From positions 1 to 64,000 of the forward strand of contig JAEPNP010000004.1 of the NCBI GenBank assembly GCA_017643395.1: a stretch of 64,000 nucleotides of DNA, in the 5' to 3' direction. The position numbers and the translations under genes are program-made. Under the pieces are notes generated by a model. The model had not been told where the DNA came from, did no database searches, and worked only from the letters and a program-made list of their open reading frames with translations. Source of the stretch: Rhodothermales bacterium. GTDB taxonomy: Bacteria > Bacteroidota > Rhodothermia > Rhodothermales > UBA10348. Numbering within the stretch: position 1 is the stretch's first letter; each line of letters opens with the position of its first letter. Positions 1 through 64,000 of the stretch are shown here, in pieces.

Positions 1-128
1 TTGCCCTCCACGCGCTTGGCGAGCACGGTCGTGATCGCCGCCGTCAGGGTCGTCTTGCCGTGGTCCACGTGACCGATGGTACCCACGTTCACGTGCGGCT
101 TTGTACGCTGAAATGTCTCCTTTGCCAT
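1..128 (-). CDS. tuf: Elongation factor Tu, N-terminal part (cut by window edge)
   Basis: EF-Tu delivers aminoacyl-tRNA to the ribosome as a GTP complex. Only the first 42 residues lie in the window. They begin [20 protein letters not shown] and contain the P-loop GHVDHGKT at residues 19-26, which is diagnostic for EF-Tu. The start is the ATG whose complement is at 126-128. The gene follows fusA on the same strand with about 43 bases between them, the usual last position of a str operon. No strong Shine-Dalgarno sequence is visible before the start. Confidence 0.97.
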
Positions 129-171
129 GGCTGTGTCTTAGCCTGTTTCGCTGTGTTTAGAGCCTGACGGG

Positions 172-2268
172 TCAGGCCGTGACGCCCCGTGCCGTCGAGA
201 TGATCTCATCTGCGACCGCTTTCGGAACGGCTTCATAGTGGTCAAACTGCATGCTGTAGATCGCGCGTCCCTGCGTGATCGAACGCATGTCGGTGGAATA
301 GCCGAACATGTTCGAGAGCGGCACAAACGCCTTGATAACCTGCGCGTCCTGGCGCTGGCCCATGCTCTCGATGCGACCGCGGCGGCTATTCAGGTCGCCG
401 ATCACATCGCCCATGTACTCCTCGGGAGTCACGACCTCGACCGCCATGATGGGCTCCATGATCTGGGGCTTGGCCCGACGTGCCGCCTCGCGGAAGGCCA
501 TGCGGCCCGCGATTTCGAACGCGTTCTGGTCGGAGTCCACGTTGTGGAACTTGCCGTCATAAAGACGGGCGCGCACGGCCTCGACCGGGTAGCCGGCCAG
601 CGGTCCCTGCTCCATGGCGGACTTGATGCCCTTCTCCACCGAGCCGATGAACTCACGCGGGATGGAGCCGCCCTTGATCTCGTCCACCCACTCGAGGCCC
701 TGCTCGGCCTCCTGGGCAGGTCCGATCTCGACCCATACCTCGGCAAACTGGCCTTTACCACCGGTCTGCTTCTTGTGCGTGTAGCGCTCGTCCACTGCGG
801 TGGTGAGTGCCTCGCGGTAGGCGACCTGCGGCTTGCCGACGTTGGCTTCCACCTTGAACTCGCGCTTCAGGCGATCCACGATGATCTCGAGGTGCAGCTC
901 GCCCATGCCGGCGATGATCGTCTGCCCGGTCTCGTGATCCACGGAGACCTTGAACGTCGGATCTTCCTCGGCCAGCTTCTGGAGGCCAACGCCCAACTTG
1001 TCGTTGTCGGCTTTGGTCTTGGGCTCGATGGCAATCCGGATAACGGGCTCCGGGAATTCCATCTGCTCCAGAATGATCTGGTTGTTCGGGTCACAGAGCG
1101 TATCGCCCGTGTAGACCTCCTTCAGGCCCACGGCAGCGGCAATGTCACCGGCGCGTACCGTTTCGACATCCTCGCGGCTGTTCGCGTGCATGAACAGGAT
1201 GCGGCCGATGCGCTCCTTCTTGCTCGTGGACGTGTTGATCACCGCCGTGCCCTTGTCGAGCGTGCCCGAGTAGACGCGGATGAAGGTGATCTTGCCGACG
1301 TAGGGGTCGGTGGCAATCTTGAATGCGATGGCGCTGAACGGGGCAGACGGGTCTGCCGGACGCTCCTGCTCCTCGTCCGTCTTGGGCACCACGCCGGTGA
1401 TGGCGGGCACGTCCAGCGGGCTGGGCAGGTAGTCGATGACGCCGTCCAGAAGGCGCTGCACGCCCTTGTTCTTGAACGCCGAACCGCAGAAGACCGGGGT
1501 GATCTCCATCTCGAGGGTGGCTTCGCGCACAACGGCTTTCAGCTCCTCGGCGGTGATCTCCTCGCCCTCGAGGTACTTCATGAGGAGGTCATCATGCTTC
1601 TCGGCCACGGCCTCGAGCAGATTGATGCGCCAGTGGCGCGCCTCCTTTTTCAGGTCGTCAGGGATGTCGATCTCGTCCCAGGTGGCGCCTTTGGACTCAT
1701 CGTGCCAGACAATCGCCTTGTTCTGGATGAGGTCGATGACGCCGCGGAACATGCTGCCCTCGCCGATCGGCACCTGCACCGGCACCGGATTGGCTTTCAG
1801 ACGCTCCTTCATCTGGTTGATGGCCGCCTCGAAATCGGCGCCGGTGCGGTCCATCTTGTTGACGAAGGCGATGCGGGGCACGCCATACTTGTTGGCCTGG
1901 CGCCAGACCGTCTCGGACTGGGGCTCTACGCCACCCACGGCGCAGAAGAGTGCCACGGCGCCGTCGAGCACGCGCAGGGACCGCTCCACCTCCACGGTGA
2001 AGTCAACGTGACCCGGCGTGTCGATAATGTTGATCCGGTAGTCCTTCCAGAAGGCCTGGGTAGCGGCGGAGGTAATCGTGATACCACGCTCCTTCTCCTG
2101 CTCCATCCAGTCCATGGTCGCACCACCCTCATGCACCTCACCCATGCGGTGCAGGCGCCCGGTGTAAAACAGGATGCGCTCGGTCGTGGTGGTCTTACCG
2201 GCATCGATGTGGGCCATGATGCCGATGTTGCGCGTGCGCTCCAGGGCAAAACCGTTGTTCGATGACAT
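172..2268 (-). CDS. fusA: Elongation factor G
   Basis: Translocation GTPase of the ribosome, 698 residues, normal EF-G length. The G1 motif AHIDAGKT lies at residues 19-26, followed by switch I (RGITITSAA), G3 DTPGHVDF and G4 NKMD. Domains II-V follow, including the domain IV segment [16 protein letters not shown] and the C-terminal [11 protein letters not shown] region. It lies between rpsG and tuf as in a classical str operon. A second EF-G-like gene at 59062-61185 is more divergent, so this copy is the housekeeping one. Confidence 0.98.
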
Positions 2269-2304
2269 CTATCTCTACTCTACTTTAGTCGTTCAGGGGT
2301 CTCC

Positions 2305-2772
2305 CTAGAAACGGAAGTGGGCAAAAGCCTTGTTGGCTTCGGCCATGCGGTGCGTGTCGTCCTTCTTCTTCATGGCACCACCCTCGCCTTTGGCCGCGGC
2401 CATCAGCTCGGCGGCAAGGCGGTTGGCCATGCTCTTGTCGTTCCGGGCCTTGGCATACTGGAGAATCCAGCGGAACGCGAGGGCCGTGCGGCGATCCGGA
2501 CGGACTTCGACAGGAACCTGGTACGTGGCACCACCGACACGGCGGCTGCGGACTTCCACGAGAGGCGCAACATTGTTGACAGCCTTGCGGAACACTTCCA
2601 CACCCGGCTCACTGGTGCGATCCTCGATGAGGTCGAAGGCCTGGTAGATCAGGTTCCTGGCCACGCTCTTCTTGCCGCTTTCCATTACGGCATTGACAAA
2701 CCGGGTGACCAGGATGTCTCCGTAGACCGGGTCGGCAATCGGGGTCCGGCGTTCGGCTCTTTTCTTACGCAT
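2305..2772 (-). CDS. rpsG: 30S ribosomal protein S7
   Basis: Primary 16S rRNA-binding protein that nucleates the head of the small subunit; 155 residues, the normal length. Typical S7 segments are visible: [20 protein letters not shown] near the N terminus, the [17 protein letters not shown] beta-hairpin region, and [13 protein letters not shown] at the C terminus. The gene sits about 50 bases after rpsL and 36 bases before fusA on the same strand, so it is almost certainly cotranscribed with them. Confidence 0.98.
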
Positions 2773-2824
2773 GTTCTGATCTCGCTCGGGGCGACGCGCT
2801 GTCGCCCGGGGGCTTGGTTAGTGC

Positions 2825-3193
2825 TTACGGGCGCTTGGCGCCGTACTTGGACCGCGACTGACGTCGGTCGGCGACGCCGGAGGTGTCGAGAGCTCCGCGC
2901 ACGATGTGGTACTTCACACCGGGGAGGTCCTTCACACGACCGCCGCGCACCAGCACAATGGAGTGCTCCTGAAGATTGTGCCCTTCGCCCGGGATGTAGG
3001 CGATGACTTCGACACCGTTGGTGAGGCGCACCTTGGCGACCTTACGGAGTGCCGAGTTCGGCTTCTTCGGCGTGGTGGTGTACACACGGGTGCACACACC
3101 GCGGCGCTGCGGGCACGACGCGAGTGCCGGGGACTTGGTCTTCTTGACCTTGTCGTGGCGCCCTTTGCGAACGAGCTGCTGGATTGTTGGCAC
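2825..3193 (-). CDS. rpsL: 30S ribosomal protein S12
   Basis: Decoding-centre protein of the small subunit, 122 residues. The conserved [15 protein letters not shown] stretch and the [18 protein letters not shown] and [10 protein letters not shown] stretches are intact. The two lysines (in PKKPN and in GRVKDLPG) where streptomycin-resistance substitutions usually fall are both wild type. It is the first gene of the str string, with AAGGA about 10 bases before the ATG. Transcription could start in the 291-base gap behind ftsH or read through from ftsH. Confidence 0.98.
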
Positions 3194-3400
3194 GAGGTTT
3201 TCCTTGGCTTTGCGACCCCCACGGGGCCGGCTTTCAGATGGACTCGCGACGGCCAGCCGCGAGTTGTTTCAGCCTTCCAATATAAGGGGTCAAACCGCCG
3301 TGCCTTTGCGGGCACCGTGAAGAAACCTAGATGGGCGATGGGCGGATCAGCGAAAACGGCCTCCTGAGGCCGGATCGCGGTTCCTTCACAAACTCAAGTC

Positions 3401-3446
3401 GTGTGAGCGATCTATAACGTTATATCGCGTTATATTCTGCTCACAC
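3401..3446. repeat. Long two-step perfect dyad between ftsH and rpsL
   Basis: Arms GTGTGAGC (3401-3408) and GCTCACAC (3439-3446) are exact reverse complements. Inside them a second pair, ATAACG (3414-3419) and CGTTAT (3428-3433), is also exact. The spacers are symmetric: 5 bases between arm steps on each side and an 8-base centre. Neither strand has a T run after it, so a simple intrinsic terminator is unlikely. An operator or an RNA structure in the ftsH-rpsL spacer fits better. Function unknown. Confidence 0.6.
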
Positions 3447-3484
3447 CGCTCACGCCCTCCTCATGGCAGGCCGGCCCCGTTGAA

Positions 3485-5608
<2,124 letters not shown>

Positions 5609-5743
5609 AAACCCTGTACTCGGCGTGTCGCTGATGACGCGAAAGAGAAGCCAATCCCGTACAAAAGGGGATTCTGATGGTTCCTACGCAGGGCCTTGGC
5701 ATGTGGATGCGCCGGTCGCCCCTCCAGGCATTAGTTTCATCGT

Positions 5744-7582
5744 ATGGTCTCATCCCGTTCCCTCCTGCTCGCCGCGTCCATCGTCACCCTGACAGCCTGT
5801 GCCGGCTCGCACGAGTTGGTGCCCTCCGACGCAGACGTGGTGCTCGCAGAGCACCTGCTTGATGCTCCGGATCCGGCCCAGCCCGGCCCGTTCCAGGTGC
5901 GCGCGCTGTACTACGGATCCGGTGAGGACAAACGACGCCCGGAGTTCCGCGATTCGGTAGCCGTGGTCACCGACTCCGTGGACGCCAGCAAACTGGTGGA
6001 CCTGGGCTCGTCGGAAGGGTCGAGGACACGGTATTGGGGATTCGGCGCGGAGGCGTTTCCGATCAACGGCCGGGTCTGGCACCCGGAGGGTGAAGGGCCC
6101 TTCCCGCTCGTGTTGGTGGTGCACGGCAACCACAACATGAAGGACTTCTCCGACCCGGGGTACGCCTACCTCGGGCGACACCTGGCGTCCCGCGGGTTCA
6201 TCCTGGTCTCGGTGGACATGAACTTCATCAACGGGGGGGTGCGCCAGGAGAACGATGCCCGCGGCTGGCTGCTGCTGAAGCACCTTGCGGCCTGGCGGTC
6301 CTTCAACGAAGACCCGGAGCATCCACTGCACGGCCTCGCCGACCTCGACCGCGTTTCCCTGATCGGGCACTCGCGGGGTGGTGAGGCCGTCGGCCACGCC
6401 GCCGCGTTCAATCGCCTCTCCCACTACCCCGACGACGGCTCCGTCGAGTTCGACTTCAACTTCGGGATTCGCTCCATTGCGGCCATCGCCCCCGTGGACG
6501 GGCAGTATCTGCCCACCGGGCGGCATGTGCCGGTTTCCGATGTCAGCTACCTGGTGTTCCATGGCTCGCATGACGGAGACGTGACGAGTTTCCACGGACT
6601 CCGGCAGTACCAGCGCACGGAGCTGACTCCAGGGACGGATCAGTTCAAGGCTGCGGTGTACATGTACCGGGCCAACCACGGTCAGTGGAATGAGGTGTGG
6701 AACTCCAGGGACTGGGGTCCCCGAAGCGGCCGCACGCTGGACCTGTCGGTACTCATCGAGCCGGAGGCACAGCGGCACATGGCGCTGGTCTACCTGACGG
6801 CGTTCCTGGAGGCCACACTCAAGGACAACCCGGCCTGGTTACCCCTCTTCCGCGACCATCGTGTGGCCGGAGACTGGCTGCCCGACACGATCTACATCAC
6901 CCGGTATCAGCACAACTCGTTTGTGCCGCTGGCCGACTTTGAAGAGGACATCGACCTCACCACAGGATCGACTGCGGGCGTGCACATCGCCGCAGACAGC
7001 CTGTCCACCTGGCGCGAGGAGCCCCTGGTACTGCGATCGCGCAACCGCACCTCGACCTCCAACCAGCAGCAGACCCAGGCAGCCCGGCTCTCCTGGGAGC
7101 AGGATTCGACCGATGTGGTCCCGGAATACAGGATTGCGTTCGACGATCCCCCTCGAGAGCTGCGTGCAGAAACCACGCTCGACCTGTTGCTTTCGCCTGA
7201 CGGTGGTTCCGAACCGGACTCGCTGGCCACGCCGGGAGCCTTCACCGACCTCTCCGTGCGCGTGACCGATGCGCAGGGCAACCAAACGAGCGTTCCCCTC
7301 TCGGCGTACGGTCCCATTCGTGCTCCCCTGGAGATCGGCGTGATGCGGCGGAACATGGACAAGAGCCGCTTCGGCCGAACCTGGGAGATCGTGCTGCAGT
7401 CCTTTTCGATTCCCCTGGGAGATTTCCACGGGATCGATCCGGCTTCCATCCGGGAAGTGGCCCTGGTCTTCGACCTGCGCCCGAAGGGCACCGTCATCGT
7501 CGACGAGATCGGGTTTGCCGAACCCGGGCCGGCATTCCTTCGGGCTCGTCTTCCTCAGCCGCTGCCGGCTAGCGCCAACTGA
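5744..7582 (+). CDS. Lipoprotein of the alpha/beta-hydrolase superfamily
   Basis: Predicted outer-membrane or periplasmic lipoprotein of 612 residues. The signal peptide ends in a lipobox (SIVTLTAC, Cys19). An alpha/beta-hydrolase core follows, with an oxyanion region LVVHGNHN, the nucleophile elbow GHSRGGE (Ser near residue 209), a likely acid in FHGSHDGDV and a likely base in RANHGQW. This resembles dienelactone-hydrolase or PET-hydrolase-like folds, but the substrate cannot be read. About 230 C-terminal residues look like an added beta-rich domain. The final 14 bases overlap the end of the convergent gene at 7569. The ATG at 5744 is followed directly by a good signal sequence, which fixes the start. 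Confidence 0.8.
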   Translation: MVSSRSLLLAASIVTLTACAGSHELVPSDADVVLAEHLLDAPDPAQPGPFQVRALYYGSGEDKRRPEFRDSVAVVTDSVDASKLVDLGSSEGSRTRYWGFGAEAFPINGRVWHPEGEGPFPLVLVVHGNHNMKDFSDPGYAYLGRHLASRGFILVSVDMNFINGGVRQENDARGWLLLKHLAAWRSFNEDPEHPLHGLADLDRVSLIGHSRGGEAVGHAAAFNRLSHYPDDGSVEFDFNFGIRSIAAIAPVDGQYLPTGRHVPVSDVSYLVFHGSHDGDVTSFHGLRQYQRTELTPGTDQFKAAVYMYRANHGQWNEVWNSRDWGPRSGRTLDLSVLIEPEAQRHMALVYLTAFLEATLKDNPAWLPLFRDHRVAGDWLPDTIYITRYQHNSFVPLADFEEDIDLTTGSTAGVHIAADSLSTWREEPLVLRSRNRTSTSNQQQTQAARLSWEQDSTDVVPEYRIAFDDPPRELRAETTLDLLLSPDGGSEPDSLATPGAFTDLSVRVTDAQGNQTSVPLSAYGPIRAPLEIGVMRRNMDKSRFGRTWEIVLQSFSIPLGDFHGIDPASIREVALVFDLRPKGTVIVDEIGFAEPGPAFLRARLPQPLPASAN

Positions 7583-8384
7583 TTCCGAATCGGTGGGTCG
7601 TAGCGCCCAGGTACTCGGAGCGGGCCCAGGAAAACGTCAGCAGATCGCCTGTGTAGGAGGCGCCAAAGGTGGGCGCGTCCTGCCCGAACTGGCGCTGCCA
7701 GCCGCCAAGCACGCGGAACGTGCGCCCCCTGACGGGCCAGTAGGCGAGCTCCCCACCAACTCCACCGTGGAACGCATCCTGATAGCGGGCCAGGTGACCG
7801 GCAAAAGCCACATCGAGCGGGCCCACCTCACCTCGCAGACTGGATACGTTCAGTACGGTCGCTACCTCCCGCGGTACGACAGGTGGCACGATGGGCGCGT
7901 CCACACCCCGGCCCAATCCCACCACCGAAAGCCCGACATCCAGGGAACCCAGTCGCCGGGAGACGCCAAGATCAAGCCTCATGGCGCGGTCTTGCCCTCG
8001 CGCCGCGTCCTGCTCGACGAGGTGAAGTCCGGCACCGAGCCGGAAGCCCTTGAGTTCGTGCGATGCGGCCCCGCTGACTGCGAGAGCCGAGACGCCGTCG
8101 GCCGACGGGAGTTGGCGCGCGCCGAATACGAACCGGTCGACGGCCGCGGCCATGAAGATGTCCATCGCCAGGTCATCGCGATAACGCACAGAGACGGAGC
8201 CGCCGTCGGCCCAGGCCGCGGAGGCGGGATTGACCCAGGCCGCTTCCGGAGCACGCAGGCCGAGCGTGACTGATCCTCCCATCGCGGCCGCCCGTGGTCC
8301 CGGTGCAACCGAGGTGAGCCAGGACTGCCCCGAGGCCGGCCAGGCGATAATCCCCACGAGTACCACAGCTGCGATGCGCATCAT
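7569..8384 (-). CDS. PorV/PorQ-like outer-membrane beta-barrel protein
   Basis: 271 residues with a signal peptide (MMRIAAVVLVGIIAWPASGQ). The next stretch, GPRAAAMGGSVTLGLRAPEA followed by AWVNPA, is the hallmark N terminus of the UPF0164/PorV/PorQ outer-membrane family, and the rest alternates like a beta-barrel. In Bacteroidota such proteins act in type IX secretion, as shuttle (PorV) or as part of the cell-surface attachment complex (PorQ). Its start overlaps the stop of the TPR lipoprotein by 4 bases, so the two are translationally coupled. Five likely T9SS cargo genes occur in this window. Whether it is PorV, PorQ or another member is not resolved. Confidence 0.7.
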   Translation of the reverse strand: MMRIAAVVLVGIIAWPASGQSWLTSVAPGPRAAAMGGSVTLGLRAPEAAWVNPASAAWADGGSVSVRYRDDLAMDIFMAAAVDRFVFGARQLPSADGVSALAVSGAASHELKGFRLGAGLHLVEQDAARGQDRAMRLDLGVSRRLGSLDVGLSVVGLGRGVDAPIVPPVVPREVATVLNVSSLRGEVGPLDVAFAGHLARYQDAFHGGVGGELAYWPVRGRTFRVLGGWQRQFGQDAPTFGASYTGDLLTFSWARSEYLGATTHRFGISWR

Positions 8385-11300
8385 GGATCCGGCGTCAGAA
8401 TGTGTAGCAGAAAGGCGTCAAGAGGCAGATTCGTGCCGAGAGATGCCGCAAAGCGCACGGCTTCCTGACGGGTCTCGAAGCGTCCTGCCGTCACCAGGAT
8501 ACCGACCTGATCCTGCCAGGCACCTGTCCAGATTTCCGGCTCGGCCTGGCCCTGAAGAATCGGTCGGAGATTGTCACGCACTTCTGGTGCAGCTGCCAGG
8601 TCCCGCAGCTCCGACAGGGCGACCGTCCACCCGGACCAAGCGGTCTCCTCTTCCTCCTCGGTGGGCTCGAGCGGCTGCAGCGCATCCGTTTCCACGATCC
8701 GCATCTCCGTGGACATGCCCTGCACGGCGTCCCGTGCCCCGGCCATACCCACAGGCACCTGACGGACCAGCACCGTGTCCGCAGCGGCCTCTTCCACCTC
8801 GACCTCCAGGTCAGTGGCGGCTTTCAGGCTGTCTGCAGGCACCTCGGCCGGAGCGGGAGCGGCCAGACTGTCGGGCACCGCGGCGACGAGCGACGAATCA
8901 GGAAGCAACGCCGCAAGCGAGTCCAGTCGCGCCTGCTCGATGGCCGCTTCGATGGAATCGATGCGCGCCTGCTCCTCGGCCTCGATGTCCTCTATAGCGC
9001 CCAGGATGTCCCCTGCGCGCTGCGCGTAGTCACTTCCGGCATAGCGCTGTGAGATGTGCGCCATGAGTTCCTTGAGCGTGAGCTCATTCCACGCGCGCTC
9101 CGGCTCCACAGGGACCGGCTCCGGCTCTTCCACAGGCAGGGTGTCGGCTTCGGCAAGTGTGGCCTCGGGCTGCGCGGCCTCAGTCGGTGCGGCTTCAGTC
9201 TGTGCGCTTTCGGCCCCGGAGCCTTCCGGAAGGGCGCCGCCGGCCGCCGCCAGCGAATCGGCGGATGCCGCAGTCCCTCCTTCAGAAGCCACGCCCGCCC
9301 CAGACTCCAGGTCCACGGTCAGTGAGTCGTTCGACACCGGCTCCAATTCCGCCTGACCCGCTGCGGTCGAGTCCTGTGCTGCCAGGGAGTCTGCCGCCGC
9401 AGGCAGGCCCTCTGACGCCGACTCGTCGTCCTCGGAACCCGGCAGAAGCGCGGCTCCCAGCGAGTCCGCCTCCGCCGGCGTACGCAGGGAGTCGGCTGCG
9501 ACCGCTCCGAGCGAATCGGGCACGATCTGCCCAAGCGAATCCAGTGGCACAGACATCGTGTCCGGCTCGGGCGGCGTTACCACACCGGTGCGGGCAAGCA
9601 GAGAGTCGGCCACGGTCAGCGGAAGCGGCGCACGCAGATTGAGCGTGTCCCGGTCCGCCCACTCGAGGAATATCGAACCGGCGGCGAGCAGCGCCTTGGG
9701 CACGATGGCCGTGCTCGGGTAGGTGCCTGCCACCTCGACCATGCCGTTCATGGCTTCGCGGTAGGCCTCGTCGTCCCAGCGCTGGAAGTAGCGGGCGTAC
9801 AGCGATTCCGCAAGCGCCAGACTGTCGGGAACGACCTCGTCATCCTCCACGCCGAAAAGCTCCCGCACGCGGTCGGCGAACTCGGAGTCCGGGTACTGAT
9901 CCAGAACCTGCTGATAGATGCCGTTGGCCGCCAGCGAATCTCCAAGCGCGCGCTGGATTTCGGCAAGCGCGTACAGCGCCCGGCGGGACACCTCTTCCTC
10001 AGGCGTGTCCTCGAGCACCATGCGGAACCAGGAAGCCGCCGAGTCAGGCCGACTGATGCCCAGAAAGAGTGCCGTTCCGACATCATAGCGGGCCAGGGCG
10101 AGCGCGGACGCCATCTCCGCCTGTGAAAGCGAGTCCCGTGGTACTGCGGACACATCCACCTCGGGCAGCTGGTCCTCGGCCAGCTCCACCTCAAACTCTT
10201 CTTCGGTCCCGTCTTCGCCGGTGAGTTGGGCACCTGCGACAGCTTCCATGCGCCGCCAGTTCGGGACCAGCGGCCGATCGCCCCACCGGCGCGCAAAACT
10301 CAGCCGTCCCTCCTGACGCATGACCGGATCATCGTGGAAGAGGAATCCTGACTCGCCGCCCGCCGCGTTTCGGGACGGGATGACCTTGCCCTCCGGCAGG
10401 CCCCTGTTGTCCAACGGACTGGCCCCGGAGTTCTGCTGGAAGGCGCGCTCGATCTGACGCTCCTCCTGCTGGCGCTGTCGCTCTGCGAGTTCTTCTGCCC
10501 GGGCGCGCCGCAACTCGAGCACCTTCGCGGCAAAGGTCGAATCATCCATCTGGCCCAACCAGAGCAACGAGTCCAGGCGATCGACTTCGCGGAACGCCCC
10601 GGCATAGGCGCCGAACGCTTCTTTCAGTTCCTGAGCGTCCTCAATGGCCTCCGGGGCGAGCATGGTCTGGTCGGGCGCAGTGGACGCTCCGGGCTGGGGC
10701 ACGCCGATGCGCAGCCCCGAGGCCGCCGTGTCGAAATGCGCGGCCGCCATCACGTAGTTCTCGTCCAGGTCCCGGTAGAGCTCACCGAGCGCGTAGTGGA
10801 TGCGCCCGCGCAACGACGACACCTCACTGGCAAAAACCGGGTCGTACAGCAGCTCATCGTACACGTTGAAGGCCTCATCGGCCAGACCTCCTGCCCGGAG
10901 GATGTCGGCCCGCAGGACCGCGAGCTCCGCGCGATAGGAAAAGTGCTTGTCGTCACGCTCCATGCGGCGCAGCAGCCTCAGGGCCTCCGCCCGATCGCCG
11001 TGCTGTCCTTCCAGGCGGATGGCGCTGTACTGGGCCGCATAGGACAGTTCGTAGTGGGGCCGGTAATCCAGTGTGCGCCGATAGGCCTGCACCGCATCAT
11101 CCCACCGCTCGAGGGTTTCCAGTACCTGCCCCAGCAGGAACGCTGCCCGCGCACCGGTTTCGTTGTCCCGCACCACCTCGAGACCGGCCGCCAGCTCCTG
11201 CGCCGCGGCTTCCCAGTCCGCCTGCTTCACCCGAAGCTCGCCGAGGGCCAGCCGCAACGGCGCACGCCATTCCCGATCAATCTCGCCGGCAAGGGCCTCG

Positions 11301-11797
11301 CCGATTGTCGTCTCAGCCTGGTCGAAGTCACCGCTTGCGACAAACGTGCGGGCCAGCCAGAAGCGCGCCTCGTCCTCCAGGCCGGTTTCCAGATCAATGG
11401 CCTCTCGGAATTTCTGCTCCGCACCGACGTAGTTCTTCTGGAAGAAGTAGGACTTTCCGATGAGCAGGAGCGCATCGTCCACCCATTTGGAGTCCGGGTG
11501 CTCGCGCAACACATCGGCGCTCTTGAGCACGGCCTCTTCGAACTCCCGGCCTCCGCCGGCCGCGTCCGACTCGGTAAAGACCCCCATGTACCGGGTGCGG
11601 TCTACCTCTTCGTTGGTGCGCTGCCGGTTGTTGACGCCGTCTCGAAAAGAGCGCTTGGCGTTGTAGAAGGTGTTGTAGTACGCCGTGAAGTTGTCGTACC
11701 GCTTGCCCACGAAGGACGACGATTTACACCCCGCCAGCGAGACGGATACGACCAATACCAACCCTATGCCGAGGGCACGCGATCTCATAAGCAGCAA
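8381..11797 (-). CDS. Giant TPR lipoprotein, probable PorW/SprE-like T9SS component
   Basis: 1138 residues. A signal peptide ends in a lipobox (SVSLAGC). It is followed by FVGKRYDNFTAYYNTFYNAK, which resembles the N terminus of PorW/SprE, the lipoprotein linking parts of the type IX secretion machinery. TPR-type helices fill residues 60-400 and 560-680 (for example WVDDALLLIGKSYFFQKNY). Residues about 725-990 form an acidic Ala/Ser/Asp-rich region with many DSLAA-type repeats (PDSLGAVAADSLRTPAEADS). The last 60 residues (WQDQVGILVTAGRFETRQEA) could be a SPOR-like domain. The length exceeds that of characterised SprE. The PorW/SprE call rests on the N terminus and the coupled PorV/Q-like gene. 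Confidence 0.62.
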   Translation of the reverse strand: MLLMRSRALGIGLVLVVSVSLAGCKSSSFVGKRYDNFTAYYNTFYNAKRSFRDGVNNRQRTNEEVDRTRYMGVFTESDAAGGGREFEEAVLKSADVLREHPDSKWVDDALLLIGKSYFFQKNYVGAEQKFREAIDLETGLEDEARFWLARTFVASGDFDQAETTIGEALAGEIDREWRAPLRLALGELRVKQADWEAAAQELAAGLEVVRDNETGARAAFLLGQVLETLERWDDAVQAYRRTLDYRPHYELSYAAQYSAIRLEGQHGDRAEALRLLRRMERDDKHFSYRAELAVLRADILRAGGLADEAFNVYDELLYDPVFASEVSSLRGRIHYALGELYRDLDENYVMAAAHFDTAASGLRIGVPQPGASTAPDQTMLAPEAIEDAQELKEAFGAYAGAFREVDRLDSLLWLGQMDDSTFAAKVLELRRARAEELAERQRQQEERQIERAFQQNSGASPLDNRGLPEGKVIPSRNAAGGESGFLFHDDPVMRQEGRLSFARRWGDRPLVPNWRRMEAVAGAQLTGEDGTEEEFEVELAEDQLPEVDVSAVPRDSLSQAEMASALALARYDVGTALFLGISRPDSAASWFRMVLEDTPEEEVSRRALYALAEIQRALGDSLAANGIYQQVLDQYPDSEFADRVRELFGVEDDEVVPDSLALAESLYARYFQRWDDEAYREAMNGMVEVAGTYPSTAIVPKALLAAGSIFLEWADRDTLNLRAPLPLTVADSLLARTGVVTPPEPDTMSVPLDSLGQIVPDSLGAVAADSLRTPAEADSLGAALLPGSEDDESASEGLPAAADSLAAQDSTAAGQAELEPVSNDSLTVDLESGAGVASEGGTAASADSLAAAGGALPEGSGAESAQTEAAPTEAAQPEATLAEADTLPVEEPEPVPVEPERAWNELTLKELMAHISQRYAGSDYAQRAGDILGAIEDIEAEEQARIDSIEAAIEQARLDSLAALLPDSSLVAAVPDSLAAPAPAEVPADSLKAATDLEVEVEEAAADTVLVRQVPVGMAGARDAVQGMSTEMRIVETDALQPLEPTEEEEETAWSGWTVALSELRDLAAAPEVRDNLRPILQGQAEPEIWTGAWQDQVGILVTAGRFETRQEAVRFAASLGTNLPLDAFLLHILTPDP

Positions 11798-11844
11798 CCT
11801 GTTCAGATTGTAGCGCGTGGTTCGGCGAGCAGATGCGGAGTTGG

Positions 11845-13260
11845 TTAGACGCGTGTGACGTGCACCATGTTGGTGCGGCCCCTTGCGGGGAGCGGCATGC
11901 CGGCAGTCATCACGACGAGATCGCCGCTGCGTGCCAACTTGTTCTCCCTGAGCACCTGGTGCACCAGGGTGATGCCGTTGTCAGTATCGGCCTGAAAAGG
12001 GATCGCAAAACCCTTTGTTCCCCAGGAGACGCCCAGTTGCCCCACCACACGATCGTCGTCGGTGAAGGCGTAGACGGGTACCCGTGGGCGGTGTCGCGCG
12101 ATGCTGCGTGCGGTGGTGCCGGTGGCCGTCAGACAGACGATGGCCACCGCTCCGACTTCGCGGGCCAGCTCGAACGCGGTCTTTGACACCGCTTCCGTCA
12201 CTTCATGCTGTCTGGGCTGCTCCAACTGCCAGGCTCCGCTCTCCCAGAAAATGGATTCGGCCTCCATGATGATGCGATTCATCACCTCAACCACGTGCAC
12301 GGGATCGCGTCCCACGGCCGTTTCTCCGGACAGCATGACCGCGTCGGTCCCGTCCAGTACCGCGTTGGCCACGTCGGACACCTCCGCGCGGGTCGGCCGG
12401 GGGTTCGTGATCATCGATTCCAGCATCTGCGTCGCCGTAATCACGGGTTTGGCCGAGGTCCGACACTTGCGAATGATGCGCTTCTGGATGCCGGGCAGCT
12501 TGGACAGCTTCATCTCGATGCCGAGATCCCCCCGCGCGACCATCAGCCCGTCTGCCTTGCTAAGGATCTGATCCACCCGATCAACGGCTTCGGGCTTTTC
12601 GATTTTCGCGATGATCGACACGCGATTGCCGGACTCCCGCACCCGCCAGATGAGGTCGGCCACATCCGACTCGTCCCGGACAAAGCTCAACGCGATGATG
12701 TCCACGCCCTCCGACAGGCCGAACGACAGGTCTTCCAGGTCCTTCTCGGTCAGCGCAGGGGTCGAGGTCTTGATGTTCGGCAGGTTGACCCCCTTTCGCG
12801 ACCGCAGCGGACCACCGACCACCACCTCGGTGACCACCTCCCGTTCCCGCACCCCCGTGATGAGCAGCTCCAGGGCCCCATCGTCCAGGAGAATGGAAGC
12901 ACCCTCCTGCACGTCTTCAATGAGCGTCGGGTAGTTGATATAGACCCGGTCACTGGTGGATTGGGCGATGGGCTCGGTGGTCAGGACAAGCTCCTGCCCG
13001 ACCTCGATGTCGACCGCATCGCCCTCCATCTGACCCACGCGGATCTTGGGACCCTGCAAATCCTGCAGAATGGGTACCACCCGGCCGGCCTCCTTTGCCG
13101 CGGCCCGGACGCGCTGAATCACCTGACGATGGTGTTCGTGTGTGCCGTGGGAAAAGTTGAGCCGGGCCACATCCATACCCGCCTGCACGAGGCCTCGAAT
13201 GGCTTCTTCACTGGATGAAGCAGGCCCGAGCGTGCAGACAATTTTGGTTCGGCGTTCCAT
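11845..13260 (-). CDS. pyk: Pyruvate kinase
   Basis: Glycolytic enzyme converting phosphoenolpyruvate and ADP to pyruvate and ATP; 471 residues from the preferred ATG at 13260 (MERRTKIVCTLGPASSSEEA). A longer reading from 13317 adds 19 residues with no homology to the family. Key segments are NFSHGTHEHH, the active-site IIAKIEKPEAVDR and VARGDLGIEM, and the substrate loop TATQMLESMITNPRPTRAEV. The C-terminal regulatory domain ends in GRTNMVHVTRV. The 47-base gap to the next gene on the same strand shows no terminator. Confidence 0.97.
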   Translation of the reverse strand: MERRTKIVCTLGPASSSEEAIRGLVQAGMDVARLNFSHGTHEHHRQVIQRVRAAAKEAGRVVPILQDLQGPKIRVGQMEGDAVDIEVGQELVLTTEPIAQSTSDRVYINYPTLIEDVQEGASILLDDGALELLITGVREREVVTEVVVGGPLRSRKGVNLPNIKTSTPALTEKDLEDLSFGLSEGVDIIALSFVRDESDVADLIWRVRESGNRVSIIAKIEKPEAVDRVDQILSKADGLMVARGDLGIEMKLSKLPGIQKRIIRKCRTSAKPVITATQMLESMITNPRPTRAEVSDVANAVLDGTDAVMLSGETAVGRDPVHVVEVMNRIIMEAESIFWESGAWQLEQPRQHEVTEAVSKTAFELAREVGAVAIVCLTATGTTARSIARHRPRVPVYAFTDDDRVVGQLGVSWGTKGFAIPFQADTDNGITLVHQVLRENKLARSGDLVVMTAGMPLPARGRTNMVHVTRV

Positions 13261-13525
13261 ATGACGGGTTGGGTTGGCGGCGCTGCGGCAAACTACAGCC
13301 GCAGCCCGGCCGGACAAACGAATCCTGGGTTACTTCCGCGGTCGATTCACGGCAATATGGACACGGTTCGGCGCACGCACGACACCATCTGCGGTGCCAC
13401 CGCATCCTGCGAGCGCTTCCATCGTAGGGAGACTCAGAAACCGGCAGCCACGCCCACCGCCGGCTTCAGGGTGCGTCCTCCCGCGATGCCCGATTGAGCA
13501 AGTCACACTATCGCAGGAGAACGTC

Positions 13526-14035
13526 ATGAAGACCCTGACCGTATTGTCCATTCTGCTGGTCGCCGTTCTGGCCGCCGGCCCCGCGTTTGCCACCGACGAT
13601 CCGCTGGCTGAACTGCAGCACCGCATGGAGGAAGCAAGGACTTCCGTCGTCACCGCCGAGGATGTCGCTGCCATTTCTGATGCCCTTTCGCAGGCGCTGA
13701 CCTCCGACCACCGGGGACTCGAGTCGGCCGCGCTCCGCCTGGTGATTGCGTATGGCGGCGTCATTGAACTGAACAGGGCCGCTGTGATCGAAATGGTCCG
13801 CCTGTACCGTGATCACAAGGACAGTCGCGTTCGACAGATGGCCGTGGTTGCCATCGCAGCTACCGGGGACAACTGGGGTATCGACTTCCTGGAACGCAGC
13901 GAGGCCTACGAGGCCGACCCGGCCGTGCTGCGGACCCTGAAAGCCAGCCTGGCCGCGCAGCGCGCTGAGGTGGTGGCTGAGTCGGCCGCTGCCGAGCGGC
14001 CCCTCTGGGCGCGCGGCACTCCTGTGCAGGCATGA
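13526..14035 (+). CDS. Exported HEAT-repeat-like protein
   Basis: 169 residues from the ATG at 13526, with AGGAGA 7 bases upstream deciding the start over longer in-frame readings. A Sec signal peptide (MKTLTVLSILLVAVLAAGPAFA) is followed by a small all-helical protein. The pattern RVRQMAVVAIAATGDNWGID resembles one or two HEAT repeats (alpha-helical scaffolds). No catalytic motif is visible and no specific function can be assigned. It is divergent from pyk and followed by a hairpin with the features of a terminator at 14107. Confidence 0.72.
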   Translation: MKTLTVLSILLVAVLAAGPAFATDDPLAELQHRMEEARTSVVTAEDVAAISDALSQALTSDHRGLESAALRLVIAYGGVIELNRAAVIEMVRLYRDHKDSRVRQMAVVAIAATGDNWGIDFLERSEAYEADPAVLRTLKASLAAQRAEVVAESAAAERPLWARGTPVQA

Positions 14036-14106
14036 TCGCGCCTGCGTGAGGTATTACGACACTCCCGTGCAGACATGACCGCCCCCTCCGAATCCGAACC
14101 GCAGTC

Positions 14107-14140
14107 GGTCGCCCCGCCCTTGCGCGGGGCGACCTTCCCT
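14107..14140 (+). terminator. Rho-independent-like terminator
   Basis: A perfect 11-base stem, GGTCGCCCCGC (14107-14117) paired with GCGGGGCGACC (14124-14134), has a 6-base loop and is followed by TTCCCTTTC. It lies between the exported helical protein ending at 14035 and the membrane protein starting at 14184. The T run is weak. Confidence 0.6.
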
Positions 14141-14183
14141 TTCGGGCATCGGGTATATTCCGGCACAGTCAGCCGATCCCCCC

Positions 14184-14597
14184 ATGCCCTCCCGACTTGC
14201 TCTCCTGCATCGGATCATCGGAATCGCAGCCGTGATCATGTTTCTGGCCACAGGTCAGTACATGGACCGGGTGCACGCCCACCTCGAGGGCATGGCGGAC
14301 GCGCAGCGCATGCTGTTCCGCTCAACCCACCTGTACATCCTGTTCACGGGCCTGATGAACCTCGGACTGGGGATTTACCACCAGCCTTTTCGCGACCGGC
14401 TCGCTCGACCCCTTCAGAACGTGGGATCGCTGCTGTTGCTGGCTGTGCCCGTGCTGATCACCGTCGGCTTCTTCACGGAGCCGTTTCTGACCGAGTTCGC
14501 CCGGCCCTACACGCGACCGGCCGCGTACATGAGTCTTGCGGGCGGAGTCCTGCTGACCGCCGGCTACGTCATCGACTGGGCCGGTCGGCGTTCATGA
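14184..14597 (+). CDS. Small polytopic membrane protein
   Basis: 137 residues with about four hydrophobic segments (IIGIAAVIMFLATGQYM; HLYILFTGLMNLGLGIY; VGSLLLLAVPVLITVGFF; AYMSLAGGVLLTAGYVIDWA). The family is not recognised. The loop HAHLEGMADAQRMLFRSTHL carries several polar and His residues between TM1 and TM2. Its stop overlaps the start of the serine hydrolase by 4 bases (ATGA), so the two are probably translationally coupled. Confidence 0.75.
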   Translation: MPSRLALLHRIIGIAAVIMFLATGQYMDRVHAHLEGMADAQRMLFRSTHLYILFTGLMNLGLGIYHQPFRDRLARPLQNVGSLLLLAVPVLITVGFFTEPFLTEFARPYTRPAAYMSLAGGVLLTAGYVIDWAGRRS

Positions 14598-15619
14598 GAC
14601 TCGGGATTGCGGCATGTGGCCTGATTCTGCTGTGCGGTGCCTTGCGCCCCGCCGCTGCGCAGCACCCGGACTTCGACGCGGTGGTGGAACGCGCCCGGGA
14701 GTTGGCCCCGATGAACTCCCTGATCATCTGGCATCGGGATTCCCTGGTTGTGGAGAGCTACTTCCGCGGCATGGCGCGGGATCGCCGGGCCAACATCAAG
14801 TCGGCCTCCAAGACCGTGCTCTCGGCCCTGGTGGGCATGGCCGTTGCGGACGGGGACATCCCGTCACTCGACACTCCGCTGGCCGAACTTCTGCCCGACT
14901 ACTTCGACGACGTTCCCGAGGAGAAGCGAGACATCACGCTGCGGCATGCGATCACCATGCGCACCGGACTGGAGACCACCAGTTTCCGCAACTACGGGGC
15001 ATGGGCATCGTCCCGAGACTGGGTAAGATTCCAGGTCGATCAGCCCATGGAATGCCGGCCCGGAGGCTGCTGGTCATACAGCACCGGGACGTCTCATCTG
15101 GTGGGGGTCGTGCTGGCCCGCGCCACCGGCGAGAGTCTGCTGGCGTACGCGCGCCGAAAGCTGTTTGAACCGCTGGGTGTGCGACTGGCGCCCTGGGATC
15201 GGGACCCACAAGGCAACTATCTCGGCGGCAACAACATGCAGCTCAGACCGCTGGACCTGGCGCAGTTCGGTCGCCTGTTTCTCGCGAACGGGCGGTGGCA
15301 GGGGGAGCAGCTCGTGCAGGCGTCCTGGATCGAGGAGTCATGGGACCGCTACGGCCGCTCGCCGTGGAACGGCAATGGGTACGGGTTCTACTGGTGGAAC
15401 CGGCGAATCGCCGGCGAGAGCGCCTGGTTCGCCTGGGGCTATGGCGGGCAGTTCGTATTCGTGGTGCCCCGATTGGACCTGGTGATTGCCACTACCGCAT
15501 CGCTCGTCAATCGGCCACGTGGCGTCAACCACAACAACGCGGTTTACCGATTCCTGGGGCAGTACGTGATTCCAACCGTGCGGGAGCGCGGCCCGAGCTA
15601 CACCGCGCCGGCGCGGTAG
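14594..15619 (+). CDS. Serine hydrolase of the class C beta-lactamase / esterase family
   Basis: 341 residues from the ATG at 14594, which overlaps the previous stop. An N-terminal signal peptide (MRLGIAACGLILLCGALRPA) indicates export. The catalytic Ser-x-x-Lys motif is SASK near residues 71-74. The Tyr motif appears as YST within GGCWSYSTGTSH, and the third box as WGYGGQF rather than a KTG or HTG form. This combination is typical of EstB-like esterases and uncharacterised serine hydrolases rather than of true beta-lactamases. The physiological substrate is unknown. Confidence 0.85.
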   Translation: MRLGIAACGLILLCGALRPAAAQHPDFDAVVERARELAPMNSLIIWHRDSLVVESYFRGMARDRRANIKSASKTVLSALVGMAVADGDIPSLDTPLAELLPDYFDDVPEEKRDITLRHAITMRTGLETTSFRNYGAWASSRDWVRFQVDQPMECRPGGCWSYSTGTSHLVGVVLARATGESLLAYARRKLFEPLGVRLAPWDRDPQGNYLGGNNMQLRPLDLAQFGRLFLANGRWQGEQLVQASWIEESWDRYGRSPWNGNGYGFYWWNRRIAGESAWFAWGYGGQFVFVVPRLDLVIATTASLVNRPRGVNHNNAVYRFLGQYVIPTVRERGPSYTAPAR

Positions 15620-15620
15620 G

Positions 15621-16655
15621 TCAGACCTTGCGCAATCCGGGGGTGCGACCCAGTTCGGGGGCCACGATCCCGTCGAAGTCCGCGAGCCAGCGATCCCGAT
15701 CGGCGGGATCCATGATGGCGACCTCGAAACCTGCACGGGCGACTCTGGCCAGGCCTGCACGGTCGAATCCCATGGGCCCGGCCAGCATGCGGTATTCGTC
15801 CAGCAGCACGTTGCCGAACGAAATCGGGTCATCCGTGCTGACGGTGCAGCGAATGCCTGCGTCCATCAGCCGGGCGATGGGGTGGTCATCATACGCCGAT
15901 GCGACCTGCAGCTTGACGTTGCTGATCGGTGCCATGTCCAGGGTGACGTCCCGGTCAGCCAGGAGCGCCATCACCTCCGGGTCTTCGGCCGCACGCGCCC
16001 CGTGCTGGATTCGTGTCACGCCGAGTACCTCGACCGCCCATCGCACGAAATCCGGACCTGCAAACTCGCCGGCGTGGGCCTTGGTGTATTTGCCTTCATC
16101 GCGGGCGCGCGTCCAGTAGGACTCGGCCCAGGGTCCGACGGGAGTGGTTTCCGTCCCGTGCAGATCGATGCCGTCCAGCGCCTGCCACGTCAGCGCATCG
16201 TCGATCCACCCCTTTGTGCCCTCGTGGTAGCCGTCATGGTGAATGCCCATGAACAGGCGCACGTGCAGGCCTCGGGGAGCCGCGGACTTGATGGCCTCGG
16301 CTACGGCCTTGCCGTCCAGACCAAGGGCTTCGACGACGCCGGAGGCAAAGCTCGTCTCGACGTAGTGCACATTCTGCTTGTACACCAGGCCCTCAAAAAC
16401 CTGTTTGGCCGCATCGTGGTAGCGCTCGGGAGAGGTATACCAGAGGCCGGCCATGTGCAGCAGTTCGCGCTCGAAATCGGCAAATGACCCGAATCGAAAG
16501 TCCTGCCGCCAGGACGCCGGTGGATGCGCGAACTCCTCGGGGGCAACCTTCTGCAACAACTCCAGGGGCAGAGCGCCCTCCAGATGAAGGTGCGTTTCCG
16601 TTTTGGGCAGGTTGCGAATGAAGCGGAGCGTGCCGCTGTCGACGTCGAATTCCAT
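15621..16655 (-). CDS. Adenosine/adenine deaminase family protein
   Basis: 344-residue TIM-barrel metal-dependent deaminase. It has the metal motif THLHLEGAL at residues 21-29, the catalytic KAHAGEF segment with its Glu, RIQHGARA, and the late metal ligand in TVSTDDPISFGN. These match the adenosine deaminase superfamily acting in purine salvage. Adenosine and adenine deaminases cannot be separated here by eye. It lies convergently against the serine hydrolase, with the ends one base apart. Confidence 0.88.
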   Translation of the reverse strand: MEFDVDSGTLRFIRNLPKTETHLHLEGALPLELLQKVAPEEFAHPPASWRQDFRFGSFADFERELLHMAGLWYTSPERYHDAAKQVFEGLVYKQNVHYVETSFASGVVEALGLDGKAVAEAIKSAAPRGLHVRLFMGIHHDGYHEGTKGWIDDALTWQALDGIDLHGTETTPVGPWAESYWTRARDEGKYTKAHAGEFAGPDFVRWAVEVLGVTRIQHGARAAEDPEVMALLADRDVTLDMAPISNVKLQVASAYDDHPIARLMDAGIRCTVSTDDPISFGNVLLDEYRMLAGPMGFDRAGLARVARAGFEVAIMDPADRDRWLADFDGIVAPELGRTPGLRKV

Positions 16656-16727
16656 GGGCTCCAGGTCGGGGCCGAAAGGTAGCCGATGAGCGCCTCTCGC
16701 GCGCGACCGCCGTCCCGGTGCGCGGCC

Positions 16728-18332
16728 CTAGATTTTCACGAACGTGCGGGTCTCCGTGTGTGCTCCCAGTCGGACTCGCATGAAGTACGTGCCGGCCGGC
16801 AGTTGGTCCACCCGGGCCTGCACTTCATGTCTTCCGACGACCGTAAGCGGCGTGCCCGGCGTGAGGACCCGGCGGCCGCTCGCATCGAACACCTCGACGC
16901 GGAGCTCGGCGGGAATCGGCGCCTCGAGCGCCACGCGCACTGCGCTTGCGGCCGGGTTTGGGAAGGCCGCTCCGAGCCGGAATCCCTGCGGGAGATCGGA
17001 CCGCACCGTGGAGACGCTGTCCGAGAAGAGGCTGAGCCGCTCAAACGGTCTGCCCAGCGTCTGGTCGACCAGGCCTTCCGGAACGCGCAGCCACTCCTCG
17101 AGCACCGTGGCATAGACCCGGCGGAAGTCGATGATATGCTCGAGGTCGCCAAACTCGTTGACCACGTCGAGGTCAGGCATGATGCCTATGGACGACGACG
17201 CCAGACCACCACCGAACAGGAACATGGGGGCCACGGTGGCATGGTCCGTGCCCCGGGCGCCGTTCTCGGCAACGGTGCGACCGAATTCAGAAAAGGTCAT
17301 GACCAGCACATCATTCGCGCGTCCTCCCGCCTCGATGTCGGCCAGGAAAGCCGTTGTGGCCGTAGCAAACTCGGACAGCAGCGCCGGATGTGCGTCGATC
17401 TGAAGTGCGTGCGTATCGAAGCCGCTCAGGCTGACGTGGTAGACCCGGGACCCCAGTCCGCCCTTGATCAGGCGCGCCACCATGGCCAACTGCTCCCCCA
17501 GTGATCCATCGGGATATCCAGCCTCATTGTTGCCGATTCCGGCAGCGTCCTGAAGCGCCGCGGCGTACCGGTAGGACTGGTTGGCGATCTCCCTTGTGAG
17601 GGACATCAGGCGTCCCGGGCGGGAGTCCGGAACGGCCGTGGGGTCGTAGTTCACCCCACCCTCAGCCAGTCGGGCGAGTTGCTCGGTGTTGCGGAAGCTG
17701 GCCCCCACGTTCGCCTGGTCGCCCCGGAACATCATGGCGGCTCCGCCGATCTGGACCGCCAGCGGGCTGGAGGGCGGATCGGCGATGATCGTGGGCCAGT
17801 TGGTCTCGACGGCCCGCCCCACCCACCCGGTGCTCAGCATCTGCTCCGAGTCACTGGCCGTGACCCAGATATCCGTGGAGCGAAAGTGCGAGAGATCGGG
17901 ACTGTCGTACCCCACGGCGTGCACCACCTGCATGGTGCCTTCCGAGAGCCGATTCGCGAGCGGAGCCAACGCATTGTTGAGCCGGAAATCGAGTCCGACA
18001 TCCAGCGCGTCGGTCTTGGGGATGGACAACACCGGCCGATTTCGGTAGTAGCGATCATCATCGACGGGGATGACCGTGTTCAGGCCGTCATTGCCGCCTT
18101 CCAACTGAATCAGCACCAGAACCCGGTCCGAATTTGCGGCCGCAAGCGGATGTATGACCGGCGCACCAAGCACGGCTCTGGCGGGAAGGCCGCCGGCCAC
18201 GAAGGTGCCAAGGCCTGCGAGGCCCAGCGTGCTCATGAACTGCCGCCGGGTCCACGCTTCGTGATCCCGGGAGTGCGCCGATCCGTCTTCCAGCCGGGCG
18301 CCCGTGCGGAGATGCCTGTCGTGACTGCACAT
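16728..18332 (-). CDS. DUF1501 protein with Tat-like leader and T9SS sorting domain
   Basis: 534 residues. The N terminus WTRRQFMSTLGLAGLGTFVA has a twin-arginine-type motif and hydrophobic stretch. The DUF1501 (sulfatase/alkaline-phosphatase-like) core shows LVLIQLEGGNDGLNTVIPVD, LSGFDTHALQ, VMTFSEFGRTVAENGARGTD and DHATVAPMFLFGG. The last 80 or so residues (LGAAFPNPAASAVRVALE, then AGTYFMRV) are a type A T9SS sorting domain. The ATG is 2 bases after the stop of the DUF1800 gene, a conserved pairing whose biochemical role is unknown. A Tat-like leader combined with a T9SS domain is unusual. Confidence 0.88.
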   Translation of the reverse strand: MCSHDRHLRTGARLEDGSAHSRDHEAWTRRQFMSTLGLAGLGTFVAGGLPARAVLGAPVIHPLAAANSDRVLVLIQLEGGNDGLNTVIPVDDDRYYRNRPVLSIPKTDALDVGLDFRLNNALAPLANRLSEGTMQVVHAVGYDSPDLSHFRSTDIWVTASDSEQMLSTGWVGRAVETNWPTIIADPPSSPLAVQIGGAAMMFRGDQANVGASFRNTEQLARLAEGGVNYDPTAVPDSRPGRLMSLTREIANQSYRYAAALQDAAGIGNNEAGYPDGSLGEQLAMVARLIKGGLGSRVYHVSLSGFDTHALQIDAHPALLSEFATATTAFLADIEAGGRANDVLVMTFSEFGRTVAENGARGTDHATVAPMFLFGGGLASSSIGIMPDLDVVNEFGDLEHIIDFRRVYATVLEEWLRVPEGLVDQTLGRPFERLSLFSDSVSTVRSDLPQGFRLGAAFPNPAASAVRVALEAPIPAELRVEVFDASGRRVLTPGTPLTVVGRHEVQARVDQLPAGTYFMRVRLGAHTETRTFVKI

Positions 18333-18334
18333 GG

Positions 18335-19873
18335 CTACATCAGCTGGTATTCAGGCCGCTGCACGACACCGCTCAGAAAAAACCGCACCAGGGCGAGCGC
18401 GCCCGGATTTGTGATGTCCCATTCGTACCACGGCAATCCGGAAAGCATGTCGGACGCGAGAGCAACCGCCTCCCGCGGCAGTTCCGAGCGCACCGTATCC
18501 GGAATGGGGAACTGGACGAGGTCGCCACCGAACCCGGACGGACGCGTGGGCAGGTTCAGATGCTGCCACGGCACGCCGATGAAGTGCTGCACCATGGCGA
18601 GTGGCAAATGGAACGCCTGGGTCGCATCCGTAGGCGGCGCGAGCCGATTGCACCACGCGATGAGCGCGTCGTTGGCCTCCTGGCCGCCGAAGTAGGTCAG
18701 CCAGGACGAGGAGTTCCAACGCGCCGGCAGCGAGCTTGTATTGAGCCAATCCTGGTGGCCGGTCCACCCCGCCACGTTCGGAGGGAAGAACACCTGTTGG
18801 CCTGCTTCGGTCGACTCCCAGTAGAGGGCCTCTGCCAGCGAGCCGCCCATCGGCATGTCGTATTCACGAACCTGCCCGACCAGCAGTTCAATCGGACTCT
18901 TGATTCGGGCCCCCACTGTGCCTTCACTGTCCCAGAAGTACTTGGACTGTAGCAGTGTGCGCAGCAGGTTTCCTGTGATCAGCCCGCCGGCCTGGAACTG
19001 TTGTGCCATCGCGGCCACCACGTCCGGGTCGGGCTCCTGGTGGGCAAACTCCCGAAAGATCTTCTCGGTGATGAAATGCGCCACCTGCCTGCCACGCACC
19101 GTGAATATCAGGTCGACTGCTGTCTTCGCGGTCCAGCCACCAGGCCTCCCGAAAATGGTCTTCGACTCGGTGTCGAACAGCGCCGGATAGAAGTCCGAGC
19201 TCAGCGTAGTAAGGTTCACCGTCCACCCCGTCATGGCCCGGGCCAATTCGCTGATGTCGTTCTCGTCGTAGTTCGGCGTGCCCTCCGGGCTGGTGCGTCC
19301 CATAGTGAACAGCTCCAGCAGCTCCCGTGCGTAGTTCTCGTTGGGCGCGTGCTTGTCATTCAGGAAGCCGTCCAGGTAGTAGAGCATCGCCGGGTCAATG
19401 GTGATGGCATGGATCATCACCTTGAGGTTGCCGAGCGCATGCGTGCGAAGCAGCTCCATGTGCCGCACTGCGAAGGCGGCGAGCTCATACTTGTTGTAGG
19501 AGGTCGCGAAGTGGTCGTGCCAGAACAGCATCATGCGCTGCCTGGGGCCGCCGATCGCCCACTCGTTGATGAGGGAGCCCACGTACAGCTCCATCCAGGC
19601 ATCGTTGAGCTCGAAGAATGCTTCGAAGGCCGCGTCCGAAGCGTGCTCATGGGGAGGCCGCTCATCCGCCCAACCCGGGCGGCGGTAGACCGAGTCGTTG
19701 AAGGCATCGCCCAGAACCTGTGCAACGGCCTCGTTTGCGGGCGTACCAATGAGCTGTTCCACATGGCTGGCACGGGCTCCGAAACTGGTGCGCCGCAACA
19801 GATGGCGCGCCATGTCCGCCGTCAGCGGTTCCTCAACCGGGGTGAGGTCCGGAGGACTGACGGCCCCGCGCAT
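18335..19873 (-). CDS. DUF1800 domain protein
   Basis: 512 residues from the ATG at 19873, preceded by GGAG at a 6-base spacing; a longer reading to 20113 adds 80 low-complexity residues and is less likely. DUF1800 hallmarks are visible: ARHLLRRTSFGARASHVEQL, MMLFWHDHFATS, NENYARELLELFTMG, FPPNVAGWTGHQDWLNTSSL. The family has no assigned reaction but almost always precedes a DUF1501 gene, as here. No clear signal peptide is seen at the chosen start. Confidence 0.87.
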   Translation of the reverse strand: MRGAVSPPDLTPVEEPLTADMARHLLRRTSFGARASHVEQLIGTPANEAVAQVLGDAFNDSVYRRPGWADERPPHEHASDAAFEAFFELNDAWMELYVGSLINEWAIGGPRQRMMLFWHDHFATSYNKYELAAFAVRHMELLRTHALGNLKVMIHAITIDPAMLYYLDGFLNDKHAPNENYARELLELFTMGRTSPEGTPNYDENDISELARAMTGWTVNLTTLSSDFYPALFDTESKTIFGRPGGWTAKTAVDLIFTVRGRQVAHFITEKIFREFAHQEPDPDVVAAMAQQFQAGGLITGNLLRTLLQSKYFWDSEGTVGARIKSPIELLVGQVREYDMPMGGSLAEALYWESTEAGQQVFFPPNVAGWTGHQDWLNTSSLPARWNSSSWLTYFGGQEANDALIAWCNRLAPPTDATQAFHLPLAMVQHFIGVPWQHLNLPTRPSGFGGDLVQFPIPDTVRSELPREAVALASDMLSGLPWYEWDITNPGALALVRFFLSGVVQRPEYQLM

Positions 19874-20166
19874 CCCGATCTCCAGGCGAGCCCGGCGGCC
19901 GGCCGGGTCAGGGCCGACTTTCGCGCCGGTCGAACCTGCAGACTTTCCCGCGACCTGATCCCACGGTCTGGACGGAGCCGGCGCCGTGCGGCGCAGGTTG
20001 TCCGCCCGCTCCCTGGCGGTCTTGTCGGAGAATCGGCGCTCGCGCCGGAAGGAGGGCTCGTGGCTCACGCGCAGTCTGTCGGTTCCTGCATGAGGGTAGG
20101 CTGAAGGGCCCACCTTCGACGCGCGGGGTCAGCCGAGCGGCTGCAATACGAGTCCGAACCGACGAT

Positions 20167-21573
20167 TTAGCGAATCAGAACGACCTGTTTCATTTCCGGC
20201 GATTTACCCACGTCCACAAGCAGGAAATACAGCCCGGCCGGGGCGCCGGCGCTCGTTCCCGCGCCCGGATTCCAGCGGAACTCGTGCGGACCCGCCGGAA
20301 GGCGCTCATGCAGGAGCGGCCCCCATCGGCGACCCAGCGCATCGATCACCTCGATGCGCACGTCGGCGTCCCGGTCCAGGTGAAACGGGAGGGTTACCGG
20401 GCCGGGCGACGGATTGGGATAGGCTTCACCGAGATGAAACGCCTCCGGGACCGGCGTGCCCAACACGGCGGTCGCGGCATCAGCTCCCGTCCATCGATAC
20501 ACCCGTTTTCCCACCGCAAGGGCGAGCGAATCGTGCACGACAATGAACCGGTTCACAGCGCCGTCCAGTTGACCTTCCGGCGAGGCGGTGACGGTACCGT
20601 CGTTTGACGATCTGACCTCCGGAGCCCAGTCCAGGAGCTGCGACCACGTGACACCTCCATCGGTGGTGATCGAAGTCACCCCCCGACCGCTGGCCCACCC
20701 TGTGCGCTCATCGAGGAATCCGATGCCCTGCAGGCCTGCGCGCGAGACACTGCCGTCCACGTCGATTTCCGTCCAGGTAACGCCAGCATCGTCCGTGCGC
20801 AAGACTCGGGCCGGGTGCCCATCGGAGTTGGAAGCGTACTCTATGGAGACGTATCCGGTCTCCGGAGTCGGAAAGGAGATCTTCCATCCCCACTCCCCGT
20901 CGGTGCCGGATCGCTTGTCCGACTCGTACACGCGGGTCCAGGTCTGGCCGCCGTCGGTCGTGCGAATGACCACCGCGTTGCCGCGAAGCGACTCGGACGT
21001 GCCGCCTACGGCGATGCCGGTCAACTCGTCAAAGAAGTGCACGTCAATCAGCGTGGCTGCTGCCGGCTTTACCGAGCGGCCGGTCCAGGTCTGGCCCCCA
21101 TTGGACGTCTTGATGACCGTCGCACTGCCGTGGAAGGCGCCCACACCGTAGGCGACGCGGCTGTTGACCACGGACATGCCGCAGATGCCTACCGGCTTGG
21201 TTCCTGAAATCCGGTTGGTCACATCGGTCCAGGTGTCTCCTCCATCCGATGTGGCGAACAGCACGGAGCCTGGCGTTTGCACCGTACCTGTAAACACGTT
21301 TCGCGGGTCGATCACCGCCAGGGCCCGAAATGCATAGCGGGCACCGGTGTCGAGCTGCAGATCCCAATGGTCGCCGGCGTCGTCCGTGCGCCAGATCTGT
21401 CCCCGCGTGTTGACGAGCCAGCCGGTCTCCGCGGTCGCGAACTTGACGTCATCGTGTCTGCCGCGACCGCCCACGGCCTCCGGGCCGGAAGTCGCGGGCA
21501 CCCAGCGGGCCTGCGCAGATACGTCGCAGGCACAAACGACGACGAGCAGGAACAGAGTGGACGATCGAATCAT
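20167..21573 (-). CDS. Secreted Ycf48/BNR-type beta-propeller with T9SS sorting domain
   Basis: 468 residues from the ATG at 21573 (MIRSSTLFLLVVVCACDVSA signal peptide); a longer reading from 21663 has no leader-like start. Repeated Asp-box-like blades are seen: IWRTDDAGDHW, LFATSDGGDTWTDV, VIKTSNGGQTW, VIRTTDGGQTWTRV, VLRTDDAGVTWTEI. They indicate a Ycf48/sialidase-type propeller. The C terminus FHLGEAYPNPSPGPVTLPF, then PAGLYFLLV, is a T9SS sorting domain. No catalytic residues typical of true sialidases were identified. It is divergent from the S9 peptidase at 21675, with about 100 bases shared as a promoter region. Confidence 0.82.
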   Translation of the reverse strand: MIRSSTLFLLVVVCACDVSAQARWVPATSGPEAVGGRGRHDDVKFATAETGWLVNTRGQIWRTDDAGDHWDLQLDTGARYAFRALAVIDPRNVFTGTVQTPGSVLFATSDGGDTWTDVTNRISGTKPVGICGMSVVNSRVAYGVGAFHGSATVIKTSNGGQTWTGRSVKPAAATLIDVHFFDELTGIAVGGTSESLRGNAVVIRTTDGGQTWTRVYESDKRSGTDGEWGWKISFPTPETGYVSIEYASNSDGHPARVLRTDDAGVTWTEIDVDGSVSRAGLQGIGFLDERTGWASGRGVTSITTDGGVTWSQLLDWAPEVRSSNDGTVTASPEGQLDGAVNRFIVVHDSLALAVGKRVYRWTGADAATAVLGTPVPEAFHLGEAYPNPSPGPVTLPFHLDRDADVRIEVIDALGRRWGPLLHERLPAGPHEFRWNPGAGTSAGAPAGLYFLLVDVGKSPEMKQVVLIR

Positions 21574-21674
21574 GCAAGGCGGCCGGTTGAACGGTGCGCA
21601 TGGTACGGACAGCAAGACCGCATCGCCCGAAAATACCCCGTTTTTGCCCTTCGAGTCCCGCATTACCCCTGCCC

Positions 21675-24005
21675 ATGAAGCGCTCCCTCATTCTCCTGTT
21701 GGCGGCCGTGACCGCTCTTCCGGTCCTGGCCCAGGACGTCACCGAAGCCGACTATATGCGCGCCGAGCGCATGCTGCGGCAGCATACGACCCCGATGGTG
21801 TACCGCAACGCGGTGTCGCCCAACTGGATGGAAGACGGCACCTTCTGGTACCGCGTTCGCTCCGCGGAGGGCGCAGAGTTTGTGCGGGTATTTCCGGAGG
21901 CTCGTCGCAACAAGCGGCGACCTGCGTTTGACCACGCACGGCTGGCGGAGGCGCTCTCGCAGGTGAGTGAGGCGGACTACGATGCCTGGTCCCTGCCGTT
22001 CTTCTCGTTCGAATTCCAGGATGGCGATCGTTCGATTGCCTTCACCGCGGAGGGCAGCCCGATGGTCTGCGATTTGCGCAGGTATCGCTGCGAGGCCGGC
22101 GAAGCGCTCGAGGAGGAAACCGCGGCCACGCCCTGGTGGAGAAGCACGGATATCGTCTCTCCCGATGGGGCCAGGGAGGCCTTCGTAAAGGATCACAACC
22201 TTTGGGTCCGGGACAAGGAGACCGGTGCCGAACGCCAGATGACCTTCGACGGCGAAGAGGATTATGCCTACGCGACCAACAACGCCGGCTGGACCAAGTC
22301 GGACCGCCCGGTGGTGCTCTGGTCACCCGACTCCGAGAAAATCGCGACGTTCAAGCACGATGGCCGCGGCGTCTCGATGATGCATCTGGTGAACACCCAG
22401 CAGGGTGCACCGGAGCTAGAGTCGTGGCGTTATCCGTTCCCCGGCGACTCGCTGATCTTCCGCATCGAGCGTGTTGTGATTCACGTGGACGATGCGCGAG
22501 TGGTGCGCCTGGACATGCCCGCCGATGATCATCGCTCGACCATCACCGACCACATCGTGGACGGCGGTCAATGGGCCGACATCGAGTGGAGCGACGATTC
22601 CAGCCGACTGTTCTTCGTGTCCTCCAGCAGGGATCACAAGCGTGCGCTTCTGCGGGAGGCCGACCCTGAGACCGGCTCGGTGCGCGACATCCACGAGGAG
22701 GTTGAGGACACCTTCTATGAGTCCGGGTACAACCAGATCAACTGGACCACCTTCCCGGAGGAGAATGAGTTCGTCTGGTACTCGCAGCAGGATGACTGGG
22801 GCCATCTGTACCGGCATGATCTGGGCTCGGGTGCCCTGAAGAATCGCATCACGTCCGGCCCCTGGAAAGTGCTCGCCGTACGGAATTGGGACCACGCGGC
22901 GGACCGGATTCTGTTTACGGGCGCGGGCCGAGAAGCCGGCGATCCGTACTTCCAGTACCTGTACTCGGTACGCTTCGACGGCTCCGATCTGAAGCTGCTC
23001 ACCCCGGACAGCCTGAATCACAGCGTGACGTTCTCGCCGGACTACCGGTACTTCATCGACACGGCCTCATCGCCCACCATGCCGCAGGTAATCACGCTGC
23101 GTCGTACCGAGGACGGCAGCGCGGTCGTGGAATTGGAGCGGGCGGACATCTCGCAGCTGGTCGCATCGGGCTGGAAGCCGCCGATTCCGTTTCAGGTCAA
23201 GGCTCGGGACGGCGAGACGGATCTGTTCGGGCTGATGTACACACCCACCAACATGGATCCGACGCGCAAGTACCCGATTCTGAACTACCTCTATCCCGGT
23301 CCGCAGAGCGGGAGCGTTGGCAGCCGCAGTTTCGTGCCGTCCCGCAGTGACAAACAGGCCGTCAGCGAATTGGGATTCATTGTGGTGGAACTGGATGCGA
23401 TGGGCTCTCCGATGCGCTCCAAGTCCTTCCATGAGGCCTACTACGGCAACATGGGCGACAACGGACTTCCGGACCAGAAGGGAGGCATCGAGCAGCTCGC
23501 GGCCCGCCACGCGTTCATGGATCTGGACAAGGTTGGGATCTGGGGCCATTCTGGCGGTGGATTCGCTTCGACGGCCGGGCTGCTTCGCTATCCCGATTTC
23601 TACAAGGTGGCCGTTTCCGGGGCCGGCAACCACGACAACGCCACCTACGAGGACGACTGGGGCGAAAAGTGGCAGGGCCTGCTTGAGCGCTATCCGGACG
23701 GCACCACCAACTACGACAATCAGGCCAACCATCTCCTGGTGGACAACCTGAAGGGAAAACTGCTGATCGCCCACGGCAGCATGGACAGCAACGTGCCGCC
23801 CAACAACACCCTGCTGCTGGCAGAGGCATTGATGAATGCCGGCAAGGACTTCGACATGCTCATCTTCCCGAACAGTCGCCACGGATTCCGGCAGGGTGAG
23901 TACTGGATGCGGAGGCGGTGGGACTACTTTGTTCGTCACCTCAAGGGTGTCGAGCCTCCGAAAGAGTTCCAGTTCGGACAGCAGCAACCACGCCAGAGCA
24001 TGTAG
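21675..24005 (+). CDS. S9 family peptidase (dipeptidyl peptidase IV-like)
   Basis: 776 residues from the ATG at 21675, with a signal peptide (MKRSLILLLAAVTALPVLAQ). An N-terminal beta-propeller is followed by an alpha/beta-hydrolase catalytic domain. The nucleophile elbow GHSGGGFAS carries Ser near residue 624, the acid lies in HGSMDSNVPPNN and the base in PNSRHGFR. This matches prolyl-oligopeptidase-family enzymes of the DPP-IV type, which remove N-terminal dipeptides in the periplasm or outside. The HExxH lipoprotein starts 3 bases after its stop, suggesting a two-gene operon. Confidence 0.93.
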   Translation: MKRSLILLLAAVTALPVLAQDVTEADYMRAERMLRQHTTPMVYRNAVSPNWMEDGTFWYRVRSAEGAEFVRVFPEARRNKRRPAFDHARLAEALSQVSEADYDAWSLPFFSFEFQDGDRSIAFTAEGSPMVCDLRRYRCEAGEALEEETAATPWWRSTDIVSPDGAREAFVKDHNLWVRDKETGAERQMTFDGEEDYAYATNNAGWTKSDRPVVLWSPDSEKIATFKHDGRGVSMMHLVNTQQGAPELESWRYPFPGDSLIFRIERVVIHVDDARVVRLDMPADDHRSTITDHIVDGGQWADIEWSDDSSRLFFVSSSRDHKRALLREADPETGSVRDIHEEVEDTFYESGYNQINWTTFPEENEFVWYSQQDDWGHLYRHDLGSGALKNRITSGPWKVLAVRNWDHAADRILFTGAGREAGDPYFQYLYSVRFDGSDLKLLTPDSLNHSVTFSPDYRYFIDTASSPTMPQVITLRRTEDGSAVVELERADISQLVASGWKPPIPFQVKARDGETDLFGLMYTPTNMDPTRKYPILNYLYPGPQSGSVGSRSFVPSRSDKQAVSELGFIVVELDAMGSPMRSKSFHEAYYGNMGDNGLPDQKGGIEQLAARHAFMDLDKVGIWGHSGGGFASTAGLLRYPDFYKVAVSGAGNHDNATYEDDWGEKWQGLLERYPDGTTNYDNQANHLLVDNLKGKLLIAHGSMDSNVPPNNTLLLAEALMNAGKDFDMLIFPNSRHGFRQGEYWMRRRWDYFVRHLKGVEPPKEFQFGQQQPRQSM

Positions 24006-24008
24006 CCT

Positions 24009-25688
24009 GTGCGTGCAGCGCTTCTTTGCTTGCTGATGATGGGGGCGGCGTCCTGTGCGCCGGCCCCCATCGTGTTTGACGGGGATCCGTATCCGCGGGT
24101 GGCCGGAGAGACCCGGGCGCTCGTCCTCTGGGTGCGCTTTGCCAGTGACGATACCGCCTGGCCCGGGGTCACTGCGGCCAATCGAGGATGGCAGGGGCCC
24201 GACGATTGGCCTGCGATAGCAGATTCAATCCTGTCGCCGTCCGTCGAACGGCCGACCGGCCTGACCCGCTACTTCCTCGATCAGTCAGACGGGGCGTTTC
24301 GCCTTACCGGACGTTCCTACCCGGAGGTTCTGGTGACCCGCGAGCCCGAACGCGCGTACCGGTCGGGCGATGGAACGCTGGATCAGGCGCGGCTGACGCG
24401 CGAGCTGCTCGAGAGCGTGGACGCCTCTGATCGGGTGGATCTCGACGACTTCGATGCGGACCGGGACGGCTACATCGACTATCTGTTCGTGGTGGTGCGT
24501 CGCATGCAGGAAACGCTGCTTTTCCGCACCCACGCCTTCGGCATCTCAGACCTGGGCTACTCCTCTGAGGTAGCCGAATTCGGCGCGAGCAAAGCGCGCC
24601 GGGTGGACCGCCACGCCAGCGGGTCCTATGTGCGCTACGACAACGCCGGAAACATCTTTCCAGAGGTGGACCTGGTCCGCCTGATGGCGCACGAGATCGG
24701 TCACGACCTGTGGCGGGGCTTCGTGCATCTGCAGCCGGTAGAACCCGCCGCCGGCATTCCGTCTTTCCCCGATCGCCGGGTGGGCTACGTGCTCATGTCG
24801 GGGCCGTCCGATGCTCGTGGCGATGAGACCATTTCGGCCTTCGAGAGGGACCTGCTTGGATGGATTGACTGCCGACCCCTGACCCGGGACACGGTGGTCA
24901 CCGTGCAGGATCTCTATTCCGGAGACGCCGACCAGTGCTTTACGTACGATGCCGTGCGCCTGTCCCGAACCGGTGGACTTCGGCGCCTGTACCTCAGCAA
25001 TCGCCAGCGCGTGGGTCCGTTCGACCGGCTCATGGTGGAGCGGCATCCCCAGGCGCGCAGCGAGCAGGGACTCATGGATACGGGCGTTCTTGTGATGGCC
25101 ACGGAGGGCGACGGGCGCGTGGGCGTGGTGCCGGCGGACGGCAGCCTGGAGTTGTCCCCTCGGGCGGCGCCCTACCGGGGCGATCTCCTGAGGCCCGGCG
25201 ACCGCCTGACACCTTGGACGCACCCCAACAGTACCGGCTATGTGGGATTTCCCGCGAGCGGACCGCGCGTGCACGAATCCCAGACAGACCTGTTGTACCG
25301 CGGTGTGCATGTGCTATCGCGCACGGGCGATGCGCTCACGGTCAGATTCACCACAGACGAGCGACACAACGCCCGTTTCCTGGACAGTGATGTCATTCCG
25401 GTGTTGCCGGACCTCGAGTTCAGCGGACTGGCTGTGGTCCGGGGCACCGTTCGGCTGGACGGCAGTGCCCGATTCGACTCTCTGCGTGTGCTGCCCCTGA
25501 GTCGCCTGATCGTGAACGGCGCACTCGAGACCGCTCATCTGTCTCTGGGACGTAACTCGATGCTGGTTGTGGACGGCGTGGCACAGGCCTCCGAGGGCGA
25601 GCGTGAATGGGGAGCCCGACTGGTGGTCGACGGCGGCCGCATCGTTGGCACACCCCTGGAAAACTGGCTGGCCGAAGACATCCGCTAG
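24009..25688 (+). CDS. Lipoprotein with M6-like HExxH metallopeptidase domain
   Basis: 559 residues, starting at a GTG 3 bases after the S9 peptidase stop. The signal peptide is short and ends in a lipobox (LLMMGAASC). A domain reminiscent of immune-inhibitor-A/M6 peptidases follows: LTRYFLDQSDGAFRLTG, DADRDGYIDYLFVVV and the zinc motif HEIGHD within RLMAHEIGHDLWRG near residue 228. A beta-rich C-terminal region follows. Coupling to an S9 peptidase fits an extracellular peptide-degradation operon. The family assignment rests on motif order and is not certain. Confidence 0.75.
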   Translation: MRAALLCLLMMGAASCAPAPIVFDGDPYPRVAGETRALVLWVRFASDDTAWPGVTAANRGWQGPDDWPAIADSILSPSVERPTGLTRYFLDQSDGAFRLTGRSYPEVLVTREPERAYRSGDGTLDQARLTRELLESVDASDRVDLDDFDADRDGYIDYLFVVVRRMQETLLFRTHAFGISDLGYSSEVAEFGASKARRVDRHASGSYVRYDNAGNIFPEVDLVRLMAHEIGHDLWRGFVHLQPVEPAAGIPSFPDRRVGYVLMSGPSDARGDETISAFERDLLGWIDCRPLTRDTVVTVQDLYSGDADQCFTYDAVRLSRTGGLRRLYLSNRQRVGPFDRLMVERHPQARSEQGLMDTGVLVMATEGDGRVGVVPADGSLELSPRAAPYRGDLLRPGDRLTPWTHPNSTGYVGFPASGPRVHESQTDLLYRGVHVLSRTGDALTVRFTTDERHNARFLDSDVIPVLPDLEFSGLAVVRGTVRLDGSARFDSLRVLPLSRLIVNGALETAHLSLGRNSMLVVDGVAQASEGEREWGARLVVDGGRIVGTPLENWLAEDIR

Positions 25689-25791
25689 GACACCGGTGGC
25701 GCAAGTCTGGCGACGGTTTGCCTGCTGGAGCCCGGTAGCCACGTGTCGCATGCGCTACCTACCTTGCATGCACGATCTCTCTGCGAAACCC

Positions 25792-26196
25792 ATGAGACTG
25801 CTGTTGACCCTGGCTGTGGCATTGGCCTGGCCGGGCTGCGACTCGAACCTTCCTCCCGTCGACGACGATCAGCCCGAAACCTACCGGGTGCTGTATCGCG
25901 TGGAGGGCGATGTGGTGCGCGCCGATTCGGTCAAGTATCAGCTCGGTACCGGCGAGGTGATGCACGCGGAGTCCGTGGACATCCCGTTCGCAGAGACATC
26001 CACGTTGCAGCCCGGCACTGTCGCCAACCTCTGGGTGAATGCTACCCCCTTCAACCCGTGGCAGCCCATTCCGAACAAGGAGGTCACCGTAATCGGGTCA
26101 ATTCTGGTGAACAACGAGGTGGTAGCCTCAGACACCGTGCGGGGTTCGAGGTCCGAGAAGCTGGCCATTTCGCTGACGGCCACCATGCCGCAGTGA
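25792..26196 (+). CDS. Small lipoprotein of unknown function
   Basis: 134 residues from the ATG at 25792. The signal peptide MRLLLTLAVALAWPGC ends in a lipobox Cys followed by DSNLPPVDDD, a typical tethering linker. The remainder is predicted beta-rich (YRVLYRVEGDVVRADSVKYQ) and has no motif I recognise. Its stop overlaps the GTG start of rsgA (GTGA), so the two share a transcript. Confidence 0.7.
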   Translation: MRLLLTLAVALAWPGCDSNLPPVDDDQPETYRVLYRVEGDVVRADSVKYQLGTGEVMHAESVDIPFAETSTLQPGTVANLWVNATPFNPWQPIPNKEVTVIGSILVNNEVVASDTVRGSRSEKLAISLTATMPQ

Positions 26197-27233
26197 GCCT
26201 GCTGGAGACGTTCGGGAGGTCGACGTTCGATCCGGCCCCGGCCCCGGACCTGGAGCCCGGGCGGGTGCTCGCCGTGCATCGCACGAATCTGTCCGTGATG
26301 ACCGAGTCCGGCCTGCGGCAGGCTGAGTTGACGGGCAGGCTGCGCTTCACCGCTGAGACGGAGGACGATTTTCCCGTAACCGGAGATTGGGTCTGGGTGC
26401 GCGCACTGGATGACCTGGCCATGGTCTCGGAGGTCCAGGCCAGGCAAGGTGTGCTGCGGCGCCGGAGGCCCGGTACTTCCTCCGGGCTTCAGATCATGGC
26501 CTCCTGGGTGGACGTGGCGTTGCTGGTGCACGGGTGCAATCTGCCGGTGAATGTGCGCAGGTTGGAGCGTTTTGCTGCTGCGGTACGGGACGGGGGCATC
26601 GAGCCTGTCGTCGTGCTGAGCAAGGTCGATCTACTGGACGATGAGGAGCGCAAAGAGTCCATCGCCCAGTGCGCACATATCGGCCCGGTGGTAGCTGCGA
26701 GTTCGGAAGTTTCCGGTGGCTTTCTGGAGGTGCAGGGTCTGCTGGAGGCCGGCCGCACGTTTGTACTGATCGGGCCGTCGGGAGCCGGCAAGACCACGCT
26801 GCTGAACGGGCTTTTGGGATCCGAGACGTTTGCCACCGGGGCGGTCCGTGACGTCGACGGCAAGGGGCGACACACGACGACGCGGCGGGAGTTGGTGCAG
26901 CTTCCGTCGGGGGCGCTGCTTATCGACACACCCGGGGTGCGCGAAATGGGCATGACCGATATGCAGGGTGGCATCGAAGACACCTTTGATGAGATTGCCG
27001 TGCTGGCGGAAACATGCCGGTTTGCCGACTGCCGACATCAGGAAGAGGTCGGGTGCGCTGTGCTGGCGGCCGTGGAGACGGGCGACCTGGCGGCCGAAAC
27101 ACTGGCGGCGTACCATAAACTTGAGCGCGAGGCGGCCCACTTCGAGCGCTCGATTGCGGAACGACGCCGACGGGATCGCGGGTTCGGCAAGATGGTCCGC
27201 GAAGTCATGAAGCATAAAAAGGACAGGCGCTGA
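26193..27233 (+). CDS. rsgA: Ribosome small-subunit GTPase A
   Basis: Circularly permuted GTPase that checks late 30S maturation; 346 residues from a GTG overlapping the previous stop. An N-terminal OB-fold (GRVLAVHRTNLSVM) is followed by motifs in the permuted order: G4 SKVDL first, then G1 GPSGAGKTTLLNGL, G2 (TTTRRE) and G3 DTPGVREMG. The C-terminal zinc module CRFADCRHQEEVGC is intact. Its stop overlaps the following permease start by one base. Confidence 0.94.
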   Translation: MSLLETFGRSTFDPAPAPDLEPGRVLAVHRTNLSVMTESGLRQAELTGRLRFTAETEDDFPVTGDWVWVRALDDLAMVSEVQARQGVLRRRRPGTSSGLQIMASWVDVALLVHGCNLPVNVRRLERFAAAVRDGGIEPVVVLSKVDLLDDEERKESIAQCAHIGPVVAASSEVSGGFLEVQGLLEAGRTFVLIGPSGAGKTTLLNGLLGSETFATGAVRDVDGKGRHTTTRRELVQLPSGALLIDTPGVREMGMTDMQGGIEDTFDEIAVLAETCRFADCRHQEEVGCAVLAAVETGDLAAETLAAYHKLEREAAHFERSIAERRRRDRGFGKMVREVMKHKKDRR

Positions 27234-28021
27234 TGGAGTATGTAATCGTCGCGGTCGCGGCCGCTGTGGCCTCCGGGCTGACGATGTACTCCGGATTTGG
27301 ACTCGGCACCATTCTCCTGCCGGTCTTTGCGCTGTTCGTTCCGGTGGAATGGGCTGTGGCGGCCACTGCGGTGGTGCACGCGGCCAACAATGTGCTGAAG
27401 GTGTCCCTGCTCGGCAAACTGGCCGATCGCGACGTGGTCATCCGGTTTGGTGCGCCTGCGGTGTTGGCGGCCTTTCTCGGTGCCTGGCTCCTGGCCGTGG
27501 TGGCCGAGATTCCGGGGAGTGTTTCCTGGCAGCTGGCGGGAGTTCAGGGCGAGATCACGGCAATCAACGCCGTCATCGGGGTGCTGATGCTGGGTTTCGC
27601 CGTGTTCGAATTGAGCCCGCGATTTGCGGGCGTGGAACTGGATGCCCGATGGCTGCCGGTGGGCGGCGTGCTCTCCGGGTTCTTCGGGGGGCTCTCCGGG
27701 CACCAGGGCGCGCTGCGTTCGGCGTTTTTGGCGTCGACCCGCATCACCGCGAAGGCCTTTGTGGGAACGAACGCGGTGATCGGACTGGCCGTGGACCTGA
27801 TCCGCATCGGGGTGTACGGGGTGCTGGTCTTTGGGGCCGACGTTTCGGTCCTGTTGGGCGGAGCGTCCGGCAACCTCGTGCTTGTTGGCACACTGGCGGC
27901 GTTTGCCGGAGTGCTCGTGGGGCGGCGCTACCTCAACAAGGTGACGATGGACGGCGTGCGCAGACTCACGGGCGGCATGCTGCTTGTCATTGCAGTGCTC
28001 CTGATTGCGGGGGTGGTGTAG
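27233..28021 (+). CDS. TauE/SafE family membrane permease
   Basis: 262 residues, about eight hydrophobic segments in two halves, consistent with the TSUP (TauE/SafE) family of putative sulfite, sulfonate or anion exporters. The N-terminal half has SGFGLGTILLPVFALFVPVE, and the second half has the corresponding SGFFGGLSGHQGALRSAFL. The start overlaps the rsgA stop by one base. The transported anion cannot be inferred. Confidence 0.82.
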   Translation: MEYVIVAVAAAVASGLTMYSGFGLGTILLPVFALFVPVEWAVAATAVVHAANNVLKVSLLGKLADRDVVIRFGAPAVLAAFLGAWLLAVVAEIPGSVSWQLAGVQGEITAINAVIGVLMLGFAVFELSPRFAGVELDARWLPVGGVLSGFFGGLSGHQGALRSAFLASTRITAKAFVGTNAVIGLAVDLIRIGVYGVLVFGADVSVLLGGASGNLVLVGTLAAFAGVLVGRRYLNKVTMDGVRRLTGGMLLVIAVLLIAGVV

Positions 28022-28031
28022 CCGACGGTGT

Positions 28032-28853
28032 CTACCGAAGCCGGCTGTGGAAGGCGCGGAACGCATCGACCACCTGCTCCGGATTCTCGACCTGGGGATA
28101 GTGCCCCACGTCGAGGCGAGTCACGTGCACGCCGGACTCGAGGGCCTCGACCGCATCGGCCACCGCCTCGCCTGACACGGGATCGTGCACGCCGCAGATG
28201 AGCTGCATCGGCACGGGAGGGTGCCGCAGCGGCTCCATCCATCGGTCCGCATGGCGTTTCCGTTCGTGCAGATAGCGGATCACGTAGGGCAACGACGCAC
28301 GGCCGCCTCCGGCCAGCAAGGTCTGCCAGCTTTCGTGGAGAAACTGCTCCGATGGCGCCGTGTGCGGACCGAAGATTCGGTGCATGTTGCGCCGGAACAG
28401 GCGCTCGGAGGCGACGCGTGCCACCAGCGGACCAGCGGGCCCGGCAAGGAGTTTCTGGATGGGTCTGGGTCGATAGGCGCCCGGCACAATCCCTCCGTTG
28501 AGCATGACGAGCGACTGCCAGTCCCGGTCGCGGTGCAGGAGTTCCAGCGCCACCGTGTTTCCCAGGTCGTGGGCCAGCATGTGCGCACACGGGACACCGT
28601 GGCGATCCATCAGTTCGAGGGCGATGTCCGCGATCTGCGGGATCGTGACGTGCCGGCGGGGCTTCTCCGACCGGCCGAGTCCCGGAAAGTCGAAGGCGAG
28701 CACGCGGAAGTCCCGTGTCAGTGCCGACCAGATGGGATCCCAGTCCGCGGAGGAGGTCGGGAAACCGTGCAGCAGAAGCAGGCCGGGACCCTGGCCGCCG
28801 ATGCGGAGGTGGAGGGTGAGGCCTTGCACGGTCACTGCCGCGTCAGCCGGCAT
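28032..28853 (-). CDS. Alpha/beta hydrolase with Asp nucleophile (epoxide hydrolase / haloalkane dehalogenase-like)
   Basis: 273 residues with the oxyanion segment LLLHGFPTSSADW and DFPGLGRSEKP. The nucleophile elbow reads AHDLGN, with Asp where most hydrolases have Ser. The likely acid is in CGVHDPVSG and the base in DVGHYPQVENP. An Asp nucleophile is characteristic of epoxide hydrolases and haloalkane dehalogenases and also of MEST-like relatives. No signal peptide, so cytoplasmic. It is convergent with the TauE-like permease. The substrate is unknown. Confidence 0.85.
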   Translation of the reverse strand: MPADAAVTVQGLTLHLRIGGQGPGLLLLHGFPTSSADWDPIWSALTRDFRVLAFDFPGLGRSEKPRRHVTIPQIADIALELMDRHGVPCAHMLAHDLGNTVALELLHRDRDWQSLVMLNGGIVPGAYRPRPIQKLLAGPAGPLVARVASERLFRRNMHRIFGPHTAPSEQFLHESWQTLLAGGGRASLPYVIRYLHERKRHADRWMEPLRHPPVPMQLICGVHDPVSGEAVADAVEALESGVHVTRLDVGHYPQVENPEQVVDAFRAFHSRLR

Positions 28854-28924
28854 GACTCCAGCGAACTTTCATTTTTCCAATCCAGGCCATCTCCGTATAA
28901 TATGACTCTGCGCCCAGCGCACGT

Positions 28925-28998
28925 GTGCCCGTAGCTCAGCTGGATAGAGCGGCTGACTACGGATCAGCAGGTCAGGGGTTCGACTCCTCTCGGGCACG
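28925..28998 (+). tRNA. tRNA-Arg, anticodon ACG
   Basis: The acceptor stem GTGCCCG pairs with CGGGCAC at 28991-28997, and G follows as discriminator. The D arm is GCTC/GAGC, the anticodon stem GCTGA/TCAGC, and the loop CTACGGA gives anticodon ACG. The T loop is TTCGACT. CCA is encoded at 28999-29001. A strong terminator hairpin overlaps its last base. Confidence 0.95.
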
Positions 28999-29000
28999 CC

Positions 29001-29040
29001 AAAAAAGGGCCTCTCATGGATCATGAGAGGCCTTTTTTCG
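29001..29040. terminator. Strong bidirectional intrinsic terminator
   Basis: A perfect 11-base stem, GGCCTCTCATG (29008-29018) with CATGAGAGGCC (29022-29032), has a 3-base loop. It is flanked by six A on the left and six T on the right. It would end the tRNA-Arg transcript and also work in the opposite direction. Confidence 0.93.
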
Positions 29041-29067
29041 TTTCAGCAATGACTAAGAAACATTGCG

Positions 29068-29529
29068 ATGCCCATCTCATCAACCAAGCGCTGTGGCCGT
29101 TGCGCACGCATCAAGTCACGAGAGGAGTTCCATCGAAATCGTGCTCGCAAGGATGGCCTTCAGAGTGCCTGCAAGGAATGTCAGCGCTCATATGTCCAGG
29201 CGCATTTTGATGCAGATCCCGCGTACTACCGCAAGAAGGCATCCAAACGCAACCGGGTGGTCCGGGCCGATATCCGGAAGCTGATTCGGGGAGCGAAGGC
29301 CGTTCCGTGCTCGGACTGCGGGGTGCGGTACCCCTACTACGTGATGGACTTTGACCACGTACGAGGCAAAAAGCGCTTCAACGTTGGCGAAGGCCTTGCG
29401 ACACACTCACCTGCCGTCGTTCGGCGTGAGATCGACAAATGCGATGTTGTCTGTGCCAATTGCCATCGCACGCGCGAACATGTCAAGCGCGTCCGCAAGC
29501 GGGCAGCACAGGGCTGGCCCGAGGACTAA
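29068..29529 (+). CDS. HNH endonuclease domain protein
   Basis: 153 residues. An N-terminal treble-clef-like zinc segment (CGRCARIKSREEFHRN, then CKECQRSY) is followed by a basic linker. An HNH-type nuclease core follows: CSDCGVRYPYYVMDFDHVRG with the catalytic DH pair, then CDVVCANCHRTREH. Such small HNH proteins are common on phages and genomic islands. It sits 27 bases after the tRNA-Arg terminator, with repeat-rich non-coding DNA behind it, a typical insertion setting. No partner gene is visible. Confidence 0.88.
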   Translation: MPISSTKRCGRCARIKSREEFHRNRARKDGLQSACKECQRSYVQAHFDADPAYYRKKASKRNRVVRADIRKLIRGAKAVPCSDCGVRYPYYVMDFDHVRGKKRFNVGEGLATHSPAVVRREIDKCDVVCANCHRTREHVKRVRKRAAQGWPED

Positions 29530-30009
29530 GCGAGGCATCTGCGTTGGTGATCCGGAGACATTCAGCCTCTTCCATCGGTGGGATGGTGCCCATCCAAGGC
29601 TGAGCGTCATGCCCGCTGACAGGACCCCGCGCGCTAGGGGCCACGGCCCCGGCTCCGACATGGAATCGTGGGCGTCGTTTACACGTGTCGGCCGCTTCGA
29701 TCGCACCCGACGTGGAAAAAGCAGCCCCAGTCGACTACCGACGTGCCTTTCGGGGGCTCGAAGTGGAAAACCGGCCCCTGCTTGCACTTGGCGGCGCAGG
29801 GGGCAGCCGCGAGGGCCGACGCGGGGCCCTCGACGCACCTCGCGGTCGCGGCTCCGGCCGGCTGCACATGGTCGCGCACCAGCGCCCGCGTCCCAGCGAT
29901 CGCGGCTCCGGCACCAGCGCCCGCGGGCGGCCGCGGCTCCGGCGCGAGCGATCGCGCCCCAGCGCCCGCGGCCTCGCCGGCGGCTTCGATCACCTCCCCA
30001 GGTGCCCGC
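29530..30009. repeat. Non-coding, GC-rich, internally repetitive stretch
   Basis: No convincing gene in 480 bases. From about 29820 to 29985 the short phrases GCGGCTCCGGC and CCAGCGCCCGCG recur several times with GCGATCGCG between them. Reading frames here on both strands are low-complexity Ala/Gly/Pro/Arg. One minus-strand frame (29679-29993) has a less biased first-coding end (QGPVFHFEPPKGTSVVDWG) with several Cys, but no homology is recognised. Confidence 0.6.
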
Positions 30010-31173
30010 CTACCGCCGCACCACCTTCACCGCCGGCAATCCGGGGCCGACCAGGAAGTACACCCCGGCCGGCAGGGCCGACAGGTCCGCGCTGCGCGAA
30101 GCGGCGGGAATGCGGCCTCGCTCGCGTCCAAGCACATCAACGATAGCGAGTTCTACGGGGAGTGCGGCAAGCCAGACGCGGCCGGCCGTCGGGTTCGGGT
30201 ACACCGCGAGATCCGGCAGCGACTCCGGCACGGCAACCGATACAGGTGCGACGACCGACAGATACACGGTCGCCTCATTGGAGACGGCCGATGCGGGTAT
30301 GTCCCCCATCGCAACGATTTCTCCGGTGATATGCAGGTCTGCGGTATTTCCGGAGAGGTCCACCGACTCCTGAAGGTCCACGTTGAGGATGAGCCGCTCC
30401 TCCCCACCCACACCGGGCCCCAACAGCCCGGCCAGCTCCGTGGTGAGCGACGTATCAAACTGCTGGTCCCCAGTCGGCACGAGTCCACCGAGCGGACCAG
30501 AGCCCGTGACGCCGACCTGACCGGCGACGCCCACCTCGTTTCCGGCCTGCTCAAACAAACCGGCAAAGCCCGGCACCACCGCTGCGCCCGGGTGAGGCAG
30601 GGAAAGCCGAATGCCGCCGGCCGCCGCGTCCAGGGTCACGGTGAGCACAGTCAACCCCAGGTCCCCATAGTTGAAATCCAGGGTTGCCGCGGCCGAGTTC
30701 TGAAGATCCAGCCCCCGGACCTGGAGCGAATCAAACGGTGCGCGATCCGGCCAGGCTGCCGCCGCAACGGTCCCCTCGATGAACAGCTGCTCCTCATCGG
30801 ACGCCGTGCCGACATTCGGCAAGGTCAAGTCCACCTGGAAGGTCAGCGAAGACGCGGCCGTGTCTACCGTCATCACAGCCTCCGGCACGGTGCTGAACCG
30901 GTAAATCAGGCTGTCCGGCCCGATGTAACCCATATCCGGCCGGTAGACCAGCGAGTCCTCTACCACCGTCAGGGTGCCGTGTCGCGGCCCTGAAACCACC
31001 TCGAGCAGCACGGGTCCGCCACCGGAATCGTCGTTCCGCAGCAGGTCTCCTGCGGCGAGCGCCAGCTCCACCCCCGTCTCGGTCTGCAGCGTATCGGACC
31101 GGGCCTCCTGAGCCCCCGCGTGCGGAGCGCAGATGCCCCACATTGCAATAACGGATATCCATATCCTTCTCAT
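30010..31173 (-). CDS. Secreted multidomain adhesin-like protein with T9SS sorting domain
   Basis: 387 residues from the ATG at 31173 (MRRIWISVIAMWGICAPHAG signal peptide). A long reading from 31641 would run into the divergent oxidoreductase and is rejected. Residues about 40-95 (AAGDLLRNDDSGGGPVLLEV, then GYIGPDSLIYRF) look like a cadherin-type or Big-9 Ig-like repeat. The middle is beta-rich. The C terminus LAVYPNPTAGRVWLAAL, then LPAGVYFLV, is a T9SS sorting domain. No catalytic motif is visible. Confidence 0.8.
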   Translation of the reverse strand: MRRIWISVIAMWGICAPHAGAQEARSDTLQTETGVELALAAGDLLRNDDSGGGPVLLEVVSGPRHGTLTVVEDSLVYRPDMGYIGPDSLIYRFSTVPEAVMTVDTAASSLTFQVDLTLPNVGTASDEEQLFIEGTVAAAAWPDRAPFDSLQVRGLDLQNSAAATLDFNYGDLGLTVLTVTLDAAAGGIRLSLPHPGAAVVPGFAGLFEQAGNEVGVAGQVGVTGSGPLGGLVPTGDQQFDTSLTTELAGLLGPGVGGEERLILNVDLQESVDLSGNTADLHITGEIVAMGDIPASAVSNEATVYLSVVAPVSVAVPESLPDLAVYPNPTAGRVWLAALPVELAIVDVLGRERGRIPAASRSADLSALPAGVYFLVGPGLPAVKVVRR

Positions 31174-31308
31174 GGGGCTGCAATTGCCACCCGGTGGCCG
31201 CGTTCCCGCGCGCGCTGCTCTGCCACCCCGTTTCCGCATTCCCGAACGCCGATCTGCCGGTGCCCAAGGCCCGACCGCATTCTCCCCCGTCCACCCGATA
31301 TTCCCGGT

Positions 31309-32343
31309 ATGGAAGAACCCATGGTGGTCGTCGGCGGAGGGCTCGCGGGGCGTGCGGTGGCAAGCGCCATGACCGGACGGTGCCCGCTCATCTGGGCGGA
31401 CAGCCCATCGCCCGAATCCGCGACTCCGGCCGCTCAGGCGCTTCTGGCGAACCCAATGATGTCCCAGAAAGCCAACCCGGTCTGGCGCGCCCGCGAGGCG
31501 ATGGAAGCGCTCGGTGAATGGCACAGCGAGCACGGCGTGGAACCCGTGGCCCGAGGTGTCTTGCGGCCTGCCCGAGACTGGAAGCAGATGGACATCTTCC
31601 GGGGCCGCTCGGAACGCCACGCCGACCTGGCCAGCTATCACTCACAGGCCGAATCCCGGGAGCGATGGCCGTTCCTCCACGCCCCACACGGCACCCTGTT
31701 TGTCCCTTCCGGACTGGCATTCCGGCCTGAGGACTTCCGGAGCCCATCGCCCAGTCGAGCCTGGAAACTCACCGGATTCGCCGAGGCTGCCGGAGAGGTT
31801 ACGTCCACCTTCGAGACGCCGGACGGCCCGGGCACGGTGCGCAGCGGCGTACTGGTTCTGGCGATGGGATCCGCGCTGGCCACGATGCCTGGTACCGCTT
31901 CCCTGCCATTGCATCCGATCAAGGGGCAAACGGCGCACACGCCCGTGCGTCTGCCGGAGCGCGCACCATGCATTTCGGGCGGTGGCTATACGGTGCCCGT
32001 GCCGGACGGGACCGTTGTTGGAAGCACATTTGAACACCAGTTTGAGGACCCCCACCCCAACCCGGCCGCTGCCCGGGATCTCGTGGCACGCGCCGCGAAC
32101 AACCTTCCCCTGCTGGCCGATGCGCCCGTGGACCGTATGCGGGCAGGTGTGCGAGTCACGGTGCCAGGAACCAGGTTGCCGATGGTCGGGCCGCTTCCGG
32201 GGCACAGCCGGGTATGGATCGTCACCGGACTGGGCTCCAAAGGCCTGTTGATGTCGGCGCTCATTCGCCGTCATTTCGCCGATTGGCTCGCTGCACCGGA
32301 CTCCATCCCGCACGAGATTCGCGTCCGGGAGAGATCGGCGTGA
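31309..32343 (+). CDS. FAD-dependent oxidoreductase of the DAO family
   Basis: 344 residues from the ATG at 31309. The dinucleotide-binding motif VVVGGGLAGRAVASAM is at the extreme N terminus, and the C-terminal FAD contact region reads GLGSKGLLMSALI, preceded by RAGVRVTVPGTRLPMVGPLP. This architecture matches D-amino-acid-oxidase/MnmC-C-like enzymes. The substrate (an amine or amino acid) cannot be specified. It is divergent from the adhesin-like gene across 135 bases that probably hold both promoters. Confidence 0.82.
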   Translation: MEEPMVVVGGGLAGRAVASAMTGRCPLIWADSPSPESATPAAQALLANPMMSQKANPVWRAREAMEALGEWHSEHGVEPVARGVLRPARDWKQMDIFRGRSERHADLASYHSQAESRERWPFLHAPHGTLFVPSGLAFRPEDFRSPSPSRAWKLTGFAEAAGEVTSTFETPDGPGTVRSGVLVLAMGSALATMPGTASLPLHPIKGQTAHTPVRLPERAPCISGGGYTVPVPDGTVVGSTFEHQFEDPHPNPAAARDLVARAANNLPLLADAPVDRMRAGVRVTVPGTRLPMVGPLPGHSRVWIVTGLGSKGLLMSALIRRHFADWLAAPDSIPHEIRVRERSA

Positions 32344-32429
32344 AGAAAGCGGTTCCACGCAGTGTTTTGGCTAGGCAGGGCCTGACGCTCCCGTTATTTT
32401 TGCCGGACACCACTCTGTGAGAATCCGCC

Positions 32430-33509
32430 ATGGCCGAAGTCATCAATTCGAATACCGCAGAAATCCTGGGCAACGAGGCCGGATACCTGCTGGATCACTC
32501 CTGCAAGACGATTTCAAAGGACCAGTTGCACCTGCCGGGTCCTGACTTCGTCGACCGCATTTTTGCGCAGTCGGACCGCAACATCCAGACGCTGCGCTCC
32601 CTTCAGACGCTCTTTGGCACCGGTCGCCTGGCCAATACTGGCTACGTGTCGATTCTTCCAGTGGACCAGGGCATTGAGCATTCCGCTGGCGCCTCCTTCG
32701 CCAAGAACCCGATCTACTTTGACCCGGAGAACATCGTCAAGCTGGCCATCGAAGGCGGCTGCAATGCGGTAGCCTCCACCTACGGCGCCCTCGGATCCGT
32801 GGCGCGCAAGTATGCCCACAAGATTCCGTTCATCCTGAAGTTCAATCACAACGAACTGCTCACCTACCCGAACACGTTCGACCAGATTCTCTTCGCACGC
32901 ATGGAAGAGGCCTGGAACATGGGCTGCGTGGCAGTTGGTGCTACGATCTACTTCGGATCGGAAGAGTCGAACCGGCAGATCCAGGAGGTCTCCGAGGCCT
33001 TCGCGGTGGCGCACGAAATGGGCATGGCGACCATCCTCTGGTGCTACATGCGCAACTCGGGTTTCAAGGTGGATGGCGTCAATCACGAAGGCAGTGCAGA
33101 CCTGACCGGCCAGGCCGATCACATCGGAGCTACCCTCGAGGCTGATATTGTCAAGCAGAAGCAGCCGACGTCCAACTACGGCTACAAGGCGCTCAACTCC
33201 GGCGACTCCAGCTACGGCAAACTGGACGAGCGCATCTACAGCGAGCTGGCCAGCGATCACCCCATCGACCTCACCCGCTACCAGGTCGCCAATGCCTTCA
33301 TGGGCCGCGTCGGCACAATCAATTCGGGCGGCGCCTCCGGTGCCAACGACCTGCAGCAGGCGGTGAAGACGGCCGTGATCAACAAGCGCGCCGGCGGCAT
33401 GGGTCTCATCTCGGGCCGCAAGGCGTTCCAGCGTGCGATGGACGAAGGCGTCGGCATTCTGAATGCGATCCAGGACGTCTACCTGGACGACAGTGTCACG
33501 ATCGCCTGA
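32430..33509 (+). CDS. fbaB: Class I fructose-bisphosphate aldolase
   Basis: 359-residue DhnA-type class I aldolase that cleaves fructose-1,6-bisphosphate in glycolysis and gluconeogenesis through a Schiff base. Family segments include [58 protein letters not shown] and [20 protein letters not shown], typical of the Bacteroidota-type enzyme. It ends at 33509, and hairpins at 33530-33595 probably terminate the transcript. Confidence 0.95.
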
Positions 33510-33567
33510 CGCAACTCGAAGCACACCGACGGCCTGACAGCCCCGTCAGGCCCGCGTTCCACTCTCA

Positions 33568-33600
33568 GGGCCCGGCCGAACCTTCGGTCGGGCCCTTTCC
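33568..33600 (+). terminator. Terminator after fbaB
   Basis: The near-perfect stem GGGCCCGGCCGAA pairs with TTCGGTCGGGCCC around a 2-base loop and is followed by TTTCC. A smaller stem, GGCCTGAC/GTCAGGCC, precedes it at 33533-33552. The structure lies between the convergent fbaB and SusD-like genes and may serve both. Confidence 0.75.
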
Positions 33601-35096
33601 TATTGCCCGACGAGCCAACCGACCAGCGCTGCCCGGCTCTCGGGGGCTGGATACTCCGCCGGAGTTCCGTCAACCAGGTCGCCCCATCCTCGGTCGGTTG
33701 CCCAGGCGAGCGCACCGCCGGTGCCGAACGTCTCGAGGCGGAATTCGTGCTGCAGCTTGGCCCAGAGCGAAGCGCCTTCCACGTGAATCTCTACGTTCTG
33801 CCAGCTTCCGTCTCTGGGTGTTCCGGGGGCATCGGTGACCCTCGCAGGCGTCAGCCCAGCCGCCACCCTGCTGTTGTTGATCAGTTCCACTCCCCGCGCG
33901 CCACTCCTCAGCAGGGCCTCCGCCTGCAGCAGATCCATTTCCGCCTTCACCATGTGCGGCATGGGACCGCTGGAGGTCACTGAATACTCCTGCCACCGCA
34001 CAAACTGCACCCGGCTCACGAGATACGGCCCACGGGAGGCCGCGAAATAGTGGGTGTCGAGCTGCGCGAAGTACGCCCCCGGAGGTGAGTCGAAGCCCCG
34101 TCTGAACTGAATGCGCCGATCGTCCGTCTCGATGTCGAAGGGCCGGCGCTCCACGGCCGGTGCGGCCAGCCAGCGAGCGTATCGGCCACTGAGGTCCGCC
34201 GGGCCGACAGTGCGATAGTCGGCCATGGAGCGCTGGGGAATGTGGGCCCAGTAGGTCAGGTCTGTGAACTGGTTGTCCCGGTTGATGTCGCCGACAGGCG
34301 CAAAGTCCACCTCGATCCCGGACGCGGCCAGCCTTCGGATCTCCTGCCAGTCGGCGGCTTCCCGGCCGGCAGGGGTCCGGGGGACTGCCGCCATGTATCG
34401 GGCGGCGAAGCTGTTGGCCAGTCTGACAAGTCCCTCCGAATCCAGGTCGAGGCCGTAGATCCACTGCTCATCAGCCGGGAACGAGAGCCTGCTACTGGTG
34501 GCGAGTCCGATCGACTGATACAACTCGTCGACTGCCGCGGCCTGCAGCTGCTCCCAGTTGCGCTCACGCAGCGTGGAATCGGCCCCGACTTCGTAAGCGG
34601 TCTCGTACCGCATCGCCAGCGTGCCCAGACACAGGCCCCGCACGAAGCGCGAAAACGCCGCGATGCGCAACCTTGACTCGCCGGCCGCCTCGAAGACAGC
34701 CTCTGGCTGCAGCGTGGCCCGCAGCGCCACCGTGGCCGCCGCCTGACATCGATGGGCAAGGCGCCAGGGCTCCAGCGTGAAGTCATACCACGTGCTGGCC
34801 GAGTTGGGCACCCACCCTCGGGGCTCCTCCCCGGACACGCGGAGGCCGTAGGCAGAGCTGGTGGACGTGATCTCGTCCGCCTGCGCTGACCATCCGAGGC
34901 CTCCCCAGCCGCCCATGTTGGCCTGCCAGTAGTCGGCCCAGGCCGCCCTGGCCAGCTCAGCGGCCCGCGTCGGCGTCACGAGTGGCGGGAGTTCGGTGCC
35001 GGCAGGGGGATCCTCTTCGGGAATGCTGCCCGAGGGTTCCACGCACGCGGCCAGCAGGCCGGTCAGGAGCAGTGCGATGATCGAAAGCGGACGCAT
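33600..35096 (-). CDS. SusD/RagB-like lipoprotein (orphan)
   Basis: 498 residues from the ATG at 35096. The signal peptide MRPLSIIALLLTGLLAAC ends in a lipobox. The all-helical body contains a SusD-type signature near the C terminus: MVKAEMDLLQAEALLRSGAR, followed by VELINNSRVAAGL. SusD proteins cap TonB-dependent SusC channels and bind nutrients at the surface. No susC-type gene is present in this window, so its partner is elsewhere or the protein has been repurposed. It follows the CotH gene on the same strand with 4 bases between them, suggesting cotranscription. Confidence 0.72.
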   Translation of the reverse strand: MRPLSIIALLLTGLLAACVEPSGSIPEEDPPAGTELPPLVTPTRAAELARAAWADYWQANMGGWGGLGWSAQADEITSTSSAYGLRVSGEEPRGWVPNSASTWYDFTLEPWRLAHRCQAAATVALRATLQPEAVFEAAGESRLRIAAFSRFVRGLCLGTLAMRYETAYEVGADSTLRERNWEQLQAAAVDELYQSIGLATSSRLSFPADEQWIYGLDLDSEGLVRLANSFAARYMAAVPRTPAGREAADWQEIRRLAASGIEVDFAPVGDINRDNQFTDLTYWAHIPQRSMADYRTVGPADLSGRYARWLAAPAVERRPFDIETDDRRIQFRRGFDSPPGAYFAQLDTHYFAASRGPYLVSRVQFVRWQEYSVTSSGPMPHMVKAEMDLLQAEALLRSGARGVELINNSRVAAGLTPARVTDAPGTPRDGSWQNVEIHVEGASLWAKLQHEFRLETFGTGGALAWATDRGWGDLVDGTPAEYPAPESRAALVGWLVGQ

Positions 35097-35100
35097 GGGA

Positions 35101-36720
35101 TTATCGCACAATATGCAGCGCGTGCGTGATCAACCGGCCGGTAGACCTGATCCGAAGGAAATGCAGACCATTCGGCAGGCCGGTGGTATCCAGGATCAGC
35201 TCCTGAAAGGCATCGGACTCAGGAAAACCGCGAAAAACCTGCCTCACTTCGCGACCCAGGACGTCATGTAGCGTGACGACCATCCAACCGGACGGCGACA
35301 ACCCCACCACCAACCGGGCGGTCCCGGAGACCGGATTTGGGTAGGGCCCGGTCACGGTGATCTGTCCGGCCACGAGCTGGGGTGCCCCGTCGGGCACGCC
35401 GCTCCCCGGATCCAGTGCGTCGTCCATCCAGGCCAGGCGGGCCAGCAACCAGCTCTTCAGATAGGCGACCTCATCGTCCAGATCCTGCCCGACGAATACG
35501 TTGGGCCAAATGTATCGACCGAATTGCCCCCAGCGGAGGCGGTCCCGCTCGTAGGCAGCGCGGATGGTTTCGGCGTGGCCATCGATGCGCGCCAGCAAGG
35601 AGTCCGTGTGCAGAAAGCTGTTCCGCAGTTCCGCCCAGCGCGTCCGGGCCAGGTCCTGAAACGAGTCCTGCCGAAACACGCGTCGAAAGAACGCGGGGGG
35701 CTGGAAGTCGCCGTCTGGCAGTCGATACTGCACGCGCCAGTCCCGGGTAATGCGCCCGTCGTAATAATCCGCATTTCCGAACGCGAGATTGAAGTCCCAG
35801 ACCGGCCCCAATCGCAGCCGCGGTTCGTCGTCATCATCCCGATCCTTGTGCATGAAGGTGCTCAGGCGATACGAGTCCACATTGTGGGTCAGCTCGTTCA
35901 GGAGCAGGTAGTCGACCGCGGCAGACGGCTCGAGATACTCCTGCCAGCGCTCGGGTCGGGACGCCATCTCCTCCTCAAAGCGTGTCATCCACTGCTGGAT
36001 CCAGGCCTTCTGCACGTCCACCAGGTCGGCGCCCTTGGGGTAGTGATACTGAAACACAACCCGATCAGCGGAGCCGATCCGTGGCGGCACAGCCGAGGTC
36101 CACCCGTCGTTTCCGGCGCCATCAAGCTTGTCCACCTTGATGATGTAGCCTCCGCTCACCTCGGGTTCGAGCACCTCCTCGGGCCGAAGCCGGGAGACGT
36201 CGACCCGCGCGGAGTCCCGCTTGATGCGCTCCATGAGCACGTAGAGTCCGTGGTAAGCGTTGTTCAGAAACACCTCCACGAACCGCGTGCGACTGGCATA
36301 TTGGCCCATCGCCCGACTCAACTCCATCGCAAGCACATTGCGCATGTAGGTGCGATCCGAGTACGGACCGTGAAGCACCCAGTCCTCCTCCGGCGGAAGG
36401 CCCAGCAGCGAAGCATCGGTGTCTGAACCGTTTTCGTCCTTCAGCTCTATCGCAAAGGATTTCTTCGGGAACAGCACTCGGGAGGAGGAGCCGCGAAGCT
36501 CAATGGCCATGGGGCCGTCATAGGCGGCCGGGTCGGTGCGCCGATTCTCCGCGCCCGCCCCGCCATCGACGATGCGGATACGCCCCGGGACCTTGGGCTC
36601 ATCCGGAATGTCGCCGCTGACCTCGATTTCGATGATCGGCAGGTTGGACCAGAGGAAGACCTGCGCCGCGGCCGTCGACGGCAGCGCCAGCACGACGAGT
36701 ATGCCGATCACGGTTCGCAT
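35101..36720 (-). CDS. CotH kinase-like protein with T9SS sorting domain
   Basis: 539 residues from the ATG at 36720 (MRTVIGILVVLALPSTAAAQ signal peptide). The CotH domain shows ELRGSSSRVLFPKKSFAIEL, HGPYSDRTYMRNVLAMELS, FVEVFLNNAYHGLYVLMERI and LRLGPVWDFNLAFGN. CotH proteins are atypical secreted protein kinases in spore formers; in Bacteroidota they are common secreted proteins of unknown substrate. The C terminus GPYPNPVSGTARLVVGLS, then GLPNGLHFLRI, is a T9SS sorting domain. It is divergent from the AAA ATPase gene, with 103 bases between starts. Confidence 0.9.
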   Translation of the reverse strand: MRTVIGILVVLALPSTAAAQVFLWSNLPIIEIEVSGDIPDEPKVPGRIRIVDGGAGAENRRTDPAAYDGPMAIELRGSSSRVLFPKKSFAIELKDENGSDTDASLLGLPPEEDWVLHGPYSDRTYMRNVLAMELSRAMGQYASRTRFVEVFLNNAYHGLYVLMERIKRDSARVDVSRLRPEEVLEPEVSGGYIIKVDKLDGAGNDGWTSAVPPRIGSADRVVFQYHYPKGADLVDVQKAWIQQWMTRFEEEMASRPERWQEYLEPSAAVDYLLLNELTHNVDSYRLSTFMHKDRDDDDEPRLRLGPVWDFNLAFGNADYYDGRITRDWRVQYRLPDGDFQPPAFFRRVFRQDSFQDLARTRWAELRNSFLHTDSLLARIDGHAETIRAAYERDRLRWGQFGRYIWPNVFVGQDLDDEVAYLKSWLLARLAWMDDALDPGSGVPDGAPQLVAGQITVTGPYPNPVSGTARLVVGLSPSGWMVVTLHDVLGREVRQVFRGFPESDAFQELILDTTGLPNGLHFLRIRSTGRLITHALHIVR

Positions 36721-36823
36721 CGGCGCTCCCAACCGGGGAGTTCGCGTGCGGATCCACCTCCAACGAAACCCGAAGGCAGCCGAGCGTATACTGGCCCCAT
36801 CCTCCCAGATCCCGACGCTGCTG

Positions 36824-38779
36824 ATGTCCGAAAACGCGCCCAAAGACACCGCCGAAGCCACCGAAAACGGCACGGCCGCCGAGCAGGCGGCAACCGACAC
36901 CGACACCGCTGCGGCGACGCCAGAAGTCGCACCGCCGGTCGCGGACACGGACGCGGAGAAAACCAGCCAGCCCGCAAGCTCCGACGGCGCATCGGGCGCG
37001 GCTACGCAGACCGTGCAGATGAGCGTGCCTTCTCCGGCCGCTCCCAGCCTGCTCGATCAGTACACGGCGCACTATCCGGAGTGGGCCCGCGAATTCGCGC
37101 GCAAGTACCTGACCAAGACCATGAACCAGTTCCTGCTGTACGGCAACGTGCGGGATCTGGTACCCACCGGCGACGAAGAGACTCCGTACTGCTCCCTGCA
37201 CGAGTTCATGGTCGATGACCTCTTTGCGTCCCGGGACATCGTGCTCTTCTATGACCGCTCGCAGGGCATCCACTTTGCCGACAAGGCCTCCCAGAAGGAC
37301 TTCAACCGCGCCCTGAGCGGGTACGACACGATTTTTGGCACCGACTACGCCAAGAAGCTGCCGAAGGACCCCGTCCGGGTCATGGCGGTGCTGCAGAACT
37401 ACTTCCGCATCCGTCTCGGAGAGGGCAAGCGCATCGCCTGCATCTTCGATTACGCGGAGACGCTGATCCCCATGGCAGAGGCGTCGATGTACTCGGCCGA
37501 GGACCGCAACGCCATCGTCTTCCTCCAGAAATGGAGCCACGACCCCCTCTTCCTCGAGAGCGACTTCACGCTCATGCTGGTGGCCGAAAACCTGACGGAA
37601 CTCAACCAGCAGATTGTGCAGAGCCCCTACACGGCGGAGATCAAGATCCCGATGCCGAATGAGGCCGCGCGCAAGAAGTACGTGGACTGGTTTCTGACGG
37701 ATCAGGAGGACGATTTCCGGAAGCATTCGGAAGTCCCGCCGTCCGGTCTGGCCGCCAATACGGCCGGCCTGGGGTACATCCAGATGCGCACGATCCTCGC
37801 GGACGTGCTGGAGAACCGCACGGAACTCACCTACGAGGTGCTCTCCGAACTCAAGAAGGAGTTCATCGAGGCCGAGGCCCACGGCATGCTCGAGTTCGTG
37901 GAGACGGACTGGAGCCTGGACATCGTGGCAGGTCACAAGGAGGCCAAGGCGCACCTGCGTCAGGCGGCACGGGCCCTGAAAGCCGGCTACTCGGATGTGC
38001 TTCCGATGGGCTATCTGGTTTCAGGACCGGTCGGCACGGGCAAGACCTTTACGATTACCTGCTTCGCCGGCGAAATCGGAATCCCGATGGTGAAGCTGAA
38101 GAACTTCCGTTCTCAGTGGCAGGGCCAGACCGAAGCCAACCTGGAGCGCATTCTGGGACTGCTGGAAGCCATGACGCCGGTTGCGGTGATGATCGACGAG
38201 GCCGATGCGGCCCTCGGCAACCGGGACGCGCAGGGCGATTCCGGCGTGTCGAAGCGCGTTTTCGGGCAGATCGCCAGCTTCATGAGCAACACCAAGAACC
38301 GGGGCCGCATCATCTTCTTCCTGGTGACCGCACGACCCGACTACATGCCGGTCGACCTCAAGCGCCAGGGACGCGCCGAAGAGCACATCGCCCTTTTCTA
38401 TCCGTCTGATCGGGAAGAGCGGGAAGAGCTACTTACCGTGATGATGCGAAAAACCGGTGTCGATCTTGCCTTGGAGGACGTTCCGGAGTCGCTGCTCAAC
38501 GGGGACAAGACGTTCAGTGGTGCCGACATGGAGGCCCTCATGACGCGCGCCAAGTTCCGCGCGGCTGCCGAGGAGCCGCCGACCAAGGTAGACACACGCA
38601 TCCTGCAGGAGGTGGTGGACGACTTCATGCCGCCCACCTACCCACTGGAGGTCGAGCTTCAGACCCTGACGGCCGTGCTCGAATGCACATCGCGCGCGCT
38701 CCTGCCGGAGAAATTCCGGAGCATGGACCGCGAGGCCATCGTGCGTCGGGTGGACGAACTCAAGCGACTCGTCCGGTAA
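36824..38779 (+). CDS. Two-module AAA ATPase of unknown function
   Basis: 651 residues from the ATG at 36824. Residues 1-70 are a disordered Ala/Thr/Glu-rich tail. A first nucleotide-binding-like module (residues about 90-300: MNQFLLYGNVRDLVPTG, RIACIFDYAETLIPMAEA) has a Walker-B-like strand but no Walker A, so it is probably inactive. The second module is an intact AAA domain: Walker A SGPVGTGKTFTI near 400, Walker B VAVMIDEADAAL near 455-465, and a box resembling the arginine-finger region, ARPDYMPVDLKRQGRAEEHI. The inactive-plus-active layout recalls Ycf46-like ATPases. No signal or TM segment is seen. It converges on an antitoxin-like gene 3 bases away. Confidence 0.82.
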   Translation: MSENAPKDTAEATENGTAAEQAATDTDTAAATPEVAPPVADTDAEKTSQPASSDGASGAATQTVQMSVPSPAAPSLLDQYTAHYPEWAREFARKYLTKTMNQFLLYGNVRDLVPTGDEETPYCSLHEFMVDDLFASRDIVLFYDRSQGIHFADKASQKDFNRALSGYDTIFGTDYAKKLPKDPVRVMAVLQNYFRIRLGEGKRIACIFDYAETLIPMAEASMYSAEDRNAIVFLQKWSHDPLFLESDFTLMLVAENLTELNQQIVQSPYTAEIKIPMPNEAARKKYVDWFLTDQEDDFRKHSEVPPSGLAANTAGLGYIQMRTILADVLENRTELTYEVLSELKKEFIEAEAHGMLEFVETDWSLDIVAGHKEAKAHLRQAARALKAGYSDVLPMGYLVSGPVGTGKTFTITCFAGEIGIPMVKLKNFRSQWQGQTEANLERILGLLEAMTPVAVMIDEADAALGNRDAQGDSGVSKRVFGQIASFMSNTKNRGRIIFFLVTARPDYMPVDLKRQGRAEEHIALFYPSDREEREELLTVMMRKTGVDLALEDVPESLLNGDKTFSGADMEALMTRAKFRAAAEEPPTKVDTRILQEVVDDFMPPTYPLEVELQTLTAVLECTSRALLPEKFRSMDREAIVRRVDELKRLVR

Positions 38780-38782
38780 GGC

Positions 38783-38983
38783 CTACTTCTTTTTGCCCCG
38801 CTTTTCCTTCAGGTTGAGCAGGCGGATGTACTCGTCGTAGCTGATCAGCACGGCGTACGGCTCGTTGTTCTTCTGAATCAGGATGCCGCGCTTACTGGTC
38901 CTGGCGTGTTCGAGCAGCTCTGACGTGTTGGAGCGCAACTCGGTAATCGTGGCGACGGCTTCGATGCCGCGGGTACTGTACAT
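38783..38983 (-). CDS. Phd/YefM-type antitoxin, no toxin gene adjacent
   Basis: 66 residues from the ATG at 38983 (MYSTRGIEAVATITELRSNT). The rest, SELLEHARTSKRGILIQKNN, then EPYAVLISYDEYIRL, is the canonical Phd/YefM DNA-binding fold. A longer reading from 39094 adds 37 residues without family similarity; the start is not fixed by a clear ribosome site. The C-terminal toxin-neutralising tail is only a short Lys-rich stretch, and the genes on both sides are unrelated. Confidence 0.8.
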   Translation of the reverse strand: MYSTRGIEAVATITELRSNTSELLEHARTSKRGILIQKNNEPYAVLISYDEYIRLLNLKEKRGKKK

Positions 38984-39100
38984 GGGCGCGATGGGACTCT
39001 TTCGGGGGCAGATCACTATAGGTTGCCCCATGTATTTGAGGCAATATTGTTTGTAGAACTCGCGACGCGCGGTCAGGCGAAATAGCCCTATCATCCCCCC

Positions 39101-39379
39101 ATGCGTCTATGTCGCGTCACAGGAACGACGGTCGCCACGCGCAAGGCCGAGGCGTTTCGCACCAGCAAGCTGTTGATCGTGCAGCCCGTGGATCTGGACG
39201 GTTCCGATCTGCCTGAACGGGATAAGCTGGCGCTCGACCCCGGCTTCGGCGCCGGTGAGGGCGATGTCGTTCTGGTGGCCAAAGAAGGCGCGGTAGCCCG
39301 TCAGGTCACCGGCCAGGAGGATCTGCCGGCCAATCTGGTCGTGCTGGGCGTGGTCGACGCCTGGTCCGTGGACGAGTAG
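39101..39379 (+). CDS. EutN/CcmL-type microcompartment vertex protein (solitary)
   Basis: 92 residues matching the pentameric BMC-P vertex family: MRLCRVTGTTVATRKAEAF, SKLLIVQPVDLDG, ALDPGFGAGEGDVVLVAKEG, ARQVTGQEDLPANL, VVLGVVDAWSV. In carboxysomes and metabolosomes these proteins close the corners of the shell. No hexameric BMC-H gene or signature enzyme is present in the window, so this is a solitary copy. The short gap to the antitoxin gene (divergent) leaves room for a shared promoter only. Confidence 0.9.
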   Translation: MRLCRVTGTTVATRKAEAFRTSKLLIVQPVDLDGSDLPERDKLALDPGFGAGEGDVVLVAKEGAVARQVTGQEDLPANLVVLGVVDAWSVDE

Positions 39380-39434
39380 GCGCCCCGCGCGGTTAGCCGC
39401 CTGCCGGCTCGCGTGGTAAGCGGCCTGGCCGCCT

Positions 39435-39479
39435 GCCGCCGTGGATGCAGCCCGCCCGCCGCCGTGGATGCAGCCCGCC
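39435..39479. repeat. Two-copy 22-base tandem repeat
   Basis: The 22-base unit GCCGCCGTGGATGCAGCCCG plus CC occurs at 39435-39456 and again, identically, at 39458-39479, one base apart. It lies in the spacer between the shell-protein gene and the amidohydrolase operon. The flanking sequence from 39395 also repeats GCCGCCTGCCGGC-like phrases. Confidence 0.85.
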
Positions 39480-39617
39480 TGCCGCGCCGGGCCCAGCCCG
39501 CAGAGTCCCTGTGAATAGCCCGCGCCCGCGGTTGTGGCAGATACGCCCTGCAACTACTTTTTTCAGACTCCCCGGTCACCGGTCCTCACCGGCCCTACCC
39601 ACCCTCTTCTTTTGGTT

Positions 39618-41327
39618 ATGAGGCTTTCCCGCACGCTGCGCCTGACGGCGCTGCTCCTGCTGTGGGCACCCCTGGCCAACGCCCAGACGGGCGTGGCCCC
39701 GCCCACCAACGCACTTGCCATCACCGGAGCCACTGTGGTCCCGGCTCCCGGGCAGGTCATCGAAAACGCCACCCTGGTCATTCGGGATGGCATCATCACT
39801 GCCGTCGGCGCCGGCGCGGATATCCCCTGGGATGCCCGGGTCGTGGAAGCCGACTCCATGTTCCTCTACGCCGGCTTTATCGACCCACTCTCCTACGTCG
39901 GCCAGGAGCCGCCTCGTCAGGGGGGTGGCCAGCAGGAACCGGTTGCCGATCGGGACAACCCGCCCTTCGACCGGGCGGGCCTTGAGCCCTACCGCTCCGT
40001 GCGGAACATGCTCGACCCGGCGCATGCCAGCGTGAAAAGCATGCGCGAGGCCGGCTTCACGGCGGCCCACGCCGTACCGCGTGGCCGTATGCTTCCTGGC
40101 GCCGGCGCTGTGGTTCGCCTTGACGGCGAATCGGCCGACGACATGGTGCTCGTCGCCGATGTCTCGCTGTTTGCCCAGTTCCGCGGCGGCCAGGGCGTCT
40201 ACCCAGGCACGCCCATGGCCATGATGGCCAAGATGCGCCAGCTGTATCGCGAGGCCGAGCGGCGTCATGCGCTCACCGAGGCCTATCAGGATGATCCTTC
40301 CGGGATGACAGCTCCGCCCGTCGACCCGGTTCACTCGGCGCTCTTCCCCCTCATCGAAGGCGACAAGCCTGTGTTTTTCCTGGTGGACGATGCGCTCGAG
40401 TCGCACCGTGCCCTCACGCTCCGGGAAGACCTTGGATTCCGCCTGGTCCTGGCCGGCCTGCCTCAGGGCTATGACCTGGCCGACAAACTGGCTGCGTCCG
40501 GCGTGCCTCTGGCAGTCACGACCGACTTCCCGCGCAAGCCCGGCTGGATGGCCAAACTGAAGCGTGACTCGCTGTTGACGGTCATGGACAACTACGATCC
40601 GGATGTGCGCACCGCCACCTGGCGTGACACGGAAGCGGAGGTGCGCAACCTGGAGGCCCGCCAGGCGCTGGCCCGGGAGGACTACCTGGAGAATGCAGCG
40701 ACCCTCGCTGAGGCGGGAGCGCGGTTTGCATTCACCCACATCGAAACGTCGGCCGGGGACATCCACAGCAACATCGGTGAGATGCTGGCTGCGGGTCTGG
40801 ACACGACCACGGCGCTCGCCGCCCTGACCACCAACGCCGCGGACGTCATCGGCATGTCGCGGGCGATGGGCTCCCTGGAAGCCGGCAAGCTCGGCAACGT
40901 GGTGATCACCTCAGGCCCCCTGTTCGCAGAGGGTACCGAGATTCGGCACGTCATTATCGAGGGCAAAATTTTCGATATCGAGAGCAAGGCGTCATCGCCC
41001 GGCGGCGGCGGTGATGGAGACAACTCCGACAGCATCGCAGGTCTCTGGGACATGGTGGCCAGCACACCGGACGGCGACATCGGCGGCACGATCGAATTTT
41101 CGGGATCGCCCGGCAGCATGACCGCCGTCGTGACCTACGACGGAGCCCCACAGGGCATCGACGTGAGTTCGGTGGAAGTGGACGGCAACTCCGTCGCCTT
41201 CTCGTTCCAGTCTCCGAACGGCTTCATCACCATCAGTCTGGAGCGCAATGGCGACTCGATGTCAGGCAGCGCCACCCTCGACGGGCTGGACTCCATTCCG
41301 CTCACCCTCACGCGCGACCCGAGCTAA
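39618..41327 (+). CDS. Amidohydrolase-like exported protein lacking the metal motif (first of three)
   Basis: 569 residues from the ATG at 39618, with a signal peptide (MRLSRTLRLTALLLLWAPLA). The imidazolonepropionase-like beta-sandwich (LAITGATVVPAPGQVIENAT) and TIM-barrel scaffold are clear. The metal-binding HxH that should follow strand 1 is replaced: residues about 86-95 read GFIDPLSYVG. The C-terminal barrel end (LTTNAADVIGMSRAMGSLEA) is normal. About 110 extra residues form a beta-rich domain after a Gly-rich linker (SPGGGGDGDNSD). The protein is probably not catalytic. It is the first gene of a tight three-gene operon. Confidence 0.85.
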   Translation: MRLSRTLRLTALLLLWAPLANAQTGVAPPTNALAITGATVVPAPGQVIENATLVIRDGIITAVGAGADIPWDARVVEADSMFLYAGFIDPLSYVGQEPPRQGGGQQEPVADRDNPPFDRAGLEPYRSVRNMLDPAHASVKSMREAGFTAAHAVPRGRMLPGAGAVVRLDGESADDMVLVADVSLFAQFRGGQGVYPGTPMAMMAKMRQLYREAERRHALTEAYQDDPSGMTAPPVDPVHSALFPLIEGDKPVFFLVDDALESHRALTLREDLGFRLVLAGLPQGYDLADKLAASGVPLAVTTDFPRKPGWMAKLKRDSLLTVMDNYDPDVRTATWRDTEAEVRNLEARQALAREDYLENAATLAEAGARFAFTHIETSAGDIHSNIGEMLAAGLDTTTALAALTTNAADVIGMSRAMGSLEAGKLGNVVITSGPLFAEGTEIRHVIIEGKIFDIESKASSPGGGGDGDNSDSIAGLWDMVASTPDGDIGGTIEFSGSPGSMTAVVTYDGAPQGIDVSSVEVDGNSVAFSFQSPNGFITISLERNGDSMSGSATLDGLDSIPLTLTRDPS

Positions 41328-41331
41328 CACC

Positions 41332-42687
41332 ATGAAGACACTACGTTTCACCTCGCTGATCGTCTGTGCGCTGCTGGTCCTGCCCGCGGCCGCGCAAGAC
41401 GTGTTGATTCAGGGCGGCACGGTGCTGACCGTCACCAACGGCACGCTCACCGGCACGGACGTGCTGATCCGTGACGGGCGCATCGCCCGAATCGGTACCG
41501 GCCTCGAAGCCCCGGAGGGTGTCGATGTCGTCGATGCGTCCGGCAAGTATGTGATGCCGGGCATCATCGACGCCCACTCGCACATCGCCCTCACCTCTGT
41601 CAACGAGGGCACCTCACCCGTCACTGCTGAAGTCCGCATGGAGGACGTCGTCGATCCCTATGATCTCGGGATCTACCGCGCCCTGGCAGGCGGCGTGACG
41701 GCCGCACACCTCATGCATGGCTCCGCCAACGTGATCGGAGGCCAGAACGAGACCATCAAGCTGCGCTGGGGCATCACGGACCCCGACGGCGTGCGCTTCG
41801 AGGGCGCTCCGCGCACGATCAAGTTCGCCCTCGGTGAGAACCCGACTCGCGTGCACGGTCTTCGTGGCGCCAGCGGTGGCGGTCGCCCCGCCATTCGCCC
41901 GGCCAGCCGCATGGGCGTCGAAGCGGTGCTGCGCGAGACGTTTGAGGCCGGCAAACGGTACATGGAGGCCCAGGATGCCTACGAGGCCGAGCGCCGCCGC
42001 AATCCCCGTGCTGTGCCGCCGGTCTACAACCAGCGCCTGGAAACCATGGCCGAGATCCTGCGCGGTGAGATCCTGGTCCATTGCCACAGCTACCGGGCGG
42101 ACGAGATCCTGATGCTCATGCGCGTGCTCAAGGACTACGGCGTCGACAAGATCACCTTCCAGCATGCCAACGAGGCCTTCAAGGTGGCGCCCGAACTGGC
42201 CGAGTTCGGCGCCTACGCCTCGGTGTTCTCGGACTGGTGGTCCTACAAGTTCGAGGTCTACTACTCGACGGCCTACAACGCTGCCATCCTGACCCGGAAC
42301 GGCGTCACGACGTCGGTCAACTCCGACTCCGGAAACCTCATCAGGCACCTCTACCACGAGGCAGCCAAGGCGCAGCGGTACGGCGGTCTCTCGGACGATG
42401 AGGCCCTGGCGCTGATCACCATCAACCCGGCCATTCAGCTGGGCATCGAGGAGCGCGTAGGCTCCATCGAAGTAGGCAAGGACGGAGACATCGCAGTATT
42501 CGACGCCCACCCTCTGTCGATCTACGCGACGCCGCTGATGACGTTTGTGGACGGCGTGCGGTACTTCGACCGCGCCATGGACGTGGACGACATGCGCCTG
42601 GAGGTCAACGTGACCACGGATCCCTCCGACGAGCGCACCGAGGCCGAACGGCATACGCACGGGCACTCGCACTCACCGCACAACTAA
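41332..42687 (+). CDS. Metal-dependent amidohydrolase (intact; middle of three)
   Basis: 451 residues from the ATG at 41332, 4 bases after the previous stop, with a signal peptide (MKTLRFTSLIVCALLVLPAA). The metal ligands are present: HxH in IIDAHSHIALTS near residues 81-84, His in ILVHCHSYRADEIL near 248-250, His in ITFQHANEAF near 278, and Asp in TSVNSDSGNLIRHL near 329. It looks like an imidazolonepropionase/prolidase-type enzyme acting outside the cytoplasm. The C terminus HTHGHSHSPHN is His-rich and may bind metal. Substrate unknown. Confidence 0.9.
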   Translation: MKTLRFTSLIVCALLVLPAAAQDVLIQGGTVLTVTNGTLTGTDVLIRDGRIARIGTGLEAPEGVDVVDASGKYVMPGIIDAHSHIALTSVNEGTSPVTAEVRMEDVVDPYDLGIYRALAGGVTAAHLMHGSANVIGGQNETIKLRWGITDPDGVRFEGAPRTIKFALGENPTRVHGLRGASGGGRPAIRPASRMGVEAVLRETFEAGKRYMEAQDAYEAERRRNPRAVPPVYNQRLETMAEILRGEILVHCHSYRADEILMLMRVLKDYGVDKITFQHANEAFKVAPELAEFGAYASVFSDWWSYKFEVYYSTAYNAAILTRNGVTTSVNSDSGNLIRHLYHEAAKAQRYGGLSDDEALALITINPAIQLGIEERVGSIEVGKDGDIAVFDAHPLSIYATPLMTFVDGVRYFDRAMDVDDMRLEVNVTTDPSDERTEAERHTHGHSHSPHN

Positions 42688-42700
42688 CCGGAATACCGCC

Positions 42701-44029
42701 ATGAAACTGATAATCGGACTCATGATGATGGCTGCATTCCAGGTGCAGCCGCAGGAGGTGCCCAAAGCCAAGCAGGGCACCTACGCCATTACCAACGCCC
42801 GTATCGAGACAGTCACCAACGGCACGATCGAGAACGGCACCATCGTGGTTGAGGCAGACCGCATTGTCGCGATTGGCGCCGATGTCGCCATTCCCGAAGG
42901 TGCCGAGATCATCGACGCTGCCGGTCGCGAGTTGTACCCGGGCATGATCGACAGCGGCACCACGCTGGGCCTGACCGAAATCGGCTCGGTGCAGGAAACC
43001 AACGACAGCCAGGAGGTCGGTGACATCACGCCCCAGATGGAGGCGTTGACGGCCATCAACCCTAACGCCGTCGCCATTCCGGTCACACGCGTATCCGGTG
43101 TCACGACGGTCGTTGCCGAACCCAGCGGCGGCACGCTGCCGGGCCGCGCCGCGGTCATCAACCTCGTGGGCTACACACCGGAGCAGATGAGTGCCGGCGG
43201 CGCCAAGCTGCAGGTTCTAAGCTGGCCGACCAGTGGCCGCCGCGGCTGGTGGGACCAGCGTCCACAGTCGGAGATCGACAAGGCCGCCAAAGAGGCCATG
43301 GACCGCCTGAACGACGTATTCGATGACGCGGAGCTCTATGCCCGCATCGACTCGACCTACCAGGCCGGTGGTGGCGACAGGCCTCCCGCGTTCGCGCCGG
43401 AGATGGCTGCCCTGCTGCCGGTCGTGCGCGGCGAGATGCAGCTCATGATTCGCGTGAACGGCGCCAAAGACATCGAAAAAGCCCTGGACTGGGTCGACGA
43501 AAGGGGCTACCGGGCCGTGCTTTCGGGCGTCTCGGAAGGCTGGCGCGTGGCCGACAAGATTGCCGAGTCCGGAGTGCCGGTGATCGTCGGCCCTGTGATC
43601 TCCATGCCCACCCGCCCAGGTGACCGCTATGACCGTGCCTACGCCAACGCCGGATTGCTCGCGTCGGCAGGCGTTACGGTCGCACTGCGTTCCGGGGAGT
43701 CCGAGAACGTGCGTAACCTGGCGTGGAACGCCGGCTTTGCCGCCACCTATGGTTTGGGGCGCGAGGATGCGCTCAAGGCCGTGACCATCAACGCCGCGCG
43801 CGCCCTCGGAATCGACGCCGACTACGGCTCGCTCGAGGTCGGCAAGAAGGCCAATTTCCTCCTGTCGAACGGCGATCCCTTCGAGCCTGCCACGGAGATC
43901 ACCGAGGTGTTCATCGACGGTTTCAGGGTGCCCATCGACAATCGACATATCCAGCTGTACAAGGAGTTCCTGAACCGGGACTCCGGTCGCCTGCAGCCCG
44001 TGGAAATCGTGCCTCCGGCGCGCAACTAG
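42701..44029 (+). CDS. Amidohydrolase-like exported protein lacking the metal motif (third of three)
   Basis: 442 residues with a short signal-like start (MKLIIGLMMMAAFQVQPQ), 13 bases after the previous stop. The scaffold is amidohydrolase-like (YAITNARIETVTNGTIENGT; INAARALGIDADYGSLEVGK). The strand-1 motif reads GMIDSGTTLG, with no His, and the late Asp is replaced (VTVALRSGESENV). It is therefore probably non-catalytic and may form a complex with the active middle protein. A terminator follows. Confidence 0.86.
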   Translation: MKLIIGLMMMAAFQVQPQEVPKAKQGTYAITNARIETVTNGTIENGTIVVEADRIVAIGADVAIPEGAEIIDAAGRELYPGMIDSGTTLGLTEIGSVQETNDSQEVGDITPQMEALTAINPNAVAIPVTRVSGVTTVVAEPSGGTLPGRAAVINLVGYTPEQMSAGGAKLQVLSWPTSGRRGWWDQRPQSEIDKAAKEAMDRLNDVFDDAELYARIDSTYQAGGGDRPPAFAPEMAALLPVVRGEMQLMIRVNGAKDIEKALDWVDERGYRAVLSGVSEGWRVADKIAESGVPVIVGPVISMPTRPGDRYDRAYANAGLLASAGVTVALRSGESENVRNLAWNAGFAATYGLGREDALKAVTINAARALGIDADYGSLEVGKKANFLLSNGDPFEPATEITEVFIDGFRVPIDNRHIQLYKEFLNRDSGRLQPVEIVPPARN

Positions 44030-44052
44030 GGCGGACTGGCACCAGACTGCCA

Positions 44053-44089
44053 AACGGGCGGGGCCACCTCAGGCCTCGCCCGTTTTTTG
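44053..44089 (+). terminator. Terminator of the amidohydrolase operon
   Basis: The stem ACGGGCG plus GGCC pairs with GGCC plus CGCCCGT (44054-44065 with 44072-44083) around a 6-base loop. A six-T run follows at 44083-44088. It sits 24 bases after the last amidohydrolase stop and is convergent with mazG. Confidence 0.9.
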
Positions 44090-44125
44090 TCGGGCGATTT
44101 GGTCCGGCGCTGGGCGCCCGTCGGC

Positions 44126-44938
44126 TTAGAGCCCCGCCGCTTTCGCCTCGTCCCAGTACCGGTCCATTTCTTCGAGATCGGACTCGTGCAGCCCGCGGCC
44201 CTGCTCGCGCAGTCGCTTTTCGATGTGCTGGAAACGGCCGGTAAACTTGGCATTTGTGCGGCGGAGCGCATTTTCGGCGTTGAGATCCGTAAAGCGCGCA
44301 TAGTTCACGAGCGCGAAGAGCACATCGCCCAGCTCGTCCTCCAGGGCTTCCGCAGAGCCCCCCGAGCGGGCCAGGGCGCCGAACTCCCTGATCTCCTCCT
44401 CCACCTTGTCCCAGGCACCTGCGGCTTCCGGGAAATCGAAACCGACGCCGGCCGCTTTCTCCTGGATACGATGGGCTCGCAGGAGCGCAGGCAGCTGTCC
44501 GGGCACGCCATCCAGAGCGGACTTGCGCCCCTTCTCTTTCATTTTGATCTGCTCCCAGTTGGTGAGCACCTCACCGACGCCATCGACGCGGGTGTCGCCA
44601 AAAACATGGGGATGCCGCACGATGAGCTTCTCCGCTTCGGTCTCGATGACCTCCTTCAGCGTGAAGCGGCCGCCCTGCTCCGCGATCACCGCGTGAAACA
44701 CCACGTGCAGGAGCAGATCTCCGAGCTCCTTGCGTAACTCGGGCCAATCCTCGGCATCGATCGCATCGACCGTCTCGTACGCCTCCTCGATGAGCAGATG
44801 CTTGACGGACTCATGGGTCTGCTCCCGATCCCACGGGCAGTCACGACGCAACTGCCGCACGATGGCCACAAAGTCGGCGTACGACTCGACGGCGTCTGCG
44901 GCCTCGGTGAACTGGGGATCGAAAATCTTCTCGGACAT
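44126..44938 (-). CDS. mazG: Nucleoside triphosphate pyrophosphohydrolase MazG
   Basis: House-cleaning NTP pyrophosphatase of 270 residues from the ATG at 44938; a longer reading from 45061 has no family similarity. There are two MazG domains. The first has the metal motif [13 protein letters not shown] with [17 protein letters not shown], and the second has [14 protein letters not shown] with [18 protein letters not shown]. Lengths and motifs are normal. It is divergent from ssb across a 292-base region with two inverted repeats. Confidence 0.96.
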
Positions 44939-45027
44939 GCAGGTTCGGGCGATGGGTTCTGCGGCAGGCTTCGGTACACGGAATCGGCCGGTCCGGGTGC
45001 CTGATCGGCCTGCGAAAGTTGTCCACA

Positions 45028-45045
45028 GTGACACTGAGGTGTCAC
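45028..45045. promoter_or_regulatory. Inverted repeat GTGACAC-N4-GTGTCAC upstream of mazG
   Basis: Exact 7-base arms with a 4-base spacer lie 90 bases upstream of the mazG start in the mazG-ssb intergenic region. The size and symmetry fit a dimeric regulator site. A second, different palindrome lies at 45160-45171. Confidence 0.5.
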
Positions 45046-45159
45046 CTGGGCAGCGTATCATCTTCGTGTCAATGCTGCGGATCCGGTTGCAGAACGGGGG
45101 TCTTGGTCCTCTATCTGATGCAGCCGGCTCGCGACAGCGATTCCGTTACATCTCCTGGC

Positions 45160-45171
45160 TCACACGTGTGA
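45160..45171. promoter_or_regulatory. Perfect 12-base palindrome TCACACGTGTGA upstream of ssb
   Basis: A fully symmetric 12-base palindrome is centred about 65 bases upstream of the ssb start. ssb is often damage-regulated, so an operator is a reasonable guess. The sequence does not match the E. coli LexA box and no regulator can be named. Confidence 0.5.
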
Positions 45172-45230
45172 TATCGCCAGGGGTTCATGTACATCGGCTG
45201 CTTCAGCTTAACTACAGGAGGTGTAATTCC

Positions 45231-45707
45231 ATGGCACGAGGCATTAACAAGGTCATTCTCGTAGGCAACCTGGGGCAGGACCCCGAACTGCGCTACACCG
45301 GCAGCGGCACGGCCGTCTGCAACTTGCGGCTGGCCACCAACGAGTCCTACAAGGACGCCAACGGAGACTGGGTCGAACGAACCGAATGGCACAGCATTGT
45401 GGCGTGGAGCCGGCTGGCGGAGATCTGCAACGAGTACCTGCGCAAGGGCTCCCAGGTCTACTTCGAAGGCTCCCTGCAAACCCGCTCCTACGAGGACCGG
45501 GACGGCAATACCCGGTACACCACCGAAATCAAGGCCCGCGAGATGATGATGCTCGGCGGCCGCGAGGAGGGTGGATTTGGTGGAGGGGCACCGCGCAGGC
45601 AGGCCGCCCCGGCCGCGGCGGCGGCTGCTCCGGCCGGCAATGGCAAACCTGCATCCACGTCAGGAGACGACTACACATTCGAACCAGACGACGACCTGCC
45701 CTTCTGA
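45231..45707 (+). CDS. ssb: Single-stranded DNA-binding protein
   Basis: 158 residues. The OB-fold begins [20 protein letters not shown] and includes [14 protein letters not shown] and [16 protein letters not shown] Gly/Ala/Pro linker leads to the conserved acidic tip DDDLPF that recruits replication and repair partners. The start is fixed by a strong AGGAGGTG at 45216-45223, 7 bases before the ATG. A terminator hairpin follows at 45733. Confidence 0.98.
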
Positions 45708-45732
45708 GGCAGGACGAACGTGACCGCATGCA

Positions 45733-45791
45733 CAGGCCCGCTGATCGCCGCGCTTTCCGCGCCGGCGGCAGCGGGCCTGCCTTGCTTTTAT
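45733..45791 (+). terminator. Terminator after ssb
   Basis: A perfect 11-base stem, CAGGCCCGCTG (45733-45743) with CAGCGGGCCTG (45769-45779), encloses a 25-base GC-rich loop that can itself pair. CCTTGCTTTTATT follows. Confidence 0.75.
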
Positions 45792-45880
45792 TCGGTACCT
45801 TGAAGGTTATTCCCGTCCGTCTGTGCGCAGTGGTTTGCGCGCGCACTCCCCTCACCCTCTAGCACCAAACCCCTACCACC

Positions 45881-47248
45881 ATGGCGATGGCGTCACGCGG
45901 CCAATGGAGCGGCCGCATGGGATTCATCTTTGCTGCCGCGGGCTCGGCAATCGGGCTCGGCAACATCTGGCGTTTCCCCTACAGTGCCGGCGAGAACGGA
46001 GGCGGTGCCTTCGTGCTCATCTACCTGTTCTTCGTCGCCGCCATCGGCGTACCTGTCGTGCTCTCGGAGTTGGCCATCGGGCGCCAGACGGAGAAAAATC
46101 CGGTCGGTGCCTTCAAGGCGCTGGTACCCAAGTCCTTCTGGCCCTGGGTGGGCGGACTGGGCGTGGCGACGGGCTTCGGCATCCTCGCTTTCTACGCGGT
46201 GATCGCTGGGTGGACGCTTTCGTATTTCTGGGGCGCGCTTACCGGGGTGTACGGAGGTACCATGACCGCCGAAGAGAGCGGAGCGCTGTTTACGCAGCTC
46301 ATCGGTGACCCGGGCAAGGCGATTTTCCTGACCGGAGCGTTCATTCTGCTCACCGTGCTGGTAGTACGGGGTGGCGTCTCCAACGGCATCGAGCGGGCTA
46401 CCAAGGTCCTGATGCCACTGCTCCTGGTGATCCTGATCATTCTTGCCGTTCGCTCGGTGACGCTGCCAGGCGGCATGGAGGGACTCGCGTACCTGTTCCA
46501 GCCTGACTTCTCCAAGATCACGGTGAACGTCGTGATGAGCGCCCTGGGCCAGGCCCTGTTCAGTCTGTCCCTCGGCATGGGTGCCATGATTACGTATGGC
46601 TCCTACTTCCCGAAGGACGAGAACCTGCCGAATGCCGCCGTTACGGTGGCGATCTTCGACACCGGCATCGCCATCCTGGCCGGCCTGATCATATTCCCGG
46701 CTCTGTTCTCGGTGGGCGTGGAGCCCAATGCGGGTCCGGGTCTGGTATTCGTCGTTCTGCCGTCCATCTTCGGCAGCCTGCCAGCCGGCAACCTGTTTGC
46801 CATCGCGTTTTATGCGCTACTCTCCATTGCGGCCCTGACGTCCACGATTTCCCTGCTTGAGGTGGTCGTTTCGTACTTCGTCGACGAGAAAAACTGGAGT
46901 CGCAACAAGGCGGCCTGGCTGCTCGGCGCGGTCTGCTTTGTGTTCGCAATTCCGTCGGCGCTCGCCAGCGGCGCGTCGGGAATGTTTACGGACTTCCTGG
47001 GGACAGGTGTGGACTGGCTGACGCTCAACAACAACATCTGGGGCAATTACTCGCTGTCGCTGGGAGCGCTTGCCCTGTGTCTCTTTGTGGGCTACAAGTG
47101 GGGCGTGCCCAATGCTCTGGCGTCGCTTGAGGCGTCCGGCCACAAAATGCCCGCTTCGGCTCTCTTTGGAATCCTGGTGCGGTACGTGTGCCCGGTGGCC
47201 GTAGGCGCCGTGCTCGTGTACGTCATCGTTACCGGCAATTACTTCTAG
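45881..47248 (+). CDS. Sodium-dependent transporter, NSS/SNF family
   Basis: 455-residue secondary transporter with about 11-12 TM segments. The LeuT-family TM1 signature AAGSAIGLGNIWRFPY, the following GGGAFVLIYLFFVAAIGVPV, and ALGQALFSLSLGMGAMITYGSYF (two parts of TM6) are clear. These form the sodium and substrate site. The substrate is probably an amino acid or amine. The ATG at 45881 is used; the in-frame ATG two codons later is equally possible. Confidence 0.92.
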   Translation: MAMASRGQWSGRMGFIFAAAGSAIGLGNIWRFPYSAGENGGGAFVLIYLFFVAAIGVPVVLSELAIGRQTEKNPVGAFKALVPKSFWPWVGGLGVATGFGILAFYAVIAGWTLSYFWGALTGVYGGTMTAEESGALFTQLIGDPGKAIFLTGAFILLTVLVVRGGVSNGIERATKVLMPLLLVILIILAVRSVTLPGGMEGLAYLFQPDFSKITVNVVMSALGQALFSLSLGMGAMITYGSYFPKDENLPNAAVTVAIFDTGIAILAGLIIFPALFSVGVEPNAGPGLVFVVLPSIFGSLPAGNLFAIAFYALLSIAALTSTISLLEVVVSYFVDEKNWSRNKAAWLLGAVCFVFAIPSALASGASGMFTDFLGTGVDWLTLNNNIWGNYSLSLGALALCLFVGYKWGVPNALASLEASGHKMPASALFGILVRYVCPVAVGAVLVYVIVTGNYF

Positions 47249-47287
47249 AAGCGCCCATCAACGTGGAGGTTTTCAGCCTGCCTGACC

Positions 47288-48661
47288 GTGGACCCCGACC
47301 CTAACTGGGCCCATACCGTCGGTTTGCTGTTGCAGGACGCGCCAGACCCGGGCAGCCTGCTGACAGGCCTCGGTGTTCTGCTGACACTGCTGCTGTTCTC
47401 CGCACTGTTTTCGGGGTCGGAGGTGGCACTGTTTTCACTGGAAGCCACCACGCGCGAGGAGATGGCGCTGGAGCCGGACCGAGCCGACCGGCGCGTACTC
47501 CGGCTACTGGAACGGCCCGGCGCCCTGCTCATCACCATCCTGATTCTGAACACGGTGGTGAACGTCGGGGCGGCGATTCTGGCTGCAGTCATCACGCACG
47601 ACCTGGCACAGGCGTACGAGTGGAATCCGGCGCTCACAGTGTTCGGTGAGGTGATCGTGCTGACGTTTGTGCTCCTCATCGTCAGTGAGATCTCGCCGAA
47701 GCTCCTTGCCTCCACAAATGCGCGGGCGTTCAGCAGACGTATCTCGGGATTCCTGCTGCTCTTCCATCGCGTGCTGCTGCCGCTGTCCGGCTGGGTGGCG
47801 CAACGCATGCAGGCCTTCCATGGCCGATTTGAGTCGACAGGGACCCGGCTCTCCGCGGACGACCTCAAGACCATGGCCGAGATCGGAGAGGCCCATGGTA
47901 CCATTCAGGAGGACGAACGCGAGTTGATCCATTCGATCGTCGAGTTCGGTGAGACGACGGTGCGGGAAATCATGATTTCCCGGCTCGACATCATTGCGAT
48001 CTCGTCGGAGGCCTCGCTGGAGCAGGCCATCGAAACCATCCGCACGTCTGGCCACTCCCGAATCCCCATGTTCGCGGGGCACCTGGACAATATCCTGGGA
48101 ATCCTCTACGCCAAGGACATCCTTCGCCTGCTGCACTCGGGCAGACGACCGCGCTCCATGGACTGGGCCCGGTTTGTTCGCCCTCCATTTTTTGTGCCCC
48201 AGGGCAAGAAACTGGATGACCTGCTAACGGATTTCCAGACGCGCAAGACCCACATCGCCCTGGTCGTGGACGAGTACGGCGGCACCGCGGGACTCGTCAC
48301 CCTGGAGGATGTGCTGGAGGAAATCGTCGGGGAGATCCAGGACGAGCACGACGATGCCGAAACCGCGTTGTATGAGGCACTTTCCGACGGGTCCTACCTG
48401 TTCGACGCGCGCATTGACCTGGATGATCTCAACGAGGTGCTTGGGCTCTCGCTGGATACGGCATCGTTCGATTTCGAAACGTTGGGAGGCCTCATTTTCC
48501 ATCTTGCCGGTGCCATCCCGGAGGAATCCGACGAACTGGTGTTCGAGAACCTCCGGCTGCGGGTCGAAACCGTCGAAACGAATCGCATCGGCCAGGTGGC
48601 GCTGAGTATTGATCCGGACTCGGGGGCGCTTCCTGCAGATCAGAGTGTGGAAGATCTGTGA
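47288..48661 (+). CDS. CorC/HlyC-family membrane protein (DUF21 and CBS domains)
   Basis: 457 residues from a GTG 39 bases after the transporter. An N-terminal DUF21/CNNM membrane domain has about four TM segments (LTLLLFSALFSGSEVALFSL; ALLITILILNTVVNVGAAIL; ELTFVLLIVSEISPK-like). A CBS pair follows (MISRLDIIAISSEASLEQAI; HIALVVDEYGGTAGLVTLED). The C-terminal CorC_HlyC transporter-associated domain ends the protein. Relatives act in magnesium or cobalt transport or resistance; the ion is not established here. Confidence 0.93.
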   Translation: MDPDPNWAHTVGLLLQDAPDPGSLLTGLGVLLTLLLFSALFSGSEVALFSLEATTREEMALEPDRADRRVLRLLERPGALLITILILNTVVNVGAAILAAVITHDLAQAYEWNPALTVFGEVIVLTFVLLIVSEISPKLLASTNARAFSRRISGFLLLFHRVLLPLSGWVAQRMQAFHGRFESTGTRLSADDLKTMAEIGEAHGTIQEDERELIHSIVEFGETTVREIMISRLDIIAISSEASLEQAIETIRTSGHSRIPMFAGHLDNILGILYAKDILRLLHSGRRPRSMDWARFVRPPFFVPQGKKLDDLLTDFQTRKTHIALVVDEYGGTAGLVTLEDVLEEIVGEIQDEHDDAETALYEALSDGSYLFDARIDLDDLNEVLGLSLDTASFDFETLGGLIFHLAGAIPEESDELVFENLRLRVETVETNRIGQVALSIDPDSGALPADQSVEDL

Positions 48662-48739
48662 TGCCGCCCTCCTCGCCGAAACCTGCCCCGGCCGCCTCTA
48701 TTCAAGCACACTCCCGTCCCAGCACCTCCGGGCCCTGAC

Positions 48740-50242
48740 ATGGCCGAAGAACTACGAGAATACTGCGGCGTCTTCGGCGTCTTCAACGCACGAAACGCGT
48801 CCCAGCTGACCTATCTGGGGCTGCACGCGCTGCAACATCGAGGCCAGGAGAGTGCCGGCATCGTCACTGCCACCTATGATGAGGCCCGCGGGAGACGCGT
48901 GATGCCCATGGTCAAGGGGCCCGGGCTGGTTCTGGATGTGTTCAAGGACTCCAGCGTGTTCGATACAAAGCTGCTGGGCACGGCGGCCGTTGGACACAAC
49001 CGCTACTCCACCGCAGGGTCCGCGGACAACGCCGCGAACATCCAGCCTTTCGTGGTGCATTATCGCGGCGGTAACGTGGCCATTGCCCACAACGGAAACC
49101 TGTCCAACGCCCGGGAGCTGCGGGACTCCTTCTCGCAGCGCGGTACGATCTTCCAGACCACCAGCGACACCGAGCTGATTCTGCACCTGATTGCCCAGAG
49201 CCCGCGGCGCAAGCAGGTTGATCGCATCATCGATGCCCTGGGACAGGTGGAGGGTGCGTTCTCGCTGGTATTGCTGACGGACGAGCAACTGATCGCCGTA
49301 CGCGATCCCAATGGATTTCGGCCTCTGGCGCTTGGCCGGAAGTCAACCGGCGGGCCGGACGGAAAGACGGCATGGTGCGTGGCGTCGGAGACCTGCGCGT
49401 TCGACCTCATTGGAGCCGAGTACGTCCGGGACATCCAGCCAGGCGAGGTGCTGGTCATCGACCAGGACGGCATCGACCGGGGCACGTTCAGCCATTATCA
49501 GCTCGCCCAGAATCACGGGGTCAGCCAGTGCGTGTTTGAGTATGTCTACTTCTCGCGTCCGGACTCCCGGATTTTCGGCGAGAACGTGGACAAGGTGCGA
49601 CGCAAGCTCGGCAAACAGTTGGCGCACGATGCGCCGGTGCCGGAGGATCACACCGGCGGCAGGCCCATCGTGATCAGTGTGCCGGACTCTTCCAACACGG
49701 CCACCCTCGGATATGTGACCGAGTGCCGCAAACTCGGGAGAAAGGCCCGGTACGAAATCGGACTCATCCGCAATCACTACGTTGGGCGCACCTTCATTGC
49801 GCCGGGCCAGAGCCGCCGGGAAACGCGGGTGCGGAGCAAGTTCAACACCGTGCAGGGCGTGCTCCAGGACCGTGTCGTGGTCATGGTGGACGATTCGATC
49901 GTTCGCGGCACCACGGCGCGCCAGCTGGTTCGCATGGTCCGGGATGCGGGAGCACGCGAGGTACACTTCCGGGTGGCTTCCCCGCCCGTGATCAGCCCGT
50001 GTTTCTACGGGATGGACTTCCCTTCCCATGATGAGCTGCTGGCCAACAAGTTCAGGGGCGACATCGGCGCGATGGCGGAGTGGCTGGAAGTTGACAGCCT
50101 CGCGTATCTGACGCCGGAAGGCCTGATGAAGGCGGTACGCGAAGCCAACGAGTCCAAGGCGGGCTATTGCAACGCCTGTTTCACCTCGAACTACCCGGTA
50201 CCCGTCGAAATGGGGGTGACCAAGGAGGAGAACGAGTGGTAG
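48740..50242 (+). CDS. purF: Amidophosphoribosyltransferase
   Basis: First committed enzyme of purine synthesis, 500 residues. The N-terminal nucleophile follows an eight-residue propeptide (MAEELREY, then CGVFGVFNA). The glutaminase domain has LQHRGQESAGI, and the PRT domain has the PRPP loop VVMVDDSIVRGTTARQLVRM. Cys residues in VSQCVFEY, ISPCFYG and GYCNACF match the iron-sulfur ligands of the Bacillus-type enzyme, so an Fe-S form is likely. Confidence 0.97.
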   Translation: MAEELREYCGVFGVFNARNASQLTYLGLHALQHRGQESAGIVTATYDEARGRRVMPMVKGPGLVLDVFKDSSVFDTKLLGTAAVGHNRYSTAGSADNAANIQPFVVHYRGGNVAIAHNGNLSNARELRDSFSQRGTIFQTTSDTELILHLIAQSPRRKQVDRIIDALGQVEGAFSLVLLTDEQLIAVRDPNGFRPLALGRKSTGGPDGKTAWCVASETCAFDLIGAEYVRDIQPGEVLVIDQDGIDRGTFSHYQLAQNHGVSQCVFEYVYFSRPDSRIFGENVDKVRRKLGKQLAHDAPVPEDHTGGRPIVISVPDSSNTATLGYVTECRKLGRKARYEIGLIRNHYVGRTFIAPGQSRRETRVRSKFNTVQGVLQDRVVVMVDDSIVRGTTARQLVRMVRDAGAREVHFRVASPPVISPCFYGMDFPSHDELLANKFRGDIGAMAEWLEVDSLAYLTPEGLMKAVREANESKAGYCNACFTSNYPVPVEMGVTKEENEW

Positions 50243-50409
50243 CCCGGTCGGTGAGTCGATCCGGGTCGTACCTAACGCCAGTTTGTGAAGAGACGATGAA
50301 TTGCCCATAAACGGGCTTTTCGGGCGCACGAAGTGATTGTGAAGCCGCCCCGGCTGCGTTTCCTTCCGACAAACCCCCTCCCCCTAACCGACCCCCTTAC
50401 AGCCAACGG

Positions 50410-50502
50410 ATGCGCAATCCTGTAGACAGCGCGATCCGGGCGATGACGCTTGGGGCAGGCGTCGTCGGTCTGATCGTATTGACTGTCTTCCAACTGCTCT
50501 AG
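50410..50502 (+). CDS. Possible 30-residue single-pass membrane microprotein
   Basis: An open frame from the ATG at 50410 encodes MRNPVDSAIR, then MTLGAGVVGLIVLTVFQLL after one Ala, ending at a TAG. The second half is a clean hydrophobic helix of about 18 residues behind a polar N terminus. It lies 61 bases before a strong terminator. No good ribosome-binding site is seen, so translation is uncertain. Confidence 0.3.
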   Translation: MRNPVDSAIRAMTLGAGVVGLIVLTVFQLL

Positions 50503-50562
50503 CCCCTGCGGTTTTTCCGGGTAAGAAAGGCTCACTCTTTCCCCGGATCGACAGCTCTTCAG

Positions 50563-50595
50563 AACACGGCCACTTCCGGGTGGCCGTGTTTTTTT
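50563..50595 (+). terminator. Strong intrinsic terminator
   Basis: The perfect 11-base stem AACACGGCCAC (50563-50573) pairs with GTGGCCGTGTT (50580-50590) around the loop TTCCGG. It runs into a seven-T tract. It precedes the glycosyltransferase start by 50 bases. Confidence 0.92.
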
Positions 50596-50644
50596 GTGGG
50601 TTCTCTGCACGTGCGCTGGCGGTAGCGCGTATTGTTGGCGCGCC

Positions 50645-51862
50645 ATGCGGTTGCTTGTCGTCGTCAATGTGTTTGACCCGGACCTGGGAGGAGGCGTGCT
50701 GTTTGCCGACTTCTGCCGTGGCCTGAGCACGCGGGGGTTCGAGGTGGAAGTCATGTGCGCCGTGCCGTACTACCCGGAATGGACGGACAAGCGGGGCCAG
50801 AACGGACTTGCGATACACCGGGAGCATGGACATCGGTCCGTACGCGTGCTCCGACATGGGCTATTCATTCCCCGGGATCCCGGATCAATGGTCCAGCGGC
50901 TGATCTACGAGGGATCGTTCTTCGCATCGCTGGTGCGCACGTTGCCGGCGCCGGGGTCGTACGACCTTGTGATGGCCTATTGCCCACTTGTAGGAGGTGT
51001 TGGTTATGGTGCGCTGGCGGCACGCCTGGCAGGGTGCCCCCTCTGGCTGAACGTGCAGGATCTGAGTGCCGAGGCGGCCGCGGCGGCTGGCATTGTTCGC
51101 AGCTCTCGAGCCGCCGAATGGTTTCGAGGGATACAGCGGTTCCTGTTCAATCGTGCGGACGTCTGGAGCACGATTTCTCCTGTGATGCAGACCACACTGG
51201 CTCCCCTGGCTCGGCGCGGGCAGACCGTACACATGCTGCCCAACTGGTTGCACGGTTCGCTGGCGGAGACGTTGGCGCACGCGCCGTCTCAGGCCCACCT
51301 CAACGGCGGCCCGGTGCGCCTGCTCTATTCCGGCAACATTGGTGGAAAGCAGGATCTGATTCGTTTCTGCAAAGCCCTGGCGCGGACTTCTGCGCGCTTC
51401 GAGTTCGATATCCGAGGCGGTGGCGCGGACGCGGAGGTGGTGGAACGTTGGGTCCAGGATACCGGCGATGCGCGATTTCGCTTCGGACCGCTTACGGATG
51501 AGGCGGAGCTCGCGGCCGGGTTGGCCGGGACGCACCTGTTCGTGGTCACCGAGAAAGAGGGCGCCGGGGGCTCGTTCATTCCGAGCAAGCTGCTGCCAGC
51601 CTACGGATCGGGCACCGCCATCCTGTCGGTGTCTGATGCCGGGTCGCCACTCGGCCGCGAGATGGCACAGTCGGGAGCCGGGCCCCGCCTGGGGTGGTCT
51701 GAAGTTTCCACACTGGGCAGCCTGATCTCCGGCCTTGAACCGGGTGTGCTGAACGGCTGGCGTCAGGCTTCGCGAGCGCGCTCCAGGGCTTTTGACCGGG
51801 AAGAGATCATCGACCGTTACGCCGCGTTGATGCGCGAAGCTGTAGACAGACACAGGGTATGA
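50645..51862 (+). CDS. Glycosyltransferase, family 4-like
   Basis: 405 residues from the ATG at 50645. The N-terminal Rossmann half starts MRLLVVVNVFDPDLGGGVLF, typical of WcaI-like GT-B enzymes. The C-terminal half has VRLLYSGNIGGKQDLIRFCK and a donor-site region FVVTEKEGAGGSFIPSKLLP resembling the GT4 E-x7-E motif. It probably builds a surface polysaccharide. Donor and acceptor are unknown. Its stop overlaps the following gene by 4 bases. Confidence 0.85.
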   Translation: MRLLVVVNVFDPDLGGGVLFADFCRGLSTRGFEVEVMCAVPYYPEWTDKRGQNGLAIHREHGHRSVRVLRHGLFIPRDPGSMVQRLIYEGSFFASLVRTLPAPGSYDLVMAYCPLVGGVGYGALAARLAGCPLWLNVQDLSAEAAAAAGIVRSSRAAEWFRGIQRFLFNRADVWSTISPVMQTTLAPLARRGQTVHMLPNWLHGSLAETLAHAPSQAHLNGGPVRLLYSGNIGGKQDLIRFCKALARTSARFEFDIRGGGADAEVVERWVQDTGDARFRFGPLTDEAELAAGLAGTHLFVVTEKEGAGGSFIPSKLLPAYGSGTAILSVSDAGSPLGREMAQSGAGPRLGWSEVSTLGSLISGLEPGVLNGWRQASRARSRAFDREEIIDRYAALMREAVDRHRV

Positions 51863-52245
51863 GCGAAATCATTCTTGTTGGCGACCGCATCCTGGTCGAT
51901 CCGGACTCGGGAGAGCGGCAGACCGAATCCGGACTGGTGTTGCCGGCAAGCGTCGCTGAGCGGGACAAGGTGCGCGGCGGCCGCGTAGTCCGCGTAGGTC
52001 CCGGCTACATCATCCCGAATCCTGAGTTTTCCGAGGCGGAAATGTGGGCTCAGAAGCAGGCCGTGCGGTATCTGCCCCTGCAGGCCAAGCCAGGCGACTA
52101 TGCCTTTTTCCTGCGCAAGGAGGCCATCGAACTCACCTTCCAGGATCACAACTACGTGATTGTGTCGCACGGCGCCATCCTGGCGTTGATACGAGAGGAG
52201 CCCGATGACCTGCTTAGCGGCATCAAGCCGGACGCGGAGGCCTGA
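51859..52245 (+). CDS. GroES-like (Cpn10) protein
   Basis: 128 residues; true GroES proteins are about 95. The Cpn10 barrel is recognisable: MSEIILVGDRILVDPDSGER, SGLVLPASVAERDKVRGGRV, VRVGPGYIIPN, KPGDYAFFLRKEAIELTFQD, YVIVSHGAILALI. An extra segment (PEFSEAEMWAQKQAVRYLPL) interrupts the middle. No groEL is adjacent. The start overlaps the glycosyltransferase stop (ATGA). It may be a specialised rather than a general co-chaperonin. Confidence 0.82.
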   Translation: MSEIILVGDRILVDPDSGERQTESGLVLPASVAERDKVRGGRVVRVGPGYIIPNPEFSEAEMWAQKQAVRYLPLQAKPGDYAFFLRKEAIELTFQDHNYVIVSHGAILALIREEPDDLLSGIKPDAEA

Positions 52246-52250
52246 GGGCG

Positions 52251-52335
52251 GGCGCGGGCTGAGGTCGGACGAGAGGTCGCGTCCTGAGGTCGGACGCTGA
52301 GGGCGCGGGCTGAGGTCGGACGGGAGGTCGCGTCC
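52251..52335. repeat. Two-copy 34-base repeat directly behind a stop codon
   Basis: The unit GGCGCGGGCTGAGGTCGGAC followed by GAGAGGTCGCGTCC lies at 52251-52284 and recurs at 52302-52335 with one substitution. A partial third copy of the TGAGGTCGGAC phrase sits between them. It begins 6 bases after the GroES-like gene stop, between it and the convergent ricT. Confidence 0.85.
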
Positions 52336-52366
52336 CGGCTCGCGGGCGCGGAGGCTGCTCTTTTGA

Positions 52367-53329
52367 TCAGTTCGAGCGCCCTTTGCCCATCGAGGACCGC
52401 ACCGATTCCAGATCTCGCTCGATCCACCCTCCGCGGTCCAGCTGCATCCACACCAGGTCGCGGAAAATGTCCACCTTGCGCACAATGGCAGAGCCCTCGG
52501 GCAAGGACACTCTGGAATCGATGCGGGGAAAGCGCCGCAGCGCCGTCATGTACTGCTCCAATTCGTAGTTGAGGCAGCATTTCAATCGCCCGCACTGTCC
52601 CGACAGCCGCACCGGGTTCAGCGGCAGGTTCTGGGTCTTGGCAGCCTGAGTCGAAACCGGCTTGAACTCCTGCAGCCAGGTCGAGCAGCAGAGTTCGCGC
52701 CCGCATGACCCGATGCCCCCGATGCGTGCAGCTTCATCCCTGGCTCCGATCTGGCGCAACTCGACCCGGGTCCGAAAGCGCCTCGCCAACCTGCGCACGA
52801 GCTCCCGAAAGTCGACGCGATGGTCTGCGGTGAAGTAAAACGTGACCTTCTTCCCATCGAACTGCCACTCCACATCCACCAGTTTCATGGGCAGGCCCAT
52901 GCGGTCGATGGTGCGTCTGCCGATGAGAAACGTTTCGGTTTCCTTCTCCTTGTTCTCCTCCCAGCGCTGCAGGTCGTCCCCGGTGGCTCGGCGGACGACC
53001 TCAGGAAACTCGCCATCGGCATCCAACGACTTGGATCGTAGCCGAATGCGCACCATTTCTCCGGACAGGTGAATGGTGCCCAGATCAACCCCTCGGTCTG
53101 CCTCTACGATAATCTGTTCGCCGGTCTGAACGTCGAGCTCGGGGCTCTTGCGATAGAAGCCCTTGCGCCCGCCCTTGAACTGGACCTCCAGAATCGGGAA
53201 GTCGACCGTCGCCACAGGGGCGCCCATGTCGGTCAACCAGTCAGCCGGCTGATTGGACGGGCACGCGTCGGTGCCGCAGTCACCTCCACATCCCCCGGCG
53301 CCTCCGTTTCCACAGGACTCACACGCCAT
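52367..53329 (-). CDS. ricT: PSP1-domain protein RicT
   Basis: 320 residues of the PSP1/YaaT family. In Bacillus it joins RicA and RicF in an Fe-S complex that affects RNA processing; in Bacteroidota the role is less clear. The core is VEWQFDGKKVTFYFTADHRV, then DFRELVRRLARRFRTRVELR and QIGARDEAARIGGIGSCGRE. Cys clusters are CGRELCCSTW and SGQCGRLKCCLNYE. A further Cys-rich N terminus (ACESCGNGGAGGCGGDCGTD) is unusual. It overlaps the end of holB by 11 bases. Confidence 0.92.
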   Translation of the reverse strand: MACESCGNGGAGGCGGDCGTDACPSNQPADWLTDMGAPVATVDFPILEVQFKGGRKGFYRKSPELDVQTGEQIIVEADRGVDLGTIHLSGEMVRIRLRSKSLDADGEFPEVVRRATGDDLQRWEENKEKETETFLIGRRTIDRMGLPMKLVDVEWQFDGKKVTFYFTADHRVDFRELVRRLARRFRTRVELRQIGARDEAARIGGIGSCGRELCCSTWLQEFKPVSTQAAKTQNLPLNPVRLSGQCGRLKCCLNYELEQYMTALRRFPRIDSRVSLPEGSAIVRKVDIFRDLVWMQLDRGGWIERDLESVRSSMGKGRSN

Positions 53330-54485
53330 CGGTCAGAGGCTCGGTCAGGTGTCCGCGGTGCCGGCCGCGCATGGCGTCGCCCAGCGATTGCGCCAGCACG
53401 GTAAGCAGGAGCCGGGGGTTGGCATTTCGATCGATGCGCGACACCGCCTCTTCGACCAGGTCAGCCATGTGCTCCGGATCAGCGTGCTCGAGCCTCGCCG
53501 AGAACTTGCTGATTTCCGTCTGCTGATCCACGTTCACAATAGGGGCATGAGGGCCAAGGACACGAATGAGGGCAAGATCACGAATCCAGCCGAGCATCAG
53601 TTCCAGCGTGAACTTGATCTGCTCCCGGCCCTGGCGCGCCAGGCGCTCCACCTGATCGGCCATCTTGTCTGAGGCAGACCAGGCCTGGTACGCGTTGCGC
53701 AGGAAGGACAGCACCTCGCTCCGGGAAGCCATGAGTTCCTCGGACGCCGACAGATCCAGGGCACGCGCAAAGGATCCGTCTGCCATGCGGGCGATGGCCC
53801 CTGCGGCTGCCTGATCGATGCTCAAGCGGGCCAGCAGCCCCCGCTCGATCGTGTCGGTCGGCAGGCGATCGAACCGAACATGCTGACACCGAGACAGAAT
53901 TGTCGGGAGCATGCGGTCGGCCCGCGCCGAGAGCAGCACGAAGACCGTCTGGGGCGACGGCTCCTCAAGCAGCTTCAGGAACGCATTCGCCGCCTCCTTA
54001 CGAAGCAGATCCGCATCGGAGAGGACGGCGATTTTATAGCGTCCCTCGACCGGGCGAAAGCTCATGACCCGGCGCAACTCCTCGTTGATTCGGGCGACGC
54101 TGTACTGGACCTGCTTGTTGGAGGACGATCCGGGGTCGCTGAGCTTGGCCCGCCGGGTGTAGTCGATGGTCGCGTAGGGCTCTTCAACCAGGCGGTGAAC
54201 GCGTTCCTGCACTTCGGCCGGCTTCGCGTCATTGGTCTGGGCGATGAGCACGTGCAAATCCGGGTGGATCAGCTTCGACGTCTTGTTGCAGGCCCCGCAA
54301 CTACCACAGGGTGCGGCTCCGCCCGCCTCGCAGAGGAGCGCTTGTGCAAAAGCCAGCGCGGTGGCCCGCTTTCCCACGCCTTCCGGGCCATGGAACAGAT
54401 AGGCATGCGCCACCCTGCCCCGCTCGATGGCCGACTGCAGGGTCTCGACGGCCCGTTGTTGTCCGAGAAGTTCGTCCCAGTGCAT
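53319..54485 (-). CDS. holB: DNA polymerase III delta-prime subunit
   Basis: Clamp-loader subunit of 388 residues. The N terminus MHWDELLGQQRAVETLQSAI is typical. A Walker-A-like GPEGVGKRATA, the zinc module PCGSCGACNKTSKLIHPDLH, and KEAANAFLKLLEEP with ILSRCQHVRF (SRC motif) are present. An insertion near residue 110-135 (KLSDPGSSSNKQVQYSVARI) is longer than usual. It is cotranscribed with ricT, and the linkage of holB and a PSP1 gene is common. Confidence 0.94.
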   Translation of the reverse strand: MHWDELLGQQRAVETLQSAIERGRVAHAYLFHGPEGVGKRATALAFAQALLCEAGGAAPCGSCGACNKTSKLIHPDLHVLIAQTNDAKPAEVQERVHRLVEEPYATIDYTRRAKLSDPGSSSNKQVQYSVARINEELRRVMSFRPVEGRYKIAVLSDADLLRKEAANAFLKLLEEPSPQTVFVLLSARADRMLPTILSRCQHVRFDRLPTDTIERGLLARLSIDQAAAGAIARMADGSFARALDLSASEELMASRSEVLSFLRNAYQAWSASDKMADQVERLARQGREQIKFTLELMLGWIRDLALIRVLGPHAPIVNVDQQTEISKFSARLEHADPEHMADLVEEAVSRIDRNANPRLLLTVLAQSLGDAMRGRHRGHLTEPLTDGV

Positions 54486-54558
54486 GTCCGTGAAGATACG
54501 GAAGGGTTAGCTGGGTACGTTGACGAAGGTTGGCGGGCGGGGTAGTTTTGCCGGTCTT

Positions 54559-54632
54559 GGCGCGGTAGCTCAGTTGGTTAGAGCGACGGACTCATAACCC
54601 GTAGGTCGGCGGTTCAAATCCGCCCCGCGCCA
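54559..54632 (+). tRNA. tRNA with anticodon CAT (elongator Met, or Ile2)
   Basis: The acceptor stem GGCGCGG pairs with CCGCGCC (54625-54631), and A follows as discriminator. The D arm is GCTC/GAGC, the anticodon loop CTCATAA gives CAT, and the T loop is TTCAAAT. A G1-C72 pair argues against initiator tRNA. CAT may also be tRNA-Ile2 with lysidine, which sequence alone cannot settle. CCA is not encoded, unlike the tRNA-Arg at 28925. Confidence 0.93.
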
Positions 54633-54937
54633 CTGGGACGACGATAGCCGGCGCATTGCGGCGTTGGGCGTCGGACTCGGCTCCCTGCGGCGTACGGATG
54701 TACGCCTCAGTCGCCTCGCCTCGCCCGCCTTGCACTGCACCGACTCTCGTCGCCCCAGTGCCGGTGAGTGAGGCTTTTTTGTGTGGGGTCGACGGGGCCT
54801 TCGGCCCCTGGACCCGGGAGGCCGGGCGCCGCCTTCGGCGGCTGGGCCTCCCTCGGGCCAGGTTGGCGCAATTCTTTGGGCGCAGCGCCCTCCTCGTGGT
54901 GGGGGCATTGGGGCGTTCGCCCCTCGCCCCCCGGTGG
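54633..54937. repeat. Hairpin-rich intergenic region with a dispersed-repeat copy
   Basis: No gene. The first half (about 54646-54745) resembles, in inverted orientation, the repeat at 56590-56785: CCGGCGCATTGC, GCGGCGTAC, GTACGCCTC and CGCCTTGCA occur in the same order. The second half has perfect hairpins with tiny loops. They are GGGGCC/GGCCCC (54794-54808), a nested GGGAGGCC/GGCCTCCC around GCCGCC/GGCGGC (54816-54852), GGGCGC/GCGCCC (54878-54890) and GGGGCG/CGCCCC (54910-54923). Confidence 0.75.
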
Positions 54938-56266
54938 TTACTTCAGGAGGGTGAGGGTATTGGTGAGCGTTGTGCCATCGAATGTGAGGCGGACTAGGTA
55001 GGCGCCACTTGGTGCGTTGGGGGCGCTCCAGGTTGATTCGAACTGGCCGGCGGGGGTGTGGGCGTCTCGGAGGACGGCTATCTCTCGGCCGGTCACGTCG
55101 TGGATGGACAGGCGGAGGTGGCCGGGGCGGCTCAACTCGTAGGGTATGGTGGTCTGGGGATTGAAGGGGTTGGGGTAGGCGGCTCCCAGACGGAATGACT
55201 GGGGCACGTCGGCCTCGGCCTGGTTGGAGGTGTTGGTCGCGGCGAAACCGAATTCGGAGACGGGGCGGGCGTAGAGGCCGTAGCCGGTGTGGATGCCCTG
55301 ATTCCGGTCATTGCTGAGCAGGAGCAGGTAGGCGGTGTCCCCTGCGATTTCGAACCGGATTGCGGCGGATTCACCCGTGTCGTCAGGCACGATGCCGGCG
55401 CTGGCGTCTTCCCAGGTCACGCCATCATCCGTGCTGAGATAGAGCCGGTCATTTGCGCTGAAGAGCAGGTTCGGGCCGTTGACGTAGATGGCCGCCGCCA
55501 TCCTCAAGGGAGACTTGCGACCCTGGAAACCCTTGTTTGGAGCGGCAAAGAGCTGCTCAAAGGTGGCCCCGCCGTCCCGGCTCCGGAAGAGCCCGTTTGA
55601 AGGAGTTACGACGCCGATGTTCACGTCTTTCGTGTAGTACAGATCTCCGTTGGGTGCGACAAACCCACCGGTTGGCCGGCCCTGACCAAGATTGGCCCAG
55701 GTCTGCCCGCCGTCCGTTGACAGGTGCAGCGCACCCTGTGTGCCGTTGTATCCGGTCAGCACGATGTCGCCCTGGGCGTGCACAAAGGTCAACTCGCTGT
55801 CGGACGACGAGAGCGGCGCGTTCACCCAGGTCTGGCCGCGGTCGGAACTGATGAGCAACACATAGTTCTGCGTCGTGGCGAAGACACGATCCGCAATCGG
55901 ATCGTAGAACATCTGGGTGGTTTTGGCCACATCGTAGCCGCCCCAGTCGTTGGGGGTCCACGATTGCCCATCGGGCGTGCCGTCAAATTTGGTGTTCAGT
56001 TCCGCCAGGATGAACCCATCTGGCGTGGCCAAAACGTTTCGACCTTCAGCCGCAGACACCAGGGACCAACTCTGTCCGCCATCCGCGGACACGTGGACCT
56101 CGTGCGACGCCGCAGGAGAAATGGTCGACGCCCCCGACACCACGATCCGGCCGTCCAGGATGGCAAAATCGGTGGGCTCAAAGTCCTGCGACACGAAGGT
56201 CCACTGCGCGTGCGCCGAAAGAGCCAGAAAGCAGAAGGCAAAGAATACCGTAGCGAAACGATGCAT
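54938..56266 (-). CDS. Secreted BNR/Ycf48-type propeller with T9SS sorting domain
   Basis: 442 residues with a signal peptide (MHRFATVFFAFCFLALSAHA). Asp-box-like blades recur: EVHVSADGGQSWSLV, LLISSDRGQTWVNA, ALHLSTDGGQTWANL, LFRSRDGGATFEQL, LYLSTDDGVTWEDA. The C terminus FRLGAAYPNPFNPQTTIPYE, then PSGAYLVRL, is a T9SS sorting domain of the FlgD-like type. No hydrolase residues are identified. It is similar in plan to the protein at 20167. Confidence 0.85.
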   Translation of the reverse strand: MHRFATVFFAFCFLALSAHAQWTFVSQDFEPTDFAILDGRIVVSGASTISPAASHEVHVSADGGQSWSLVSAAEGRNVLATPDGFILAELNTKFDGTPDGQSWTPNDWGGYDVAKTTQMFYDPIADRVFATTQNYVLLISSDRGQTWVNAPLSSSDSELTFVHAQGDIVLTGYNGTQGALHLSTDGGQTWANLGQGRPTGGFVAPNGDLYYTKDVNIGVVTPSNGLFRSRDGGATFEQLFAAPNKGFQGRKSPLRMAAAIYVNGPNLLFSANDRLYLSTDDGVTWEDASAGIVPDDTGESAAIRFEIAGDTAYLLLLSNDRNQGIHTGYGLYARPVSEFGFAATNTSNQAEADVPQSFRLGAAYPNPFNPQTTIPYELSRPGHLRLSIHDVTGREIAVLRDAHTPAGQFESTWSAPNAPSGAYLVRLTFDGTTLTNTLTLLK

Positions 56267-56786
56267 GGCGATCTCGGGATGATTGGCAGTCTCATCCTAG
56301 AAATCCCCACGACCCGCGCATATACCCACCAGCGGGTATTCTCAGCCGTTGCTGCCGCTTTCTGCGGCCGGCCCGGGGCGTGTCGGCCGACAGGTTGCCC
56401 TCGAAGGTGGAATGCCGAGGCCCTATTCCACCTTGTGCCCACCCGGCAAGCGGAGGGACATGGGATACAGGCCCTCATTACACCTTAGCCTCCGTAATTC
56501 GGCGCTGTTAGTGTAATCCGGCGGTGCTTTTCCACCTTCAGGCTCTCGCGGGCACGAATCGGCGGCCCCGCAGCCGCCGCAGCGAGCCCGCAGTCGAAGG
56601 ACAACGCAGCAATGCGCCGGATATCCAACGCCGCCCACCTCCAACCCCGAAGGCGTTGGAGAGGTAGTACGATGCAAGGCGTCCGAGGCGGCCCGAGGGA
56701 GGCGTACCCAGGTACGCCGCACTGAGTGGACGTCCGAAGGACAACGCAGCAGCGTGCTGCCTATCCGACGCCGCAACGCTCCCACC
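56267..56786. repeat. Intergenic region with dispersed GC-rich repeat
   Basis: 520 bases without a supportable gene. Two related units of about 43 bases, both containing GAAGGACAACGCAGC and ending in GACGCCGC or AACGCCGC, start at 56593 and 56732. Between them lies a palindromic phrase GGCGTACCCAGGTACGCC. Further left are the inverted pairs GGTGGAAT/ATTCCACC (56417-56443) and ATTACAC/GTGTAAT (56478-56516). Short reading frames here are artefacts of the repeat. Confidence 0.7.
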
Positions 56787-57827
56787 CTACATGTCTTCCC
56801 AGTACTCCTCCGGCATATCCTGCGCCAGCGCCAAAGCACCCTCTGCCCCCGCATACAACGGATCGTCGATGGGCCGGATCTTGAACGCACCGAACTCCTT
56901 GAGCTCCTCGGCGAGCGCATCGGGCAGGCCGCGGATCTGGCTGCCGCCACCGGCGAGGAAGACGTTTTGCTTGACCTCTTCCTGGAAATCGGGCTCGTAA
57001 CGGGCGATGAGGTCCATGGTGGCCTCAGCCAGCACAGGCACGATGCCCTCGCACACGGCGCGCACGTCATTGGTCACGTCCAGCGCGGTCGAAACACCAC
57101 CGATCGGCACCTTGACCTTCACGCGTTTGGTATTGCCGCCGACGAAGCCGTACTCCTCCTTGAAGGACCGCACCATCACCTCGCTGAATGAAGCGGTGGG
57201 GTGGTGCTCGTTGAGTCGGTCAAGCAGCTGCTGGTCCAGGTAGTCGCCAGCCACGGTAATCGTGCGCTGGTCTTCCTCGCCCGGCATGGTGCCGTGCATG
57301 ATGCAGAAGTCCGCGGTGCCGGCCCCGATGTCGATGATCAGTGCGTTGTTCAGCGTTCCCAGGCCATAGGCCACAGCGAAGGGCTCCGACACCACCATGA
57401 GCGAGTCTGCATACTCCTTGACGGCATTCCGGATGGCGAGTTTGTTCACGCGCAGGGCTTCAGCCGGCACGCCCACCGCGGCGTAGATCTCGGTGGCCTT
57501 GCCGGGATTGACCTGTTCGATGAGATGGTGCACGAGCGCGCGCACGGCCTCTTCGTCGCGCTGGGTTCCGTCACGGATGACGCCCTGCTCGAGGGGCCGC
57601 GTAAGCCGGAGCGAAAGGCGATTTTCAAGCGCATCAGAGCCGAAGAGCACATCGCGCCCCAGCATCTTCTTGGCCACAAAATCCTTGGGCCAACCCACGT
57701 AGCTCTGCACCCACTCGCGCTTGCCGTTGCTGGCAACGATGGCGCTTCGTGACGTGCCCAGGTCGATCCCTATGTAGAGGGTGCGGTCCGCCGTACCGTT
57801 GGTCGACGTCTTCTTCTTGGCAGGCAT
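56787..57827 (-). CDS. MamK-like bacterial actin
   Basis: 346-residue actin-fold ATPase. The phosphate-1 motif IGIDLGTSRSAIVAS begins near residue 19, phosphate-2 IIDIGAGTADFC lies near 162-175, and the adenosine motif LAGGGSQIRGLPDAL near 288-302. From memory of the family, it follows MamK rather than MreB along its length: VGWPKDFVAKKMLGRDVLFG, VVSEPFAVAYGLGTLNNALI, GTMPGEEDQRTITVAG and the terminal MPEEYW. MamK filaments position magnetosomes, but homologues occur in non-magnetotactic bacteria. No magnetosome gene is nearby. It lies 43 bases after a cell-wall amidase gene, which hints at an envelope or cell-organisation role. Confidence 0.82.
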   Translation of the reverse strand: MPAKKKTSTNGTADRTLYIGIDLGTSRSAIVASNGKREWVQSYVGWPKDFVAKKMLGRDVLFGSDALENRLSLRLTRPLEQGVIRDGTQRDEEAVRALVHHLIEQVNPGKATEIYAAVGVPAEALRVNKLAIRNAVKEYADSLMVVSEPFAVAYGLGTLNNALIIDIGAGTADFCIMHGTMPGEEDQRTITVAGDYLDQQLLDRLNEHHPTASFSEVMVRSFKEEYGFVGGNTKRVKVKVPIGGVSTALDVTNDVRAVCEGIVPVLAEATMDLIARYEPDFQEEVKQNVFLAGGGSQIRGLPDALAEELKEFGAFKIRPIDDPLYAGAEGALALAQDMPEEYWEDM

Positions 57828-57870
57828 GGTTGTCTATGTCAGGATGTCCGGCAGCTGCCGGTGGTGGGGA

Positions 57871-58926
57871 TTACTGAGGGGATGGAGTTTGGGATTGGCC
57901 TCGAGCCACGAGGTAGTTGAGGATGCCTTCCTCGAGGTACACGGCCAGTTGCTCGCGATGGGCATCGGACCGCAGCCGATCCACCTGCCCCTGATTGCTG
58001 AGCACGGAAATCTCCGCAAGCACACTTGGAGCATCGGAGCCCAACAGCACCACAAACGGACCGGGCTTCACGCCCCAGTCCTGGATGCCGGGCTGCTCGA
58101 CGCGGTTGCCGGCGACCATCGATTGCTGAATGGCCACGGCCAGACGGCGCGACTCCTGCAGCTTCACCGTGCTGGACAGGCGGCGAATCATGTCGTTGAA
58201 GTCTGCCAGGGTATAGTCCGACCCCTGGTTCTCAGCCTCTGCAAGCCGCAGCAGGGCCCGTTCCGTATTCGCGCCGAAGTAGTAGGTCTCCAGCGCATTG
58301 GCCCGGCGGTCCGGAAAGCTGTTGGCATGGATGGAGACAAAGAGGTCGGTCGGCTGCCGGTTGGCGAACTCGACGCGCTCCCGAAGCGTCAGCGTGGAGT
58401 CACCCTGCCTGGTCATGAGCACGGCATAGCCGCGCGCCTCAAGCCGCCGGGCCAGTCGAAGGCCGACGTCCAGCGTGACGTCCTTCTCCAGCACATCCGA
58501 CAGTCCCACGGCACCGGGGTCTTCCCCGCCGTGCCCGGGGTCAATGACGATGGTGCGTACCTGCAGGTCGAACAGGTCCACGATCGGTGTGGGGCCGGCC
58601 AGCAGTCTCCGGAACTCGGCCGGATCCACGGCCGGTACATCTTCCTGGCCGGTGTCGATCACGGGCAGGTTTGCCCCAAGAATGGTATTCGCCCCTAGCG
58701 CGGGAGCGGCCGGCGCTTCCGCCTCGCCTCCGCCGGGCAGAAACTGGATCCCGACGACGACCAGAAGCGCAACCACCAGTGTGGCAACACTCCACACGGT
58801 AGCCTGTCGCCTGCGCCGTTCGGCGTCCGCCACACCGCCGTCCTTGATCTTGCGGTTGTCCTCGTAGACGCCGCGCAGCATCGAGGCTCTGGCCTTCTTG
58901 GATGGCTCAAACCGATCCGTTTCCAC
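57871..58926 (-). CDS. N-acetylmuramoyl-L-alanine amidase, membrane-anchored
   Basis: 351 residues. A cytoplasmic N terminus of about 40 residues precedes one TM segment (VWSVATLVVALLVVVGIQFL), then a linker and an Amidase_3 domain. Zinc and catalytic residues are visible in TIVIDPGHGGEDPGAVG, LEKDVTLDVGL, LFVSIHANSFPDRRANALET and PSVLAEISVLSNQGQ. It cleaves the peptide side chain from muramic acid in cell separation or turnover. Anchoring by an N-terminal TM, in place of a cleaved signal, is notable. It is upstream of and close to the MamK-like gene. Confidence 0.92.
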   Translation of the reverse strand: METDRFEPSKKARASMLRGVYEDNRKIKDGGVADAERRRRQATVWSVATLVVALLVVVGIQFLPGGGEAEAPAAPALGANTILGANLPVIDTGQEDVPAVDPAEFRRLLAGPTPIVDLFDLQVRTIVIDPGHGGEDPGAVGLSDVLEKDVTLDVGLRLARRLEARGYAVLMTRQGDSTLTLRERVEFANRQPTDLFVSIHANSFPDRRANALETYYFGANTERALLRLAEAENQGSDYTLADFNDMIRRLSSTVKLQESRRLAVAIQQSMVAGNRVEQPGIQDWGVKPGPFVVLLGSDAPSVLAEISVLSNQGQVDRLRSDAHREQLAVYLEEGILNYLVARGQSQTPSPQ

Positions 58927-59000
58927 GCTGCCTATTACTACTCAGTAGTATTTTTCCGTCTGCACGAATCAACAAATGTAGTAAAAAGGAGGACTTTAGC

Positions 59001-59038
59001 AACGAAAACGGGCCGGCCCCCACCACGGAGACCGGCCC
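59001..59038 (-). terminator. Terminator after the EF-G paralogue
   Basis: On the minus strand, GGGCCGG pairs with CCGGCCC (59010-59016 with 59032-59038) around a 15-base loop, followed by GTTTTCGTTGC. It lies just past the stop of the EF-G-like gene. Confidence 0.65.
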
Positions 59039-59061
59039 TGATCGCCAATTCCTTGAGGTTT

Positions 59062-61185
59062 CTAGGCCTCGGCCAACGCTTCCGCGTCTGCCACCACCTG
59101 CTCCTGAACGTGCCGCGGCATGGGCTCGTAGCTCGCAAAGGCGTTGCGATGCAGCCCCCTGCCCTGCGTCATCGAGCGCAGGGAGGTCGAGTACCGGTAG
59201 AGCTCGGCCTCGGGCACGGTCGCGATGATCTTCTGGAACGGACCTTCCGCTTCCATGCCCTGAATCCGGGCGCGGCGCGTATTCATGTCGCCCATCACAT
59301 CGCCCGTGTAGTTGTCCGGAACGAGCACTTCCACGTGGTGGATGGGCTCCAGGATCACCGGTCCGGCCTCGCGGAAGGCGTCTCGGAAGCACATGCGCGC
59401 GGCCGTCTTGAACGCCGCCTCGTTGGAGTCAACCGAGTGCATGCCGCCGTCGAAGATGACGATGCGCACATCGCCCACCGGATAGTTCGCGACGGGCCCG
59501 TTCTGGAGCGCCTCGGCCACACCTTTCTGGATGGCCCCGAAGAAGCGCCGCATGTCGATCACGCCACCCACAATGGCGTCGATGAACTGGATCTTGGAGC
59601 CCCAATCCGTTGTGTGGTCGTCGACCGAACGCACCTTGATGTCATCCGGAGGCTGAAAGTCGCCCTGCAGGGGCTCGACCAGCATGCTGATGTCCGCAAA
59701 CTGGCCGGCGCCGCCCGTCTGCTTCTTGTGTCGGTACTTGGACCGCGCGCGACGCGTCACCGTCTCGCGATACGCCACCTTCGGCTTCAGGAACTCAATG
59801 TCCACGCCGAACCGGTTCTTCAGCCGATACTGCGCAATCTGCAGGTGCATTTCACCCTGACCGCCGAGTGTCATCTGTGACAGATGCGGGTCGTGGGTAA
59901 TGTTGAGCGACGGATCCTCCTCATGCAGTTGGTGCAGCCCCTGCGCCAGCTTGTCCTCCTCGCCCTCTCTCGCGGCCACAACCGCCGTCGTATATCGCGG
60001 CATGGGGAATCCGATGGGCTGGATGACAGCGTTTGATCCCTTGGGATGCAGCGTGTTGTTGGTGTGTGTGTTGCGCAGCTTGACCAGGGCACCAAGGTCA
60101 CCGGCCACCATCTTCTGCACGCTGTCACGCTCGTGGCCGTTGATGGAATACAACTGGCCCAGGCGCTCCGTCGCTCCGGTGCCTGCGTTGACCAGGTCCA
60201 TGCCGGGCTCCAGCGTACCCGAGTACACCCGGAAGAAAGAGTAGTCGCCCACGTGCGCCTCGGCCATGGTCCGGAATATGAGCGCAACCGGCTCGCCGCC
60301 CGGGTCTGCTTTCAGCGTGCCGCCGCCAACCAGCTCAGCCTCCGGCATTTCCGGCGGGCTGGGGCAGACGTTGTCGATGAAGGACATCAGGCGACTCACG
60401 CCGATGTTCTTTGTCGCGCTGGTCACAAAAATGGGGTAGAGCTGCCGCTTCAGCATCGCCACGTGCAGGCCCTTCCGCATCTCATCTTCTGAGAGGGTGC
60501 CCTTGTCGAAGTAGAGCTCCATGAGCCCTTCGTCGTTCTCGGCGATGTTCTCGATCAGCTCGTTGTGCAGCGATTCGGCCTCGTCCTTGAAGTCGGCAGC
60601 GATATCGCCGTCGGCCATCTTGCCGCTGCCCTCCTCAAAAGTGAGCTGCTTCATGCGCAGCACGTCCACAATGCTCCGCGTACCCGGGCCACCCGGAATC
60701 TGAACCACAGTCGCCCCGCGGCCAAAACGGTCCTGGATCTGCGAGATCACCCCCCGGAAGTCCGTGTCCGCCTTGTCCAGATGGTTGATCACGAACATGG
60801 CCGGCTTGCCCAGCTCCTGGGCCGTCTTCCAGGCCAGTTCGGTGCCCACCTGCACGCCCTCTGCGGCATTGATCACGAAGATCGCGCAGTCGGAAACCGT
60901 GAGGGACGCCACTACCTCTCCGACAAAGTCCGGGTATCCGGGCGTGTCGAAGATGTTGACTTTGTACCCCTTCCACTCGGCGTGCACCAGCGATGAGAAG
61001 ACCGACATCTGCCGCTCCTTCTCCGAAGGGTGATAGTCACTCACCGTGGTGCCTTCTTCAATCGAGCCCATGCGCTGCAGGGCCCCCGACGTCAACAACA
61101 TGGCTTCGGCCAACATGGTCTTACCTGCACCCTGATGGCCTACCAGCGCGACGTTGCGGATGTGCCCCGCGTCATACACCTGCAT
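59062..61185 (-). CDS. EF-G-like translational GTPase (second copy)
   Basis: 707 residues. G1 is GHQGAGKTMLAEA near residues 17-25, G3 DTPGYPDFVGEV, and G4 is NHLDKAD in place of the usual NKMD. Domain IV is retained (YRHKKQTGGAGQFADI), and the C terminus reads RSMTQGRGLHRNAFASYEPM. The changes in G2 (SVFSSLVHAEW, no RGITI) and G4 separate it from the fusA copy. It belongs with EF-G2-type paralogues whose role varies (recycling, stress or unknown). Confidence 0.93.
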   Translation of the reverse strand: MQVYDAGHIRNVALVGHQGAGKTMLAEAMLLTSGALQRMGSIEEGTTVSDYHPSEKERQMSVFSSLVHAEWKGYKVNIFDTPGYPDFVGEVVASLTVSDCAIFVINAAEGVQVGTELAWKTAQELGKPAMFVINHLDKADTDFRGVISQIQDRFGRGATVVQIPGGPGTRSIVDVLRMKQLTFEEGSGKMADGDIAADFKDEAESLHNELIENIAENDEGLMELYFDKGTLSEDEMRKGLHVAMLKRQLYPIFVTSATKNIGVSRLMSFIDNVCPSPPEMPEAELVGGGTLKADPGGEPVALIFRTMAEAHVGDYSFFRVYSGTLEPGMDLVNAGTGATERLGQLYSINGHERDSVQKMVAGDLGALVKLRNTHTNNTLHPKGSNAVIQPIGFPMPRYTTAVVAAREGEEDKLAQGLHQLHEEDPSLNITHDPHLSQMTLGGQGEMHLQIAQYRLKNRFGVDIEFLKPKVAYRETVTRRARSKYRHKKQTGGAGQFADISMLVEPLQGDFQPPDDIKVRSVDDHTTDWGSKIQFIDAIVGGVIDMRRFFGAIQKGVAEALQNGPVANYPVGDVRIVIFDGGMHSVDSNEAAFKTAARMCFRDAFREAGPVILEPIHHVEVLVPDNYTGDVMGDMNTRRARIQGMEAEGPFQKIIATVPEAELYRYSTSLRSMTQGRGLHRNAFASYEPMPRHVQEQVVADAEALAEA

Positions 61186-61308
61186 AAATCCTGCTCCTCG
61201 TTTGCTCTGTGAAGAATTGGAAAGGGCCGAAAAGATAACGGAGACCCTACCCTTGTCAAACCCTGTCGGCCTGCTGAAATCGCCGGAACAATCCCTTCAG
61301 GCCCCGTT

Positions 61309-61992
61309 ATGGCAGCCGCGATGCCCCCCTCCGTTCTGGCCATAGAAACTTCCGGCGCCGTCTGCTCCGCGGCCGCTCTTTCGGGCGATGCGGTCTGTAC
61401 TCGTTCCGTCCGTGGTGGCAGGCGACACGATGCCGAACTGATGGGCATGATTGACGCGGTACTGGCTGAGTCGGAGCTCGCGCGCGGAGATGTGCACGCC
61501 ATCGCGGTATCGGCCGGCCCTGGCTCCTACACCGGCCTGCGCATCGGCGTAAGCGTGGCCAAGGCGCTTGCCGAGGCCCTCGGACGGCCGCTCGTGGCCG
61601 TACCGTCCCTGGTCGCCTGCGCACTGGCCTCCGAACTCGAAGGCAACCTGCTTGTGGCGTTTCCCTCCCGGCGTAAGGAGGTGTTCGCAGCCCGGGTGTT
61701 GGTATCCGAGAGGACCGCGCGGCAGGTCGGCGATACGCTCGCCGGCGAACCGGCAGCGATCCTGAGCAGCCTGGCCGATGGGCTCACTGCCGTCGTCGGA
61801 CCGGGCGCGGACCGCATCGACCGTGAGCGGGCCCGCGTTTCTGAGTGCGATGCGGGCGCGGTGGCACGGGTCGGCGCGGCTATGCTGAGCATTGGTGAAG
61901 TCGTAGACCCCGAACTCTTCGAGCCGTATTATTTGAAGGAATTCGTCGCAGGCACACCCACCACCTCCGTGTTTGCACGACTGCCTTTCTAG
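61309..61992 (+). CDS. tsaB: tRNA threonylcarbamoyladenosine synthesis protein TsaB
   Basis: 227 residues; partner of TsaD and TsaE in forming t6A37 on ANN-decoding tRNAs. ASKHA-fold signatures are VLAIETSGAVCSAAALSGD, GRRHDAELMGMIDAVLAESE and AIAVSAGPGSYTGLRIGVSV. The ATG at 61309 is used; a second ATG four codons later is also possible. It is followed 18 bases later by accD on the same strand. Confidence 0.94.
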   Translation: MAAAMPPSVLAIETSGAVCSAAALSGDAVCTRSVRGGRRHDAELMGMIDAVLAESELARGDVHAIAVSAGPGSYTGLRIGVSVAKALAEALGRPLVAVPSLVACALASELEGNLLVAFPSRRKEVFAARVLVSERTARQVGDTLAGEPAAILSSLADGLTAVVGPGADRIDRERARVSECDAGAVARVGAAMLSIGEVVDPELFEPYYLKEFVAGTPTTSVFARLPF

Positions 61993-62010
61993 GCACCATC
62001 CCGAGGAAGC

Positions 62011-62865
62011 ATGGCCTGGTTTCGCCGCACAAAAGCGGGCATCAATACCGAGCTGAATGACCAGATCGACGTGCCCGAGGGGCAGTGGATCAAGTGCAAC
62101 AGCTGTGGCAGCACGCTGAACCGCCGTGAGGTGCTCCGCAACCACCAGGTTTGCTCGGAGTGCGGTCACCACTTCTCCATGTCCAGCCTCGACTACTACC
62201 GGCTGCTGTTCGACAACGGGGAGTTTGAACTCGCGGACGACAACATCGTGTCGAAAGACCCGCTGGAGTTCACCGACCGCAAGCCCTACTCGCGTCGACT
62301 GACGGAAGCGCAGCGCAAATCCGGACTGATGGATGCAGCTACGGCTGCCGTCGGCAACATCGGTGGGCATCGCACCTCGGTCACCGCAATGGACTTCAAG
62401 TTCATCGGCGGCTCCATGGGCTCGGTGGTCGGCGAAGTCATCTCCCGCGCCATCAAGCGCGCCTACACGGAAGAGATGCCGCTCATTATCATCACCCAGA
62501 GTGGTGGTGCCCGTATGATGGAAGGAGCGCTCAGCCTGATGCAGCTTGCCAAAACGAGCGCACACCTGACCAGGCTTCACGAGAAGGGACTACCCTTTAT
62601 TGTTATCCTGGCCAACCCGACCACGGGTGGCGTGACCGCATCGTTCGCCATGCTGGGCGATGTGCACCTTGCCGAACCCGGCGCGTTGATCGGGTTTGCC
62701 GGCCCGAGAGTCATTCGGGAAACCATGGGCCAGGATCTGCCTGAAGGGTTTCAGCGCTCCGAGTTCCTGAAGGAGCACGGTTTCGTGGATCAGATTGTGC
62801 CACGAAGCGAGATGAAGCAGCGCATCGCCGACCTGTTCGATCTGCTGCTCGAGAAGGAAGCATAG
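62011..62865 (+). CDS. accD: Acetyl-CoA carboxylase carboxyltransferase beta subunit
   Basis: 284 residues; with AccA transfers carboxyl from biotin to acetyl-CoA in fatty-acid synthesis. The N-terminal zinc ribbon is CNSCGSTLNRREVL, then CSECGHHFSM. The crotonase-fold core has IGGSMGSVVGEVISRAIKRA, TQSGGARMMEGALSLMQLAK, NPTTGGVTASFAMLGDVHLA and GFAGPRVIRET. Length and motifs are normal. Confidence 0.97.
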   Translation: MAWFRRTKAGINTELNDQIDVPEGQWIKCNSCGSTLNRREVLRNHQVCSECGHHFSMSSLDYYRLLFDNGEFELADDNIVSKDPLEFTDRKPYSRRLTEAQRKSGLMDAATAAVGNIGGHRTSVTAMDFKFIGGSMGSVVGEVISRAIKRAYTEEMPLIIITQSGGARMMEGALSLMQLAKTSAHLTRLHEKGLPFIVILANPTTGGVTASFAMLGDVHLAEPGALIGFAGPRVIRETMGQDLPEGFQRSEFLKEHGFVDQIVPRSEMKQRIADLFDLLLEKEA

Positions 62866-62880
62866 GCTTCTGCCCGCGCG

Positions 62881-62996
62881 GCGCCTGAGGCGTTCGCACC
62901 GACACGCCAACACGGCCACCAGAGGCGTCGCCCGGCCGCGCCAAGCCGGCGCCTGACGCGTCGCACCGACACGCCAACACGGCCACCAGAGGCGTC
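62881..62996. repeat. Two-copy 48-49-base tandem repeat behind accD
   Basis: Copies at 62881-62929 and 62949-62996 share GCGCCTGA at the start and an identical 34-base core made of CGCACCGACACGCC, then AACACGGCC and ACCAGAGGCGTC. They differ by one substitution and a one-base indel. The first copy begins 16 bases after the accD stop. Confidence 0.9.
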
Positions 62997-63158
62997 CCGC
63001 GGCCCCCGCATCCCCCGCGTCCTGTCTCCCGCTTCGTAGGCCAATCTGCGCACTGGTGACCACCGGACTGGGCACCCGATCTCCTGAGGGGGGGCGGCTG
63101 AAAACGCCGATCCTTAAGCGCGAACAGCCACGCTTCACACGGTCTTCACGCGACCAAT

Positions 63159-63186
63159 TTAAGTTCTTAAGTCCCGTGGCCGATAG
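63159..63186 (+). promoter_or_regulatory. Possible sigma-28-type promoter
   Basis: TTAAGTTC (63159-63166), a 12-base spacer and GCCGATAG (63179-63186) closely match the enterobacterial FliA consensus TAAAGTTT-N11-GCCGATAA. It points at the SpoIID-domain gene 240 bases downstream. The lineage's own sigma-28 consensus is not known to me. Confidence 0.4.
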
Positions 63187-63427
63187 GGGAAGAGCCCCGC
63201 GTATGCATTGTCGGACAAAGCGGCTTTTCGGGCCCATTAAGGCCTGTTTTGCGGCTCCGGCGATGCGGACTCGGTGTTCTTTTTCAACCGGTGTCTCCGG
63301 GCGGAATGGCCGCCCGAATGCGGCCAATTCCGGCCCTGCGCACCGTGCAATGTTCTCCTATTGTCGCTCCCAACGGGCGTCGTGGCAGCACTGTTGCCAG
63401 GACACCTGTGCGACGCCACTGTAACTG

Positions 63428-64000
63428 ATGACCAGAACGTCCCTCCGTTCGATAGCCCTGTTAGCCGCGATGCTTTTTTGCACCGCGGCTTCTGCTGCTT
63501 CCGGACCGGATCTCCGTGGAACGCTTCGCATCCGGCTGCTTGAGCCCATGACGCCCAAAGAGGCGACGGTTCAGGCCGGCCCCTACGGACTTGCCGTCTA
63601 TCTGAACAATGAGCGACAACCACGCTACCAGATTGGTCCGGACGGCACGCTTTCGCTGAGCATGCGCCGCGACGAAGTCACGGTCTCCAGTCAACACGGC
63701 ACGCAGGGGGTGAAGACCCTCCGGCTCATGCCTCTCGGACCCGGCGACATGACGCTGAACGTCAAGGGCACGACCCGCAGTTATTCGGGCAGCCTTGCCG
63801 TCACCGCTGACCGGGGTGAGGCGCTCAGACTCATCAATCACGTGCCGCTGGAAGACTATGTGGCGTCGGTCGTGGCCAGCGAATATGGACTCTCCGACCT
63901 CGAAGGCTCCAAGGCGATGGCAGTGATTGCCCGCACCTACGGCCTCAAGGTGATCAACAGCTCAGACGACAGCTACGACCATGTGGACCACACCGCCTCG
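63428..64000 (+). CDS. SpoIID/LytB-domain protein (cut by window edge)
   Basis: The first 191 residues are in the window, with no stop before the edge. A signal peptide (MTRTSLRSIALLAAMLFCTA) is followed by a beta-rich region and then the SpoIID/LytB core INHVPLEDYVASVVASEYGL, then EGSKAMAVIARTYGLKV. SpoIID is a lytic transglycosylase in spore formers; in other bacteria such proteins are thought to trim or bind peptidoglycan. The catalytic Glu candidate is in ASEYG. Confidence 0.9.
   Translation, partial: MTRTSLRSIALLAAMLFCTAASAASGPDLRGTLRIRLLEPMTPKEATVQAGPYGLAVYLNNERQPRYQIGPDGTLSLSMRRDEVTVSSQHGTQGVKTLRLMPLGPGDMTLNVKGTTRSYSGSLAVTADRGEALRLINHVPLEDYVASVVASEYGLSDLEGSKAMAVIARTYGLKVINSSDDSYDHVDHTAS

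Follow-up and report, generated by a model that had tools for sequence, protein, structure and literature searches.

Actin-like proteins of the MamK type are represented in the Protein Data Bank by the solved structures 5ljv and 5ljw, and homologues in bacteria that are not magnetotactic have already been described (PMC7449369). One such family is BeeR, a three-stranded actin from the Verrucomicrobiota (PDB code 8r2n) whose function is unknown (PMC11929497). In the magnetotactic Nitrospirota, mamK is adjoined by man1, a gene whose function is unstudied (PMC8353452, PMC9376291), and chain assembly in RS-1 involves MamK, Mad28, and coiled-coil Mad proteins, MamJ playing no part (PMC12748827). 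Control of a cell-wall hydrolase by an actin isologue is known from the MreBH-LytE and Mbl-FtsEX-CwlO systems of Bacillus subtilis; the authors report an interaction of MreBH with the hydrolase LytE (PMC3817527).

The locus described here comes from a Rhodothermales bacterium (GenBank assembly GCA_017643395.1, contig JAEPNP010000004.1). The stretch of DNA that was analyzed, positions 1 to 64,000 of the contig, is hereafter referred to as the window. The coordinates of the relevant features are provided in Table 1.

Table 1. Positions, within the window, of the actin gene, the amidase gene, their proposed parts, and one unlinked gene.
Feature	Position	Strand	Basis
MamK-family actin-like protein, 346 aa	56787..57827	-	ORF; NCBIfam MamK over cut-off; phmmer to MamK, BeeR, and MreB structures; tree
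Conserved actin C-terminus, MPEEYWEDM	56790..56816	-	Alignment with 19 relatives
N-acetylmuramoyl-L-alanine amidase (Amidase_3), putatively membrane-anchored, 351 aa; gene immediately precedes the actin gene	57871..58926	-	Pfam PF01520, 155.4 bits; conserved neighbor
Proposed actin-binding tail in the predicted cytosolic N-terminus of the amidase, residues 13-27, RASMLRGVYEDNRKI	58846..58890	-	Conserved across six phyla, flanks not; recurs in unrelated MamK-family partners
Predicted transmembrane helix of the amidase, residues ~42-63, RRRR just before	58738..58803	-	Sequence; AlphaFold2 also models a helix at 32-62 in the read-through fusion of a congener
Amidase_3 catalytic domain, residues 126-336, motifs GHGG, EKDV, SIHAN, LAEI	57919..58551	-	Pfam range; motifs present
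Microcompartment vertex protein	39101..39379	+	

The first-pass annotation had described an actin fold that follows MamK rather than MreB or ParM and ends in PEEYW, and each part of that description holds. The open reading frame is intact on the minus strand, the plus-strand reading of the same interval is interrupted, and the PEEYW sequence lies inside the conserved C-terminus. The protein scores 405.3 bits against the NCBIfam MamK model (NF040964), a narrow pass of the curated cut-off of 400 bits, just below which several of its orthologues fall. Against the MreB model it reaches 78.8 bits (cut-off 293). The closest solved structures, as identified with phmmer, are those of MamK (5ljw, 285.6 bits), BeeR (8r2n, 177.4 bits), and MreB (~57 bits); no match to ParM was listed. 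The window actin shares with MamK ~40% sequence identity, the NCBIfam subfamily, the actin fold, and the C-terminal region. In the phylogenetic tree it is positioned within the MamK family and outside of MreB, and the genome encodes a separate MreB (G000:C1:1654078). Like BeeR, it is a relative of MamK outside the magnetotactic bacteria, but its score against the NCBIfam BeeR model is 222.9 bits (cut-off 530), and only ~16 residues precede the fold, in place of the disordered N-terminal extension of 30-50 residues that characterizes the BeeR type. The N-terminus, MPAKKKTSTNG, displays by sequence no obvious membrane-binding helix.

The amidase gene is separated from the actin start by 43 bp on the same strand. 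Its product clears the PF01520 cut-off of 27 bits by a wide margin (155.4 bits), and its GHGG, EKDV, SIHAN, and LAEI motifs correspond to the zinc ligands and the catalytic glutamate of the Amidase_3 family. The catalytic domain and its motifs are shared with AmiA, AmiB, and AmiC, but the window amidase, at 75-88 bits, misses the curated cut-offs of those families (equivalog or exception, 400-700 bits), and it differs from them in carrying a putative cytosolic tail and a membrane span. Indeed, each of the complete amidases collected in this study can be divided into a cytosolic stretch and a catalytic domain that are joined by one membrane span and a variable linker, which suggests a single-pass topology with a cytosolic N-terminus. 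The earlier call of a membrane-anchored wall amidase just upstream of the actin is upheld, with the span placed near residues 42-63.

Sixty related genomes from the order to which the window belongs were surveyed, and those with matches of ~387 bits or more were taken as actin carriers. The actin is found in 19 of the 60 with a patchy distribution over families. In all of them the gene immediately upstream of the actin, in the same orientation, is the amidase, which often overlaps the actin start. Eight carriers (L033, L034, L038, L039, L040, L042, L049, and L051, with L038 being a short contig) keep the amidase without the other window neighbors tested, namely EF-G, HolB, PSP1, GroES, TsaB, AccD, and PurF. 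Among the 60 relatives, amidases matching beyond the catalytic domain at >200 bits occur only in carriers. An amidase with this N-terminus was not found in the 41 relatives lacking the actin, where matches score at most 125 bits and cover little or nothing beyond the catalytic domain. One genome resembles an exception: in G005, which is 70% complete and in which no actin was found, a contig edge holds a 28-residue fragment of the amidase N-terminus.

The same arrangement extends well beyond the order. A scan of GTDB genomes yielded 80 loci, 23 of which have the amidase directly upstream of the actin. They derive from Desulfobulbaceae and other "Deltaproteobacteria" MAGs, two Gammaproteobacteria MAGs, Nitrospirota, Schekmanbacteria, Acidobacteriota, and a Rhodothermales MAG. 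In a later sample the amidase was present at all 29 Acidobacteriota loci and at 2 of the 17 from the Thermodesulfobacteriota, and the linkage, whose conservation in relatives had been left as a check by the first-pass annotation, spans six phyla in all. The catalytic motifs of the amidase are kept across phyla. Most of the genomes sampled are MAGs, and the genes were called mechanically. In a tree of 68 rows the amidase-linked actins form one clade (SH-aLRT 97) that also includes L098, a row for which linkage cannot be judged because its contig starts shortly before the actin. The Rhodothermales MAG (L086) falls among the rows of the window's order with moderate support. Amidase and actin distances are correlated (Mantel r 0.88, 0 of 2000 permutations), to which shared ancestry contributes. 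A search of the literature, with most subscription papers and preprints lying outside its coverage, found no paper joining MamK, an actin-like protein, and an N-acetylmuramoyl-L-alanine amidase.

There are no mam genes among the annotated neighbors of the window actin, in agreement with the first-pass annotation, and no match to MamQ exceeds the cut-off genome-wide. The actin passes the NCBIfam MamK cut-off, as would a MamK left behind after the loss of its magnetosome genes. It differs from MamK proper, however, in having a wall amidase for a partner, and in the tree it sits in the separate amidase-linked clade, apart from MamK of magnetotactic bacteria. Given this grouping, the absence of MamQ over the cut-off, and a pair kept over six phyla, the probability that the locus is the remnant of a magnetosome cluster is very small indeed.

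It had also been proposed that the actin may be an element of envelope or division organization, or else may position another organelle. The first half of this proposal is strongly supported, because neither of the two refuting outcomes named with it was obtained: the tree keeps the actin outside of MreB, and the amidase linkage is conserved. The second half is without support, because the gene for the microcompartment protein is not linked to the actin, whose constant partner is a wall enzyme. The vertex protein is indeed alone in the window, as had been noted, but the genome has further shell genes, with two BMC shell genes located at G000:C1:1979643 and 1979929. Positioning of an organelle containing this protein was rejected as an explanation for the actin, given that the vertex gene is unlinked and the shell genes map to other parts of the genome.

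The N-terminal tail of the window amidase (KARASMLRGVYEDNRKI) can be written as ML-RG-VY-ED-N-RK-I, and its flanks are unconserved. A rough consensus for the amidase tails is [KR]xx[IML]L[RKQE]x[VA][YV]x[ED]N. Within the order, the mean identity over 16 residues amounts to 0.50, and relative to the Desulfobulbaceae, Gammaproteobacteria, and Nitrospirota to 0.47, whereas for the 48 residues that follow it is only 0.07-0.13; it drops to 0.25 versus the Acidobacteriota. The alignment was anchored by a pattern requiring the asparagine, so that its count of that residue is not independent, and the asparagine is evident in the raw N-termini as well. The amidase from L042, and the Planctomycetota partners L165 and L180 from the loci considered below, each contain two tandem copies of the tail, an arrangement that would favor multivalent attachment to a filament.

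We consider it probable that the actin filament gathers and positions the cell-wall amidase by way of this short tail. The actin and amidase genes would constitute one functional module. The MamK-type actin would polymerize in the cytoplasm, and the amidase would cross the inner membrane once, its short tail projecting into the cytosol and its catalytic domain held in the periplasm on a flexible linker. The tail, as an amphipathic helix (two hydrophobic residues, two variable positions, two hydrophobic residues, two variable positions, asparagine, two variable positions, and a hydrophobic residue), would bind the filament, and the amidase so held would cut the wall along the filament or at its end for daughter-cell separation or local wall remodeling. 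By analogy, the pair would work like the actin-hydrolase systems of B. subtilis without being a member of them; those actins are of the MreB type, and a two-gene unit with a hydrolase bearing its own cytosolic tail is not described in PMC3817527. Such a mechanism would offer a concrete role for some MamK-like actins of bacteria not known as magnetotactic, and would pair an actin with a wall hydrolase within a two-gene unit kept over six phyla.

Control might also run in the opposite direction, with the amidase mainly tethering the actin to the membrane, or sensing the wall for it, while the filament places something else. The actin may need a membrane anchor in view of its N-terminus, and the partner in other clades is a coiled-coil or small membrane protein rather than an enzyme. 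This arrangement is nonetheless decidedly unlikely, for the catalytic motifs are kept across phyla, and no third conserved gene that might encode a cargo was found around the pair where the other synteny is lost.

In order to join both proteins in one chain, AlphaFold2 was run on in-frame read-through fusions of partner and actin, a device that implies no claim about the organism. The fusion of a Planctomycetota partner tail with its actin adopts the actin fold, with the MamK filament 5ljv as the nearest solved structure (Z = 43.6, rmsd 1.4 over 325 residues), and its tail is helical with a pLDDT of only 72-76. In the amidase-actin fusion from a congener of the window (L036), the tail helix has a pLDDT of 85-89. 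The confidence in these helices could come from helical propensity alone, and the models inform the fold, not docking.

MamK-family loci without the amidase were encountered in Planctomycetota, Omnitrophota, Nitrospirota and Thermodesulfobacteriota (with some MAGs reported to be magnetotactic), Zetaproteobacteria, and Beggiatoa. The gene directly upstream of the actin in these loci, although of unrelated sequence, often ends in the same ungapped pattern, which is found here at the opposite end of the protein. Examples of such C-terminal tails are LM-SE-IF-QA-N-LR-L (L129), LL-AN-IF-RQ-N-LA-I (L117), FL-KN-IV-KE-N-ID-L (L120), ML-KG-IM-DD-N-LK-L (L140), and ML-KR-LV-ED-N-LS-L (L158). The pattern was formulated as [LIMFV][LMFIV]..[VILA][YFVIML]..N..[LIMV], within 60 residues of either protein end. 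It was written after inspection of the first set, in which it matches 28 of 48 non-amidase partners versus 6 of 643 other genes, the rate for shuffled partners being 0.7%. It was then frozen for a sample of Planctomycetota, largely held out in that only one of the 30 loci (L187) had already been seen (as L112), and there it matches 22 of 30 upstream partners versus 1 of 369 control ORFs. In a third sample, composed mostly of amidase loci, some of which overlap earlier ones or are near copies, the full pattern is present in 18 of 46 (controls, 1 of 516) and its core in 30 of 46, four of the core matches holding a proline and thus possibly being due to chance. Sequences within the sets are related, and the counts are therefore not independent. 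With a profile built from the window's order alone, the upstream gene is the top-ranking one at 24 of the 48 non-amidase loci, where 6.0 would be expected. A PSSM derived from the amidase tails is only moderately selective by score, and at a threshold of at least 10 bits detects 14 of 48 non-amidase partners versus 8 of 642 controls. With a better ORF search the tail is also observed in partners L107, L109, L121, L123, L141, and L203-L206.

As for conservation of the tail for reasons of RNA or gene overlap, that explanation was rejected because the distance to the actin start differs: more than 1 kb in the amidases, but just before it elsewhere.

The pattern is absent from MamJ-type upstream genes, including the MamJ-like genes of the Magnetospirillum and Telmatospirillum loci, from archaeal ones, and from several in the Thermodesulfobacteriota. 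BeeR-like actins, such as L195 of the Planctomycetota (BeeR 412 bits, MamK 242), are preceded by partners with another conserved terminal sequence (RRIPIDDIQGIIDMLNE and similar ones), a difference that a matching of tail to actin would predict. The form R-I-P-[IF]-D-[DN]-[IL]-x-x-I-[IV]-D, or one close to it, was noted in L192, L193, L195, L196, and L198, all from Planctomycetota. The MamJ-type and archaeal partners lack the BeeR-type tail as well. This distribution suggests that tail type and actin type go together.

A short amphipathic segment beside a membrane span could simply lie on the membrane or self-associate, with actin and amidase sharing an operon for envelope growth and making no contact; linkage in an operon is by itself no proof of contact. 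A generic amphipathic helix would, however, need neither a fixed register nor a strongly conserved asparagine. Such a role is improbable when considered together with the recurrence of the tail at the opposite end of unrelated proteins sharing a position upstream of a MamK-family actin, and with the different tail at the BeeR-like actins.

If the tail is an actin-binding element, the same kind of tail would be the adaptor on the partners of other MamK-family actins, and a common actin-binding tail is predicted across much of the family. We lean, by a small degree, toward a still broader proposal: MamK-family actins would form a general bacterial positioning system, with cargo hooked to the filament by otherwise unrelated upstream-encoded proteins whose short tails all keep one register, namely two pairs of hydrophobic residues and then the conserved asparagine. 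The cargo would be the amidase in the present clade and magnetosomes, via Man1, in the magnetotactic Nitrospirota. Man1 is likewise encoded beside mamK, but has no amidase domain. The upstream protein of L120 (nDJH8bin6), which on the basis of gene order would be Man1, ends in FLKNIVKENIDLM. The tail also makes Man1 a candidate MamK adaptor in the deep-branching magnetotactic bacteria, which lack MamJ.

In six loci from the Nitrospirota and Thermodesulfobacteriota (L120, L124, L132, L133, L212, and L213), several of them from MAGs reported to be magnetotactic, the gene directly upstream of mamK ends in the tail pattern. This gene is probably man1 or its like, and a candidate for the MamK adaptor.

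Other partners have features of their own. The archaeal MamK-family actins, mostly from Poseidoniales (L143, L146-L148, and L151-L153), are preceded by a conserved protein of ~350 aa with zinc ribbon-like CPRCGG and CSxCxHEW motifs. The upstream genes in L139, L211, L214, and L215, some of which lie between two actin copies, terminate in GSHYLPxxVVRN or a close variant. The MamK family is present in 114 of 294 sampled Planctomycetota genomes. The genome of L130 (G426) encodes three MamK-type actins scoring >390 bits together with one weaker, BeeR-like actin of 231 bits.
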